Shown here: positions 1 through 64,000 of the stretch, piece by piece
How positions within the stretch are numbered: the stretch's first letter is position 1
Layout of the letters: the number at the start of each line of letters is the position of its first letter
From: Blastocatellia bacterium
GTDB taxonomy: Bacteria > Acidobacteriota > Blastocatellia > HR10 > J050
Length of the DNA: 64,000 bases
Assembly (NCBI GenBank): GCA_026985075.1
Contig: JALSQX010000033.1
Span: 186,001-250,000, forward strand
Direction of reading: 5' to 3'
Notes under the pieces: generated by a model
Told to the model about the DNA's origin: nothing
What the model saw: the letters and a program-made list of their open reading frames with translations, nothing else
The model's database searches: none
Program-made: the position numbers and the translations under genes

Positions 1-1801
1 CATAAAGGTCCTCATGCGTTTCATAGAACTTTCGCGCCACCGCCTGAATATCCAACCCGCGTCCGGTGAAAAACTCGAGCACCGGCTCATCACCGATCGT
101 CTGAGGGAGGTCGCGGCTGAAGTTGATGAGCACGGCACTGGCCGGAGTGTTGCCCGGCGAGAGGCCCACCAGACCACGCGGATTGGTGAGCGTCCGTCCA
201 TAATTGAGGCGAATGCGCCCTCCAGCCAGGAGAACGACCTGGAAGGTATTGCTTCCGGGGATCGTACTCCCCACGACATGAACATCGTTCCAGGTGACAA
301 TCAGCCGTTCGGGGTCGTCGGCCAATTTCACATGCACGCTCCCCTGCGCGCTGGGATCGTAATTCTCCCAGAACGCCGCGATCTTAGGCGGCCCTTGTCG
401 AAATCCGAGAAACGACAGCGCCGCCGATGGCCGCGTACTGGGATCACCGCGCCCGAACGTCAAATGGCCGTTGGAGTTGACAAATACGGAATCGACCTCG
501 GTCCCATAAAACTGAAAGGGGAACGGAATGGCTACCTGGAGCGAGTCGTCATCGTCCAGTGGAACCGGCGCCCCGAATTCGGCTTCGAACGCTCGCGGAA
601 TGGCCAGGATATCATACCCTCCCTCGCCCCGAGGAACGAATTCGATCGATCGATTGTGAAGGTCAAAATTTTGCACCAAGGTGCCATCATCTTCGATGAC
701 CGCGATATCCCCAATGTCGGTATTGAGAGACGTGGCGGGGCGAAGAGGCATGGGCGAGGGCTTCCAGTAGGGCCCGTCGTCCACCAATTGCCCGGTATCG
801 CGAATCGGTATCACGCCATCCTCGGAGCCGAGCACGAGGAGGGGGGGATCCGTCGGGACCACAGTGAGACTGACAAACAATCGATTAGGGGGCAACTCGG
901 CGATGGCCACCCAGTGGGTCCCTCCATCGGTCGTCTTGTACACCTTGTTGTCGATGAGATGTGAGTGCACCGGGAAACCAATCGCCGCATAGAGCGTGTG
1001 TTCATCCGATGGATGAAAAGCCAATAGCGGTTGATAGGTTCGTCGCGGGAACACGCCGAGCCCCGGGGGCGTGACGGCCTCCCAGTGTTCGCCGCCATCC
1101 GTTGTTCTGTAAATCCCATGGACCTCGGTCGAGACGTACACGGTACGGGCATCCCGCCGATCAACGAGAATATGCCTCACCGGGGTCACCGGCCACGGGC
1201 CGATGGCTGCCGGAAGTCCCCGATTGACGGCGCGGAAATGTTCGCCGCCATCGTCGCTACGAAACATCCCCTGACCGAGCGCGCCCACGTACACGACGCG
1301 GCCATCGCTGGGAGCGACGCCGATCGCCCAGGGCCGCGCCTGAGGTGGAAGACCTTGACCGCGAGAGTGCCACGTCCACCCACCATCCGAACTGACCTGC
1401 AAGCCCTTCGATGTCCCGATGAAGAGAGCCGCGTCGGATTCGGCGACGGCGAACGTCTCCTCGGGATAGAGGCGCTGCCAATGCTGATGCGCGGCATGCC
1501 ACACGAAGAGACCGTCGTCGGTCGCCACATAATAGAGGTTTTCGTCCTGAGGACTGTGAACCAGTTGATGAATGGAGCCGTTGAACGGCACCCCAGCGAC
1601 TGTCGTGCCGACCTCGTTTTCAGACACAAACCAGGCGAGCGTCCTCCCCTGGTTGACGAGCCATCCCTTTTGCTGACCGGGCACAGCAAAGGAAGTGGTG
1701 ATGATGGAGAGGGTCGCTCCCAGCAGCAGCCATCTCGCGATCGGACGTCCGCTGTTCCGCGCCATCTCCCGTCCACATGAACTCTTCGCTTGACCCATCA
1801 T
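1..1801 (-). CDS. Secreted BNR/Asp-box repeat protein, C-terminus cut by window edge
   Basis: The reading frame is open from an ATG at 1801 to the left window edge, so about 600 residues are visible and the C-terminus is missing. The start follows an AGGAGGTGA ribosome site. An N-terminal hydrophobic stretch (WLLLGATLSIITTSFA) looks like a signal peptide. Next come at least four BNR/Asp-box motifs (SSDGGWTWH, RSDDGGEHF, RTTDGGEHW, KTTDGGTHW), the signature of sialidase-like or Vps10-like beta-propeller blades. Further on, a segment with FQFYGTEVDSVFVNSNGH resembles the nidogen-like (NIDO) regions of acidobacterial secreted proteins. BNR repeats show a propeller fold, not an enzyme activity, and I see no catalytic motif. 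Likely an exported surface or extracellular protein of unknown substrate. Confidence 0.8.
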   Translation of the reverse strand, partial: MMGQAKSSCGREMARNSGRPIARWLLLGATLSIITTSFAVPGQQKGWLVNQGRTLAWFVSENEVGTTVAGVPFNGSIHQLVHSPQDENLYYVATDDGLFVWHAAHQHWQRLYPEETFAVAESDAALFIGTSKGLQVSSDGGWTWHSRGQGLPPQARPWAIGVAPSDGRVVYVGALGQGMFRSDDGGEHFRAVNRGLPAAIGPWPVTPVRHILVDRRDARTVYVSTEVHGIYRTTDGGEHWEAVTPPGLGVFPRRTYQPLLAFHPSDEHTLYAAIGFPVHSHLIDNKVYKTTDGGTHWVAIAELPPNRLFVSLTVVPTDPPLLVLGSEDGVIPIRDTGQLVDDGPYWKPSPMPLRPATSLNTDIGDIAVIEDDGTLVQNFDLHNRSIEFVPRGEGGYDILAIPRAFEAEFGAPVPLDDDDSLQVAIPFPFQFYGTEVDSVFVNSNGHLTFGRGDPSTRPSAALSFLGFRQGPPKIAAFWENYDPSAQGSVHVKLADDPERLIVTWNDVHVVGSTIPGSNTFQVVLLAGGRIRLNYGRTLTNPRGLVGLSPGNTPASAVLINFSRDLPQTIGDEPVLEFFTGRGLDIQAVARKFYETHEDLY

Positions 1802-2274
1802 TCCTCACCTCCTTTGCGCGATGTTGTACCCGCCAATTCAATCACAGGCCGCTGTGGATTTCAAATGAGAAACGAATATTTGCTCATGGTCTCATGGCCC
1901 CGCCGGGCCCGTCGCCGTGCTGATGTTCAAAAAGGAGAGGGAAAAATGGATCTCCGTTGAGGTTCAATGACCTCGCCTGACCGCGATGGCCCTCCAGTCT
2001 CGCTCTGGATGCGCCTTCGGCCCCGATACTGGCGCACTCGATGTGAAGCTTTCCGTCACGAGGAAGCGTGATGTTTTCCTTGGCCCACCGAATGAATCCG
2101 GCGAGGAGGATCGCCCCCGGGAAAATTGGGCACACAATGGGGAGCGGCAGATGAGATCTCCAGAGTCTTCACAAACAGATGAAGCCCCTATTGCACAAAG
2201 TGAGTGAATGTGATAAATGAAGTTGACGCTCGAGGTGAACAGCCATACCTCCTCATGAAGGAGCGAGGCAAGCC
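1802..2274. other. Intergenic region between divergent genes; no convincing gene
   Basis: This 473-base gap separates the minus-strand BNR gene from the plus-strand response regulator, so it must hold two divergent promoters. A weak candidate for the regulator is TTGCAC (2191-2196), 17 bases, TAAATG (2214-2219). A GTG-started minus-strand frame at 1884-2135 (83 codons) has a hydrophobic start and a charged remainder, but no ribosome site and no family I recognise. It could be a gene remnant. Confidence 0.5.
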
Positions 2275-2949
2275 ATGCGAATATTGATCGTCGAAGACGA
2301 TGAGAAAACAGCCTCCTTCATCATACAGGGATTCCGGCAAGCGGGTTTCGCTGTCGATCACGCCGTTGATGGTGAAGACGGGCTTCATTTGGCGACGACC
2401 GTACCTTACGATGTGGCCGTTATTGATATTATGTTGCCCCGATTAGATGGGCTCACCCTCATCGAAGAACTTCGACGGCGAAAGGTTCACACACCGATCA
2501 TTATTCTCAGCGCTAAGCGTGAGGTCGATGACCGGGTTAAGGGCCTTCAAATGGGGAGCGATGATTATTTGACCAAGCCATTTGCCTTCGTCGAGTTGCT
2601 CGTGCGAGTGCAGGCGCTCATCCGGCGGGCCCGTCAAACTTCTGAACCAACGCAGTTATCGGTTGGTGATCTCAGCCTGGATCTGCTCACCCGCGAGGTC
2701 GTGCGAGCGGGGAGGACCATCACCTTACAGCCCCGTGAGTTCGCCCTTCTGGAATATCTCATGCGTCACGCCGGAAGAGTTGTTTCGAAGACGATGATCC
2801 TCGAACATGTCTGGGACTACCATTTCGATCCTCAAACGAATGTGGTTGACGTACTCATCTGTCGGCTGCGCAATAAGATAGATCGGGGATTCGATCAAAA
2901 ACTCATTCACACCATCAGAGGGGTTGGCTATGTTCTTAAGGTTTCTTAA
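2275..2949 (+). CDS. OmpR/CusR-type response regulator
   Basis: This 224-residue protein is a standard OmpR-family DNA-binding response regulator. The receiver domain (about 1-115) has the acidic pocket D8/D9, phospho-acceptor D51 in VIDIMLP, S79 and K101 in the TKPF motif. The C-terminal winged helix (about 125-224) ends with the typical [12 protein letters not shown] and IRGVGYVLK segments. The closest family by eye is the CusR/CopR heavy-metal group, but specificity cannot be read from sequence. The start at 2275 follows an AAGGAGCGAGG ribosome site. The stop lies inside the next gene, the sensor kinase, indicating translational coupling and a cognate pair. A possible target site is the direct repeat upstream of the gene at 4468. 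Confidence 0.93.
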
Positions 2950-4363
2950 TCGCACGCGGCGCACGATTGGGTTCCGATTGACCATCTGGTATTCCCTCCT
3001 CTTCATTGTGAGTTCGCTGATATTGTTTGGGGTGGTTTACGCCCTCCTCTCCTCATCGCTGCGGCAGCGAGACCGAGAAACGGTACAATTGAAATTGAGT
3101 GAGTACGCCACCGAATATGAACGAGGGGGCCTCGAGGCGGTTAAAAGGAAAATCACCACTGAGAAGAGGCTCGCCAGGCAGAATCCCCTTTTCGTTCGCA
3201 TCGCCGATCCGAATAATCGAACGATCTTTCTCAACATCCCTGATCGATGGGACGACTATGACTGGCACCAACTCGAATCGAGAAAAGTCGAGGCTCCCCG
3301 ACAGTGGATCAATCTTCCTGCAGAAGGCGATGGGATCAGCTTGGAGAGAGAAGATCCCTGCGTGATCGCCTCATTGCGCCTCCCCGATTCTTTCCTTCTT
3401 CAGGTTGGAACGAATCCAGAGATGCGCGAAGAGATCATGGAGCGGTTGGGCAGCATTTTCACCCTCATCGTTATACCCATGCTCCTGCTCGGCTTCACTG
3501 GAGGTGCCTTCTTGGCCTTTCGAGCGCTACAGCCTATCCGCCGTCTCACCCAGACCGTTCGATTCATCATCACGACGGGCCGAGTAGAAGCTCGTGTGCC
3601 TATTCGCCATACCGGTGATGAGCTCGACGAGCTGAGCATTGTGTTCAACAAGATGCTGGACAGAATCGAGACGCTCATTGAGGGGATGCGGTGTTCACTG
3701 GATAATGTCGCTCACGATTTACGAACCCCGATGACCAGATTGAGAGGGATGGCCGAGATGGCGCTACAATCAGATCACACCATCAACGGTTATCGAGAAG
3801 CTTTGGTGGAATGCCTTGAGGAATCGGACTATCTTCTCACCATGCTGAACACTCTGATGGATATTTCCGAAGCAGAGAGGGGGATTATGAGGTTGAATTT
3901 GGCGTCCGTGAACCTCACCCGGGTGATAAGCCAAGTCGTCGAGCTCTATCGTTACGTGGCGGAAGAAAAAGCGATTCATCTCGATGTGAGATGCCCACCG
4001 GAGCTTCACCTGACCGTGGACCGGAATCGAATCCAACAGGTCTTGGCGAACCTCCTGGATAACGCCATCAAATACACCCCTTCGGGAGGCATGGTGGCGG
4101 TTGAGGCTCACTCGGCCCAACACCAAGTGATGATTGTCGTCCGAGATACTGGCGTTGGAATTCCCCCTGAGGAGCTCCCGAAGATTTGGGAGCGCCTTTA
4201 TCGAGGCGATAAGAGTCGCTCCCAGCGGGGCCTCGGACTCGGATTGAGTCTGGTTCGAGCCATCGTCCATGCCCATGGGGGATCGGTCGATGTTCACAGC
4301 GAACCCAATCGGGGATCGCAGTTCATCCTCACTTTCCCCATGAACCCCAATGTGAGCCGGTAA
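2930..4363 (+). CDS. HAMP sensor histidine kinase, partner of the preceding regulator
   Basis: A 477-residue membrane histidine kinase. A transmembrane helix near residues 15-40 and a second near 170-190 flank a periplasmic sensor loop of about 130 residues. A HAMP domain follows, then the H-box [15 protein letters not shown] with phospho-acceptor H262, an N-box ([14 protein letters not shown]), and G-boxes ([19 protein letters not shown]). I chose the ATG at 2930 because AGAGGGG precedes it; a TTG at 2924 is also possible. It overlaps the regulator by 20 bases. CusS-like in layout, but the periplasmic loop has no clear metal-binding cluster, so the ligand is unknown. Confidence 0.92.
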
Positions 4364-4393
4364 TTTCATCTCGTCCCCAATCCTTTCAAAACT

Positions 4394-4437
4394 GTAATCT
4401 TCCGGAAAGACGCCCGTAATGTTCTTTCCTCTATACT
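4394..4437 (+). promoter_or_regulatory. Candidate OmpR-type direct repeat with -10 element
   Basis: GTAATCTTC at 4394-4402 is repeated as GTAATGTTC at 4416-4424, exactly 22 bases apart. A -10-like TATACT lies at 4432-4437, and no recognisable -35 is present where it should be. OmpR-family regulators often bind direct repeats with 11- or 22-base phasing that replace a weak -35. The position just downstream of such a regulator-kinase pair makes activation of the next gene plausible. This is inference from spacing only. Confidence 0.35.
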
Positions 4438-4467
4438 GACCCCTAGAGAAAAAAGGGGGTAACAACG

Positions 4468-5514
4468 ATGAACCGAAGCAAACATCCTATGAGAGAACGA
4501 ACGCTTGCGCTGAGTGCCATCATGATCGCGTTCAGCCTGGTAACGTATCTGGAGAGGGGGGATAATCACCCGAACGGAAACTCACTCGTCAAAGGAGACG
4601 TCCAGGATCAACGGATCACCATGACATTCCCCCGGAAAGGGATGATCATTCATCCTTACTCCGACCGTCCGGGCTTCCAGGTTGACCGGGTGAGAGCGAA
4701 TGCGGCCGCTGCCCTCCAGAACACACTGTCCGCTCAAGGGAAACGGGCTCAAGGTGATAGCCGTATCAGGGAGACGCGAGCCCGCGCCGTGGAACGAGAT
4801 GATGAGGTCGATGAGGAGGGGCGTTTCACTGAGTCCTTCAACCTTGCCGAGTGCTCCTTCTCTTCGCTGGGTCGCCATCCATATTTCATCTTGGTGCCTG
4901 GCTATCAGCTTACTCTTGAGGGAAAAGAAGAGGGCGAGCGCGTTCGGCTCACAATAGCTGTGTTAGATGAGACGAAAGTGATCGACGGCGTAGAGACCAG
5001 AGTTGTCGAAGAGAGAGAGTTTCGCGATGGTGAGTTGGTCGAAATATCGAGGAATTACTTCGCCATATGTACTCAGACTAACAGTGTGTTTTATTTCGGT
5101 GAAGATGTGGAGCTCTATGAACAGGGGGCGATCAAAAGCCGCCGGGGTTCCTGGCGAGCAGGGCTCAACGGCGCCCACGCGGGACTTTTCATGCCAGGAA
5201 TTGTGTTGCTCGGAGCGAGGTACTTTCAAGAAGTGGCACCGGGTCTGGCCATGGATCGAGCGGAGATCGAGAGTGTAACAGAAGTCCTGGAAACTCCCGT
5301 AGGACGGTTCACTCATGTGTTGGAAATAGAAGAGTCCACCCCCTTAGAGCCAGGTGTTGAGGAAATCAAGTTCTATGCTCCCGGCGTCGGCCTCGTCAAG
5401 GATGGACCGCTCGAGGTGGTCGCCATTCAACGCCCATCTCAAGCTGTGAGGAACAGGAACCCTCTTCAAGAAGAGGAGAACCGGTCAGAACCGAACGGCC
5501 AGGTGGTTCCATGA
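4468..5514 (+). CDS. Conserved exported hypothetical protein
   Basis: A 348-residue protein I cannot assign to a named family. The N-terminus has a short hydrophobic run (ALSAIMIAFSLVTYL), a likely signal peptide or anchor. The first 120 residues are polar and low in conservation-like features. The remainder reads as a compact beta-rich domain with segments such as RNYFAICTQTNSVFYFGEDVE and FMPGIVLLGARYFQEVAPG, the style of an acidobacterial conserved secreted protein. The start follows an AAAAAAGGGGG ribosome site. It lies downstream of the two-component pair and a possible regulator-binding repeat, so it may be a target of that system. Confidence 0.75.
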   Translation: MNRSKHPMRERTLALSAIMIAFSLVTYLERGDNHPNGNSLVKGDVQDQRITMTFPRKGMIIHPYSDRPGFQVDRVRANAAAALQNTLSAQGKRAQGDSRIRETRARAVERDDEVDEEGRFTESFNLAECSFSSLGRHPYFILVPGYQLTLEGKEEGERVRLTIAVLDETKVIDGVETRVVEEREFRDGELVEISRNYFAICTQTNSVFYFGEDVELYEQGAIKSRRGSWRAGLNGAHAGLFMPGIVLLGARYFQEVAPGLAMDRAEIESVTEVLETPVGRFTHVLEIEESTPLEPGVEEIKFYAPGVGLVKDGPLEVVAIQRPSQAVRNRNPLQEEENRSEPNGQVVP

Positions 5515-5585
5515 AGGGATGCCGCCGCTTCAGAAACACGACATTGGTGACCAGGGAACACTCACTGCCTATATGACGATGGAAG

Positions 5586-6953
5586 ATGGGCTTGAGTGAT
5601 CGCTCACAATTGGCGCGGAATGCTATCGTACTTCTCGGCTTCATCCTGATCATTGGGTTAGGCTGGAGCACCGTTTATCGATCAGGTCCTCATACGTTCG
5701 GCGAGACAACATGGGGTTCAAGAGTTCATCGAACAGACTTCACCGTTTATCAGGCTGCGGGACGGGCTGTAGTCGCTGGAACAGACATATACCAAGCCCA
5801 CAACCGACGCCACTGGTACTTCATGTATCTCCCACTCTTCGCCATAGCGATGGTACCATTCGCGCGAATGAACGCGTTTTGGGGCTCTTTGCTATGGTAC
5901 ATATTCTCGCTCGGTATGATGGCCCACGCACTTTCCCTTTCGGTCCGCGTGGCACGAAAGTCTTTCCCCGATAGCCGAATAGGGGAGTTCTGGTTATACA
6001 CGTTGACGGCACTGTTGGTGCTCTGGCCGGCGATGTCCGCCCTGGCCCGAGGACAAGCCGCGATCCTGGTCAGCTATTTAGTCATTGCGAGTGCGTGGTT
6101 CTCTTTACAAGAACGGTATGACTGGGCGGGGTTCTGCCTCGCGGCCAGCATCATCGTAAAGGTTTTTCCAGCACTTCTGCTCGCGTACTTCCTCGTTCTA
6201 CGCAAACTGCGGAGTGTTGCAGTTACCACCGTCTTCCTGGTGCTCTTCCTGTGGATCATTCCCGGTGCCGTGCTGGGGATGCGACAGAATGCGCAATTCC
6301 TTCGTGAGTGGTGGGTCACCATTGCCCTCCCCGCCATGAGACCCGAACAGGCCAGAGAGAACATTCGCTTTTCTCAACTCATCAATCCTTACATTCCAAA
6401 GAATCAATCCCTGCAGGCTCTCTTAATCCGTGAGTTGGCTGACGCCGCTGCTGAGTCTCCTCGTCCTGATCGAGAACGTCTTGCCCGGCGGATGGCCACG
6501 GTGATCGGTATTCTCCTGTTCCTGCTCACCATTTGGGCATCTCCGGGGAGAGGAAAAGACCAGCATGATCAAGACGCCGTCCTCCAGTTCTGTCTCATCA
6601 TTCCCATGATGTTGTTCGTGTCACCAGTATCATGGATGCAAAACTATACATTATTGGCCCTACCATTGGCCGTTGCGCTGTCGGCCGCCAGCCGCACAAC
6701 GCCTCATCCTATGACGTGGATGTTCCGCCTGGCCTTGATCATATACTTTGCGGCCAATCTGATATCGCTCGCCCTGCGCCCCTTTTACGGTCACGGTGCC
6801 TTGTTGTGGGGCGCAATGGTACTTTGGGGTGCTTTTGTCCGGGCCGCGGTCAAAGCCCGACGATCCAGACGGTGGCCCACGGGCGGGCTAATCGCGCATG
6901 GCCGAGACCACTCACAAACACCGTCATCCACTAGACAAGGAGGGTTGCCATGA
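5586..6953 (+). CDS. GT87 / DUF2029 polytopic mannosyltransferase-like protein
   Basis: A 455-residue protein with about ten hydrophobic helices, matching the DUF2029/GT87 family of GT-C membrane glycosyltransferases that use polyprenyl-phosphate sugar donors on the outer face of the inner membrane. The family-typical N-terminal segment TDFTVYQAAGRAVVAGTDIY is present, with acidic residues in the first extracytoplasmic loop where GT-C enzymes place catalytic Asp/Glu. The C-terminus is basic and ends at 6953, overlapping the next start by four bases (ATGA), so the two genes are probably one transcript. Acceptor and sugar cannot be deduced. Confidence 0.82.
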   Translation: MGLSDRSQLARNAIVLLGFILIIGLGWSTVYRSGPHTFGETTWGSRVHRTDFTVYQAAGRAVVAGTDIYQAHNRRHWYFMYLPLFAIAMVPFARMNAFWGSLLWYIFSLGMMAHALSLSVRVARKSFPDSRIGEFWLYTLTALLVLWPAMSALARGQAAILVSYLVIASAWFSLQERYDWAGFCLAASIIVKVFPALLLAYFLVLRKLRSVAVTTVFLVLFLWIIPGAVLGMRQNAQFLREWWVTIALPAMRPEQARENIRFSQLINPYIPKNQSLQALLIRELADAAAESPRPDRERLARRMATVIGILLFLLTIWASPGRGKDQHDQDAVLQFCLIIPMMLFVSPVSWMQNYTLLALPLAVALSAASRTTPHPMTWMFRLALIIYFAANLISLALRPFYGHGALLWGAMVLWGAFVRAAVKARRSRRWPTGGLIAHGRDHSQTPSSTRQGGLP

Positions 6954-8317
6954 CAAGCGAAAGATGGCGGAGCTCACTGCCCCTATTGATGGGCCTTTTG
7001 TTCGCTTGGCCTATACTATCGGTCGCTCATTCCCAGAGGTCGCCAGCACTCACGACCACGCTGCAAGCAAAACGGTTTGTGTTCAAGGGTGCTCCCTTAC
7101 AGTCGGCCTACACGTCCCGCCGGTCAATGGGGCAAGACCACGCGCCCGCAACACCACATCAGCTGTCATCTGGACGTAGATCCGACCAACGCTCCTCCCT
7201 CAATGCTCAGCAAGGACCACGCATAGCGAGCTTGGTGAAAAACCTCGCTTCAAGCTTGGTGAGAAACCTCGCTTCAGGCAGTGACTTTCTTTGGTCATTG
7301 ATTCCGTCGACTCCCCCAGTCCCCCGACTCCTCCGTAGCCTGGCGACCAGACACGGGCGAGTCCCTCCCGAGAGACTCACCGTTGTTCGGCGGGGCGACT
7401 TCGCTCTCAACGAAAGGAGAACGGGTGAGGAGCCCTTGGTCCAACAGCTCATACTTCGTGTCGTGACTTGGAATATCAATCGAGGCGGGCAGTACGAAAA
7501 GATCCTTCGGGCACTCAAACAGGCATTACCCGCCGACATTTATTTGCTTCAGGAAGTGGATTGTCAGGTTCGCCGCACCCACTACCGAAACGTAGCCAAG
7601 GACCTGGCACGACAACTCAAAATGAACTATGCCTTCGGTATCGAGTTTCAGGAACTCGGCGAAGGAAAACCCGGACACCCTGCGCTTCATGGACAAGCCA
7701 CACTCAGTCGCTTCCCCATCAAGCGAGCCCGCGTCCTGCGATTCCGCCACCAACCGAAGAAGTGGTCTCATGACTGGTTCCAGCCTCGCCGGGGTGGACG
7801 CATGGCTCTGGTCACCGAAATCGAAACACCAGCCGGCTCGCTCCTCGTCTACAATACCCATTTAGAAAGCCGGACAAGCGGATTGGGCCGAGCGAGGCAA
7901 CTGCATGAGATCTTCGTAGACATCGGGCGCCAGAACTACAGCGGTCCGGTACTCATCGGCGGTGACCTGAATACGAAGGAGCAGCCTCGATCTCCTGTAC
8001 TCAACCTGGCTCGGCTCTATCGAGCTAAGATCCTTCCCTCCCCAACGAGCATTCCTCTCGCCCATAGACAAAAGTGGCTCGATTGGATTTTGACTCTAGG
8101 AGTCACGCCCATTTCGGCAAGAATCCATACTCAAATTACCGGATCGGATCACAAGCCCCTCTCTGTGGAACTCCAATTGGGAATCAAACTGGACCGATCG
8201 ATGACCCATACGCTCAGACTCCCCCCACATCCGGTTTCATTTGCCACATTGGGAAACACCACTCCCAGAACGATCTCGGATTCCCTCGAAAAACCGAATC
8301 ATGGTCAGTCGCAATAG
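6950..8317 (+). CDS. Secreted endonuclease/exonuclease/phosphatase family protein
   Basis: A 455-residue protein with a signal-peptide-like N-terminus (SLPLLMGLLFAWPILSVAHS). About 140 residues of poorly ordered, Arg/Ser-rich sequence follow, then a C-terminal EEP domain (about 170-425). The EEP metal-site motifs are all visible: WNINRG, LLQEVD, the NTHLES loop, GGDLNT and GSDHKP. Family members are Mg-dependent phosphoesterases acting on nucleic acids, inositol phosphates or sphingolipids. With a GT87 enzyme immediately upstream (4-base overlap), a role in envelope lipid or polyol-phosphate metabolism is possible but unproven. The linker holds a 24-base tandem duplication. Confidence 0.85.
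   Translation: MTSERWRSSLPLLMGLLFAWPILSVAHSQRSPALTTTLQAKRFVFKGAPLQSAYTSRRSMGQDHAPATPHQLSSGRRSDQRSSLNAQQGPRIASLVKNLASSLVRNLASGSDFLWSLIPSTPPVPRLLRSLATRHGRVPPERLTVVRRGDFALNERRTGEEPLVQQLILRVVTWNINRGGQYEKILRALKQALPADIYLLQEVDCQVRRTHYRNVAKDLARQLKMNYAFGIEFQELGEGKPGHPALHGQATLSRFPIKRARVLRFRHQPKKWSHDWFQPRRGGRMALVTEIETPAGSLLVYNTHLESRTSGLGRARQLHEIFVDIGRQNYSGPVLIGGDLNTKEQPRSPVLNLARLYRAKILPSPTSIPLAHRQKWLDWILTLGVTPISARIHTQITGSDHKPLSVELQLGIKLDRSMTHTLRLPPHPVSFATLGNTTPRTISDSLEKPNHGQSQ
7229..7276 (+). repeat. 24-base tandem duplication inside the EEP gene linker
   Basis: Two adjacent 24-base units, 7229-7252 and 7253-7276, differ at one base. Each encodes an octapeptide of the form SLVKNLAS / SLVRNLAS, in frame, in the low-complexity region between signal peptide and catalytic domain. 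Confidence 0.9.
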
Positions 8318-8340
8318 TAACCCCCAATGAGTTTTAACGA

Positions 8341-8839
8341 TCACGTTCGCCACCCCCGGGCTCCGAATGGTCCGGGCCGGTTTGCCATCGCCAGCAGTCC
8401 CACTTCGTGGAGCAATTCTTGAGCGCCGGAGACGAACCGATCCAGAAAGGTATTGACGTGGCGCCCGAGCGTTTCTTCATCCCCTGACGGGCGGCGCATG
8501 TTAAACACATCTTGGGGCAACCAGCGCCACAGCTCCTCGATGAGATTGCGCCCGCGGGGGTAGAGGGAGCATACGCACCAGCTCAATGCGCGGCAACCTG
8601 GCGAGCGTTTTCAAGACATCGGCATGCTGAGTGAATTGACCAAATGAATCCGCCAAGCAGAGGCATGCCGTTGATCCCCACGCATATAGTTCCAAATCCA
8701 GCGGCCTTGACGGGAACCTTTGGAAGTAACAGCTCTCCCCCTGGGGCGCTTCTCCCTCAGGCCTCTGGCGCAGCCGTTTGACCAACTTCTCTTCCCAGTC
8801 AGAGTCATCCCCTTCGGGGACCGGCGTGCTGACGCGCAA
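8341..8839 (-). pseudogene. Decayed IS630-type transposase fragment
   Basis: Two minus-strand frames together give a recognisable C-terminal half of an IS630-family DDE transposase. One frame reads TQHADVLKTLARLPRIELVR (about 8580-8640). After a frameshift near 8575 the other reads NLIEELWRWLPQDVFN and HVNTFLDRFVSGAQ. IS630 transposases typically carry D-N..H...V...L..LPR.ELV.LPPY.P..NLIE.LWRWL at this place. The catalytic Asp of the DN motif reads DS here, and the frame is broken, so it cannot be active. The N-terminal half is absent or unrecognisable. I found no clear terminal inverted repeats or TA duplication. Confidence 0.72.
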
Positions 8840-9051
8840 TCAACCCGGCAGCCCCTCGAGTTCATAGACGTTTGGCCAGTTGTAGTCGGTGTCTTGATTC
8901 CGCCGCCTCGACAACCCCTGTCGAGCCACCCCATCGTCGTCGGTAACCTCTCGGATGACCGCACAACGTTCCCGTACAGCGGGACGGAAATCGCCCGAGG
9001 GGATAAGGAGGGACATTATCTCGCTAAGCGTTCGTGGAGAGCACAAAGAAA
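8840..9051. other. Spacer between transposase remnant and groEL terminator
   Basis: No gene can be supported here. Short frames on both strands lack ribosome sites and known motifs. The segment may include more of the decayed insertion. Confidence 0.4.
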
Positions 9052-9075
9052 AGGGGCTCCCAGGGGGGAGCCCCT
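9052..9075 (-). terminator. Rho-independent terminator after groEL
   Basis: AGGGGCTCCC at 9052-9061 pairs perfectly with GGGAGCCCCT at 9066-9075 around a 4-base loop. Read on the minus strand, the 10-bp stem is followed by TTTTCTTTG. It lies 35 bases past the groEL stop. Confidence 0.88.
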
Positions 9076-9110
9076 CAGATCTGGCGGTTCGGCGGTATAG
9101 CCGGTCGCCT

Positions 9111-10745
<1,635 letters not shown>

Positions 10746-10770
10746 TTACACCTCCTTGACAAGAGTTTGG

Positions 10771-11094
10771 TCACTTGCTCGCAGACTTGGTCTTCTTGGC
10801 CGTCTCGATGACGCCAAGGATCTCATCCTCTCGCAGGATGAGATATTCTTCTCCGTCGATCTTCACTTCGGTCCCCGAGTACTTGCCAAACAGTACCCGG
10901 TCACCGACTTTGACATCCATCTCCAATCGGGTGCCATTGTCCAGGATCTTGCCGTTGCCCACAGCAACGACCTCACCCTGTTGCGGCTTCTCCTTGGCCG
11001 TATCAGGAATGATAATCCCCCCACGAACTTCTTCTTCGGCTTCCAAACGCTTAACAACGACGCGGTCATGTAACGGGCGTATGCTCAGTGCCAT
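10771..11094 (-). CDS. groES: Co-chaperonin GroES (Hsp10)
   Basis: A 107-residue GroES, the heptameric lid of the GroEL cage. It begins [20 protein letters not shown] and has the mobile-loop region [18 protein letters not shown], then [20 protein letters not shown] and [11 protein letters not shown]. The tail KKTKSASK is slightly longer than usual. I chose the ATG at 11094 because AAGGAGGTAGTT precedes it; an upstream in-frame extension to 11193 would run through the promoter. It is the first gene of the groES-groEL operon. Confidence 0.98.
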
Positions 11095-11149
11095 AACTAC
11101 CTCCTTCGTCTTTGGGATGATGTCGGTTCCAAAATCTGAACCAGGCGCT

Positions 11150-11178
11150 ATTATAATTTCTGAGTCTTGAATTGTCAA
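11150..11178 (-). promoter_or_regulatory. Near-perfect sigma70-type promoter for groES-groEL
   Basis: On the minus strand, TTGACA (11173-11178) and TATAAT (11150-11155) are separated by exactly 17 bases, matching both consensus hexamers. The leader to the groES start is about 50 bases. No CIRCE inverted repeat (TTAGCACTC-N9-GAGTGCTAA) is visible. Confidence 0.88.
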
Positions 11179-11342
11179 GATACCGCCACGCAAAATTCGC
11201 TCCCCTTCCCCGGGAAGGCTCGTGATCCACGGGGATCGGACTCAACTCGTTTTTTCGGTTAGAGTTAAAGCTGGCGCCCTCCCTTCTCCCACCAGCCGAC
11301 TTGATTTTTTCCATCCCATCCACCATACTGAGGAGGAAGGAT

Positions 11343-15328
<3,986 letters not shown>

Positions 15329-15332
<4 letters not shown>

Positions 15333-16072
15333 ACGCGATCCTGGTAGAGAAGATATTGATACCCAGAGCCATCCTGGCTCGGTGCAACACCTCCGGCATA
15401 AAGGCCGGCGGCGAACAACTCCGTAAACTGACGGCGCACGTCTCGTTGCCAGGCCCGCGCTGCCGCCGGGTCCTGAGCTTTGATCACATTGATATCCCGC
15501 GGGATGACCACCGTCGCCACTGGCGGCCGAGAGTCCCGATGGCCGCAGAGCCGACGTCGAACGCGCGAAGAATCCACATGCCATTCGATGACTAATCGAT
15601 CGGTATCCAGCCCCTGGTGCAAGGGACTGCTACTGGGCGGACCGAAGAAATTCACTTCATAGTTTCGCGCGATCGCTCCCAGCGTGTTGAGATTGAAATG
15701 GGCATTGACGGCCTGTAATGGATCGAACGTCCAGATGATGAGATCCCGCCCCCGGGCCATCGCCCACTCCCGTTGCCGAAGTTTCAACTGACGACCGATG
15801 CCTCGATTCTGATACTCGGGACTCACGGCCAGGATGTTGGAGTAATAGCAGAGTCTCCCTTTCCAGCAGGCGAACAGCGCGCGAGTGAACCCCACTAACC
15901 GGCCATCAGTGGTGAAGGCGCCCAGCGTGAATCCTCCGGTATGCCGGGTGACCACATAGGCATAGGGGGGGATCACATCGACATCCGAACTCTGCCAAAC
16001 GCGGCGTTGGAGGTGAACGCACTGGTGAAAGTCATCGGGCGTCACGCATTCGCGAATGTCAATCCCCACCAT
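15329..16072 (-). CDS. GNAT-family acyltransferase of the COG3375 type
   Basis: A 247-residue protein with a GNAT acyl-CoA transferase fold. [28 protein letters not shown] carries the acyl-CoA pyrophosphate loop (written here as NRGIGRQ), then [21 protein letters not shown], a segment typical of the COG3375 predicted acetyltransferases. The C-terminal third is specific to that group. The ATG at 16072 has GAGGAG just upstream. It is coupled (4-base overlap) to the downstream MenC-type gene. In Geobacillus kaustophilus a GNAT succinyltransferase and such a racemase act together in D- to L-amino acid conversion, so a succinyltransferase role is a reasonable inference. Confidence 0.82.
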
Positions 16073-16214
16073 GATCTCCTCACTGTGCGTGCGTGCTCCG
16101 TCGATGGAGATTCTACGTCACCGCCATTTGACTTGGCAAGAGAGGGTCCAGCCTGAGGGAATCTCATCCTTCGCCCTTCTCAGAACCCTCCTCTCCATCA
16201 GCGGTTCTCTCCCC

Positions 16215-17513
16215 TCACGGTCGTCTCAACAGATCGAGGACGCGCTCGATGGGCGTCCCCAGGCCAATAGACAGTGAACCGGCATGGGCGCGATCTTCGA
16301 TTTCGGCCGTGACCATGCCAATGACGCGGCCCTCGCCGTTGAAAATCGGGCTGCCGCTATACCCGCTCTGAATGGGACCATCCAACTGAATGAGATTACG
16401 GCTCACCTTGCTCACCGTCGTTCGCCGAAGCGTCGTCGTCGCCCGGTCCTGCTCCGTGGTCCTCAATAGATCCGACCCATAAGGGAATCCAATGAAGGCC
16501 ACCTCGTCGCCTTGATGCACCTCGCCGAGGTGGGGTTCGACAGCCTCGATCACGGGCATCTGGCGAGGTGGGGGAATGTGAAGAATGGCGACATCCAACG
16601 GCTTCGACGCTCGGTACAGTGAAGCCGCTATGGCCTCATCGGCCCGATGATCGGCGAAGATCACGCGGAGCGAGGTGATGTGTGGTTCGCTGCCGGGCAC
16701 GCGCAATTCAGCGTCGTACTCCCAGGGACGAATGATATGGTAGTTGGTCGCAATGAGCCCGCGCGCGTCTATGGCGAATCCGGTTCCTTCACTGGTCCCC
16801 TGAGAGACTACCTGACCGTGCTGGTCGACGAATTCGAAGGTCACCGTCACCAGGACAACCGCGGATTGATTCCGCTCAGCGATGTGGGCAAACGTATTGG
16901 TCGGCGCACTGGACGGGAGTCCATCCGCCTCCCGCCGGATGATCCCCAAGTAGACCAGTAGAGTCACGGCCAGCGCCGTCAGGATGACCAGGAGGGCCAC
17001 CAGCCGACGCCATGGCGATGACGCCTGGCGAATGGCGGCATCGATCATGAGCTCTACCGTTCGCCCGCCAAACCGGCGCGAGGGACGATCGGACAGCTCA
17101 TCAATGGGCATCGCTCTCCATCCCGCTGAAGGGGAGATGGTGGTCCCTCGCGTCCACGGCCGCTGGATGATCTTGTCGACGTCCTGTTTCGCTTTCACAT
17201 CGAACAACAGATGGGGGCCTTTTCGTCCGAATTGGATCACGCAACCAGGGTGGAGCGACGCCTGCTGGATGCGAACCCCATTGAGATACGTTCCATTGGT
17301 ACTCTGCAGATCGCGAATGACGAACCGATCGCCTTCCAGCCGAATCTCGGCATGGTGGGCTGAAGCTCGAAGATCCTGAGTGGTGAAAACGACGTCGTTA
17401 TCCGGGGCGCGCCCTAACCGGATGGGATCATGATCGAGAATCTCTCGCCGCCCCGCCTGTCCCCCCGACAGGTGAGTGAGCACGATGACCTTGTCTGAAC
17501 CACTTACCCACAC
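16215..17513 (-). CDS. FHA domain - transmembrane - trypsin-like serine protease fusion
   Basis: A 432-residue three-part protein. An N-terminal FHA domain (about 30-105) binds phosphothreonine peptides and shows RLGRAPDND, HHAEI and STNGTYLNGV. A basic/proline linker leads to one membrane helix (about 170-191). The C-terminal half (about 205-432) is a trypsin/HtrA-type protease with H259 in TNYHII, D307 in LDVAIL and S386 in GYSGSP; no PDZ domain follows. The predicted topology puts FHA in the cytoplasm and protease outside, joining an internal Ser/Thr-kinase signal to periplasmic proteolysis. The start is a GTG at 17513 after GGGGAAGG. FtsH- or kinase-type partners are not nearby. Confidence 0.88.
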   Translation of the reverse strand: MWVSGSDKVIVLTHLSGGQAGRREILDHDPIRLGRAPDNDVVFTTQDLRASAHHAEIRLEGDRFVIRDLQSTNGTYLNGVRIQQASLHPGCVIQFGRKGPHLLFDVKAKQDVDKIIQRPWTRGTTISPSAGWRAMPIDELSDRPSRRFGGRTVELMIDAAIRQASSPWRRLVALLVILTALAVTLLVYLGIIRREADGLPSSAPTNTFAHIAERNQSAVVLVTVTFEFVDQHGQVVSQGTSEGTGFAIDARGLIATNYHIIRPWEYDAELRVPGSEPHITSLRVIFADHRADEAIAASLYRASKPLDVAILHIPPPRQMPVIEAVEPHLGEVHQGDEVAFIGFPYGSDLLRTTEQDRATTTLRRTTVSKVSRNLIQLDGPIQSGYSGSPIFNGEGRVIGMVTAEIEDRAHAGSLSIGLGTPIERVLDLLRRP

Positions 17514-17540
17514 ACTGAAATACCTTCCCCGCTCGGTTAG

Positions 17541-17568
17541 ATTGTAGGCCGCTCGTCACGGAATGCAA
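17541..17568 (-). promoter_or_regulatory. Candidate promoter for the FHA-protease gene
   Basis: On the minus strand TTGCAT (17563-17568), a 16-base spacer and TACAAT (17541-17546) lie about 28 bases before the GTG start. The -10 matches consensus at five of six positions; the -35 is weak. Confidence 0.42.
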
Positions 17569-17609
17569 GCCGCGTCGAGCCGAACGACGATTCGTTATGC
17601 TCCGTACCC

Positions 17610-18986
17610 TCAGTTGGCCGGCTCATGGGCGGCGACCAGGTCTATCGTCGCCGTGCCGAACTTGCCTTGAACGCGCGCCCGGAGAGGCCACCGATGATCA
17701 TCATCGGCCAGCCAAATATCCATCCGCCCGTTTTGGCGAATCAACCTCCCTTCGCCGAAGATGAGGGGCTCCAATTTCCAGGCGTCGAATGGGCCCAGTC
17801 GCGTTTTGAGGGATTCCCGCCCCACGACTTTCACAGTGACGTGAAACGTTTCGCCCGAATCGCTGACCGGAATCTCGAACGTTCGACCTCCGCTGAGAGG
17901 CAGGGCGCGCAAATAGTAGATGCCCGAGACGACATCTTGAACCCAGGAGGGGCTGGGGTATACCTTCACTTCCGGTTGAGCCCCCACCGTCGTCAGATCG
18001 CGCTTGATCAAGCGCACGCTGCTGTCTTCGAACACGGCCAACTCGAATTTTCTTCTCCGACGCTCGCGCATCTGCTTTCGCGTGCGGTGGACGTCGAAAT
18101 CGGCCGGGTTGACGAACGACTCGAATTCGTACTTGAGATCGAGTCCCAACAGGCTCGGCCAGAATCCTTCGGCCACGGCGACGCCTCGAAACCAGTAATC
18201 GCCGACCAGCGGGCGCTCGGTGGATCGCCCGAACGTCAACGTGATCCGGCCGATTTTCCCCGAGATGAGGAGCTTTGAATAGCGAGCCTCATAGATGAGC
18301 GTCTCTCCCTCTGCGAAGGGGAGAGGAGCGATGAGCTGAAGAGATCCTGGAGTCGATTGGCCCGTCTCCTCATCGGCGAACGAAGCGGCTCGTCCCACGA
18401 CGACTTTGATCAACAGGATGACGATGACCAGCGCCAAGCCCAGCCCCACTCGATACTCGCGATGAGATCGATAGAGCTGGAGACTATAGGGCCGTCCCCT
18501 CCCCGCCCGATAGGGCGTGAGGCGAGGCAAGACGGCGGGTACAGCCCTCTCATACTGCGGATACTCCCCGGGGAATAACTCCCGGAGATGAGAAGACTCC
18601 CGCACCATGGCCGACGAGAAGAGCAAGACGAACAGGATCACAAAACTCACCACCAGGATCACCTCGCCCGCGGCCACCGTCACTCCCAATCCCAAAAGAA
18701 ACGACCCCACATAAAGGGGATGGCGCACGTAGGCATATGGTCCCCAGGTGATCAATTGTTCATCTTTCCGGATATACCCGGCCGCCCAGGCGCGCATCGC
18801 GAGTCCCACCAGCGCAATCAAACTGCCAATCAGTAGAGAGCGGGGCGTGGGCCGGGCGAGGATCAAAACCATCGCGCCGAATAACGAACTGAGCGGCACG
18901 CGCCAGCGCTGCAACGTCGCTTGAAGATTAGTTCGCCCGCTCAGCAACCGCTGGCCTATGTGGGGCGTCTGGTGAACGTCTGACAT
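17610..18986 (-). CDS. ICMT/PEMT-like membrane methyltransferase fused to DUF3108
   Basis: A 458-residue fusion. The N-terminal part (about 25-165) has several membrane helices and the isoprenylcysteine/phospholipid methyltransferase signature LITWGPYAYVRHPLYVGSFL with a following ELFPGEYPQYERAVPA. A further helix (about 180-200, GLALVIVILLIKVVVG) leads to a C-terminal DUF3108 domain (about 215-455) containing FAEGETLIYEARYSKLLISG. DUF3108 is a periplasmic beta-rich domain of unknown function, usually stand-alone. I chose the ATG at 18986 (MSDVHQTP) with AAAGGAGG upstream. It overlaps waaC by 59 bases, suggesting one transcript with the heptose genes. Confidence 0.85.
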   Translation of the reverse strand: MSDVHQTPHIGQRLLSGRTNLQATLQRWRVPLSSLFGAMVLILARPTPRSLLIGSLIALVGLAMRAWAAGYIRKDEQLITWGPYAYVRHPLYVGSFLLGLGVTVAAGEVILVVSFVILFVLLFSSAMVRESSHLRELFPGEYPQYERAVPAVLPRLTPYRAGRGRPYSLQLYRSHREYRVGLGLALVIVILLIKVVVGRAASFADEETGQSTPGSLQLIAPLPFAEGETLIYEARYSKLLISGKIGRITLTFGRSTERPLVGDYWFRGVAVAEGFWPSLLGLDLKYEFESFVNPADFDVHRTRKQMRERRRRKFELAVFEDSSVRLIKRDLTTVGAQPEVKVYPSPSWVQDVVSGIYYLRALPLSGGRTFEIPVSDSGETFHVTVKVVGRESLKTRLGPFDAWKLEPLIFGEGRLIRQNGRMDIWLADDDHRWPLRARVQGKFGTATIDLVAAHEPAN

Positions 18987-20004
18987 CGGAGAGCCTCCTT
19001 TCAATGGCTCGTTTCACCTCATCAACCGGGACTGCGATGTACGATTCGTCGTTGCCTCGCCGTCGATAATACGGGCTCACCTTGGCCCGTGGGTCCTGGA
19101 CGACGATGTCGTGAGGGGAAAACGGGCCATTGCGCCTGGCCGGCGTGGGCCCGAAAATCGCCACGATCGGCGTTCGGCGCGCCGCCGCCAGATGGAGCGG
19201 CCCCGTATCGCCGCCGATGAACAGCCGCGCTCGATCGGCGAGCACGGCGAGCTGTTTGAGCGTACAGGCGAACGGGATCGCTGATCCCCGCGCCCGCCGC
19301 CTCACCTCCTCAGCCAGGGCCTCTTCGCCGGGCGCGTGGGTGATCACGCTGACCAACCCATGCTCGGACCACAAATAGTCACAGATAGCGGCGTAGTTTT
19401 CCGGCGCCCATCGTTTTCCCTTCCAGTTGCCGCCAGGGTTCACAATGGCGAAGGCTTCAATGGCCAAGGCGTTCAATCTGGCGGCGATGAGATTGCAGTC
19501 CTCCTCCGAGATGCTCATAGGGAACTCATATGCTCCGCCCGGCGACGCGCCCAGCGCTCGAACCAGCGCCAGATTCTTCTCAATCACATGCCCCTCATCG
19601 GAAACGGGAACTTGCTCGGTGAGGAAGAGCGCACTCGGCTTCTCTCGCAAGCAAGCCGTGTCAAAGCCGATTCGGCGACGTGCTCCGGACAGGAACAAGA
19701 CCAGACCGGATTTGAGCAACCCTTGGAAATCCAATCCCACGTCGAATCGGCCAGCCCGCAATACCGTCAGCGCTGACCGCATTCGCCGCCAGGTAGAAGG
19801 AGATGACCAGCGGCGCCGCCAGGCGCGCGTATCGATTTCGATGACCTCATCGAGACAGGGATTATCGCGAAGCAGCGATGCGGACGGCCGCTCCACGACC
19901 CATGAGATGTGTGCCGCCGGGAACTGCCGTCGCAGAGCCGCCAAAGCGGGCAGCGTGTGAATGACGTCACCGATGGAACTCAACTTGACGATGAGAATGT
20001 TCAT
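18928..20004 (-). CDS. waaC: LPS heptosyltransferase I (GT9)
   Basis: A 358-residue GT9 glycosyltransferase that adds L-glycero-D-manno-heptose to the Kdo2-lipid A inner core in the cytoplasm. It has the family start MNILIVKLSSIGDVIHTLPA, the central GLDFQGLLKSG segment, and the donor-binding region FIGGDTGPLHLAAA with IFGPTPARRNGP. The AAARRTPIVAIFGPT arrangement fits WaaC better than WaaF. I chose the ATG at 20004; a TTG at 20013 is possible and ribosome-site evidence is weak. It lies just downstream of gmhB and waaF and overlaps the next gene by 59 bases. Confidence 0.9.
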   Translation of the reverse strand: MNILIVKLSSIGDVIHTLPALAALRRQFPAAHISWVVERPSASLLRDNPCLDEVIEIDTRAWRRRWSSPSTWRRMRSALTVLRAGRFDVGLDFQGLLKSGLVLFLSGARRRIGFDTACLREKPSALFLTEQVPVSDEGHVIEKNLALVRALGASPGGAYEFPMSISEEDCNLIAARLNALAIEAFAIVNPGGNWKGKRWAPENYAAICDYLWSEHGLVSVITHAPGEEALAEEVRRRARGSAIPFACTLKQLAVLADRARLFIGGDTGPLHLAAARRTPIVAIFGPTPARRNGPFSPHDIVVQDPRAKVSPYYRRRGNDESYIAVPVDEVKRAIERRLSDVRRSPDAPHRPAVAERAN

Positions 20005-20046
20005 CCTGCCCAACAGTTCGCTCTCGGCCGCGGGCGGCGACGAGCG

Positions 20047-20622
20047 TCATGATGAGTGATGCAAGATCCACTCCACCGCAGCGAGCACATGCTCGGCGAT
20101 ATGGTCCGGGGGCCGAGGCCACGTATGTCGCTGATGCTCATATTCCCCGCGCCCATATCCGGTCAAAACGAGGATGCCTGTGGCTCCCACGCGGTGAGCC
20201 AACTCCACATCGAGATATTTATCGCCGATGAAATATGACGCGCGAACGTCCAAGTCGAACTCTCGCTGAGCCTGTTCCACCATACCCGGCTCCGGCTTAT
20301 GACACCGACACGCCACGCGATAAGCTGGATCGGGGGCGGCAGGGTGATGCGGACAGTAATAGATGGCATCCAGGAACGCGCCCCGCTGACGCAGTTCCAA
20401 CTGGAGTTTCTCATGGACCTGCTGGACCAACCGTTCGCTCATATAGCGACGAGCCACCCCCGACTGATTGGTCAACACAATAGCTTTGTACCCTGCTCGA
20501 TTGATTCGCCGCACGGCCTCTGCCGTCCACGGGTACAGTTTGAAGCGATCGAGATGGTTGACGTATCCGACCTCTTCGTTCATCGTCCCATCTCGATCGA
20601 GAAAAATCGCTCGATTTCTCAT
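20047..20622 (-). CDS. gmhB: D-glycero-D-manno-heptose 1,7-bisphosphate 7-phosphatase
   Basis: A 191-residue HAD-superfamily phosphatase of the GmhB/histidinol-phosphatase type. The nucleophile is in AIFLDRDGTMNEEVGYV (D10, general acid D12 counting from the alternative GTG). VLTNQSGVARRYMSE follows, then the structural zinc site CPHHP with CRCHKPEPGM, and YFIGDKYLDVE at the C-terminal metal site. It makes the ADP-heptose precursor used by the adjacent heptosyltransferases. The waaF stop overlaps the alternative GTG start at 20625, so the genes are probably coupled. No gmhA or hldE is visible in this window. Confidence 0.93.
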   Translation of the reverse strand: MRNRAIFLDRDGTMNEEVGYVNHLDRFKLYPWTAEAVRRINRAGYKAIVLTNQSGVARRYMSERLVQQVHEKLQLELRQRGAFLDAIYYCPHHPAAPDPAYRVACRCHKPEPGMVEQAQREFDLDVRASYFIGDKYLDVELAHRVGATGILVLTGYGRGEYEHQRHTWPRPPDHIAEHVLAAVEWILHHSS

Positions 20623-20625
20623 CAC

Positions 20626-21696
20626 TCATTGACCCGCGACCTTAACGGGCACCGAGACCCTCGCCTCCAGAGCATCGGTAGCCCATTGGAAAACTTCATC
20701 CACCGTGATGGCGGTCATACAGCGATGATCGATGGGACAATCGCGCCGCATGCATGGAGAACAGGAGACGGGATGGCGGATGACCCTCGCCTGCTCAGAG
20801 AACGGGCGAGTGACCTCATGTTGAGTCGGCCCGAACAGGACGAGCGTCGGGACGCCGACCGCCGCGCCAATATGGGCGGGTCCCGTATCGTTCGAGATGA
20901 GCAGGCGCGCACAACTGATGACCTCCACGAGCTGGCCGAGATCCGTCTGACCGGTGAGGAGGACGGGACGATGGCGCATGCCGACGACGATGCGTTCGGC
21001 CAGGGACCGTTCATCGCTACTGCCGATGAACACCACCGACACATCGCCCCGTTCCAGAAGTCGATCGGCCAGAGCAGCAAACCGCTCGGGCAACCACTGC
21101 TTGGCGCGGCTGTTGGTCGCACCGGGATTGATGATCACCAGCGCGCGGTCCATCTCCACACCTCGCTCGGCCAGGAAGGCCCGGGCGCGCTCTCGCCGCT
21201 CCGGAGAGACGGGCAGGCTCATATCTGGAGCTGCAAAATCGACGTTCGTCACACCGGTCAGGGCCCGTTCCAACGCAGCCACCAACTCCAGGTAGTAGAA
21301 GATCTGATGTCGTCGTCGGCGTCCATCAACTCTCACCGGATGGGTGAGCAGAAGTCCCCGCCCATCGGTTCGATAGCCACACCGAATGGGAATGCGAGCC
21401 GCCCACACCAGAAATGCGGCTCGAAAGGCATTCTGAAACAAAACGGCGATCTGGAACTGCCCCGCCTTGAGGGCTCTCACCATCCGGGTCAGCGAAGTCG
21501 CCTCCGGCGTGAGGAATTCATCGATGAACGCAACCCCCTGAAACAAACCGCGGAGAGCGGGCCTCGTCCACAGGGTCATATGGGCTCCCGGAAACAGGCG
21601 GCGGACCTCCCGAAGCGCCGGGATGGTCATGACTGCATCGCCGACCCAATTAGCTCCTCTCACCAGGATGCGCCCGACTGTCGGTACTTCGCTCAT
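20626..21696 (-). CDS. waaF: LPS heptosyltransferase II (GT9)
   Basis: About 356 residues from the ATG at 21696. It is a second GT9 enzyme with the WaaF-type start ILVRGANWVGDAVMTIPALR, the acceptor-site segment AVLFQNAFRAAFL, and the C-terminal ISNDTGPAHIGAAVGVPTLVLFGPT, where the first heptose is the acceptor. A cysteine-rich stretch HPVSCSPCMRRDCPIDHRCM near the end is common in WaaF-like proteins. The start is uncertain; in-frame starts extend up to 21780 but with no conserved sequence. It is the first gene of waaF-gmhB-waaC. Confidence 0.92.
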   Translation of the reverse strand: MSEVPTVGRILVRGANWVGDAVMTIPALREVRRLFPGAHMTLWTRPALRGLFQGVAFIDEFLTPEATSLTRMVRALKAGQFQIAVLFQNAFRAAFLVWAARIPIRCGYRTDGRGLLLTHPVRVDGRRRRHQIFYYLELVAALERALTGVTNVDFAAPDMSLPVSPERRERARAFLAERGVEMDRALVIINPGATNSRAKQWLPERFAALADRLLERGDVSVVFIGSSDERSLAERIVVGMRHRPVLLTGQTDLGQLVEVISCARLLISNDTGPAHIGAAVGVPTLVLFGPTQHEVTRPFSEQARVIRHPVSCSPCMRRDCPIDHRCMTAITVDEVFQWATDALEARVSVPVKVAGQ

Positions 21697-21862
21697 AGGC
21701 AATGGACGGCTTGCTTCACTGGAGTGAGCATATGCTAGCATATCGCCGCTTCCCTGACTAGAGATGACAGACCCTCTCACCTATAAGACGTGGACGATCA
21801 CATCAGGGGAAGAGCGCGCGTTCTGGAGTCCAGGATGAGGGAAGCGGCCATCCACGGCCCGA

Positions 21863-22843
21863 TCACAGCAATCGGAATTCTACGCGGATGGTGAGTCGAT
21901 AATCGATGGGGCGTCCCTGGAGATCGCGGGCGGGAATGAATCGAATTCTCTTCGCCGCTTCGATGGCTTTCTCATCCAATCCGTAACCCAGACCACGCAG
22001 AACCCGGATATCGCGAACGACTCCATCAGCACCGAACGTCGCCGACAGGAGGACGACGCCTTGGATGCGATTGCGCCGCGCTTCCTCCGTCCAATCAGGG
22101 CGAGGGCGATTCAGGATCTGAGGTCGACTGCGCACGTTCCCGCCCCCGAGCTGTGCACGCCCCCCACCGGTATTCCAGCCCTCTCCCGGCCCGTAGCCGA
22201 TACCCCGCCCTGGACCGACGCCACCTCCCGAACCAGTACCGATACCTCCACCCGATCCCGGACCAGCCGAGGGAATCATGGAGATACTCGTCGGATCACC
22301 CAGTGGGAGCGTCCGATCCATCTGCGGGAGTAATTCCGGTTGCGCCCGGATGGTCGGTTCGACGGGAAGGGCGGGTTGCTTCACTTTGGGGGGATGAGGA
22401 CTGGGATCGATTAATGGAACCCGGAGGCTGGCTCGCGGCAGACGTCCGCGAGAAGGTGGCCGTGGCTCATTCCGACCACCACCCCCTCCGCCACCAGCCC
22501 GTTGCTTCAACTCGGGCGCCGGCAAAGGAGCGAGAGGGCGTGGATTCACATAGGCGATGGTCTTCTTCTCTTCTAAGACGGCGGTGATCTCAGGAGTCCG
22601 TAAGAAACGGATGACCAAGCCGACCAATACGGTACTCAACAAAACGACCAGAGTGAGGAGGCTCCCCAGGAAAATGATCTTGGTTCGCCGCTTGCCGTAA
22701 TCATCTTGGCTGAAGGCCTCGCGAACGTAGAGAGCGGGATTGGTACGAAATTCTCGAAAAGCTTCGCCGAGCTCCCTCCACAGACGCTTGGGCAACGGCT
22801 CGTAGTCAAGCGGAGCAAAAAACTGAAACTCTTGCTCTCGCAT
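21863..22843 (-). CDS. tonB: TonB-family energy transducer
   Basis: A 326-residue TonB-like protein. About 55 cytoplasmic residues precede one membrane helix (IIFLGSLLTLVVLLSTVLVGLVI, about 55-80), then a periplasmic Pro-rich and Gly-rich spacer (about 95-240, including a run of seven Gly). The C-terminal TonB domain (about 245-326) has RNRIQGVVLLSATFGADGVV and AAKRIRFIPARDLQGRPIDY. TonB passes proton-motive force from ExbB/ExbD to outer-membrane receptors. No exbBD lies here. The start at 22843 follows AAGAGGTG, and a good promoter lies upstream. Confidence 0.93.
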   Translation of the reverse strand: MREQEFQFFAPLDYEPLPKRLWRELGEAFREFRTNPALYVREAFSQDDYGKRRTKIIFLGSLLTLVVLLSTVLVGLVIRFLRTPEITAVLEEKKTIAYVNPRPLAPLPAPELKQRAGGGGGGGRNEPRPPSRGRLPRASLRVPLIDPSPHPPKVKQPALPVEPTIRAQPELLPQMDRTLPLGDPTSISMIPSAGPGSGGGIGTGSGGGVGPGRGIGYGPGEGWNTGGGRAQLGGGNVRSRPQILNRPRPDWTEEARRNRIQGVVLLSATFGADGVVRDIRVLRGLGYGLDEKAIEAAKRIRFIPARDLQGRPIDYRLTIRVEFRLL

Positions 22844-23153
22844 ATGGCGCGCACCTCTTACGATAGCATCTAGATTAAGAATACCTCAATCCCGTCCACT
22901 TTGCAACACGCGTCGAGGGGAGGAATCGAACAACCGAGCGCTGCAAGAAGCTCAATCGCCCCTGCCGAACCCGGCCCGCTCGGAGGCTCGCCGGGAGAGG
23001 GAGAACCATTCGCCGATCTGGAGATTGCCGACTCGGGCGCGGGTTCATCAAGACCTCTCCTCCCGCTGAGCGCGCGATTCCCCAACGGGGTTGACGGTCT
23101 CATCGTTGGCCCCTAGAATACTCGCTCATTTTCAACGATTCGAACGAGGCGTT
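22844..23153. other. Divergent intergenic region between tonB and the amidohydrolase gene
   Basis: About 310 bases. It contains the tonB promoter and GC-rich sequence with no supportable gene or obvious promoter for the plus-strand amidohydrolase. Confidence 0.5.
22878..22906 (-). promoter_or_regulatory. Candidate tonB promoter
   Basis: On the minus strand TTGCAA (22901-22906) and TATTCT (22878-22883) are separated by 17 bases. The transcript would begin about 30 bases before the tonB ATG. No Fur-box-like dyad is evident. Confidence 0.6.
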
Positions 23154-24020
23154 ATGAGCTATCCGGACTACGGCGTCATCGATATACACGTGCACATCCA
23201 GCCCTGGCATATGGTGACCTCGGGGGTCGTCGAGGTCATGCGACGAACCCGCACGGACCTGGAGTCGCTCGATGAATTCATGCGAAATCCCGATCGCTTC
23301 ATCCAGCTGATGGACGAACAAGGGGTGGAGAAGGCGGGATTGATTAACTACGTGAGTCCCGACGTGATGGGGTTTGACGATTCCGTGAATGAGTATTCCG
23401 CCCGCTACGCTCAACGCTACCCCGATCGACTCATTCCCTATGGCTCGGTGCACCCGCGATTCTCCCAAGATCCCGCAGCCGACATGGACCGCATCGTCCA
23501 TGAATTGGGCATCAAGGCCATCAAGATTCATCCACCCCACCAGCTCCTCTATCCCAATGAGTACCTCCAGGGGCTTCCAGGATTGGCCGTTATTTACGAG
23601 AAGGCCCAGGAATATGGCATTCCGGTCATGATTCATACGGGCACCTCGATCTTTCCCAGAGCGCGAAATAAGTATGGAGATCCCATGCACGTGGACGATG
23701 TGGCCGTGGACTTCCCGCGCCTCAAGATCATCCTCGCTCATGCTGGGCGACCGCTGTGGATGTCCACCTGCCTGTTTCTGGTTCGACGACATCCCAATGT
23801 GTACCTCGACATCTCGAGCATTCCACCGAGTAAACTCCTGGAATACTGTCCGTGGATCGAGCGAGTGGCCCATAAAACGATGTGGGGGACGGACTGGCCG
23901 GCTCCGCTGGTGCCCAGCATGAGGGAGAACGTCCGTCAATTCTATGCCCTGCCGATCTCCGAAAGCGCCAAGCGGCAAATCCTCCGGGAGACGGCGCTCA
24001 AGGTATTCAACTTGACATAG
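23154..24020 (+). CDS. ACMSD-type metal-dependent amidohydrolase (Amidohydro_2)
   Basis: A 288-residue TIM-barrel hydrolase. The N-terminal metal motif is DIHVHIQ (H12, H14). Strand-end residues appear in KAIKIHPPHQL, MIHTGTS, ILAHAGRPLW and the C-terminal MWGTDWPAP, matching the Amidohydro_2 group that includes ACMS decarboxylase and related decarboxylases/hydrolases. Substrate is unknown. I chose the ATG at 23154 with GAGG upstream; the longer frame to 23091 adds sequence that is not family-like. It converges on transaldolase. Confidence 0.87.
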   Translation: MSYPDYGVIDIHVHIQPWHMVTSGVVEVMRRTRTDLESLDEFMRNPDRFIQLMDEQGVEKAGLINYVSPDVMGFDDSVNEYSARYAQRYPDRLIPYGSVHPRFSQDPAADMDRIVHELGIKAIKIHPPHQLLYPNEYLQGLPGLAVIYEKAQEYGIPVMIHTGTSIFPRARNKYGDPMHVDDVAVDFPRLKIILAHAGRPLWMSTCLFLVRRHPNVYLDISSIPPSKLLEYCPWIERVAHKTMWGTDWPAPLVPSMRENVRQFYALPISESAKRQILRETALKVFNLT

Positions 24021-24104
24021 CCGAGCTGCGGCCCGTGGGAGCCGCGTTCTGTTGGCCATGCACGCTGAAGAGCGACGACGTCCCCTGAGGCGTCGACGGC
24101 GCGT

Positions 24105-24752
24105 TCACTTGAAGACCTTCTCCCAGTCTCTGAGAAATCGCTCCAGTCCGATGTCCGTCAGAGGATGGTTGACCAATTGCTGGAGCACCTTGAAGGGCAT
24201 GGTGGCAATATCGGCACCAATCAAGGCCCCCTCGACGACATGCATCGGATGTCGCACGCTGCCGATGAGAATTTGCGTGGAGAAGTCGTAGTTATCGAAG
24301 ATCTGGCGAATCTGTTCGATCAGCGCCATTCCTTGGTGACTGATATCATCGAGCCGCCCGACAAATGGACTGACCACCGTCGCTCCGGCTTTGGCGGCCA
24401 GCAGCGCTTGGGGGGCCGTGAAGATGAGCGTGGTATTGATCTTGATGCCCTCATCGGAGAGAATCCGAATCGCCTTGAGGCCATCCACCGTGCAAGGGAT
24501 CTTGACCATCACCTGAGGATGAATTTGGGCAATCTCCCGGGCTTCGCGGAGCATTCCTTCGGTATCAGTGGCGACGACTTCCGCGCTCACCGGGCCATCG
24601 ACGATGGTACAAATCGTGCGAATATGTTCCTTGAAATCCACTTTCCCCTCTCGCGCCATCAGCGTGGGATTGGTGGTCACCCCATCGATGGCCCCCCAGG
24701 ACGCGGCTTCGCGAATTTCATCGAGATTGGCCGTGTCGAGAAAGAATTTCAT
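24105..24752 (-). CDS. tal: Small transaldolase / fructose-6-phosphate aldolase family
   Basis: A 215-residue class I aldolase of the short transaldolase (TalC/FSA) group. The Schiff-base lysine is K84 in VMVKIPCT. The start [15 protein letters not shown] and the segment [15 protein letters not shown] are diagnostic, as is [15 protein letters not shown]. Such proteins transfer dihydroxyacetone units in the pentose-phosphate pathway; some act as fructose-6-phosphate aldolases. The ATG at 24752 follows GGGAGGAGC. Upstream lies a strong terminator-like hairpin at 24942-24978. Confidence 0.94.
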
Positions 24753-24941
24753 AGATGCTCCTCCCATTCTCTGCAGAGTTACACGCTCCCCACCTCACTA
24801 AGGTGAACTCAATGATACCGGAGCAGACCAGAGAGGTCAACGCGCTGCTCTCCAACCCCGAAATCAGCTCGCGGCGATGACGACCGCATCAGCATCGCCT
24901 CCCACATCATCCCGCCTCCTCGTTCGATGCGCTCTGACAAA

Positions 24942-24978
24942 AAGGGCCGTGCCCCCACGCGGCTGGGACACGACCCTT
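24942..24978 (-). terminator. Strong rho-independent terminator upstream of transaldolase
   Basis: On the minus strand AAGGGTCGTG pairs with CACGGCCCTT (one G-T wobble), with an inner CCCA/TGGG stem, followed by TTTTTG. It is about 190 bases before the transaldolase ATG, so it ends some transcript that starts in the non-coding region to its right. Confidence 0.75.
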
Positions 24979-25090
24979 ACTCTCATCAACCCTCAATTCC
25001 CTCCCCAGTGGAAGGGCGCAGATTGACCCTACCTCTCTCCTCCGAGAGAGACAGGGAGTTGCTGACCGGCTTTCATGACATTTGACCCAT
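24979..25090 (-). ncRNA. Candidate structured leader RNA, riboswitch-like
   Basis: Read on the minus strand, GTCATGAAAGCC then GGTCAGCAACTCCC is followed by a perfect 7-bp hairpin (CTCTCTC, GGAG loop, GAGAGAG) and GTAGGGTCAATC, then GGGTTGATGAGAG before the terminator. The order AUGA, CCGG..GCAAC, hairpin, GGG-with-CAAU, closing UGAUGA is reminiscent of the core of the SAM-I/SAM-IV riboswitch clan. The match is from memory and not a covariance test. The next gene on this strand is transaldolase, which would be an unusual target. Confidence 0.3.
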
Positions 25091-25468
25091 CCATTTTTGA
25101 GAATACCAATGCTGATCCATAATCTAATTGTTCATCTCCCGTTATCTTACTTGGCCGGAGCCCGTTTGTAAAATTGTTTCTATTTGGCGCGTAATTAATT
25201 AAATTAATGGATCATCTGAATCCCTCTCGGAATCCGGGGACTTCGTGGAAACCGAAGCGATGAGCGTCGTCCTCTGTGGGCTGCGCTCTGGCGATCGGCC
25301 GTTGATCGCCCTGGAGAGGCCTCGTAAAAAGGCCTGAGCACACGCTCTCCACAGGCTCCGTACCACGATGACAACTCGAGGGGGCGACGACCTCATTTGA
25401 TGACCGCACGCTGCGTGCCATCTTTTATGTACAGTCCCCGTTGAGTTTGCTAAAATGAGCGAGTTGAG

Positions 25469-27715
25469 ATGGCCGAAGGGAAGAACACACAGTTCCCCGC
25501 ATGGGTAGTCATTCTGGTCTTGTCGGCATTGCTCATCATCACCTTCAGCGTGCTGGTGATGATGGGCACGTTGAAGCTCATCCCCGAGCCACCCTACTCC
25601 CCGGAAGATCCGTTCGTGCTCTATGCGCTCACGGCTTTCAACTTCGTTGCCTTCTTCGTGTTCTCGTTCATTCTGGCCCGGTTACTGCTCCGACTGTGGC
25701 GCGAGCGGCGAGCGCACCGTCTCGGCTCCCGGCTGAAATCGCGCCTGGTGCGGTATTTCCTCGTCATTTCCATTCTCCCGCTCGTGGCACTGGGATTGTT
25801 CTCTTATCTGTTCATCAATGTGACCATCGATAAGTGGTTCGGCCAGCACCACCAAGCGGTTCTTCGCGACGCCGAGATCATGTACCGGGACTATCTCGAA
25901 GATGAAATCCGCGATTTTCACCAGCTCACCGAAGCCCTTCGAACGGCTCTGGAAACGCCTGATGGGGACCGAGCGGTGAGCGCGTCCCTCCCCCCGGAGA
26001 TCATCCAGAGCCCCGAGATGCTGTTATTAGAGGTCATCGGACAATCGGGCCAGAACATTTCACGCTTCGTCAAGGGAGAGGCCCCGGTCATTTCCCGGTT
26101 GACGCCGACGCTCAACCGAGCCCGCGCGGCCATTTCTGCGGGCAGAGCGTTCACCGAGCGGATGACCGGTCCGGGAAAAACCTTCCTTCTGGTGACTGCC
26201 GTTCCCTTCCAGACTCGCCGGGGAGGTCTTCTTGCCGTTTACCGATCCATCCCCGATCTGGCCGAACGGGCAGCTCACATCGCCTACCAGCACGAACTCT
26301 ATGAGAGCCTCTACCGGAAACAGGGGAAGATTCGACGAACTACGTTTCAGGTGCTCGCGGTGATCACTTTTCTTCTTCTGTTTGCCGCCACCTGGACGGC
26401 CATGCACCTGTCCAAAGGGATTACCCAACCCATTCAGGCGCTGGCCGAGGCAACGCAAAAAGTTGCTCGTGGAGACTTCGATCAACAAGTCACCTGTGTG
26501 GCCGAGGATGAACTCGCCATGCTCGTCGACTCATTCAACCGCATGACCGCCCAACTGAAAGAGAACCGGGAGCAGCTCGAAGCTTCGGCAAAGAGATTGC
26601 GGGAGACGAACCGGCGGTTGGAAGAGCGCCGCCGATACATCGAAACCGTGCTGGAAAGTCTCTCAACGGGAATCATCTCCATCGATTCTGAGCATCGCAT
26701 CACCACGCTCAACCGCGCGGCTATGCGTATCCTGGGTCTCACTGAACCACCCCCCAATCAAACGAGCATCACTGAGAGCCTCTCGCCGCTTCTCGGGCAA
26801 AACAACATGAAAGTGATCGAGCACCTCTTTGGGAAGGCGCACCGGACGGGGTTCGCTGCCGGAGATATCGAACTGGAGGGGTCCATGGGCGCTTCTCATC
26901 TGGTCATCAGCGCCTCTGCCCTCCGCGATGAACACGATCACCTGCACGGATTCGTCCTCATGATCGAGGATATCACTGAATTGGTGCGGGCGCAGCGACA
27001 AGCGGTCTGGAGCGAGGTGGCGCGGCGCATGGCCCACGAGATCAAAAATCCCCTCACCCCCATTCAACTCTCCGCCGAGCGGATCTCCAGGAACCTGGAA
27101 CGAGCCGACAGATCACTGGCGTCGTCGCGCTATAAGCAGCTCATCCGGGAGTGCACCGAAACGATCATGAGCGAAGTGCAGACGCTCCAGCGCATGGTCA
27201 ATGAGTTCGCCCGATTCGCCCGCCTGCCTCGAGCCGAACTGGAGGATCGCTCATTGAATGACATCGTCCTGGCGACGATCAAGCTCTATGAAGATCGACT
27301 CGACGATGTCCTCATCGAATCCACGCTCTCGGCCGATCTCCCTCTGGTGAAGCTCGATGCCGAACAGATCAAGCGGGCGCTGGTCAACCTTCTGGACAAT
27401 GCCTTGGCAGCCGTTCGGCAGGTGACGGGCCAACGGCGAATCACAGTGGAAACGCGATACTGTGGCGACCGGGAGATGGTCGAGTTGATCGTGTCCGATA
27501 CGGGCGTGGGCATCGACCCCAAAGATTATCCGCGACTGTTCACCCCGTACTTCTCCAAGCGGGCGCACGGGACGGGACTGGGCTTGGCTATCGTCAACCA
27601 TATCATTGCTGAACACCGGGGGCGCGTCCGCGCCGAGCCCAATCGCCCACGTGGAGCCCGCTTCATCATCGAACTCCCTACGAGCCGCGATGCGGAGTTC
27701 CGGGCCGTGGGATGA
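25469..27715 (+). CDS. NtrY-type membrane sensor histidine kinase
   Basis: A 748-residue kinase with the NtrY layout. Two N-terminal helices (about 12-35, 50-72), a third near 95-115, a large extracytoplasmic region and a fourth helix near 290-312 are followed by HAMP (about 315-370), a PAS domain (about 385-500), HisKA and HATPase. The phospho-acceptor is H523 in ARRMAHEIKNPLTPIQLSAER. The N-box is LVNLLDNALAAV and G-boxes are DTGVGIDPKDY and GTGLGLAIV. NtrY-type kinases signal nitrogen or redox state through NtrX. The stop overlaps a possible upstream start of the regulator gene, so the pair is probably co-transcribed. Confidence 0.93.
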   Translation: MAEGKNTQFPAWVVILVLSALLIITFSVLVMMGTLKLIPEPPYSPEDPFVLYALTAFNFVAFFVFSFILARLLLRLWRERRAHRLGSRLKSRLVRYFLVISILPLVALGLFSYLFINVTIDKWFGQHHQAVLRDAEIMYRDYLEDEIRDFHQLTEALRTALETPDGDRAVSASLPPEIIQSPEMLLLEVIGQSGQNISRFVKGEAPVISRLTPTLNRARAAISAGRAFTERMTGPGKTFLLVTAVPFQTRRGGLLAVYRSIPDLAERAAHIAYQHELYESLYRKQGKIRRTTFQVLAVITFLLLFAATWTAMHLSKGITQPIQALAEATQKVARGDFDQQVTCVAEDELAMLVDSFNRMTAQLKENREQLEASAKRLRETNRRLEERRRYIETVLESLSTGIISIDSEHRITTLNRAAMRILGLTEPPPNQTSITESLSPLLGQNNMKVIEHLFGKAHRTGFAAGDIELEGSMGASHLVISASALRDEHDHLHGFVLMIEDITELVRAQRQAVWSEVARRMAHEIKNPLTPIQLSAERISRNLERADRSLASSRYKQLIRECTETIMSEVQTLQRMVNEFARFARLPRAELEDRSLNDIVLATIKLYEDRLDDVLIESTLSADLPLVKLDAEQIKRALVNLLDNALAAVRQVTGQRRITVETRYCGDREMVELIVSDTGVGIDPKDYPRLFTPYFSKRAHGTGLGLAIVNHIIAEHRGRVRAEPNRPRGARFIIELPTSRDAEFRAVG

Positions 27716-27810
27716 AACCAGAGGAAGCGCAATGCAGAAAGAATCCATCGGGTTATCCCAAGAGCTATCCCTCTGCGAGGGACTGGTGCAGAGAGAGACC
27801 TGGTAGGCGT

Positions 27811-29163
27811 ATGGGGCATTCGGTTCTCATTGTCGACGACGAACAGGGAATCCGGAAATCGCTCATCGGCGTCCTGGAGGATGAAGGATTCACCGCCGAG
27901 GCGGTCGCCACGGGCGAGGCGTGCCTGGAAGCCTTTCATCGGCGCACGTATGATTGTGTCCTGCTGGATGTCTGGCTTCCCGGAATGAGCGGCATCGAAA
28001 CGCTCAAACGGCTGCGCGAATCGTATCCCTTTGTGGCCGTGGTCATGATCTCCGGGCACGGGACGATTGAGACGGCGGTGCAGGCGACGAAGCTGGGCGC
28101 CTTTGACTTCATCGAAAAGCCGCTCTCGGTCGAACGAACGCTGGTCACCGTTAAAAACGCTATCAAACAAAAAGCCTTGGAGCGAGAGGCGGCCGAACTG
28201 CGCCAACGGCTCCTGCGCGATTATCAGATGATCGGCGACAGCGTGCCGATGCGGGCCCTTCGTCAGCAAATCGCCATGGTAGCCTCCACAGAAGGGCGCG
28301 TCATCATCTATGGCGAATCGGGGACGGGGAAGGAACTGGTGGCTCGGGCCATCCACGCTCAGTCATCTCGGGCCGCCGGACCATTTGTTGAACTGAACTG
28401 CTCGGCCATCCCTGAAGAGCTCATCGAATCGGAGCTGTTCGGCCACGTGAAAGGGGCATTCACCGGGGCGTCAACATCCCGTCAAGGTAAGTTCGAGCTG
28501 GCCGATGGGGGCACGCTGTTTCTCGACGAGATCGGCGATATGAGCCTCAAAACCCAGGCCAAGATCCTCCGGGTGTTGGATGAAGGACGCATCCAGCCGG
28601 TGGGGAGTAACGCCTGGATTGAGGTCGATGCCCGGATCATCGCCGCCACCAACAAACCCCTTCACCAGATGATCGAACGGGGCGAATTCCGGGAAGATCT
28701 GTTCTATCGGTTGAACGTCATTCCCTTCTATGTCCCTCCGCTTCGCGAGCGGCGAGAGGATATCCCTCTGCTGGTGGACCACTTCAATCGCACCTTCTCG
28801 GCAGCCTATAATCGTCCCCCCAAGCAGTTCACCGAGGCAGCCATGGAGGCGCTACAGGAATACCACTGGCCGGGAAATGTCAGAGAACTGAAAAACACGA
28901 TCGAGCGGATTGTCATTATGCGATCAGCGCCCGTCATCGATGTCCCTGATCTCCCTCCGTTGAGCGGTGATCCGTTGCCGGATCCCCCCTCCAGCCTTTA
29001 TTATCGATCCTTCCAAGAGGCCACCGAGGCCTTCGAGCGGCAATATATCCAACGGAAACTGGCCGAGCATGGAGGAAACGTCACCCGGGCCGCTGAAGCC
29101 ATGGGCATTGATCGCAGTCACCTATACCGGCGAATGAAAGCGCTGGGCATTTCACCGAGATGA
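27811..29163 (+). CDS. NtrX-type sigma54-dependent response regulator
   Basis: A 450-residue regulator. The receiver has D9/D10 and phospho-acceptor D53 in LLDVWLPGMSG. The AAA+ domain has Walker A GESGTGKE at about 168, the sigma54-contact loop GAFTGA at 215-220, Walker B GGTLFLDEIGDM and the arginine-finger region REDLFYRLNV. The C-terminal Fis-type helix-turn-helix reads GGNVTRAAEAMGIDRSHLYRR. It activates sigma54 promoters when phosphorylated by the upstream kinase. I chose the ATG at 27811; a start at 27712 would add 33 non-conserved residues but would give a 4-base overlap with the kinase. Confidence 0.94.
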   Translation: MGHSVLIVDDEQGIRKSLIGVLEDEGFTAEAVATGEACLEAFHRRTYDCVLLDVWLPGMSGIETLKRLRESYPFVAVVMISGHGTIETAVQATKLGAFDFIEKPLSVERTLVTVKNAIKQKALEREAAELRQRLLRDYQMIGDSVPMRALRQQIAMVASTEGRVIIYGESGTGKELVARAIHAQSSRAAGPFVELNCSAIPEELIESELFGHVKGAFTGASTSRQGKFELADGGTLFLDEIGDMSLKTQAKILRVLDEGRIQPVGSNAWIEVDARIIAATNKPLHQMIERGEFREDLFYRLNVIPFYVPPLRERREDIPLLVDHFNRTFSAAYNRPPKQFTEAAMEALQEYHWPGNVRELKNTIERIVIMRSAPVIDVPDLPPLSGDPLPDPPSSLYYRSFQEATEAFERQYIQRKLAEHGGNVTRAAEAMGIDRSHLYRRMKALGISPR

Positions 29164-29299
29164 GCATGACGATGCGCCGTGAAATCAGGGGCAACTCACA
29201 GATCATCATCTTCCAACGCGGGGGGATATGATGAGCCTCATCGAGGCCGAGAGGGAATGGGCATCGGCCTGTGAAACTGGGAATTGAGGAGGTGCTACC

Positions 29300-29713
29300 A
29301 TGGACACAACCGGCTCTCACTATATTGTCGAAGCCTCGGGATGTAATCCCGACGTCATCGGCGATGCGACGAAGATTCGCCATATCCTCACCCAGGCGGC
29401 GAAAGCAGGTCACATGGAAGTCAAATCATCCTATTTCTACCGGTTCATGCCCATGGGAGTGAGTGGCGTGGTCATTGTCGCTGAATCCCACATCTCGATT
29501 CACACCTGGCCGGAGAATCGATATGCTGCCATAGACGTCTACGTTTGCGGGTCGGAATCGAATCCCGAGAAGGTCATCGACTATATCCTCGATGCTTTTG
29601 GATCGACGCATGCCCACGTCTCGGAGGTCCAGCGAGGGATTCGCGACGAAGAAATCTATACGCATGTGATTCTGACCTGGGAAGAAGATCTCAAGCCATC
29701 GAGCAAAATCTGA
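29300..29713 (+). CDS. speD: S-adenosylmethionine decarboxylase proenzyme
   Basis: A 137-residue bacterial class 1B AdoMet decarboxylase supplying aminopropyl groups for spermidine. The autocleavage site is ES in AESHISIHTWPENRYAAIDV, with S63, H68 and C83 at the same positions as in the Thermotoga maritima enzyme (pyruvoyl-forming serine, processing histidine, catalytic acid cysteine). The ATG follows GGAGGTGC. No spermidine synthase gene is adjacent. The C-terminus after about 125 is short and variable. Confidence 0.96.
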   Translation: MDTTGSHYIVEASGCNPDVIGDATKIRHILTQAAKAGHMEVKSSYFYRFMPMGVSGVVIVAESHISIHTWPENRYAAIDVYVCGSESNPEKVIDYILDAFGSTHAHVSEVQRGIRDEEIYTHVILTWEEDLKPSSKI

Positions 29714-29856
29714 ACAGCAGAGACGACTCGCCGCCGAGGACATATTGTACTGGTTATGCCGTGCGCAAGAGACGTAGCTGTTCCCGGGCAGGATCTGCTT
29801 CCTTTCGCACATCACTCAGAGATGAGCGCACAACTTACTCAAGGAGGACGACGAGA

Positions 29857-30678
29857 GTGAAACACCCGAAGTATGTGAGAGGATCATTTTTTCTCGGATT
29901 GGCGTTTGGGCTGCTTATCGCCGGGAGCGACCGGCTTCAGTCGGTCGGTGCCGTCGCCCAACATTTCTTCTTCAATTCCGTTCGCATTGGCGATTGGCTG
30001 GGACCACCGACCGATTTTTTCGGCACGGGGGATTTGCTGGTGAGTCGGCGAACATTCACCAGCGAACTCGTCGCCGGCGCATTGGCCAAACCGGGCGATG
30101 AGCCCACTCCGGGAAGCATCCGCGTGAGAGATGACGCGGGACAGACGCAGGTTCAACTCGCGGCTGGCGAACAAGGTGGTCTGATGACGGTGAGGGCAGT
30201 CGATGGAACGACCACGGTACAAATCATTGGTGGCACGTCCAGCGGTCGCATCGTTCTCAACGGCCAGGCTCTGGATCTCGCCGAAGCGTTTCCGTTCGTC
30301 GGAGGGACCCTGGAGCCTGGCGAAGTTGTGGTCATTGATCCTGAGCATCCCGGGGCTCTCCGGCGATCGTGGCGAGCTTATGACCGCGCCGTGGTCGGCG
30401 TGGTCGCCGGAGCCAATGGTTTGACCTCGGGAATCGTGCTCGGTGGGAAGACAGACGCCGCGCATCGGCCAGTGGCGTTGGTCGGTCGCGTCTATTGCTG
30501 GGTTGATGCCAGCTACGGGTCGATCCAGCCTGGCGATCTGCTGACGACCTCGCCGACTCCGGGTCACGCCATGCGCGCACAAGATATGCTCAAGGCCCGC
30601 GGAGCAATTCTCGGCAAGGCGCTACAGCACCTTCAATCCGGGCGAGGAAAGATCCTCGTCTTGATCAAGGCAGCATAA
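29857..30678 (+). CDS. Exported protein with a C-terminal domain resembling IMC/peptidase G2-like modules
   Basis: A 273-residue protein. An N-terminal helix (FFLGLAFGLLIAGSD) is a likely signal peptide. The middle (about 75-150) repeats short beta-type units (SIRVRDDAGQTQVQL, GLMTVRAVDGTTTVQI, SGRIVLNGQALDL), like a triple-stranded beta-helix. The C-terminal part (about 155-273) has YDRAVVGVVAGANGL, VALVGRVYCWVDASYG and GDLLTTSPTPGHAMRA, a module I recognise from large bacterial surface proteins and tail-fibre-like proteins. Function unknown. The GTG start follows AAGGAGG. It stops two bases before the stop of the convergent giant gene. Confidence 0.78.
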   Translation: MKHPKYVRGSFFLGLAFGLLIAGSDRLQSVGAVAQHFFFNSVRIGDWLGPPTDFFGTGDLLVSRRTFTSELVAGALAKPGDEPTPGSIRVRDDAGQTQVQLAAGEQGGLMTVRAVDGTTTVQIIGGTSSGRIVLNGQALDLAEAFPFVGGTLEPGEVVVIDPEHPGALRRSWRAYDRAVVGVVAGANGLTSGIVLGGKTDAAHRPVALVGRVYCWVDASYGSIQPGDLLTTSPTPGHAMRAQDMLKARGAILGKALQHLQSGRGKILVLIKAA

Positions 30679-30680
30679 TC

Positions 30681-33600
30681 CTAGGGAACGTACGCCACCG
30701 ATTGCTCCCCATCGGGAGCGGTCAGCAGTCGATTGGAAGGACCAAGGGTCGACGCCACTCTTGGGGCGCTCCGCAAGCCGGTGAGGATGGAGACGCTTCG
30801 GTCACCAGCATTGGCTACGATGGCCGAGTCTCCATCTCTGGAGAGAGAAAGGCCGCTGGGTTGGGAACCCACGTTCACCGATTCAATGAATCGAAGCGTG
30901 GTTCCTGAGACCTGAAAGACGGAGACCGAATCGCTGCCTTGGTTGGTCACGACGGCCACCGATCCATCCGATGAAATATCGATGGCTCGGGGACTGCGTC
31001 CCACGCCTTGCGTGATGGGTCGCCCGGTCATTCGCGGGCGCCCGCCCGGAGCCAGGCCGCTGAGAGCGACGATACTATCTCCGCCGCGATTGACCACAAA
31101 CGCTGTGTCGTTGCTGGCGAAGGCCACTCCTCCGGGATCGGGTCCCGTCCGCACAATGGCTCGCACCGTCGGCGATCCTTCCACCATCCCATCGATGACG
31201 GCGATGCCTCCGATGCCCTGTGCGGTGATGGCAACAGTTCCCGCCTGAGAGAGGGCAATGTCCCGGGCTCCAAATGCCACTCGAGTCAACGGAAACGGTG
31301 ATCCCACAACGGGCTGATGAGGGAGTCCTGTGATTCGCACCAGGCTCACCGGGGATGAATCGAGCAGGATCACAGCCATTCGACCATCCCCACTGATGGC
31401 TACACCGGCCGGACGTCCACCAACATCCAGAGAGACCACCCGAGGACGTCCATCGTCCAATTCGCTGATGACCGAGATCGTCGATCCCGACGTCAGCACG
31501 ATAGCGAATCGCCGATTGGGGGCGACGGCGAGTTCGATGGCCTGGCCGCTGAGGGGAATGGTCCCTCTGATCGATGGGGCATCAGGCAAGCCTTCCAGAA
31601 CGGTCACATCGCTGGACGCCACCAAGGCGAAGTCACCTCCCGTTGGTTCGCCTTCGGCACGAATAGAGAAGTTGCCATCACTGTCATCCTGACCGGTCAA
31701 GCCATCCGTGTCATGGGCGACGACGCGAATCCGTCCCCGCCGAGTGTTGAGATCATCGGGGATAGCCCAGTCAAACGACTGGACATGGCCGGGCAATCCC
31801 GTCCGGATGGGGTGATCGAACCGTCGTCCACCGTCAGTGGACAGAAAAATGTCGTGGGAGACGATGCCCCGATCATCGGTCGACGTCCAGCGAATGGTGA
31901 AGATGGTGCCCGCCCTGAGGTCCTCCCCACCGTTGGGCGCGATCACTCTGACGGTCGGCGGCTGCATCGAGGGTTGAATGACGAACAGGCCGCTCTCGCC
32001 CTGCCCACTGTTCCCCGCTCCGTCTCGAGCCAGGACGCGGATGACGGCTTGCTCAGATGACAGCGTCGAGGGCACATTCCAATTGAATGACTGCTGGCTT
32101 CCCGCGAGATTGGACGCGATCACCGTCGGGAAATGGCGCCCACCATCAGTGGACAGTCGAATCTCATGGGAAACGATGCCAACGTTGTCCGAGGATGTCC
32201 ATTGAATGAGGAAAGAGCGGCCGGCTGTGACGATTTCACCAGGAGAGGGCCGGACCACCGTCACCGAGGGCGGGATGGTGTCTTCGATGGTGAAATTCCC
32301 ACTGGTCGCCTGCCCGCTATTGCCCGCTGCATCTCTAGCGATGACGCGGAGGCGGGCCCGCGTCGTGGCGATATCGATGGGCACCGTCCACGGGAATGAG
32401 TGTTGTCCACCACCGAGTCCCGTGACGAGCGCGGAGAACGAACGCCCTCCATTGGTGGAGAGAAGAAGATCATGAGAGACGACGCCGATATTGTCACTCG
32501 ACGTCCAGCGAATGGTGAATAATGTTCCCTGCTGGAGTACTTCACCGCCCGTTGGTTCTATGAGCGTGACCGATGGCGGAATGTGATCGCGTATGGTGAA
32601 ATTGGCCGTCGTATCTCGACCCTCATTCCCGGCGGCATCCCGGGCTCGCACACGGAGACGAGCGCGCGTGGTGTTGAGATCGAGAGGGACTGACCAGTCG
32701 AATGACTGCTGACCACCGGGTAAAGACGAAGCGACGACGAGGGGAAAAGTCCGCCCACCATTGGTGGAGAGTCGAATCTCGTGCGAGACCACACCGATGT
32801 TGTCTGATGACCTCCAGCGAATGGTGAACAGGCTTCCCGGACTGACGACCTGTCCGGCCGTAGGAGCGAGAATAGTCACGCTGGGGGCGATGGTATCGCG
32901 AATGGTGAAATTCCCCGTCTCGCCACGCCCCTCATTGCCAGCGGCATCGCGAGCGACGATGCGAATGCGCGCCTGAGAGGTACTCACATCAATAGGAACA
33001 GACCAGTCGTAGTGGTGCTGTTGCCCGCTGAGACCCGAAGCGAGGGTCGTGAACGTGAGGCCACCATTGGTCGAAAACTGCACATCATGAGAGCTCACAC
33101 CAACGTTGTCCGAGGACGTCCAGCGAATGGTGAACACCGTCCCTGGGTTGATGACCTCCCCGGCGCCCGGAGCAGTCACCGTCACTGCCGGAGGCAGGTT
33201 ATCGCGGATGGAGAAATTCTCCGTCTCGCCAATGCCCACATTTCCGGCAGCATCGAAAGCGCGCACCCGAAGGCGGGCGCGACGGACGTCGAGCTCTCTG
33301 GGAACGCTCCATTGAAACGATTGTTGATGACCGCTGAGCCCGCTGACGATGGTCGTGGAGAACGTTCGTCCACCATTGGTCGAGAGCAGAATATCCTGGG
33401 AAGTGATGCCGACATTATCCGATGAATTCCAGATGATCGTGAACGTCGTTCCCGGAGGCACAATCTGCCCTCCGCTCGGCGCGATGACCACAACTGACGG
33501 CGGCTGGGCGTCGCGGATGGTGAACGGACCGCCCTCACCACGTCCTACGTTCCCGGCGGCGTCAAAAGCGCGCACACGGATGATCGCTGAGTTCGTGACC

Positions 33601-36600
33601 AGGTGACCGGGCACAGACCATAAGAAGGAGGTTTGTCGCCCGCCGAGCCCGGAGGCGATGAGGGTAGAAAAGCTCGCTCCCCCATCGGTGGAGAGCAGGA
33701 TATCCTGAGAGACCACTTCGACATTGTCAGAGGAACGCCAGCGAATGGTGAACGAGCTCCCACTATCGATGGTCTGACCCGGGAATGGTTCATGGACGGT
33801 AACTGTAGGCGGTAGCGTATCGCGAATGACGAACACTCCACTCTCACTCTGCCCGATATTTCCGGCGGCATCTCGAGCGATGACCCGGATGCGCGCAGAA
33901 TCCGTGGCCAGGTTTGTCGGAACCGACCAGGCCAGCGACTGTGCGCTCCCCGGCAAGCCCGAGGCGATGTTCGTGGTGAAATGCACTCCATCGGTGGCCA
34001 GCAGGAGGTCGTGGGAGGCGACGGCGAGATTATCGGACGAACTCCACCGAATGGTGAAAATCGTCCCCGGCACGAGCGTTTCACCGCCGCGCGGCGACTG
34101 AATCGATACCGTTGGCGGCATGGTATCCCGAATGGTGAACGAGCCGCTGTCGCTCCGACCCATGTTCCCCGCAGCATCTCGTGCAATGATTCGAATTCGG
34201 GCCGAGGGGCTCGCTATCGAAATGGGAACCGACCAGTTGAACTGGTGCGCGCTTCCAGGCAATCCGACGGCAATGGTCGAGTTGAAGTTGAATCCGTCCA
34301 CAGCCAGCAAGATGTCATGTGAAACGACGCTCACATTGTCCGAAGAAGTCCAACGAATGAGGAATGAGCTCCCCGCGGGGATGACTTCCCCACCCTCAGG
34401 GGAGTGGATCACGATACTCGGCGGTTGAGTATCGCGGATGGCGAATGGACCGCTCTCCGCCTGGCCAACATTACCGGCGGCATCGCGGGCCATGACGCGA
34501 ATGCGCGCCTGGCTACTGGCCAACGTGGTGGGCACCGACCAATCGAATGACTGGGCGAAACCGGATAAACCGGTCGCGATGGGCGTATTGAAATGAACGC
34601 CATCGGGGGCCAGCCAGATCTCATGCGAGATCACGGCGACATTGTCCGATGAGATCCAGCGAATGGTGAACCGGCTCCCGGCGGAGATCGTTTCCCCACC
34701 GACCGGGCTTTGAAGCGTCACCGTTGGGGGCGACGTGTCCACGACGTTGATTCGTGCGCTGTCCGAGGACTGTGCGCCCTCATCATCGGTCACCGTGAGC
34801 GTCACCGTGAACTGACCGGTCTGACTGTAGGCATGCGTCACCACCGGTCCAGAAGCGAACGTTCCATCGCCGAAATCCCAGGCGAAGTTGACGATCACGC
34901 CGTCGGGATCGAAACTCGCCGATCCATCGAAGGTCACCGACATGCCGACGCCCACTGTTCGATCGGGCCCGGCATCGGCGACGGGCGGTTGATTGCCTGC
35001 GGGAGCTTGTGAGAGGACGAGGCGAGGCACGACGTGCTGGCCTGCCCCTTCGGGCAATGGAATGAACGTCGTCGATGTTCCAGCGATACGGACGAATCCA
35101 CGCGTCGTTTGGAGAATGACCGAAGCGCCATCCTCGAGAACGACAGGCCCATTGATGACCTCACCCGCTCCTTCGGGGAGTGGAATGAATTCGACAATTG
35201 CTCCAGTGACCCGCGCGAGTCCTCGGGTGGCGGCCAACACAATTCGCCCCGAGGGTTCGATATAAGGTGCGCCCACGACTTCACCGGCATGGCGGGGAAG
35301 GGGCATGAACCGGGGCTCGTTCCCGGTGATCTGCACTATGCCGTTAGTCACCGGCACAATGATCTTCATCCCCACCCCGAACTCGGTGAGAGGGATGGGA
35401 GCATTCACCGGCAATCCCGCCCCCACCGGTAGCGGGATGAATTGGGGAACTCCATTGGCGAGGATGACGACGCCCTCGGTCGTTCCGATGAGGACCTCAG
35501 GACCGAACGGCATAGGGCTCCCTATCGGATTCGCGGGATCATAGGTGGGATTGAACGCCGGATTCAACGCGAATAAGGGTGGGCTGAGGACCTGGCCAGC
35601 TTCTGCCGGAACGGGGATGAAACTCGCGCGCCCCTCGCGGATAGAGACGAGTCCCTTCGTCGTACTCATGAATAACGTGGAGAGAAAGGGACGAGGGCTG
35701 CCCACTCCAGAGAGGAGGAAGAACGGATTGAAATCCGGATTCAGCGCGACCAGGGGAGGACTGACAATCCGACCGGCTCCTTCGGGGAGAGGGATGAATC
35801 GAGTCTCGTCATCATCGATGAAGGCAACCCCATGTTCCGCGACCAATACAATAGTCGGCAGAAAGAATTGGACCTCGTCGGGCGATGCTGACGTGGGGAA
35901 GAGGGTGAAGCGAGGATTGATGAGCGAAAGAGGCTGGGCAATCACGCGACCAGCCTCGGTAGGCACGGGAACGAAGTCTGCCGTTTCATCTTCGACGATG
36001 ACCAATCCATTGGCCACCGACACGAGGAGTTGCTCGGTGAATGGCCTGGGATCACCCAGAGTGAACTCCGATGGCGAGAACAGAGGATTGAAGGCCGGAT
36101 TACTCCGCGGCACCGGCGATCCCAGAGGACGTCCCGCATCGGCGGGGAAAGGAATGAAACGGATGAGACCATTCGCGATCTTGACGATCCCCCGCTCCAT
36201 GGTCATCAGTGTAGTTTCGGTGAAGGGATGCGGCGAACCGATCGAATCGGGCGCGATACTGAACTCGGGATTGCGCTGAGGAATGGGAGGAGCGAGCGGA
36301 GATCCAGCACCGGCCGGCAGACTCGTCACGGCGATGGGCCCAGCGCCCAATCCAACGAAAGCATCAGAAGTCTCCAACCAAGCGCCGGACAGCAGGAGCT
36401 GGTTCTCGGTTCCAGGCTCCGATGAGGCTTCAAACGCCGGATCAGGAACGAAGATGGGCGTATAGATCGGAGAAGTCGTTCCCGAAGGCAATGGGAAGAA
36501 CCTCACCGATGTCCCCGCCAGGGCCACCACTCCGTTGGTCGTCGCCGAGAGATAGGCCATGGGTTCATCCGGCGAAGGAAGATCGGGAACCGGCGCGTCC

Positions 36601-37307
36601 TTCACCAACCCCATCCGGGCGGGCAAGGGTGTGGCATAGAGACTCCCACGAGGTACACTGGCGGCCACGGCGAATGAAGGGGTGCCCAGTCCCTGGAAGA
36701 ACGGCGTCGGAAATGATCCCCGATTGGCCGTCAGTGCACCGGGAAATATCGTCTCGCCGCCGAGCCCGACCCTCACTTGCAACTGGGCTCTTTTCAACAG
36801 GCGTCCGAGATGAGAAACGGGACGGACATCCAGCGTGTAATTCACTCCGACGAGCACATCGGGAACGGGAGGCGACGTGATGCTCAGCGTGAGTGCATTA
36901 CTCGGCTGGCTGCCGGTGATGACGCGGACGCGCACCGGGCCCGGCCGAAGACCATCGGGGATGATGGCCTGGATCTCCTGGCTGGTGAGCGTTCGCGACG
37001 GAGCAATGAGCCCTCCAATCTCGATCACGTTCTCTGCTGACCGGGCGCTGAACCCACTCCCTCGCAACGTGATCACCGAAAGGACCGGTGCCGAAGTCGG
37101 CGTCACTTCGATGAGGGTGGGGCCCTGAGCAATCTCCTCCTCTCCCCGTGCGCCCGTCTCATCCTGTCCCCGAATCGACCCCGAACCAGTCGAGGAGACG
37201 AAAAGGATTCCCCACAAGAGAACGATGCTGAGGGCCTTGACCCATCGAATGGGACGCCCCCCCATCTTATGGCATTGGTATCCTTGAGCGACTCTTGTGT
37301 GACTCAT
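30681..37307 (-). CDS. Giant secreted repeat protein: IPT, FIPLP repeats, PKD, ten Ig-like repeats, beta-propeller
   Basis: About 2,208 residues. After a signal peptide (ALSIVLLWGILFVSSTGSGS) come, in order: an IPT/TIG domain (about 65-145); a region of roughly ten units ending in F-I-P-L-P-x-G-A-G (about 255-765); a PKD domain with FAWDFGDGT (about 775-860); ten tandem Ig/Fn3-like repeats of about 103 residues (about 865-1880) each with FTIRWTSSDN and ARDAAGN motifs; and a C-terminal YVTN-like beta-propeller (about 1895-2208). No membrane anchor or sorting signal is evident at the C-terminus. Probably an adhesin or matrix protein. Start is uncertain: the ATG at 37307 has GGGGGGAGG only one base upstream, and the ATG at 37265 is an alternative. 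Confidence 0.85.
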   Translation of the reverse strand: MSHTRVAQGYQCHKMGGRPIRWVKALSIVLLWGILFVSSTGSGSIRGQDETGARGEEEIAQGPTLIEVTPTSAPVLSVITLRGSGFSARSAENVIEIGGLIAPSRTLTSQEIQAIIPDGLRPGPVRVRVITGSQPSNALTLSITSPPVPDVLVGVNYTLDVRPVSHLGRLLKRAQLQVRVGLGGETIFPGALTANRGSFPTPFFQGLGTPSFAVAASVPRGSLYATPLPARMGLVKDAPVPDLPSPDEPMAYLSATTNGVVALAGTSVRFFPLPSGTTSPIYTPIFVPDPAFEASSEPGTENQLLLSGAWLETSDAFVGLGAGPIAVTSLPAGAGSPLAPPIPQRNPEFSIAPDSIGSPHPFTETTLMTMERGIVKIANGLIRFIPFPADAGRPLGSPVPRSNPAFNPLFSPSEFTLGDPRPFTEQLLVSVANGLVIVEDETADFVPVPTEAGRVIAQPLSLINPRFTLFPTSASPDEVQFFLPTIVLVAEHGVAFIDDDETRFIPLPEGAGRIVSPPLVALNPDFNPFFLLSGVGSPRPFLSTLFMSTTKGLVSIREGRASFIPVPAEAGQVLSPPLFALNPAFNPTYDPANPIGSPMPFGPEVLIGTTEGVVILANGVPQFIPLPVGAGLPVNAPIPLTEFGVGMKIIVPVTNGIVQITGNEPRFMPLPRHAGEVVGAPYIEPSGRIVLAATRGLARVTGAIVEFIPLPEGAGEVINGPVVLEDGASVILQTTRGFVRIAGTSTTFIPLPEGAGQHVVPRLVLSQAPAGNQPPVADAGPDRTVGVGMSVTFDGSASFDPDGVIVNFAWDFGDGTFASGPVVTHAYSQTGQFTVTLTVTDDEGAQSSDSARINVVDTSPPTVTLQSPVGGETISAGSRFTIRWISSDNVAVISHEIWLAPDGVHFNTPIATGLSGFAQSFDWSVPTTLASSQARIRVMARDAAGNVGQAESGPFAIRDTQPPSIVIHSPEGGEVIPAGSSFLIRWTSSDNVSVVSHDILLAVDGFNFNSTIAVGLPGSAHQFNWSVPISIASPSARIRIIARDAAGNMGRSDSGSFTIRDTMPPTVSIQSPRGGETLVPGTIFTIRWSSSDNLAVASHDLLLATDGVHFTTNIASGLPGSAQSLAWSVPTNLATDSARIRVIARDAAGNIGQSESGVFVIRDTLPPTVTVHEPFPGQTIDSGSSFTIRWRSSDNVEVVSQDILLSTDGGASFSTLIASGLGGRQTSFLWSVPGHLVTNSAIIRVRAFDAAGNVGRGEGGPFTIRDAQPPSVVVIAPSGGQIVPPGTTFTIIWNSSDNVGITSQDILLSTNGGRTFSTTIVSGLSGHQQSFQWSVPRELDVRRARLRVRAFDAAGNVGIGETENFSIRDNLPPAVTVTAPGAGEVINPGTVFTIRWTSSDNVGVSSHDVQFSTNGGLTFTTLASGLSGQQHHYDWSVPIDVSTSQARIRIVARDAAGNEGRGETGNFTIRDTIAPSVTILAPTAGQVVSPGSLFTIRWRSSDNIGVVSHEIRLSTNGGRTFPLVVASSLPGGQQSFDWSVPLDLNTTRARLRVRARDAAGNEGRDTTANFTIRDHIPPSVTLIEPTGGEVLQQGTLFTIRWTSSDNIGVVSHDLLLSTNGGRSFSALVTGLGGGQHSFPWTVPIDIATTRARLRVIARDAAGNSGQATSGNFTIEDTIPPSVTVVRPSPGEIVTAGRSFLIQWTSSDNVGIVSHEIRLSTDGGRHFPTVIASNLAGSQQSFNWNVPSTLSSEQAVIRVLARDGAGNSGQGESGLFVIQPSMQPPTVRVIAPNGGEDLRAGTIFTIRWTSTDDRGIVSHDIFLSTDGGRRFDHPIRTGLPGHVQSFDWAIPDDLNTRRGRIRVVAHDTDGLTGQDDSDGNFSIRAEGEPTGGDFALVASSDVTVLEGLPDAPSIRGTIPLSGQAIELAVAPNRRFAIVLTSGSTISVISELDDGRPRVVSLDVGGRPAGVAISGDGRMAVILLDSSPVSLVRITGLPHQPVVGSPFPLTRVAFGARDIALSQAGTVAITAQGIGGIAVIDGMVEGSPTVRAIVRTGPDPGGVAFASNDTAFVVNRGGDSIVALSGLAPGGRPRMTGRPITQGVGRSPRAIDISSDGSVAVVTNQGSDSVSVFQVSGTTLRFIESVNVGSQPSGLSLSRDGDSAIVANAGDRSVSILTGLRSAPRVASTLGPSNRLLTAPDGEQSVAYVP
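31656..34737 (-). repeat. Ten tandem about 308-base units encoding Ig-like repeats
   Basis: The array covers about 3,080 bases. Each unit encodes a PP-x-V start, a GG-E/Q turn, FTIRW-x-SSDN, SHDI-x-LS-x-(D/N)GG, QSF-x-W-x-VP, and ARDAAGN followed by F-x-IRD. Units have diverged enough that the ends of the array (1-3, with DGVHF in place of the usual DGG) differ from the middle (4-10), suggesting block duplication. Confidence 0.9.
35030..36560 (-). repeat. Roughly ten diverged units with an FIPLP-GAG motif
   Basis: The units are irregular, 45 to 90 codons long. Each ends with F-(I/M/V)-P-(L/V/F)-P followed by a small residue pair before G or AG, and many carry NPxFNP and SP(L/R)PF spacers. 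The pattern suggests beta-propeller blades, but I know no family for it. Confidence 0.65.
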
Positions 37308-37921
37308 ACCTCCCCCCGAGGTGCTGTCCAAATTGCATCTTCACAAAACCACCACGTGTGACCGACGGCCTCACTACCAGTCCCAAGAGACCCCCGACAG
37401 CGGATAGAAGGGCCCGGTACCAACTATCCGCCATCAGGGGTTGAGCGAACTTGTCGCACTACTGCCTCGCCTCTGGTCATTGTCACAACGTTTGAACTGC
37501 ATCCGCCTCTCCTGTAGCAACTGTTATACCACTCCCGAGCCCTCGTCCAAGCTGGCTCATGAATCCAACTCTTTCACCTTCAGCTAGATGTACGAAAGGA
37601 GTGGAAGAGCGAAGCGGAAGGCTCCCCCGCTCGGATGTCGCTCGGCAGCGACAACACCTCCCCTCAATTCGTTCTGTCGGCATCTCGGTCATTGGGTTCG
37701 ATTCTATGAGAAAGCCCACAAAGATGTTACCGACGGCAGCAGCCTCTTCCTTTGTCTCCTCCAGGCGACAGCGGGTCGATGGACGGGCGTTGGCGGCGAA
37801 GAGCGATCCTCTACGTGACACCGTCAGAGGCATCGACGATGACGACCTCAGAGGGAAGGGCCTTCTGAACGGAGATCTTGATGGACCGCATCGCCGATGC
37901 CCATAATCAATAGGAGAGCTC
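37308..37921. other. Divergent intergenic region with hairpin and long leader
   Basis: This 614-base gap separates the giant gene from trmB. A plus-strand frame at 37559-37906 (115 codons) and a minus frame at 37483-37923 have no ribosome site and no recognisable family. I call neither. It contains an inverted repeat in the probable leader of the giant gene (separate entry). Confidence 0.5.
37400..37431. promoter_or_regulatory. 8-bp inverted repeat in the leader of the giant gene
   Basis: GCGGATAG at 37400-37407 pairs exactly with CTATCCGC at 37424-37431 around a 16-base loop. It lies about 95-125 bases upstream of the giant gene's ATG at 37307. A weak promoter further upstream on the minus strand (TTGGAC 37545-37550, 16 bases, TATAAC 37523-37528) would place it inside a 5' leader of about 200 bases. 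Confidence 0.4.
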
Positions 37922-38605
37922 ATGAGAGTGACTGAACGACAACGACGGATTCGGAGTTTCGTCTTGGGCCGAGGGAGAATGACCCGAGGCCAGCGTCGCG
38001 CCTATGACATGCTGTTGCCGCAATTCGGCATTCCTTTCTCCGGTCGTGTACTGGATTTCGAATCGGCGTTCGGGCGTCGAGCGCCCGTCATTCTGGAAAT
38101 TGGCTTTGGGATGGGCGAGGCCACGGCCGAGATGGCCCAACGCCATCCGGAGATCAATTATCTGGGCGTCGAAGTCTACGCTCCGGGCGTGGGCCATCTG
38201 CTCCGACTCATACGAGAGAGAAACCTGACTAACATTCGCATCATCCATCACGACGCCGTGGAGGTCCTGGAACAGATGATTCCCGAGCGAAGCCTGGCGG
38301 GTATCCATATCTTCTTCCCCGACCCATGGCCCAAACGGCGCCATCACAAACGACGGCTCATTCAACCTCCCTTCATTCGTCTCGCCGCGGGAAAGCTTGA
38401 GATCGGCGGGTATATTCACGTGGCCACCGATTGGCCCGATTATGCCCAACAGATTCTCAACGTATTGACGGAGGAATCCCGCCTGGAAAATGTCGCCGAG
38501 GGATTCGCTCCTCGGCCCCCCTGGCGTCCTCTCACGAAGTTCGAGCGACGGGGCCTCGCTGAAGCTCATCGCGTGTGGGACATCATCTTCAAACGCGTCC
38601 GATGA
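37922..38605 (+). CDS. trmB: tRNA (guanine-N7-)-methyltransferase
   Basis: A 227-residue TrmB that methylates G46 in the tRNA variable loop using SAM. The SAM-binding motif is ILEIGFGMGEATAEMA, then YLGVEVYAPGVGHLL, and the TrmB signature IFFPDPWPKRRHHKRRLIQ. The C-terminal TKFERRGLAEAHRVWDI is also typical. The ATG follows TAGGAGAGC. It converges on the topoisomerase VI operon. Confidence 0.97.
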   Translation: MRVTERQRRIRSFVLGRGRMTRGQRRAYDMLLPQFGIPFSGRVLDFESAFGRRAPVILEIGFGMGEATAEMAQRHPEINYLGVEVYAPGVGHLLRLIRERNLTNIRIIHHDAVEVLEQMIPERSLAGIHIFFPDPWPKRRHHKRRLIQPPFIRLAAGKLEIGGYIHVATDWPDYAQQILNVLTEESRLENVAEGFAPRPPWRPLTKFERRGLAEAHRVWDIIFKRVR

Positions 38606-38728
38606 GTCGCGTCAGCGGATGCTCTCACAACCGGAGCCGCTCCTCTCCGCGAGCGAAACGGTCAATGGGTATGTCCGCCTCGCCATGAGGTCCCAACAGA
38701 GATCGGTTGGAAGAGGGTGGCCGAGGGG

Positions 38729-39880
38729 TTATGGAAGAAACTTTTTGGGATTTTTGAGCTTGGCCGGGAGGTACTCCTCGATGACGTAGTTCAGCCCCCA
38801 CTTGGCCAAGGCTTGCTGCTCTGCCCGGACGCCCATCTTGAGCAACTGTTTCAACGCCCTCACCCATTCCCTGTGCTGCTGGAAGAAGGGATCATTCTTG
38901 AGGGCGTCTTTGGCCCGCTTGATGTCGACTTCCTTGAGCGGATGGGTCGGAAGATCGTAATCGATGATATCCTGGGGAGTGACGCCGAGGAATCGGGCAT
39001 GAGGGACGCAGAAGAATTTATTGATATGCGCGGCATTTCCCGATCCCACTTTCAATGTGCGATAGATATTGGAAATGCCGTAGGGATCACAATCGACAAA
39101 CGCGTAGACGGGAATCCTGGCCGCTTCGCTCAATCGGCGGACGAATCGTCGCGTGGCCCGCGTGGGGACGCCGCCCATCTCGACGAGGATGCAATTGGCC
39201 TTTTTCCAGAACTTCTGATTTTGCAACCGCTGATACATGCCGCCGGTCTCAATGGCCAAGACGAACTTGGCTTTCGTCTTGAACTCCAGGTGTTCGACCG
39301 AGTGAGGGATGGAATATGAACCGGTCCCGAATCGCGTGCAATCGATTTCGATGCGCTCGCCCGTCTCCGGATCGCGGTCGATGACGATCAATTCGCCGGC
39401 CACCGCTCCGCCATGCTCCTCCGGATAGAACCGCAACTGTTCGCGGCTGATCCCGTACAAGGAGAACAGCGCCTCGATGTCGTCCATGACGGCATCCGAT
39501 TCGGACTGCTCATCGAACCGCGCCTCGCCCCAGTTCTTCGACTGGTAGTAGGCGTCTCGTTTGGTGGCGAAATCATCGGTCTCGACGAGTTCTTTCGAGA
39601 GTTCCATCAACTTGAGCGTTTGGGCGAACGTCTTGATCGTGGTCACGGTCAACGTTCGCTCTTTCTTTCGTCGCCCGAGTTCGAAGAATCCCTTGGAGGG
39701 ACTGTAGTGGACGTTGCTCAGAGCGCGGACCGGGAATTTCATTCCCGGTTTGCGGCCTTGGAGAATGGATTGATGAATGCCGGCCGCCGCCTCCTTGATT
39801 TTCTCGATCGTCAATCGATCGATGCCATTTCGCCCGTTCCGCCGGGCGACGCTTTTTTTTCGGGTCGTTTTCTTCTTCAC
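38729..39880 (-). CDS. top6A: DNA topoisomerase VI subunit A (Spo11 homologue)
   Basis: A 383-residue Topo VI A subunit, the DNA-cleaving partner of the type IIB topoisomerase. The catalytic-tyrosine motif is ATKRDAYYQSKNW (Y111/Y112). The TOPRIM domain has E211 in VLAIETGGMYQRLQ and the D263/D265 pair in FVDCDPYGISNIYRTLK. Length and motif order match archaeal enzymes. The start is a GTG at 39880 overlapping the B-subunit stop by four bases (GTGA), so the subunits are coupled. An A8 run near the N-terminus encodes KK and is a possible slippage or sequencing-error site. Topo VI is standard in archaea and plants but sporadic in bacteria. Confidence 0.96.
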   Translation of the reverse strand: MKKKTTRKKSVARRNGRNGIDRLTIEKIKEAAAGIHQSILQGRKPGMKFPVRALSNVHYSPSKGFFELGRRKKERTLTVTTIKTFAQTLKLMELSKELVETDDFATKRDAYYQSKNWGEARFDEQSESDAVMDDIEALFSLYGISREQLRFYPEEHGGAVAGELIVIDRDPETGERIEIDCTRFGTGSYSIPHSVEHLEFKTKAKFVLAIETGGMYQRLQNQKFWKKANCILVEMGGVPTRATRRFVRRLSEAARIPVYAFVDCDPYGISNIYRTLKVGSGNAAHINKFFCVPHARFLGVTPQDIIDYDLPTHPLKEVDIKRAKDALKNDPFFQQHREWVRALKQLLKMGVRAEQQALAKWGLNYVIEEYLPAKLKNPKKFLP

Positions 39881-41559
39881 CGCTTGCGACTCCTTTCCAG
39901 AATGGTTTGGAGAGTGGTGACCGTCTGTTGTCGCTGGCGGTCACTCAATCCCAGGATGCTCTGCAATGATTCGCCGATGATGGGGAGATACTGCTCGATG
40001 TACGATCGACGCTTGCGCTCCTCGGCCAGGCGGCGCCCGCGCCGTATATGAGCGCCCAGGCGGCGGCCACACTCCTGCAGGGCCAGTCGGATCTCCTTGA
40101 GAATTTCAGGATAAGAGGCGATGGCCTCTTTCGATTCCGAGGTGAACGGCACCCAGGCCGAGGCCATGTGGACGAAGATGACACACGGTCCGCTGGGTAA
40201 CGCTCCCTTGGCTTGGGAGAGACCATAATTTCGCCAATCGACGCTCATCACGGCCTTGAAAATGGCGCATGCCGATTGCTGATAGAGGAGCGGGACGCGA
40301 TTGGCAAAGCGCATCAATTCGACCAATCCGTCCACGGGGAGGTCTCCTCCATAGGCGATGCCCGCTTCGATTTGAAAAGGATTCCCTCGATACACGGCGG
40401 GCGGGCGCGTCACCGCGGTGTAGAACGCCGCACCGACATGCTGTAATCCGGCTAGAATTTGCTCCTCGCCGATGGGCGAGAGGCAATTGGTCGGCGGCGC
40501 CATGATTTTCACTTGAGGAATGGCGTGGAACAATCGCTCGACCTCCTGAGGAGTCAATCGCGCCGGAGATCGGTCAGGATCGACCTCGGCTCGGGCGCAG
40601 ATCTCTGCAGCCACACGAGGCGAGACACGGGAGAAATCGCTCTGTAAGGCGGCCTTGAGCGTTCGCGACGAGCTTCGCCGCAACATCTCGATGAGGGCGC
40701 CCAGCTCAACGCCATAGGGATGGGGCCTGATCTCCAACGGTCGGGGCGGCAATTGATCCGTCGCGCGTTCATAAACGATCTCTTCGCCTCTCGGTGATCG
40801 GTAAACGATTCGCGCATGGGGATTGGCAATGGCCGTCTGCGCTACATATTGATCGACCGAGCGCGCCCCTTTGCGATACACGCCTTCTAATTCCAGCTCC
40901 ACGCGCGTCCCATGCGGTTTGTTCCATGCGATGGTGGAATCCTCCAGGATTTTCGGCTTATTCCTGGTCGTATCTATGGCGATTCTGAAATGGTGAGCCT
41001 CTCTGGTCGGGCCGGTTCGTGACGTGATGACCACCGGTTTCCCGGTGGTGAGCTGCCCATACATCCCGGCGGCCGAGATACCAATGCCCTGCTGCCCTCG
41101 CTGCTGCAACAAGGTATGGAACTTCGATCCGTAGAGCAGCTTGCCAAACACCTTGGGAATCTGATGCCGCACGATGCCCGGTCCATTATCCTCTACGGCG
41201 ATGCGAAATCGCTCTTCCGATAATTGTTCGATCTCGATGCGAAGGTCGGGCAGGATGCCCGCTTGCTCGCAGGCATCGAGACTGTTATCCACCGCCTCCT
41301 TCACCGCCGTGAGGAGCGCTTTCTGAGGATTATCAAACCCGAGCAGGTGCCGATTCTTGAGGAAGAATTCGGAGACCGAAATCTCGCGTTGTTTGCGCGC
41401 CAGCGATTGGGCTGTCTCCAGACGCTGAGGAGCATTCCCTCGCCCGCGGCGCGTCGATGCCGTGGAAGGAGCCACGGGGGGCAACTGTTCGCCTAACGGA
41501 GCAGGCGCAACTTTCTGGCTCCCTTGCTGACGATGTGTTCTCACGTTGGCTGATTTCAT
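39877..41559 (-). CDS. top6B: DNA topoisomerase VI subunit B
   Basis: A 560-residue GHKL-ATPase subunit that gates DNA passage. The N-box is LLTAVKEAVDNSLDACEQAG, the G1 box IAVEDNGPGIVRHQIPKVFG, the G2 loop GQQGIGISAAGMYGQLTTGKP. A helix-two-turn-helix region (about 275-350) and a transducer domain follow, with PPTNCLSPIGEEQILAGL typical of the family. About 60 residues of basic, Pro-rich sequence precede the conserved part, longer than in many archaeal proteins. Ribosome-site evidence at 41559 is poor. No C-terminal Ig-like domain is present. Confidence 0.96.
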   Translation of the reverse strand: MKSANVRTHRQQGSQKVAPAPLGEQLPPVAPSTASTRRGRGNAPQRLETAQSLARKQREISVSEFFLKNRHLLGFDNPQKALLTAVKEAVDNSLDACEQAGILPDLRIEIEQLSEERFRIAVEDNGPGIVRHQIPKVFGKLLYGSKFHTLLQQRGQQGIGISAAGMYGQLTTGKPVVITSRTGPTREAHHFRIAIDTTRNKPKILEDSTIAWNKPHGTRVELELEGVYRKGARSVDQYVAQTAIANPHARIVYRSPRGEEIVYERATDQLPPRPLEIRPHPYGVELGALIEMLRRSSSRTLKAALQSDFSRVSPRVAAEICARAEVDPDRSPARLTPQEVERLFHAIPQVKIMAPPTNCLSPIGEEQILAGLQHVGAAFYTAVTRPPAVYRGNPFQIEAGIAYGGDLPVDGLVELMRFANRVPLLYQQSACAIFKAVMSVDWRNYGLSQAKGALPSGPCVIFVHMASAWVPFTSESKEAIASYPEILKEIRLALQECGRRLGAHIRRGRRLAEERKRRSYIEQYLPIIGESLQSILGLSDRQRQQTVTTLQTILERSRKR

Positions 41560-41576
41560 CGTTTTTCAGAATATTC

Positions 41577-41590
41577 GGTTGGTCACAACC
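41577..41590. promoter_or_regulatory. Small dyad just upstream of top6B
   Basis: GGTTG at 41577-41581 and CAACC at 41586-41590 form a perfect 5-bp dyad. On the minus strand it lies immediately before a -10-like TATTCT (41568-41573), 9 bases from the top6B ATG. No good -35 is seen. Could be an operator, or chance. Confidence 0.25.
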
Positions 41591-41832
41591 CAAGGAGCAC
41601 CAAGTGAGCATCAGCGTACCATAAAATCGGACTCCGAAGCAACCCTCTTGCCGAGGGGCGATGGCCGGTTACCCACCACCCACTTGCCGCGACCGCTCTC
41701 CCCGCCTTCTGATCTGGAGTTTGTCCCAGAGAACAGATCGCGCTCTGATGGACCGGGAAGGTCAAGCGTCCTCATCTGCGGATTGGAGATGAAACGCACG
41801 TCGTTCAGGATGCGGCTCAATCCTACCGCGGG

Positions 41833-42648
41833 TTATCGAGAAGCGGCAGCTAAAAAATCACGCAGGAGTTCGGCGAACTTCTCCGTTGCTTCCAGCATAG
41901 GGAAATGCCCTGTTCGCCGCATGGTCACCAGTCGGCCACGATGAATCTGAGCGAACCATTGACGGATGCTCTCGACCGAGATGAGCGGATCCTGACCGCA
42001 AGCGAGAAGCAGAATGGGGATGCGCGAGCGACGGAGACCGGCCAGGCACTCCCCGGAGGTTGCTCCATCCAGAGCCGTGGCGATCGTCTCCCAACCGGCA
42101 CGAGGGTTGAGCTGGGCGAAGTCGGTGAGAAGGCTCTTCCGCTGTTGAACGGAGAGGCGGCCCAGCCCATATCGACGGAGGACGACATGCCGAATCAGCG
42201 GCCAGGTGGCCACCCGTCGAAGGATGATGAGCGTTTGCACCGACTTCACGTACGCCTCTCTCGCTTCATCCATCGCCGAGCCAGTGTGAGGGGCAACGAG
42301 CGACAGTGTGCGCACATCCTGCGGATGCTGCCGCAAGCACAGTCCAGCAACGAGAGCGCCCAGGCCATGACCGACGACGTGGACGTCGCCGGATCGAAGA
42401 GCCAGAATCAACCGATGCAGGTCGTCGACGTGATGCTCTATATGGAATGAGGTCGTGGAGGGGAACGCGTTGCTCCAGCCCACGCCCCGAGGATCGTAGA
42501 CGATGCAAGAGAAATGCCGACTCAGGCGCGCCACCACCGAATGCCAATAGCTGTGCGATAAAGCCCAATCATTGACGAAAATCAGCGGAGGGCCCCGGCC
42601 AACCCGCTGATAGTAAATGCCTCCTTCATCGACGCGCACGTACGGCAT
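41833..42648 (-). CDS. Alpha/beta-hydrolase fold protein lacking the nucleophile
   Basis: A 271-residue alpha/beta-hydrolase fold protein. The oxyanion region is PPLIFVNDWALSHSYWHSV, then YDPRGVGWSNA. The nucleophile elbow reads VVGHGLGALVAG, where G95 occupies the place normally held by Ser, Asp or Cys in G-x-Nu-x-G; the base sequence GGTCATGGCCTGGGC confirms this. An acid-position D is in ACGQDPLISVES and the histidine in RRTGHFPMLEATE. Without a nucleophile it is unlikely to be an ordinary esterase; some fold members are cofactor-free lyases, oxygenases or binding proteins. Ribosome-site evidence is weak. It follows a DUF4177 gene by 24 bases. Confidence 0.82.
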   Translation of the reverse strand: MPYVRVDEGGIYYQRVGRGPPLIFVNDWALSHSYWHSVVARLSRHFSCIVYDPRGVGWSNAFPSTTSFHIEHHVDDLHRLILALRSGDVHVVGHGLGALVAGLCLRQHPQDVRTLSLVAPHTGSAMDEAREAYVKSVQTLIILRRVATWPLIRHVVLRRYGLGRLSVQQRKSLLTDFAQLNPRAGWETIATALDGATSGECLAGLRRSRIPILLLACGQDPLISVESIRQWFAQIHRGRLVTMRRTGHFPMLEATEKFAELLRDFLAAASR

Positions 42649-42672
42649 CAAGAATTCAATATCGGCACGCCA

Positions 42673-42921
42673 CTACTGCTCTTCCAGTGGCCGCTTGAAA
42701 GTGAACTTCACATAGCGACTGATGGAGACGATATCAATGGACTTCTGGGAGCGATGAACGACGAATCCATCCACGTAGATACTGACCAGCTCCCATCCTT
42801 CGGCACCGAGCTTATTCAACCCCGCATCCACATTCTCATCGATGAAGTCCTTCCCGGTCACAATCGCTCCCAGCTTTCGAACCTCTCCCCAATCCAGCGT
42901 CTTATACTGCCATTTGACCAT
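42673..42921 (-). CDS. DUF4177 small protein
   Basis: An 82-residue protein matching DUF4177: WQYKTLDW at the start, then LNKLGAEGWELVSIYVDG and a final YVKFTFKRPL strand. These are small one-domain proteins of unknown function. The ATG follows GGGAGGAG at a spacing of 8. It lies between an M28 peptidase and the alpha/beta-hydrolase fold gene on the same strand. Confidence 0.88.
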   Translation of the reverse strand: MVKWQYKTLDWGEVRKLGAIVTGKDFIDENVDAGLNKLGAEGWELVSIYVDGFVVHRSQKSIDIVSISRYVKFTFKRPLEEQ

Positions 42922-42941
42922 CTCGTTTTCTCCTCCCTATC

Positions 42942-44003
42942 TCACAATCCCTCGCGCCCCCGCGTCGCCGGAACCTCACTGGGCGCCGACGAGCGGAGTC
43001 GCACCGCCGTGGCCGCTTCGATCGCCGGCAACGCTGCAATCACGACGTCACCGACGATCTTCAAACTCTCAGGATCGATCTTATCCAAGGTGTCCTCGGC
43101 CGTGTGCCAATACCGATTGGATGGACCGTAATGGAAATCGATGATGTCCACCGCCGGCACACCCAGCCGCAAGAAGGGTTCGTGATCATCATCGACGAAC
43201 GTTCTCTCCGAGAGAAAATAGTCTTCATATCCCATTCGAGCCGCCGTCCGCCAGATGATCTCCACCAATGAACGCGTGGAGAGCGCGTCCCGTTTGATAT
43301 CCAGCTCCTTGTCTCCGATCATATCCAACAAGATTAGCGCGCGGACTCGCCCGAGGACGCCCGCCGCATGCCATTTCTTAGCCAGATGACGACTGCCATA
43401 TTTGGAGTCATTGGCTGACCAGCGGACGAGCGCCTCTTCCCCGTCGAAGAAGACGAACCAGACGGTGGGTCGGTCCGCGACCGGTCGATGAGCGAGCACG
43501 CGAGCGATCTCCAGGAGCACTCCGGTACTCGATCCCCCATCATTCGCTCCCACGAACGGAAAATCGTCGAACAGCTTGGTGTCATAATGGCTGGCGATGA
43601 GAATGACGCCTTCGCTCCGACCCGGTAATTGGCCGATGATGTTGGTCATGGAACGTGGTCCCAGCGGCGTCTGTGCGGTGAAATCATCGCGCTCCACCGT
43701 GATCTTGAGGCGGCGAAGGTGCTTGATGATATAGTCCCGGGCCCGCCGGTGGGCGCGCGAGCCCACCGGTCGAGGACCCATCTCCACCAGGCGTCGCACG
43801 TGCTCGAATGCCCGCCGCCCATCGAACTCCGTCGTCGCCGCTCCAGGCGGCGCATCTGCTGCCGCTGGCGTCACGGACGTCGATCTTCCCGAACAACCGC
43901 TCACCAGGATCGAGAACAGCAGGATATGCATCATCCAACGCGCTGGCCCTCGGCCTTCCCAGTACGGGCCATCATTTCCCTGACCTCGCCGGTTCATTCT
44001 CAT
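42942..44003 (-). CDS. M28-family zinc aminopeptidase-like lipoprotein
   Basis: A 353-residue M28 protein, related to bacterial aminopeptidases and glutaminyl-peptide cyclotransferases. The lipobox LLFSILVSGCSG suggests attachment to a membrane. Zn/catalytic residues lie in ASHYDTK, VGANDGGSSTG, FFDGEEALV, ILLDMIGDKELD and YWHTAEDTLDKID. I chose the ATG at 44003 because GGACGGAGG precedes it. It lies 80 bases downstream of a close paralogue, pointing to tandem duplication. M28 activity and cyclase activity cannot be separated from sequence; the EE pair after FDG is shared. Confidence 0.88.
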   Translation of the reverse strand: MRMNRRGQGNDGPYWEGRGPARWMMHILLFSILVSGCSGRSTSVTPAAADAPPGAATTEFDGRRAFEHVRRLVEMGPRPVGSRAHRRARDYIIKHLRRLKITVERDDFTAQTPLGPRSMTNIIGQLPGRSEGVILIASHYDTKLFDDFPFVGANDGGSSTGVLLEIARVLAHRPVADRPTVWFVFFDGEEALVRWSANDSKYGSRHLAKKWHAAGVLGRVRALILLDMIGDKELDIKRDALSTRSLVEIIWRTAARMGYEDYFLSERTFVDDDHEPFLRLGVPAVDIIDFHYGPSNRYWHTAEDTLDKIDPESLKIVGDVVIAALPAIEAATAVRLRSSAPSEVPATRGREGL

Positions 44004-44083
44004 CGTCCTCCGTCCCTTCGCTTCTCCTCCCCAATCATCGATGCCTTCCCCCGTCAATGGTCCCTCGCTCAGGCGCCGTCCGT

Positions 44084-45055
44084 TCACAGCGCAGCCAACG
44101 CCTCGAGCACGACATCACCGACCGCCTGAAGACTCCTCGGACTCAGCTTATCCAGCGTATCTTCGGCCGTGTGCCAATAGGGGGCGAATGGTCCCGTTGC
44201 GAAATCGGTGATGAGGTCTATCGCCGGAACCCCTTTTCGGGCGAACGGAAGGTGATCGTCTTGAACAGCTAAAGTCCCCTCAGTGAAATATTGGCCGTAG
44301 CCCAACCTCGCCGCCACATCCCAGATCAACGCAATGAGCCAAGGGGCCGAATACCCCGTCTCTCGCCGAATGGTGAGATCGCGATCGCCGATCATGTCCA
44401 ACAGGATGAAGGCGCGGATTCGGGATAAAATGCCTTCGCGCTCCCACAGATCGGCCAGATGCCAGCTCCCGTACAAGGCGTCTCGAGGCGGGTCCCAACG
44501 CACCAGGGCCTCTTCCCCGTCGAAGAACACGATCCACACCTCATGGGGTGGTTTCTGCTCGCCGGACGTGAGCACCCGCGCCAGTTCGAGTAATGCTCCC
44601 GTGCTCGACCCACCGTCATTGGCCCCCACAAAGGTGAACTCGGTGAACAGTTTCGTATCATAGTGACCGCCAATGATGACGAGGTCGTCCGATTGGCCGG
44701 CAATCGGGGCGATGATATTGGTCATAGGAATAGGGCCGAGCGGGGTTGGAGCGACGAAGTCGTCGCGGACGACTTCGAGATGCAACGCGCGGAGTTGTTC
44801 GATGATGTAGTCACGCGCCCGATCATGTGCCGGGCTCCCGACCGGTCGAGGTCCCAGCGCCACCAGCCGCCGGACATGTTCCAGCGCGCGTTGGCCATCA
44901 AATGCGGCGGGCGACGGCCCCTGGACCCGGTCGTTATGGGCGATGATCATCCGTCCACTCCCGGCCAGAATCAGCCCGGCGGACAGAACGAGCCACCCGA
45001 CCGCCAGATAGACCCTCCTGGCGTTCGTCCCCTTGATGTGCAACTTCAGCCTCAT
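44084..45055 (-). CDS. M28-family zinc peptidase, membrane-anchored paralogue
   Basis: A 323-residue paralogue of the next gene downstream, sharing the order GGHYDTK, VGANDGGSSTG, FFDGEEALV, ILLDMIGDRDLT and YWHTAEDTLDKLS. Instead of a lipobox it has an uncleaved-looking helix (YLAVGWLVLSAGLILAGSG). The two proteins differ in the metal-binding loop near DDHLPF versus DDHEPF, so the metal site is conserved. Together they probably act on extracytoplasmic peptides or cyclise N-terminal Gln. The gene is divergent from the DUF3352-like gene. Confidence 0.88.
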   Translation of the reverse strand: MRLKLHIKGTNARRVYLAVGWLVLSAGLILAGSGRMIIAHNDRVQGPSPAAFDGQRALEHVRRLVALGPRPVGSPAHDRARDYIIEQLRALHLEVVRDDFVAPTPLGPIPMTNIIAPIAGQSDDLVIIGGHYDTKLFTEFTFVGANDGGSSTGALLELARVLTSGEQKPPHEVWIVFFDGEEALVRWDPPRDALYGSWHLADLWEREGILSRIRAFILLDMIGDRDLTIRRETGYSAPWLIALIWDVAARLGYGQYFTEGTLAVQDDHLPFARKGVPAIDLITDFATGPFAPYWHTAEDTLDKLSPRSLQAVGDVVLEALAAL

Positions 45056-45173
45056 TCGTGGTTTATCCTAACACAACTCGGCAATCATGCAAAGCGATCA
45101 ACACGCATCTGCTTCCACCGAATGCTGTTGAAGCGCTCTCCCGGGTGATGGTAGCATCTACGAGCGATCGGTG

Positions 45174-46883
45174 ATGAGCATTCACTCTCTATTTCGACGA
45201 TCCATCATCAAGCCCGTTGGCCTCGCGCTCGCCGTTCTGGCCGCGGCCGGCGTCATTGTCCTGATGGCCTGGCACGGACGGGAAGCGCAGGAACCGAGCG
45301 AACTGGCGCCGGCCCGCTCGCTGGCTTATGTGGAAGTGCCAGATGTGACTGACGTCCTGGACCAACTGGCGACCACCCGTTGGTGGCACGCCTTCGCCTC
45401 CCGCCTGGGATGGCCATCCAACCTCACTGGACGCGGCGCTCTCCGCCGCGTTCTCTCCCTTCGGAGGCTGGCGTTGGACCACTGGAGGCCGCTCCTCGGA
45501 GCCCGTCTCGCCCTGGTGGTCACCGGAGCCGACATTGCCGAAGATAAGATCACTCCTCACCTCGCCATTCTCATCCAGTCTCCTGTAGCGTCGGAGGAAA
45601 TGGAATCGTGGCTCGACGACCGCCTGCGGTCACTGGCCGATAAGGTATATCGACGCTGGCGGGAAGATACCCTCCATTATGCCGGGCGCACCGTTCATCA
45701 GCTCGAATCGATCGAGACCCCTCGACGCATCCTCTGGTGCCTGGATGGGAGGACGGCCATCATCGCCAATCGCCTCGATGTGATGCGCCTCATCGTGGAT
45801 ACCGCTGATCGGATGACCCCATCGCTCGCCGATCAGGCCGAATTCCAACACATCCGGGCTCGGTCCCTCCCACGGGCGCTGATCTTCGGTTATCTGACTA
45901 CGGAGCCGATCAAGGAGGAGTGGCAGCAGACCCTCTGGCCCTCCGACCGTTCGCTGTCGCCGACTCAGCTCGTCTTCAAAATGCTCCAATTCTTCCTCTC
46001 AGCCTTCGACACGACCATCAGTTATCAGGTCACCATGGAAAATGGTCTGGTGGTGGAGAGGACTCGCCTGTTGTGGTCCAGAGCCCTGCGCGAAGAACTC
46101 GCTTCAGTGGAGGCGCGAATTCCCCGTCCGCCGACGACGCTTCGTTTCATTCCCCGCCGATGCCAGAGCTTCACCATCCTTCGTCCTGGCGATATCGAAT
46201 CGGTAACCCATGAGATTGATGCCCTCCTTCATCGCCATTTGTCGACCGTGGCCAGTGTAGCGTTCCAAGAGATGCTGCTCCGATTCAAACGCCATCTGGG
46301 GCTCGATCCTCAGGATACGATTGCCGATGCTTTGGCCGATGAAATCGCCGTTGTAGAGGGGCCTGATTCGGATCTGCTGTTCATCGTCCGCGTCAAGCGC
46401 AGAGCGAAGCTCGCCGCCCTCATCGGCAAGTATCTTCGGCATGGCGGCGCCTCGGTGCGGACGCTCACCGTCGGAGCGCAGACGATTTATACGTCCACTC
46501 ATCGAGCGCGTCTCGCATTCAGCCTGGTGGAGGATATGCTTTTGATGGGCCCCCTCGATCTCGTGCGCTGGGCCCTCCGGGCTCATAGCGAACGAGCGAC
46601 GCTGGCGGCTGATGCCATGATCACCAGGATGATCGAGCAGTATGGCCGTCAGGCTGTGGAGATCTCCATGCGATGGGATTATACCGATGAGGAGCGCGCC
46701 TTGGCTCATCTCATCGAGCGGCTCTCCCTCACTCTACAACCGAACAACCTCGATGAGATTGTTCGGTCGCTTCCGCCAACGCTACGGACGACTTCGCTCA
46801 CCGAGGACGGACTGGTGAGCGAGACGAGATCGCCGTTTGGCGAATTCCTCTCCTGGTTGAACGCCGTCGTTCCCCCTCAGTGA
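45174..46883 (+). CDS. DUF3352-like exported protein
   Basis: A 569-residue protein with an N-terminal hydrophobic helix (PVGLALAVLAAAGVIVLMAW), then a long soluble part. The pattern of LAYVEVPDVTDVLDQL near the start, repeated LDGRTAIIANRLDVMR and SLVEDMLLMGPLDLVRWAL half-way and late, matches the DUF3352-type proteins of unknown function. It looks like two duplicated alpha/beta halves. I chose the ATG at 45174; a GTG at 45171 is adjacent. It overlaps the convergent HtrA-type gene by seven bases. Confidence 0.7.
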   Translation: MSIHSLFRRSIIKPVGLALAVLAAAGVIVLMAWHGREAQEPSELAPARSLAYVEVPDVTDVLDQLATTRWWHAFASRLGWPSNLTGRGALRRVLSLRRLALDHWRPLLGARLALVVTGADIAEDKITPHLAILIQSPVASEEMESWLDDRLRSLADKVYRRWREDTLHYAGRTVHQLESIETPRRILWCLDGRTAIIANRLDVMRLIVDTADRMTPSLADQAEFQHIRARSLPRALIFGYLTTEPIKEEWQQTLWPSDRSLSPTQLVFKMLQFFLSAFDTTISYQVTMENGLVVERTRLLWSRALREELASVEARIPRPPTTLRFIPRRCQSFTILRPGDIESVTHEIDALLHRHLSTVASVAFQEMLLRFKRHLGLDPQDTIADALADEIAVVEGPDSDLLFIVRVKRRAKLAALIGKYLRHGGASVRTLTVGAQTIYTSTHRARLAFSLVEDMLLMGPLDLVRWALRAHSERATLAADAMITRMIEQYGRQAVEISMRWDYTDEERALAHLIERLSLTLQPNNLDEIVRSLPPTLRTTSLTEDGLVSETRSPFGEFLSWLNAVVPPQ

Positions 46884-47938
46884 TCCGGCCGGTCGTTGCC
46901 GAGGGGGGGACCGCCCGGCGTGCCGTGAGCCGGAGTTTCTGCCTCCACCACGCCAGTCACCTTATAGGTCCGTCCCTCCCGAAAGATGGTCAAGGTGAGT
47001 TTCGTCCCCGGCTTCTCGGCGGCGATCAGGCGATTGAACTGACTGGCGGAAGTGATCACCGTGCCGTTCACATCGATAATGATGTCGTCCCGACGCAACC
47101 GCGCGCGCGCCGCCGGGCTCCCGATTTTCACGGCGACGACCAGTACGCCGTTCTCTCCTTTCAAGCCCATCCGTCGCCGAATATACGGCGTGGTATCGAT
47201 GACCCGAACGCCGAAGGTCCCTCGCGTCACCCGCCCTTTCTCCTGCAACTGAGGTAAAATATCCCGGAGAATATTCACCGGGATGGCGAACCCGAGCCCG
47301 GTGCCCACCGTGGAGGCGAATGTGCTGATACCCACGACTTCTCCGCGTACGTTGATCAGTGGGCCTCCCGAATTCCCGGGGTTGATGGCCGCATCAGTCT
47401 GCAGAAAATCGTTGAATGGGCTTCCCGGCCAGGATCGATTCTTGGCGCTGATGATGCCCAGACTGACGGTATGATCGAGGCCGAATGGATTCCCAATCAC
47501 GATGACCCAATCTCCCACCCGGAGAGCATCGCTATCGCCTAATGTCACTGCCGGCAAGGGTTCACCTTCCACGGCCACTTCGAGCAAGGCCAAATCCGTC
47601 GCTTCATCGAACCCCCTCACGCTGGCCTGAGTGAGTCGACCATCCGGCAGAGAGACGAGAATTGGACTTCCCATCCGCAAGGCGGCGAGGATGACGTGAT
47701 AATTGGTGACGATCAATCCGCGATGCCCATCAATGATGAATCCACTGCCGTAGTCCAGTCCCCCCCGAGCATTCCGGATTTGAACGTTCACCACGGCCGG
47801 ATTGACCCGCTCGACGATATCGGCAATGTTGAGCGCAGGGAGGCGGGACCCATTCTGGAGCCCGCCGAGGGCCGTGAGACCGAAGATGATGAGGATCACA
47901 CAGGGCATCCACGGCCGCAGACGAGACTTCCCTGTCAT
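46877..47938 (-). CDS. HtrA/DegP-type periplasmic serine protease with one PDZ domain
   Basis: A 353-residue S1C protease. A signal-anchor helix (MPCVILIIFGLTALGG) precedes the protease with H81 in IVTNYHVI, D115 in ATDLALLEV and S190 in INPGNSGGPL. One PDZ domain (about 245-340) has SPAARARLRRDDIIIDVNG. This is the DegS/HhoA-like layout for periplasmic protein quality control. I chose the ATG at 47938 with GGAGG upstream. It overlaps the stop of the small putative antitoxin gene by four bases (ATGA), so it is the last gene of a four-gene coupled operon. Confidence 0.92.
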   Translation of the reverse strand: MTGKSRLRPWMPCVILIIFGLTALGGLQNGSRLPALNIADIVERVNPAVVNVQIRNARGGLDYGSGFIIDGHRGLIVTNYHVILAALRMGSPILVSLPDGRLTQASVRGFDEATDLALLEVAVEGEPLPAVTLGDSDALRVGDWVIVIGNPFGLDHTVSLGIISAKNRSWPGSPFNDFLQTDAAINPGNSGGPLINVRGEVVGISTFASTVGTGLGFAIPVNILRDILPQLQEKGRVTRGTFGVRVIDTTPYIRRRMGLKGENGVLVVAVKIGSPAARARLRRDDIIIDVNGTVITSASQFNRLIAAEKPGTKLTLTIFREGRTYKVTGVVEAETPAHGTPGGPPLGNDRPDH

Positions 47939-48141
47939 CGCTTTTCCTCCGGTTTCTTCCTCACATTCCGGCGCCGGGATGACGCGGTGGAGTGGGCGGG
48001 CGAGCCGGCCTCCGCCGAGCGAGAGGCTGAGGCGTCCAAGCGTAACCGTTGAACGAAGAGATCCAGGTCGTAATCGCACTCTCGTGCCATCTGCTGACGA
48101 ATCTCATGGAGGACTTTCAAGAATCGCGGTTTTCGATACAT
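47935..48141 (-). CDS. Small protein, putative antitoxin of the PIN-domain protein
   Basis: A 68-residue protein: YRKPRFLKVLHEIRQQMARE, then CDYDLDLFVQRLR and a basic, Ser-rich tail. Its first half resembles small partners encoded after COG-type PIN proteins, with the L-x-E-x-(I/V)-x-x-x-x-A-x-E-x-x-x-D pattern. The match is from pattern only. The ATG at 48141 lies four bases after the PIN stop and has GGAGGAAG upstream. The order toxin then antitoxin is reversed relative to vapBC. Its basic tail could contact nucleic acid. Confidence 0.7.
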   Translation of the reverse strand: MYRKPRFLKVLHEIRQQMARECDYDLDLFVQRLRLDASASRSAEAGSPAHSTASSRRRNVRKKPEEKR

Positions 48142-48145
48142 AAGG

Positions 48146-48610
48146 CTACCACACTTCCTCCACCAGGAATTCCGGCGTGATGATTTGCGGGACGTAAAAC
48201 CCGGTCGTGACATTGAACATCTTCACCCGCGCCTGTCGATAAATATTGGCCAGATAGCCGAAGTTCCAGGTGACCAGGAAATCGATTTTATGGAACGAGG
48301 CAATGGCCATATGAACGGCATCGGCCATGAATTTTCGCTGGAAGATTCCCCGGCTCAGATAGCCTTCGGCCAATATGGCGACTTCTTCGGTGACCTCCAA
48401 CTGGGGCAGATCACGAACGAGATTGAGATAGGCCGATCGATGGGGTTCGCGCACCCGCTCCAGCTCCCGAATCACCAGGGGCGAAATATAAGCGTCGTAA
48501 AGCGGCCGCTCATGCTCCCACCATCGAATGGTCAGATCCCGCCGAAAGGCATCACCATTATCCAGGTAGGCTCCAATGACCGATGTTTCCAGGTAAATGC
48601 TAGTTTTCAT
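48146..48610 (-). CDS. PIN-domain protein, VapC-like toxin candidate
   Basis: A 154-residue PIN-domain ribonuclease-like protein. The N-terminal motif is YLETSVIGAYLD, with Glu at the place of the usual first Asp. SPLVIRELERV supplies the second acid, ADAVHMAIA the third and VTWNFGYLAN the fourth region. These match the subgroup of PIN proteins found with a short downstream partner. It overlaps the stop of the upstream retropepsin gene by 11 bases and precedes the small partner by four bases. Confidence 0.85.
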   Translation of the reverse strand: MKTSIYLETSVIGAYLDNGDAFRRDLTIRWWEHERPLYDAYISPLVIRELERVREPHRSAYLNLVRDLPQLEVTEEVAILAEGYLSRGIFQRKFMADAVHMAIASFHKIDFLVTWNFGYLANIYRQARVKMFNVTTGFYVPQIITPEFLVEEVW

Positions 48611-50228
48611 TTTGCTCGCTCGGTGGGACGGGAATTCGGCGCACGGCTTCCGTTTGCGGCCTGAGCAGAACGCGAAATCGCGGAAAGTCGAACGTCACCC
48701 GGAAATGCTTCAGGAAGTGACCGCCAATGATGCCCGACTGAGCGAATCCCGCCGCCTCATTGACGGCATCCATATTCAGGATGGGCGTACGGACATTGCG
48801 CTGTTCCAGATTGCTGATGGTCAACGAAGGAAGGATGAGCAGATGAACATCATCCAGAACGCCCGCCGCTCCCAGCACGCGAACTCGCAAGTCGGGCACG
48901 ATTTTATCCTGCCAATCCAATCTCTCTAAGGTCTCTTCGGCCAAGACCGTTGTGCTGGCTCCCGAGTCGAGGATGAAATTGCATTCCTCACGACCATCGA
49001 GTTTCACTTCGACGCTGACCAATCCACCGTTGGTGGTGCGAAACGGCACGACGGTCACTTCCGGAGGGACATCCGCCGGCTGTCGACCTCCCGCCGACCG
49101 ATCCAAGGTGAGTTCGCGCCGCGCATAATCCAGGGTGAGCTTGAAATTGGAGAGGACAGAGAGTCCCAGGAAGCCATCGGCCCGGAACGCGTTCCCTTCC
49201 CGTTGAAAGTGGCGAAATGGCCGAATGTAGATGGGAACGTTGTAGACGCGAATATCGCCGATATCCAGTTCATTCACCAGCCCGTACACGATGGGGAATG
49301 TGCCACCACCGCCCACGGCCCGAGCCCGTCCACCACGAGCAATGGCCCGGATGCCCAACGCGCGGGCTACGCGTTCGGAGAGGACGGTAATGCTGGCGCC
49401 GGTATCCACGACGAAGACGAGAGGATCGCTCCCATTGATGCGCACGGGGATGAACGGACGCGAGTTCTTGAGCTCGAAGGGGAGGGTCATCGTTCGCGGG
49501 CCTTCCACGCGATGCAGGTGGGAGACATTGAGTCGGGCCAAGGCGAAGTAAAAGTCGATCAATCCCCGGTATCGCTCCCGCTTCTCTTTATCCAGTCGCG
49601 GTGAGATGCTCAAAAATCGCTGATAGTGCTCGGCCGCTTCCTTGAAGCGCTCCAACCGAGCGGCCGCTCGTCCGAAAGCGATCCAGTAATCGGGCTCACT
49701 CGGATTGAGCGCCGTGGCTGCCCGAAGCCGCTCATAGGCCTGTTGGGTTCGATTTTCAAAGAAGTCAATCTCCGCCAGGCCGGCTAGGGCCATCGCCTCT
49801 CGGCGATTTAATATCAAGGCGGTGGTGAACTCCTCGATGGCTTTTTGGAATACCCCCGATCGCAACAGGGCCATCCCCAGCAGGGCATGAGCGCGGGCAT
49901 TGAGAGGATCCTGCCCCGCGACCAGCGCGGCGTGTTGAAAGGCCTCTTTCATTCGCCCCTGCTTGATCAATGTATAGCTCAGCCCCAATCGCGCGCGATG
50001 ATCCCGATGATTCCGAGCCAACAACCGGCGATAGAATTCTTCCGCCCTCTTGTAGTTCCCTTCGCGAAGGGCTTTCTGCGCCCACCGACGCCATTTCCCG
50101 GCACCCTGAGCTTCTACGCGGGGCGAAAGAGACACAACGAGCAGCCCGAGGAGAATCATCATCGGAGCGATGGTTCTCACGCCACGCCTTCTGTTCTTCG
50201 CCTCTTGTTGACTCCAAAGGTGCATCAT
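48600..50228 (-). CDS. TPR protein with two retropepsin-like aspartyl protease domains
   Basis: A 542-residue secreted or periplasmic protein. A signal peptide (PMMILLGLLVVSLSPRVEA) is followed by about five TPR units (about 45-215) and two clan-AA domains. The first has FVVDTGASITVLS with D275, the second NFILDSGASTTVLA with D421; each is followed by a glycine-rich flap and a GIIGGHFL / GFLGLSVL hydrophobic-hydrophobic-Gly motif. A tandem pair could fold as an internal pepsin-like dimer. Targets are unknown. The gene heads a coupled operon with PIN, small partner and HtrA genes. Confidence 0.88.
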   Translation of the reverse strand: MMHLWSQQEAKNRRRGVRTIAPMMILLGLLVVSLSPRVEAQGAGKWRRWAQKALREGNYKRAEEFYRRLLARNHRDHRARLGLSYTLIKQGRMKEAFQHAALVAGQDPLNARAHALLGMALLRSGVFQKAIEEFTTALILNRREAMALAGLAEIDFFENRTQQAYERLRAATALNPSEPDYWIAFGRAAARLERFKEAAEHYQRFLSISPRLDKEKRERYRGLIDFYFALARLNVSHLHRVEGPRTMTLPFELKNSRPFIPVRINGSDPLVFVVDTGASITVLSERVARALGIRAIARGGRARAVGGGGTFPIVYGLVNELDIGDIRVYNVPIYIRPFRHFQREGNAFRADGFLGLSVLSNFKLTLDYARRELTLDRSAGGRQPADVPPEVTVVPFRTTNGGLVSVEVKLDGREECNFILDSGASTTVLAEETLERLDWQDKIVPDLRVRVLGAAGVLDDVHLLILPSLTISNLEQRNVRTPILNMDAVNEAAGFAQSGIIGGHFLKHFRVTFDFPRFRVLLRPQTEAVRRIPVPPSEQNEN

Positions 50229-50465
50229 ACCCCCGTATGACTAACCATCTTGCCTCCCCCACCATCATCCACTGCCTAATGATTCTAGTTTCCCGTTCTC
50301 AGCCTTGTCAAACAGTCAGGGGGCGCCCCTTCCCCCGTTTTGGTTCCGCTCATCGCCTTTCATGAGAGGGGAGCGAGGCTCCGGAGGATCTCTCCCCCGG
50401 GGAGGGGCGAGTCACTCCCATAGATCTCCTCCCCATCGCCCGATGACGATCATGGGGACCGACGG

Positions 50466-53024
50466 TCACGCGGACGACACGGAAACGTCGCCCGACCTCC
50501 CATCGACTGATGACGACGATGAGGACCCGGGGGGTTGGTCCGGGCGCGTCACTCGACGCGGGCGCGTTCGATGCTCGGGCCGCGAAGGAGGCGGTTCGCC
50601 TTCGACGCTCGGTGCCTGTTGCTCCAAAGGAGGACCCGGATGAACGCGGCAGAACTCGGTCACCTCGCGCCCTTCCATGAAGAACTCTGGACGAACCTCG
50701 GGGCAGCGAATCGTCGCCAGCATACCCGTAGTCGGATCAATGGGTCGCTCAATGAGGCCATCCGGAAGTTCGAACTCTCCGGCGAGCAGATCGGGTCGTA
50801 AGCGCTCCAGGCGGCGCATGAAAGAGATCCATATGGGGAGCGCGGCGCGGCTCCCAGTGAGATGCAATGGCGTATTATCATCGAACCCCACCCAAGTGAC
50901 GGTCACCAGTGAGGGGGTGAGTCCGACAAACCAGGCATCACTCCGTTGCGACGTCCCCGTTTTGCCCGCCATGGGGATATCGCCCAACTGGGCGGCGGCG
51001 TGCGCTGTGCCGTAGGGGGCTCGAATCACGTCCTGCAGCGCGCTGAGCACCAGATAGGCCACCTGTGGACTCATGACGCGGTGATGCTGGCTGTTCAGTC
51101 GCCGAAGCACTCGACCATGCTCGTTAGCGATCCACTGCACGGCTATGGGCTCGGAGCGTTCTCCTCCGCGGACGAAGGCTGTGTATGCCGAAGCGAGTTC
51201 CAGAGGCGTGACCTCCGCCGTTCCCAATGCGATAGACGGATTCACCGGCGGCTTGGGGAGCCCGCACCGTCCGATCAACCCGGCAATCTGTCCATACCCC
51301 GTGTCCTCGGCCAGAGCCATAGTGACCACATTGAGCGACCGCACCAAGGCTTCCCTCACGGTGACGGGACGTTCCAGATACTTCCCCCCGAAGTTTTCCG
51401 GAGTGTAACCGTCTTCGAACGTTCGTGGTTCATCTACGTAAGTCGTCGCCAACGTAATCGGATGTTCTTCATGAAACCCCGACGAGAGGGCGGCCGCGTA
51501 AACGAACGGCTTGATCGCCGAGCCCGGCTGTCGGTAGGCATCGGTGACCCGATTGAACTGACTCTGGGAGTAGCTCCGTCCACCCACCATCGCCAGAATA
51601 TGTCCCGAACGCGCCTCGATCGCCACCAAGGCCCCTTGAACGGTGCCCGGCGGAGTGGAGCGATGACGTTGTCGAAGCACGCGGTCGATGACGGCCAATC
51701 CCTCGGCCATGGCAATTGCGGCCGCCCGCTGGACATCGACATCGAGCGTGGTGTAAATCCGATACCCCCCATCGGCGAGGTTGGCCCCGGGAAGCCATCG
51801 CGCGACCACTTCCTGAACATAATCGACGAAGTAGGGCGTATCGATGGACGCATCGCCCGGACGAGGACGAAAGTGAAGTCCCAGTGGAGCCCGTTTGGCC
51901 TTCTCCGCTTCCTGTCGGGTAATCATGCCCAGGCGGACCATGGTATCCAAGACATCATTACGCCGGTGGAGCGCCTCACGACGATGTTCCTCCCGAAGAT
52001 AGTAAGAGGGTCGATGGATCATCGCGGCCAGCAGCGCCGCCTCGTGAAGGTCAATCTGGGAGATATCCTTATTGAAATATTCTCGAGCCGCCGCTCCCAT
52101 CCCGTAAATGGAAAGGCCGCCGCGGTGCCCCATGTAAATGGTGTTGACGTATCGGGTGAAGATCTCCGGCTTGCTCAACCGCCGCTCCAGGGCCAGCGCC
52201 AGGAAAGCCTCCCGGAGCTTCCGGCGATAGGATCGCTCGGATCCGAGCAGGATGTTCTTCACCAACTGCTGCGTGATCGTGGAGCCGCCTTCGACGGTCT
52301 CTCCTCGCCGCAGGTTATGCCAGAACGCCCGAAGGATGGCCAACGGATTGATGCCCGTGTGCTCGAAGAAGGTTCTGTCTTCGACGGCGACGACGGCATT
52401 GATGAGATGCGAGGGCATCTGGTGGTACTTGATCGGATAGCGGATGCCTCGCTCTGCTTTGGCCGCCGGGCGACCGACGGGTCTGGTGATGGTACTGATC
52501 AGGAGAGGCTCCAGTTGACATTGCTCAACCGGCCGTTGACGATCAACATCGATAATCTGCTCGATGCGATGCTTCCGCCTATCGAATCGAACTCTCACCG
52601 TGGGGAACCAGCGTCGTCCTTCGACGATGGCAGTTTGCCCGGGAATGATGTCCAACTCCCGGTCACTCAACTGATAGGCGCCCTCCTCTCGTTTCCGACG
52701 TTCGCCCAATGCCACGTAGGAAGCGCGGCGCAAGTAATCGATGATCTGCTCCGGGGCGATACGTTCTCCGACCCGGAGAACCAGAGGAGCAGCATAGATA
52801 TTCGATGGATTGACCGGGCGATTGATGCCCTGAAGCCACTGCTCCAGCTCCGATGAGGCCTGCACATAGAAATAGGCCGATAGGCCAGCGAGGCCAATGA
52901 TTCCCAGGATGGCTATCCGGAGAAAGAGAACGCCCAATGCGCGCCTCATCGACCGTCGGCGCCGACCGGCCGATGCTCTTTTCTTCTTGCGCTGTTTGCC
53001 GGTTCCTTTGGACTTCTTGGCCAT
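50466..53024 (-). CDS. mrcB: Class A penicillin-binding protein 1b-type peptidoglycan synthase
   Basis: An 852-residue bifunctional PBP. A basic cytoplasmic tail and one helix (about 32-52) are followed by a UB2H-like region, a GT51 transglycosylase domain with EDRTFFEHTGINPLAI and GGSTITQQLVKN, and a transpeptidase domain with the active-site S502 in GSAIKPF, the SLN motif in RSLNVV and KTGTSQRSDAW. The C-terminus is a Pro/Arg/Ser-rich tail including six Ser in a row. It builds and crosslinks peptidoglycan strands in the periplasm. The start at 53024 lacks a strong ribosome site. Confidence 0.96.
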   Translation of the reverse strand: MAKKSKGTGKQRKKKRASAGRRRRSMRRALGVLFLRIAILGIIGLAGLSAYFYVQASSELEQWLQGINRPVNPSNIYAAPLVLRVGERIAPEQIIDYLRRASYVALGERRKREEGAYQLSDRELDIIPGQTAIVEGRRWFPTVRVRFDRRKHRIEQIIDVDRQRPVEQCQLEPLLISTITRPVGRPAAKAERGIRYPIKYHQMPSHLINAVVAVEDRTFFEHTGINPLAILRAFWHNLRRGETVEGGSTITQQLVKNILLGSERSYRRKLREAFLALALERRLSKPEIFTRYVNTIYMGHRGGLSIYGMGAAAREYFNKDISQIDLHEAALLAAMIHRPSYYLREEHRREALHRRNDVLDTMVRLGMITRQEAEKAKRAPLGLHFRPRPGDASIDTPYFVDYVQEVVARWLPGANLADGGYRIYTTLDVDVQRAAAIAMAEGLAVIDRVLRQRHRSTPPGTVQGALVAIEARSGHILAMVGGRSYSQSQFNRVTDAYRQPGSAIKPFVYAAALSSGFHEEHPITLATTYVDEPRTFEDGYTPENFGGKYLERPVTVREALVRSLNVVTMALAEDTGYGQIAGLIGRCGLPKPPVNPSIALGTAEVTPLELASAYTAFVRGGERSEPIAVQWIANEHGRVLRRLNSQHHRVMSPQVAYLVLSALQDVIRAPYGTAHAAAQLGDIPMAGKTGTSQRSDAWFVGLTPSLVTVTWVGFDDNTPLHLTGSRAALPIWISFMRRLERLRPDLLAGEFELPDGLIERPIDPTTGMLATIRCPEVRPEFFMEGREVTEFCRVHPGPPLEQQAPSVEGEPPPSRPEHRTRPRRVTRPDQPPGSSSSSSVDGRSGDVSVSSA

Positions 53025-53353
53025 CGCGTTGACCTCATCGCCGCCTCGCTCATCTCACCGTTTCGAACAGGAGCGCCCATGCGTTCTGGAAACGCCTTCA
53101 TCCAGCCCATTGATCGAGAAGAGATGGCTACGTTCTCGTGAATGAGCCGGAGACAGCGTCGTTATCGTGGAATCCTCTATGTCACGGAAGCACCAACCAG
53201 GGCCCGCTTTTGAATCAGTCGTGTTGAAGGCCACAGCATCATCACTGATCGGGAACGAAGACATCATCTCGGTGGGGGGCGCTATCTCCTGGTCCCCTTC
53301 CGGTGTCATGTCGCGCCTCACACTGACGTCATTCCTCGCTCTCAGGTGAGGAT
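53025..53353. other. Intergenic region before mrcB
   Basis: About 330 bases with small frames on both strands (60 and 88 codons) that have no ribosome site or recognisable motif. I see no clear promoter. Confidence 0.45.
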
Positions 53354-54439
53354 TTAATCACAACTCCGGCGTTGAATCAATAGCTTGAAATGGTCTCCCC
53401 ACGCCCCCGGCATGAGCAGATGTTTGGCCGAGAGCAGCGAGGCCAGCCCGGCTCCCCCTCGTCCTTCATCGATCATCTGAGCGAGCCGGTCCAATACGCC
53501 CTGCTCCATGAGAAACTTCCGCTGGGTCACGAACTGAACGACTGACAAGCCGACGCGCTCTCCCCACTCCATGAGCAGAGTGAAGTCAACGCTCGTCGTG
53601 ATATCCTGTTCTCCCACGCGCACCAATGGGTCGTCGTGAACCAGATGGCGATAAAAACAGCGAAGCGTTCCCCGTCCCCGCTCCGGTGTGTAGAGTCGCG
53701 AACGGACGTCGCCGTAGTCGATGGTCACCACATAGCCCTCTCGCAGCAGCGTGGCCACTCGTTGGAGATACTGACAAGCTTCCAGATTGATTTCGATGAT
53801 CTGTCCATCTTCCAGAGGCGCATTCCAACTGGCGAGCACGTCCCGGAGTCGAGGATTGGTGAGCTCACCGATCGTCCAGTGAAACTGGCCGTCCCGCCAA
53901 TCGACCAGGAGTTCCCTGATGTGCTTCCCCTGTCGAATGAGCCGATGAACGGGAAGCGCATCGATGAGTTCGTTCGAGAAGATGATCCCCGTCACTGATG
54001 CCGCCTCACGTTGCTCCAGCGAGTGCCACGTCACCCGAGAGAACGGCTTCAAGTTTTCTCGCTGGACCTGCTGAAGGGCCGGACTCCGTTCGGCGATGAC
54101 ATATTCGAGCCGCCCGGTCAACGCGGGCGCCATGCGCTCGATGCTCTCCAGAATGTCTGCCGCCAATCGTCCGGTCCCTGCTCCCACCTCCACGATGGTC
54201 ACTTCAGGAGTGGCGCTGAGTTCTCTGAGCAGAGAGAGGAATTGCTTGGCCAGGCACTCTCCGAATAAGGGATGTACATGAGCCGCCGTGTAGTAATCGC
54301 CGCGCGGGCCAATCTCCCGACAGCGGCTGTAATATCCCCATTGGGGATCGTAGAGAGCCATGTCCATGAAGTGGCGAAAAGAGAGGGGACCCTCCCGTTG
54401 AATGCGATGGCGAATTTTCTCCACTAACGGGATCATCAT
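53354..54439 (-). CDS. MidA/NDUFAF7-family SAM-dependent methyltransferase
   Basis: A 361-residue methyltransferase of the DUF185/MidA family. Features include the start SFRHFMDMALYDPQWGYYS, the SAM motif IVEVGAGTGRLAADIL, SNELIDALPVHRL and VVTIDYGDVRSRLY. Human NDUFAF7 dimethylates an arginine of the NuoD-equivalent subunit (NDUFS2) early in complex I assembly. The location next to nuoB and nuoA fits a conserved role. The nuoB terminator separates it from the nuo genes, so it may have its own promoter or depend on readthrough. Confidence 0.92.
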   Translation of the reverse strand: MMIPLVEKIRHRIQREGPLSFRHFMDMALYDPQWGYYSRCREIGPRGDYYTAAHVHPLFGECLAKQFLSLLRELSATPEVTIVEVGAGTGRLAADILESIERMAPALTGRLEYVIAERSPALQQVQRENLKPFSRVTWHSLEQREAASVTGIIFSNELIDALPVHRLIRQGKHIRELLVDWRDGQFHWTIGELTNPRLRDVLASWNAPLEDGQIIEINLEACQYLQRVATLLREGYVVTIDYGDVRSRLYTPERGRGTLRCFYRHLVHDDPLVRVGEQDITTSVDFTLLMEWGERVGLSVVQFVTQRKFLMEQGVLDRLAQMIDEGRGGAGLASLLSAKHLLMPGAWGDHFKLLIQRRSCD

Positions 54440-54502
54440 TCTGCCGGCCCATATCCGGGGAGCGAAGTCGACGCCACATCATGCGGCATCGCCCGTCGCT
54501 CC

Positions 54503-54537
54503 AAAGAAAAAACCCACGCCGAGCATGCAGCGTGGGT
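54503..54537 (-). terminator. Rho-independent terminator after nuoB
   Basis: On the minus strand ACCCACGC pairs with GCGTGGGT around a 10-base loop and is followed by TTTTTCTTTGG. It lies about 30 bases past the nuoB stop and about 70 bases before the MidA-type start. Confidence 0.88.
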
Positions 54538-54569
54538 CGGAGAGCCAACGACCAAACTCCAGCGAATGC

Positions 54570-55103
54570 TCACACGGCAACGGACTCCGGTTCGCCAATC
54601 GGTTGAACGCGCTCCACGCGGTCTCGACCGAAGATGTACCGCGTGGGGTGATCCCTCATGATCTTATCCTGAAGTCGCATCAATCCGTAAAGGAGAGCCT
54701 CGGGGCGCGGAGGACATCCGGGGATGTACACGTCCACCGGCACGATACGGTCTACGCCCTGGAGCGTCGAATACGAATCGAAGGGTCCGCCGACGCTGGC
54801 GCACGCGCCCATGGCGATACACCACTTGGGCTCCGGCATCTGATCCCACACGCGTCGCACCACGGGAGCCATTTTCAAGGTCACCGTACCGGCCACGATC
54901 ATCAAATCCGATTGTCGTGGGCTGGGACGAAAGACGCCGGCGCCGAAGCGATCGATGTCAAATCGAGAGGCGCCCGTGGCCATCATCTCGATGGCACAGC
55001 ACGCCAGACCGAAAGTCATCGGCCAGAGCGCCGATTTCCGTCCCCAGTTGAAGACGAAGTCAACCGTCGTCGTCAGGAAGTTGCCTCCACGCTCCTCTCT
55101 CAT
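54570..55103 (-). CDS. nuoB: NADH-quinone oxidoreductase subunit B
   Basis: A 177-residue NuoB holding the terminal N2 [4Fe-4S] cluster next to the quinone site of complex I. The cluster ligands are C35 and C36 ([12 protein letters not shown]), C101 in [13 protein letters not shown] and C130 in [18 protein letters not shown] chose the ATG at 55103, which overlaps the nuoA stop by four bases. The C-terminal 30 residues are variable. nuoC to nuoN are not in this window, so this is a split nuo locus or the remaining genes lie elsewhere. Confidence 0.97.
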
Positions 55104-55489
55104 ACCCACTCCAGGGCTCCCTTTCGCCAGGCATAGTAATACCCCACGATCAGAATGCCGATGAATACGGCAATTTCAATGAGGCCAAAGATGGCCAGCC
55201 GATCATAAATCACTGCCCAGGGGAAAAGAAAAATGGTCTCCACGTCGAAGATGAGAAACAACATGGCCACCAGGTAGAACCGCACCGAGAACCGCTCCCG
55301 AGCGTCACGTTGAGGATCGACGCCGCATTCATAGGGACTCAATTTCGGCGGCTGCGGATTCTCCGGGCGGAAGAGCTTCATGAGCCCCAGGATGACCAAC
55401 GGAAACAACAGAGCGATGATCAGAAAGACGACGATGGGCAGATACCCATAAATGGGATTGGCCGGAATCTGTTGAAGGATCATCACCAT
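55100..55489 (-). CDS. nuoA: NADH-quinone oxidoreductase subunit A
   Basis: A 129-residue NuoA with three membrane helices (about 12-35, 70-90 and 100-120) and the conserved loop [20 protein letters not shown] whose Cys and acidic residues lie near the quinone channel. [12 protein letters not shown] follows in helix two. I chose the ATG at 55489 (GGAG upstream); the longer frame to 55558 adds an unlikely N-terminus. It is the first gene of the nuoAB unit. Confidence 0.95.
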
Positions 55490-55826
55490 CGCTCCGTCCC
55501 ACAAAGTGGAAATGATAAGGGCGGATCCGGCTCCTGTCAACAGACCCACGGGCCTCACCCAGTGATCATGAACCTGCCACAGTGTGCAAGAAACCCAAGC
55601 TCCTCAGAGCGCCATTGATTGCCCTCAGGCGCAAAACAATTGTCTGACGGACTCAGTGACGGCGATGAATCCCTTCACGATGAGTCCGCTTCGCGGTGAT
55701 GACACCCAGCCCCCATAGGTGTTGCATTCCGGCCACACGCCTGTAGCGGATTGGCCACACTCGCGGTGCCCACGGAGAATCGTCACGAATTCTCCCCAGA
55801 TAGTCATCTCTCTGTGGATCAAAGAG
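55490..55826. other. Divergent intergenic region between nuoA and lpxC
   Basis: About 340 bases. It contains a 22-base dyad near lpxC (separate entry). No supportable gene is seen; short minus frames at 55625-55967 overlap the start of lpxC and have no ribosome site. Confidence 0.45.
55774..55795. promoter_or_regulatory. Perfect 7-bp dyad upstream of lpxC
   Basis: GGAGAAT at 55774-55780 and ATTCTCC at 55789-55795 flank an 8-base spacer. The repeat ends 31 bases before the lpxC ATG. It could be an operator or a leader hairpin. I found no matching copy elsewhere in the window by eye. Confidence 0.4.
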
Positions 55827-56771
55827 ATGGCTGACGAGAGCGAGCTCGGCGGATCTCCGGCACGGTTTTTGCACACCGAAATTCAGTTGGCGAGCACACG
55901 ACAGACAACGTTGCAACGATCCGTGACGACCGTGGGCGTGGGCCTTCACACCGGCGCGCAAGTCCATCTTCGTCTATCGCCGGCGCCAGCCTATACGGGC
56001 ATTCTCTTCCGCCGCATGGACTTGGATGGCTTCGAAGTCCCCGCCGCGCCCCAATTCGTCGCTCATACCAACTATGCGACCACGCTCGTCCGTCGAGGCG
56101 TGCTGGTCGGAACGGTCGAGCATCTTCTGGCCGCCTTCTACGGTTGCGGCGTCGATAATGCCGTCGTAGAGCTGGATGGACTGGAAGTGCCCATCCTGGA
56201 TGGGAGCGCCGCCGGATTCGTCCAGTTGATTCAAATGGCCGGCCTCATCGAGCTGGACGCGCCACGACAGTTCCTCCGCGTGCTCAAGACCGTCGAAATC
56301 GTAGAGGGACAGAGAGCCATCAGCATGAGTCCGGCCAATACGTTCTCCATCGAATGCGCCATCGATTTCGACCATCCGCTGATCGGCCATCAATGCCGGG
56401 CGTTCTCCGTGACGCGAGATGTGTTCATGCGGGAAATTGCGCCGGCGCGAACGTTTGGCTTCCTTCAGGAAGTCGAATCGCTCCGGCGAAAAGGGCTCAT
56501 CCGCGGTGGCTCGCTGGATAACGCCATCGTGCTGACGCCGGAGGGCCTCCTCAACGAGGACGGCCTGCGCTTCCCCGACGAGTTTGTGCGCCACAAGATC
56601 CTCGATCTCCTCGGCGATGTGGCGCTCCTAGGGAGACCGGTGCTCGGGCACGTTCGGGCCGTCCGCTCCGGTCACCGCCTGCACAATGCGCTGGTCGCCG
56701 CGTTGCTCAGAGATCCCCAGGCCTGGGAAATCGTCGAAGCATCTGAACGGGAATCGGTGGCCTGTCAGTAA
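55827..56771 (+). CDS. lpxC: UDP-3-O-acyl-N-acetylglucosamine deacetylase LpxC
   Basis: A 314-residue LpxC, the committed, Zn-dependent step of lipid A synthesis. The first Zn ligand is H99 in GTVEHLLAAFYG, and the second Zn site and catalytic region appear in FPDEFVRHKILDLLGD. The catalytic His is in SGHRLHNALVA. ARTFGFLQEVESLRRKGLIRGG and LDNAIVL are also typical. The alignment starts about 20 residues in; the N-terminal extension (MADESELGGSPARFL) is longer than in E. coli. The gene supports an outer membrane with lipid A. Confidence 0.97.
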   Translation: MADESELGGSPARFLHTEIQLASTRQTTLQRSVTTVGVGLHTGAQVHLRLSPAPAYTGILFRRMDLDGFEVPAAPQFVAHTNYATTLVRRGVLVGTVEHLLAAFYGCGVDNAVVELDGLEVPILDGSAAGFVQLIQMAGLIELDAPRQFLRVLKTVEIVEGQRAISMSPANTFSIECAIDFDHPLIGHQCRAFSVTRDVFMREIAPARTFGFLQEVESLRRKGLIRGGSLDNAIVLTPEGLLNEDGLRFPDEFVRHKILDLLGDVALLGRPVLGHVRAVRSGHRLHNALVAALLRDPQAWEIVEASERESVACQ

Positions 56772-56827
56772 TCCGGTCCGATATCCGTTCGCGCGGACGT
56801 CTCCGACCGATGACCTCGTCCGCAGGC

Positions 56828-58162
56828 TTAAAAGGCTCCCGCCAGCTTCGCCCGCCGGGCTTTGTCTTCGTCCACCAGAGCGAGGAATCCCAATCCGGCG
56901 ATGAAGAAGACGACCAGCGCGATGATGGCGGATCGAGACGAACCGGTGATCTGGCTGATCGCAGCGAACGCCAGCGGTCCCCAGATGGCCGAGAACTTAC
57001 TGAACACCGTGTAGAAACCGTAAAACTCCGCGCTCGCCTCTTCGGGAATCATCGATCCGTAAAACGATCGACTCAACGCCTGAGATCCCCCCAACACCAA
57101 ACCCACAACGCCGCCCAGGAAGAGATACTGGCCGGCCGTCTCGATGAAATAGGCGTAGGAGACGACGCCAGACCAGAGCAACAACGTGATCATCACGGCC
57201 ACTTTTGCTCCCACGCGTTCGGCCAACCACCCGAACAACAAAGCGCCAACACTGGCGATGGCCTGAATCATGAGCAAGGTGAGCATCAGCACGGTCACGT
57301 CCAAATGGAGTTCCACCGTTCCATACACGGTGGCCACGGCGATCACCGTCTGAATGCCGTCATTGTAGAGCATGAAAGCGATGAGGAAGAGTAACAGATG
57401 CCGGAAGCGGCTGACCTGCCGAAGCGTTTGTGTCGTTCGTGACACTCCCACGGCCACATAAGCCAGCCAGCGAGGCCACCGCTGGTAGCGCTCGGGCAGG
57501 AGATTCCTCGACGGCGCTTCTTTCAAATGCTTCACCGTGAACAGGGCGAAGCCCGCCCACCAGAGTCCGGCCATGAGCATGGCCAGACGAGCCGCCGATT
57601 CCTGCGAGAGCCCCAACCACCGGTGTCCGAGGATCAATCCCAGGGCCAGACCAAATTGAAGACCGCCTCCCACATAGCCATAGGCATACCCTTTTCCCGA
57701 AACCCAATCCATACGCTCCTGGCTGGCAATGTGAGGAAGGAAGGCATCATAGAAGATATTCCCCCCGATGAACCCCACTTGAGCGATGAGGAAAAAGAGG
57801 AGCGTCATGAGCACGTCCCCGCTCCGACAAAAGTAAAGGAGCATCGTGAACAGCGCTCCCGTATAGCCGAACGAAAGGAGAAATCGCTTCTTGGTGGCCG
57901 AGAAGTCAGCCAGCGCCCCCAAGGCGGGAGCGAACAGAAAGGCGATGAATGCCGCCACACCCACAAAGAAGCTCCATAGCGTATCGGCCGCGTATACGCG
58001 GCTCCCCCAGGTGACGCCGTCCGGTCCCACGACGACTTCAGCGAAGTAAAAGGGGAGCAATCCGGCCAACACGGTCGTGGCATACGCCGAATTGGCCCAA
58101 TCATACATGCACCAACCGAAGATCGTCTTGGGGTGATCTTTGATAGACCGATCGACGCTCAT
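56828..58162 (-). CDS. UMF1-type MFS transporter
   Basis: A 444-residue membrane protein with about twelve helices, matching the UMF1 / Atg22-like group of the major facilitator superfamily. The start GWCMYDWANSAYATTVLAGLLPFYF is diagnostic, as are LGALADFSATKKRFLL, VSGKGYAYGYVGGGLQ and GGSQALSRSFYGSMIPE. Substrates of this group in bacteria are unknown (the yeast relative exports amino acids from the vacuole). It converges on lpxC with 56 bases between the stops. Confidence 0.9.
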   Translation of the reverse strand: MSVDRSIKDHPKTIFGWCMYDWANSAYATTVLAGLLPFYFAEVVVGPDGVTWGSRVYAADTLWSFFVGVAAFIAFLFAPALGALADFSATKKRFLLSFGYTGALFTMLLYFCRSGDVLMTLLFFLIAQVGFIGGNIFYDAFLPHIASQERMDWVSGKGYAYGYVGGGLQFGLALGLILGHRWLGLSQESAARLAMLMAGLWWAGFALFTVKHLKEAPSRNLLPERYQRWPRWLAYVAVGVSRTTQTLRQVSRFRHLLLFLIAFMLYNDGIQTVIAVATVYGTVELHLDVTVLMLTLLMIQAIASVGALLFGWLAERVGAKVAVMITLLLWSGVVSYAYFIETAGQYLFLGGVVGLVLGGSQALSRSFYGSMIPEEASAEFYGFYTVFSKFSAIWGPLAFAAISQITGSSRSAIIALVVFFIAGLGFLALVDEDKARRAKLAGAF

Positions 58163-58344
58163 CGAATTTCTCGCCGGCCGCAGACGAAAACTCGACGCGG
58201 GACGCTCCGGTCATCCATCCGGCGCCTGACGAAAATGGCACCGAAGACAAAACTCCGGCTTGTGGATGCCAGCCGTGGACATGGATCTTCTCCTCGCCCC
58301 CAGTGACCTATCGCGCCCGAATGGGCATGTTGGCCCGCTCTCGG

Positions 58345-61041
58345 CTAGCGTTGGCGCATTCGCTTGATGATGTCACCGAGTCGTTTGATCTCTTCACCAT
58401 ACCTGGCCCAATCACCGGCCCGTTGAGCTTCCAGTGCCCGGCGATAATGCTGTTCGGCCTGAGCGGCCAATTCCTCCAATGAAGCGCCGGTTGGCGGAAC
58501 CGTGGGGTGAGTCTGCACCAGCGGGCGCTCGGTCACTGATCCTCCCCCGAAGATCTGGACCAATGCCTGGTCCAACGTCTCCTCCATTGCGATTTGATTC
58601 TGGTAGGCGACGATGACGCGCTTCAATTCCGGGATTTTCCCCGTTTCGGCGCGCAGGTAAAGCGGCTGCACGTAAATGAGCGACTCCTCGATGGGAATGA
58701 CCAACAACGTTCCCTGGATGACCTGTGAACCGCGCTGGTCCCACAATGAGATCTGTCGCGAAATCTCGGCATCCTGATTGATGCGGGCGCTGATCTGGCG
58801 AGGCCCGAAGATGAGCTTCTGCTTGGGGAATACGTACACCATCCGCTCGCCATAATGTGGACCATCGCTCCGCGCGACCATCCAGGCGGCCAGGTTGTCT
58901 TTCTTCTGCGGCGTGAAGGGCAACATGAGGATGAACTCTTCCCGCTGCTCGCCGGGTAATTTCATAATCGTATAGTACGGCTCCATGCGCCGCTCTTTCC
59001 CCCCAACCGAGTAGACGGGGATCTCCCACTGGTCTTCCTTGTTGTAAAACACCTGCGGGTTTTGCATATGATATGTGGCATAGACTTGCGCCTGAATCTT
59101 GAATAGATCGACGGGATAGCGCAGATGCGCGCGGAGATCCCCGGGCATCTCGTCCAACGGGCGGAAGACTCCGGGGAAGATCCGGGCATAGGTTTGAATG
59201 ATCGGATCTGAGGGATCGGCCAGATAAAATGCCACCGACCCATCATAGGCATCGATCACCACCTTGACGGCATTGCGAATGTAATTACCGATCCCGCGCA
59301 ACGGTTGCGCATAAGGATAGCGATTGGTCGTCGTGTAAGCATCGTAGATCCAGAACAATCGCCCATCCTCGGAGACGACCATGTAGGGGTCGTGATCGTA
59401 TCGCAGAAATGGCGCGATACGGCGAACGCGCTGATGGATATTGCGATAATAGAGCACCCGACTCTCGGACGTAATGCGATCCGAGAGCCAGATATCCAGC
59501 GAGCCGAATCGCAGAGCAAATATCGCTCGGCGAAACCACGAGCGAACGGGGACGCCGCCCTGGCCGGTATATTCGGTATACACGTTGTTATCGCCCGCCG
59601 GATAATCGAATTCCCGTTGCCGGGTTCGCACGAACACATAGTCATTAGACAGCTCGCCGAAATAGATCTGCGGGCGCTGAATCTTCACGTCGATCGTCGA
59701 TACCGGGGGAAGATCTTTGATGAACAAGACGGGCAGCCCTTCCGGCGTGACTTTATTGACCGGACCAAGCGTTATCCCGTATCCGTGCGTGAAGACGAGC
59801 CGCTCATTGATCCACGAGCGACTGGGGAGTAACTCCGAGGAGAGCTCGCGCGGCGAGAGCATGGTCTGTCGAAAGCGACCATCGATCGGGTATCGGTCGT
59901 TATCCACCGAGACGAACTCATAGTACGTGCGAATCTCCTGGATCTGAGAGAAGGTGTCTAACAGCGGCTCATGATCCCAGAGGCGAATATTATCTATCGT
60001 GGCGCGATTGGCTTCGATGTCTCGCATGGTGAGCGTGTTCTCGCCGCTCAGCGTGCGCTCGATGGTATCATCCAGGTCGTAGGCCCGACGGGTGGCCGCG
60101 ATGTTATACAGGATGTATGGCGCTTCCTTCACCATTTCATTGGGCTCGACGACGAGCCGCTGGATGCTGGCCGGATAAATCCACCCGCTAACCAGAACAA
60201 GGATGTAAACGGCCACGGCCAGGAGAGCCAGCCGCCCCCGCGCCACGAAGCTATTGAGCACCATCGCTAAGGCGCCCAACAGAGAGACCCAAAACAGCGC
60301 CTGTAACAGGGGAAGCTCGGCGTGAATATCCGTATAACTGGCTCCGGCGACGACGCCTCGAGGCGAATAGAGAAGATGGAACATGTCCACTCGAGCGCTC
60401 ACTGCGAGGAGGACAAAGAGTGCCGCTCCCAACAGGGAGAGGTGCACTTTCGCCGCCCGGCTCACCGCCAGCTTCCGCCCGCTCACGCCGACACCCCCTT
60501 TGAGTACATAAATTGCCGCCGTCCCCATCAAGCTGATGATCACCAACCCCAGACCGAGAGCGACCAGATACTCCCACAGAGGCAGTTGAAACACGTAAAA
60601 CGAGACCGATCGATGAAACAGGGGATCCGTCTCGGTCGTGGGCGTGCGATGAATGTACTGCAGCACGGTCAGCCATTTGCCCGTAGCCAGCAGACCGATG
60701 AAGGCGGCGATGATCACCGAGAACAGCAAGGCACTCCGGCGTAACCGCTCCGGGGGGATGATGAACTGGGTGAATTGGAGTTCGCCAGTGGGAATCATCA
60801 ACCCGCCCTCGCGGGTGAAGAAGATGGCCAGCACCGCGTTCACATAGAGAACCACCAGCGAGATCAGGCCGACGCCCAGACCCAAACCGAGTTTGCTCAG
60901 CAGGACGGTGGTGAACACCTGCCGGAAGCCCAGATGGTCGAACCACAACCAGTCGGTGTACATCTGGACGGCCGTCGAACCGAAGATGAAAATCAAAAAG
61001 ATAATTGCCAATATGAGCATGGTGAATCGTCTACCCATCAT
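58345..61041 (-). CDS. UPF0182 family integral membrane protein
   Basis: An 898-residue UPF0182 protein. Seven N-terminal helices occupy about residues 5-300, including WLWFDHLGFRQVFTTVLLSK and GWIYPASIQRLVVEPNE. A large extracytoplasmic region follows with the family hallmarks QEIRTYYEFVSVDNDRY, GYGITLGPVNKVTPEGLP and TEYTGQGGVPVRSWFRRA. The C-terminus has a DPxxA-type tail that may be coiled coil (EELAAQAEQHYRRALEAQRAG). Function is unknown. The ATG has GGAGG upstream and overlaps the subtilase stop by 11 bases. Confidence 0.93.
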   Translation of the reverse strand: MMGRRFTMLILAIIFLIFIFGSTAVQMYTDWLWFDHLGFRQVFTTVLLSKLGLGLGVGLISLVVLYVNAVLAIFFTREGGLMIPTGELQFTQFIIPPERLRRSALLFSVIIAAFIGLLATGKWLTVLQYIHRTPTTETDPLFHRSVSFYVFQLPLWEYLVALGLGLVIISLMGTAAIYVLKGGVGVSGRKLAVSRAAKVHLSLLGAALFVLLAVSARVDMFHLLYSPRGVVAGASYTDIHAELPLLQALFWVSLLGALAMVLNSFVARGRLALLAVAVYILVLVSGWIYPASIQRLVVEPNEMVKEAPYILYNIAATRRAYDLDDTIERTLSGENTLTMRDIEANRATIDNIRLWDHEPLLDTFSQIQEIRTYYEFVSVDNDRYPIDGRFRQTMLSPRELSSELLPSRSWINERLVFTHGYGITLGPVNKVTPEGLPVLFIKDLPPVSTIDVKIQRPQIYFGELSNDYVFVRTRQREFDYPAGDNNVYTEYTGQGGVPVRSWFRRAIFALRFGSLDIWLSDRITSESRVLYYRNIHQRVRRIAPFLRYDHDPYMVVSEDGRLFWIYDAYTTTNRYPYAQPLRGIGNYIRNAVKVVIDAYDGSVAFYLADPSDPIIQTYARIFPGVFRPLDEMPGDLRAHLRYPVDLFKIQAQVYATYHMQNPQVFYNKEDQWEIPVYSVGGKERRMEPYYTIMKLPGEQREEFILMLPFTPQKKDNLAAWMVARSDGPHYGERMVYVFPKQKLIFGPRQISARINQDAEISRQISLWDQRGSQVIQGTLLVIPIEESLIYVQPLYLRAETGKIPELKRVIVAYQNQIAMEETLDQALVQIFGGGSVTERPLVQTHPTVPPTGASLEELAAQAEQHYRRALEAQRAGDWARYGEEIKRLGDIIKRMRQR

Positions 61042-62488
61042 CGTCCCTCCTCTCTTTTTCCTTCGACGCTCGTCGATTCCTCCCCCGAGGATCCCGTTCC
61101 CCGAGAGAGCCCGCCGGGCTGGCCAGCATGTGCATGGCCGACTGTCTCGTCCGTTGCGCTCGAGCGATGGCCGCTCGAGGATTGATCACGCCCCATCCCT
61201 GCCGGTCCACATTGACCCGCGGCAATCGACGAGCCGTCTCGATCAAGGCCAACTTGACCTGTTGCGGGGTGAGATCGGGATTGGCTTCCAGCATTTGAGC
61301 CACGACCGACGAGACGATGGGGGCGGCAAACGATGTTCCATCGACATGCTGATAATGAGCCGAAATCACGCGTTGACGGCGCTTCAACCGACGGACCCGG
61401 TCTCGGAGCTCGAAAACCGGCCGATCGATGAGCGCATCCAACCGAGGTTCGATGCCCCGATGAGCGTTGAGAATCGCTTTGAAGCGATCATCCGGTGCGC
61501 GATCCAACTGATCGAACAATGCCGCCCGTTGGGCCACCGATGTCCCCGGTAAAATGGGAGCCGGAAGCCAGATGGATGGGGCGATGACCTCCGGCTTTTG
61601 CAGCCCATCGACGGTCGGTCCGTAGCTGGAATGGTAGAGCCGGTAACCACGCCAATCCAGTTGATTCCCGTCATTGAGTCCCCCCACCGTGATGACCGCC
61701 GGCGCGCTGGCTGGAGGAAGGACCGGATGGCCCCTCTCCCGCCCCTTGTTCCCTACGGCGGCGACCACTACGATCCCGCGGCGAACGGCCTCTTCGGCCA
61801 CCTGAGAGAGCCCATCAGTCAAATACGACGCCGCGTAGTCCCCACCACAGGAGATATTCAACACGCGAATACCATACTGTTCCCGATGCGAGACGACCCA
61901 CTCGATCCCGCGACGGATATCATCGTGACGAATGCGATGGATCGATCCCACTTTGACGAGCACGAGGTTCGCCTGGGGAGCGAGGCTGCGATATATGCCC
62001 CCGGAGAGAAAGCCATTCCCGGCGGCGATGACCGAGGTCATCAACCCGTGCCAGGCATCTTCGTTGGGTTCGCTCACTTCCCGCCAGAGCGCCTGTTCAT
62101 CGTTCTCCCGATGGAGGATATTCACATATGCGATGACCCGATTCTCCGGCTCCACCAGATCGGGGTGAAGATGAAAGCCCGAATCGAGAAAGGCGATGGT
62201 CACCCCTCGGCCCGTATAGCGATCATCGACCTTCAATCGCCAATGGAGCGGAAGAACCCAAGGACCGTCCCGACCGACTGCCCAGCGACCGTGCTGGAGC
62301 CGCTCCCAGAATCCCCGATAGGTATCATAACAAGATGGACACACGCCGCGGTCGAGCGCGTGATGCGGATGATTATCGGCCACCAGCTTCCATACAGCCG
62401 CATCGCCCCTCGATGGAAGGACGAACGCGTGTGTCGATGTCGATCGCCGACAGATGGGACAGCTCTCTCTGGGCATAGGCAGCGTCAC
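61031..62488 (-). CDS. S8 subtilisin-like protease with N-terminal zinc-ribbon-like motif
   Basis: A 485-residue S8 protease. The catalytic triad is D102 (IAFLDSGFHLHP), H147 (EDAWHGLMTS) and S386 (VDGTSFAAP), with oxyanion N247 in AAVGNKG. An insertion of about 60 residues, rich in Arg and charged residues, sits between the SYG region and the serine. Two CxxC pairs (C10/C13 and C50/C53) form a zinc-ribbon-like N-terminus. No signal peptide is visible, so it may be cytoplasmic. The GTG start at 62488 overlaps the upstream HAD stop (GTGA); an ATG at 62476 is an alternative. Confidence 0.9.
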   Translation of the reverse strand: MTLPMPRESCPICRRSTSTHAFVLPSRGDAAVWKLVADNHPHHALDRGVCPSCYDTYRGFWERLQHGRWAVGRDGPWVLPLHWRLKVDDRYTGRGVTIAFLDSGFHLHPDLVEPENRVIAYVNILHRENDEQALWREVSEPNEDAWHGLMTSVIAAGNGFLSGGIYRSLAPQANLVLVKVGSIHRIRHDDIRRGIEWVVSHREQYGIRVLNISCGGDYAASYLTDGLSQVAEEAVRRGIVVVAAVGNKGRERGHPVLPPASAPAVITVGGLNDGNQLDWRGYRLYHSSYGPTVDGLQKPEVIAPSIWLPAPILPGTSVAQRAALFDQLDRAPDDRFKAILNAHRGIEPRLDALIDRPVFELRDRVRRLKRRQRVISAHYQHVDGTSFAAPIVSSVVAQMLEANPDLTPQQVKLALIETARRLPRVNVDRQGWGVINPRAAIARAQRTRQSAMHMLASPAGSLGERDPRGRNRRASKEKERRDDDG

Positions 62489-63321
62489 CCCTGGAGAATG
62501 AACCGCTCGATGGCCCGGGCCACTCCCGCTTCATCATTCGAGGTGGTGACGTAGTCGGCCGCCGACTTCAAATGGTGTTGAGCATTGCCCATCATCACGC
62601 CTAATCCAGCATATTGCAGCATGGCCACATCATTTTCATTATCGCCGATGGCCATCACCTGTTGCCGGTTCAGACGATACCGCGCGACGAGCCGGGCCAG
62701 TGCCACCGCCTTGGAGCACCGGGGGGCGAGAATATCCAAGATGGTCATATCTTTCTGCGGATAAGCCGTTTTCAGTAAGGTCACGCGCCCGTTCAATTCG
62801 TCGGCCAGCACGCGCTCGAACGCGTCCATCTGGGCACATGGTCCCGAAGACATGATCTGAATGGGATCGCGACGGATGGCTGCCATCAAATCGGGCACCT
62901 GCTCGACGACCAGGGGAGCTCGATCGAGGTATCGGCGGAGGCGGACATTGTGTTCGGAAATCCGCTCGATGATCGCCTGGCCTAATCCCTCCGGATCGCA
63001 ACAGCAGACGAGATCGGCGCCGACCGATCGTCCGAGGGCCACAACCCGCCGGGCCAATGAGGCGGCCAACGGATGGTAGTCGATGACAGCACCGGTCTGG
63101 GGATGCTTCACCAACGCCCCATTATGAGTGATCAGCGGCGTGGTCAATGCCAGCTCCAGGGCGATCGGTCGAGCGATGACGAACCGCCGGCCAGTCACGA
63201 GAATGATGCGGACGCCCCGATCCACGGCGGCTCGAATAGCTCGACGATCCCGCTCGCTGATCTGCGACTGCGAGTTCAGGAGCGTCCCATCGATATCCAC
63301 TGCGACGAGTTTGATGTTCAT
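62485..63321 (-). CDS. Cof-type HAD-IIB sugar phosphatase
   Basis: A 278-residue HAD phosphatase of the Cof/YidA group. Motif I is VAVDIDGTLLNSQ (D8, D10), motif II ILVTGR, motif III in CSKAVALARL and motif IV GDNENDVAMLQYAG. These enzymes hydrolyse sugar phosphates or nucleotide cofactor phosphates with low specificity. I chose the ATG at 63321; upstream in-frame sequence to 63372 is not family-like. It is the first gene of a coupled HAD / subtilase / UPF0182 operon. Confidence 0.93.
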   Translation of the reverse strand: MNIKLVAVDIDGTLLNSQSQISERDRRAIRAAVDRGVRIILVTGRRFVIARPIALELALTTPLITHNGALVKHPQTGAVIDYHPLAASLARRVVALGRSVGADLVCCCDPEGLGQAIIERISEHNVRLRRYLDRAPLVVEQVPDLMAAIRRDPIQIMSSGPCAQMDAFERVLADELNGRVTLLKTAYPQKDMTILDILAPRCSKAVALARLVARYRLNRQQVMAIGDNENDVAMLQYAGLGVMMGNAQHHLKSAADYVTTSNDEAGVARAIERFILQG

Positions 63322-63388
63322 GCTCGGAATCCGCCTCTTATCATGGCTCACAACAGGGGGCGCGTCAAGCAAGGCTCTCCATTCGGGC

Positions 63389-63417
63389 TTCTCAGTCCGC
63401 TGGCCATGATTTATAAT
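63389..63417 (+). promoter_or_regulatory. Possible promoter for thpR
   Basis: TATAAT at 63412-63417 is preceded by TTCTCA (63389-63394), 17 bases upstream. The resulting leader would be about 8 bases, so either the transcript is nearly leaderless or this is not the true promoter. Confidence 0.35.
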
Positions 63418-63431
63418 TGCCCGGCAATTTT

Positions 63432-64000
63432 ATGGAAGAAGAAAAGCCCATTCGATCGTTCATTTGCATCGAGTTGCCCGAGCGGCTGAGGAATCGCATC
63501 GGGGAGATCCAAACCGAACTCAAGGCCTATGCGGCTCACGTGAGCTGGGTTCGACCACAGAATATCCATCTCACGCTGAAGTTCCTCGGTCACATTGCCC
63601 CTCATCGAATTGCCGAGATCTTGAGTTCGATCAAGCCGATCGTCATTCGCCATCCTCCATTCACACTGGTGCCCGAAGGGTGCGGCGTCTTCCCTCACGC
63701 GCGCAGCCCGCGGGTTTTCTGGCTGGGTATTCGCGACGATTCCGGCGTTCTCTCCGAGCTTCAGGAAGAGATTGAATGCGCTCTGGAAACGCTGGGCTTC
63801 CCCCGTGAGAAGCGACCGTTCACTCCGCATCTGACGATTGGCCGCGTTCGCCTCTATCGGAAACCGAAGGATCTCACGCCCAAGTTCCTGGCGCTGGAAT
63901 TCTCCGAACCGGCTTTTGAGGTCGATCACATCACACTGATGCGAAGTGACCTGAAACCCACCGGCGCCATCTACACGCCACTGGAGATCATCCCGTTGGG
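63432..64000 (+). CDS. thpR: RNA 2',3'-cyclic phosphodiesterase, 3' end cut by window edge
   Basis: About 189 residues are visible. This is a 2H-phosphoesterase of the LigT/ThpR type, opening 2',3'-cyclic phosphate ends of RNA. The two HxT motifs are H46-L-T in NIHLTLKFLG and H133-L-T in PHLTIGR, with the expected spacing. The start RSFICIELPERLRNRI is typical. Only a few residues are probably missing at the C-terminus. Confidence 0.93.
   Translation, partial: MEEEKPIRSFICIELPERLRNRIGEIQTELKAYAAHVSWVRPQNIHLTLKFLGHIAPHRIAEILSSIKPIVIRHPPFTLVPEGCGVFPHARSPRVFWLGIRDDSGVLSELQEEIECALETLGFPREKRPFTPHLTIGRVRLYRKPKDLTPKFLALEFSEPAFEVDHITLMRSDLKPTGAIYTPLEIIPL

Follow-up and report, generated by a model that had tools for sequence, protein, structure and literature searches.

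The element described here lies within the window (the whole 64-kb stretch of DNA that was analyzed), in the gap between a gene of the transaldolase family (tal) and a divergent gene for an NtrY-like sensor kinase. The next gene downstream of the element on the same strand is tal. On the plus strand, positions 25469-29163 hold the kinase gene followed by that of a sigma-54 activator response regulator. A sequence-only reading of the region had described a conserved-looking core with a hairpin and a terminator. When checked against the sequence, all of the motifs named in that reading were found on the minus strand at the place given, in the order GTCATGA, GGTCAGCAAC, a perfect 7-bp hairpin, GGGTCAATC, TTGATGA and the terminator hairpin. 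The 7-bp hairpin (CTCTCTC/GAGAGAG) extends to 13 bp once G-U pairs are counted (25056-25027).

Features of the element and of the adjoining tal gene, in window positions. G001 is the second genome of the genus and G002 a genome of the same family.
Feature	Position	Strand	Basis and remarks
A-rich element 5' of the -35 box (candidate UP element or activator-binding site)	25173..25191	-	18/19 bases the same in G001
-35 hexamer TTTACA	25167..25172	-	Sequence, promoter scan; identical in G001
-10 hexamer TAAGAT, 17-bp spacer	25144..25149	-	Sequence, promoter scan; identical in G001
Predicted small RNA, ~200 nt	24939..25138	-	Promoter, terminator and conserved block; start placed from the -10 box
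P1 closing helix, 5' strand	25098..25105	-	Pairs with 24985-24978; pair probabilities 0.78-1.0 in both genomes
J1/2, mostly unpaired, near-invariant, candidate functional site	25057..25097	-	Folds, alignment
GTCATGA motif	25079-25073	-	Sequence
P2 hairpin, 13 bp	25027..25056	-	Folds
P3 helix, encloses P4	24986..25026	-	25026-25020 with 24992-24986; weaker in G001
P4 hairpin, within P3	24999..25016	-	Folds
P1 closing helix, 3' strand	24978..24985	-	Folds of both genomes
Intrinsic terminator hairpin and T5 tail	24939..24976	-	Sequence, RNA folds
Separate tal promoter TTGACC-17-TATCAT	24812..24840	-	Promoter scan; hexamers and spacing the same in G002
Transaldolase/fructose-6-phosphate aldolase family gene (tal)	24105..24752	-	Pfam PF00923, 225.9 bits; start taken as ATG 24752

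A sigma-70-type promoter (TTTACA-17-TAAGAT, 25172-25144) was detected upstream of the motifs, and the 801-bp region included four promoter-like sites compared to 0.6 expected. In G001, the one further genus member available for comparison, the hexamers and the 17-bp spacing of this promoter were kept, with 4 of the 17 spacer bases changed. The terminator was found to consist of a hairpin (24976-24944) folded at -25.0 kcal/mol and a short T-run of five T (24943-24939), and was retained in both genus genomes; it was visible in RNA folds only and was not flagged by a strict terminator scan. The strong terminator with a T-run in the sequence-only reading was thus upheld, except for its end, which had been set at 24942, three bases inside the T-run. 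As judged by sequence and conservation, the element has both the promoter and the terminator of its own that mark a stand-alone small RNA gene, a possibility raised in that reading, and together these predicted sites strongly indicate a separate transcription unit. Separately, a 24-base stretch covering the A-rich/-35 region was found repeated at 88% identity elsewhere in the same genome (L002, 1501-1560), and just 3' of this repeated -35-like stretch is a frame that we take, from its first residues, to be 2-isopropylmalate synthase-like.

The element was located in G001 at the same place and between the same two flanking genes, and is thus present in 2/2 genus genomes; in its own genome the RNA gene is single copy. 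A conserved block (25191-24936), composed of the promoter, then the structured body and then the intrinsic terminator, was 86% identical between the window and G001 (220/257 columns), in agreement with the conserved look first ascribed to the core. By contrast, the flanks of the block had diverged to 45% (94/209) and 48% (44/92) identity. Third codon positions were 74% identical for tal and 68.5% identical for the kinase (first 1200 bases); the block, at 86%, therefore evolves at a lower rate than these largely silent positions. An account without any functional RNA, in which the block is conserved regulatory DNA or a recently inserted element, would suit its confinement to one genus and the gap of ~367 nt, compared to 716 nt here, between the still neighboring tal and kinase genes of G002. 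We nevertheless consider this account very improbable, as the sequence is single copy, is more conserved than synonymous sites, carries promoter, body and terminator in order, and has a consensus fold that surpasses column shuffles, as detailed below.

RNA folding provided evidence for structure. The 202-nt transcript of the window folded at -79.2 kcal/mol (z -3.2), and none of 200 dinucleotide shuffles was as good, consistent with the structured RNA with its own terminator that had been proposed; for the G001 transcript the z was -3.1, with 3/200 shuffles as good. A 156-nt cut of core plus terminator was better than all shuffles (z -3.7) and cores gave z of -3.2 and -2.3, with a weaker result for a 124-nt cut without the terminator (z -1.7, 14/200 shuffles equal or better). 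Helices P1, P2 and P4 were common to the folds of both genomes, and P3 was firm in the window and almost tied with an alternative fold in G001. An alternative pairing of CAAC with GTTG cost ~4 kcal/mol in both genomes. The consensus fold energy was better than that of 500/500 column shuffles (z -3.9), a control that preserves columns and not dinucleotides. The base-pair changes by which the sequence-only reading had proposed to judge the fold gave a mixed outcome in this comparison of two sequences: 11 of the 35 consensus pairs were changed, with eight still pairing, three broken and no double changes. Compared to a substitution null, the number of pairs kept was not significant (P 0.11, two sequences). 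Since the two sequences hold no true compensatory changes, a conserved fold of the RNA body is plausible, not proven. As modeled, the body would be a closed multi-helix junction in which a 41-nt near-invariant segment is largely unpaired.

Coding capacity was also considered, as the 5' part of the RNA includes a 15-codon open frame on the minus strand (MDQHWYSQ..., 25073-25120). A small peptide gene or dual-function RNA, with the ATG at 25120 beginning MDQHWYSQKWMGQMS, would account for a start codon and first eight codons that are nearly conserved, both base changes being at third codon positions. This reading is hardly to be expected, however, given that a one-base indel alters frame and length between the two genomes, that no well-placed ribosome-binding site was seen by eye, and that conservation extends >100 nt past the stop in the window. 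Across both genomes no open frame was common throughout, and the sole candidate was the one broken by the one-base indel.

The distribution of the RNA was examined by several searches. By blastn against 98 relatives, only the two genus members were matched. With an E cutoff of 0.5, a covariance model built from the two sequences (R1; 35 pairs, two in the P3 set one column off) matched 5/162 genomes of the class. Those of the genus scored 160-164 bits; the three other matches (20.6-22 bits) were judged to be chance, their alignments breaking or skipping most helices. Within the order, 3/10 genomes were matched with the cutoff raised to E 10; the third match, of 18.7 bits, lay inside a 721-aa open frame with most helices broken or skipped, and was likewise judged to be chance. 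Among 396 genomes drawn from the phylum, a set with which the class set overlaps, R1 matched only the window's own genome, and plasmids and phages yielded no R1 match. The exact 17-base core pattern occurred in 43 stretches of genome_contigs and 7 of viral_contigs; when all 50 stretches and the window were scored with R1, a good match was obtained only for the G001 contig. The next best, a stretch from Arcicella (27.2 bits, E 0.00057), was rejected: P2-P4 were unaligned, the segment reads like a conserved coding segment, and its score was judged to be a pattern-selection effect. Distant relatives may have been missed by the wide searches, as these used strict filters or an exact pattern. The predicted RNA, known from 2/2 genus genomes, is most likely lineage-specific.

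Known RNA families were compared next. A scan of the whole window with Rfam 15 gave 0 matches above gathering score, and by this measure, which the sequence-only reading had itself suggested, the RNA falls outside Rfam. Weak matches to ceN58, whalefall-1, THF-II and U6atac in the window (10-16.4 bits), and to U6atac and RFPL3-AS1_1 in L007 (10.6-12.5 bits), were far below gathering scores and were discarded. Searches of an open-access library turned up no apparent description of this RNA. Acido-1 and Acido-Lenti-1 (RF01686, RF01687) are described as acidobacterial non-coding RNAs that are not cis-regulatory (PMC2864571). The RNA of the window shares their acidobacterial origin and matched neither family in the scans.

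6S and CsrB-like RNAs act as sponges. Like 6S RNA, which is ~190-200 nt and its own transcription unit, the element may be a free-standing RNA of this length, but the sole RF00013 match of the genome was on contig C40 (64.2 bits), with none at this locus. A sponge of CsrB/RsmZ type was likewise set aside, as CsrA was absent from the genome search (0 matches to PF02599). These results bear on a function in which the RNA binds a protein or small ligand and does not pair with a target RNA, as a sponge or stand-alone ligand sensor. We view such a function as doubtful: the compact fold and near-invariant junction would fit it, but the 6S RNA is encoded elsewhere, CsrA was not detected, and GGA motifs numbered only 6 per 200 nt in both genomes. 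That the RNA is the first known member of a new class of structured RNAs, its junction binding a ligand or protein in a stand-alone sensor with no downstream gene of its own, is decidedly unlikely.

The sequence-only reading had likened the core to the SAM-I/SAM-IV clan and its layout to a riboswitch controlling transaldolase. The likeness to SAM-I/SAM-IV riboswitches consists of the short motifs noted in that reading and a terminator after a junction. By contrast to those riboswitches, the element matched none of the SAM families at E values as high as 10, either in window positions 24800-25400 or in L007 1501-1800, and its downstream gene has its own promoter and belongs to the transaldolase family, not to the SAM/methionine genes that cis-control by SAM would call for. 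More broadly, a cis-acting leader (riboswitch or attenuator) that uses the terminator as a platform for controlled read-through into tal could be argued from a junction-like fold that holds a near-invariant unpaired segment and has a strong terminator after it, and from tal being the next same-strand gene. We judge it unlikely in light of several results. The tal promoter lies 100 bases downstream of the RNA terminator and is retained in G001 as well as in G002, where the gene pair is kept and R1 detected no copy of the RNA (best match 10.1 bits, within the kinase gene). No conserved antiterminator was found either: upstream RNA paired with the terminator arm at a level equalled by 120/200 shuffles in the window and by only 6/200 in G001. 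Because tal has its own promoter, G002 is without detectable RNA and Rfam gave no match, a SAM-like or tal riboswitch is disfavored. The element has the look of a common type of regulatory small RNA, not of a riboswitch for the neighboring gene. If transcribed, it would add an uncatalogued RNA gene to a little-studied lineage of acidobacteria and correct the tempting riboswitch reading of the region. With well-defined ends and a conserved unpaired segment, it should be easily testable given a culture or metatranscriptome. Lineage- and genus-restricted small RNAs are common, and its general weight is therefore modest.

The explanation we favor, with somewhat better than even confidence, is that this locus encodes a free-standing orphan small RNA of ~200 nt that would act in trans through its unpaired segment, possibly with Hfq. 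The RNA gene would have a sigma-70-type promoter and a terminator to itself, and the unpaired J1/2 segment of its transcript may pair with an RNA from another locus, with Hfq possibly assisting the pairing to this putative partner. Lying directly upstream of the kinase/response regulator pair, the small RNA could be open to control by them. It resembles orphan Hfq-type trans-acting small RNAs in its own promoter, length of ~200 nt, terminator, unpaired segment, single copy, lineage restriction and the presence of an Hfq gene in the genome, and differs from them in its short T5 tail and in that an 18-mer search found no target. In that search (≤3 mismatches), no near-complementary site was common to both genomes except the gene itself; other matches numbered three in G001 and one in G000, the same as for the reversed control (three and one). 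Pairing with the two neighbor genes was not above background. The Hfq gene of the genome was identified on contig C1 (90.6 bits), and weak additional Hfq-like matches were observed at L112 (contig C77, 28.6 bits) and L113 (contig C33, 26.3 bits).
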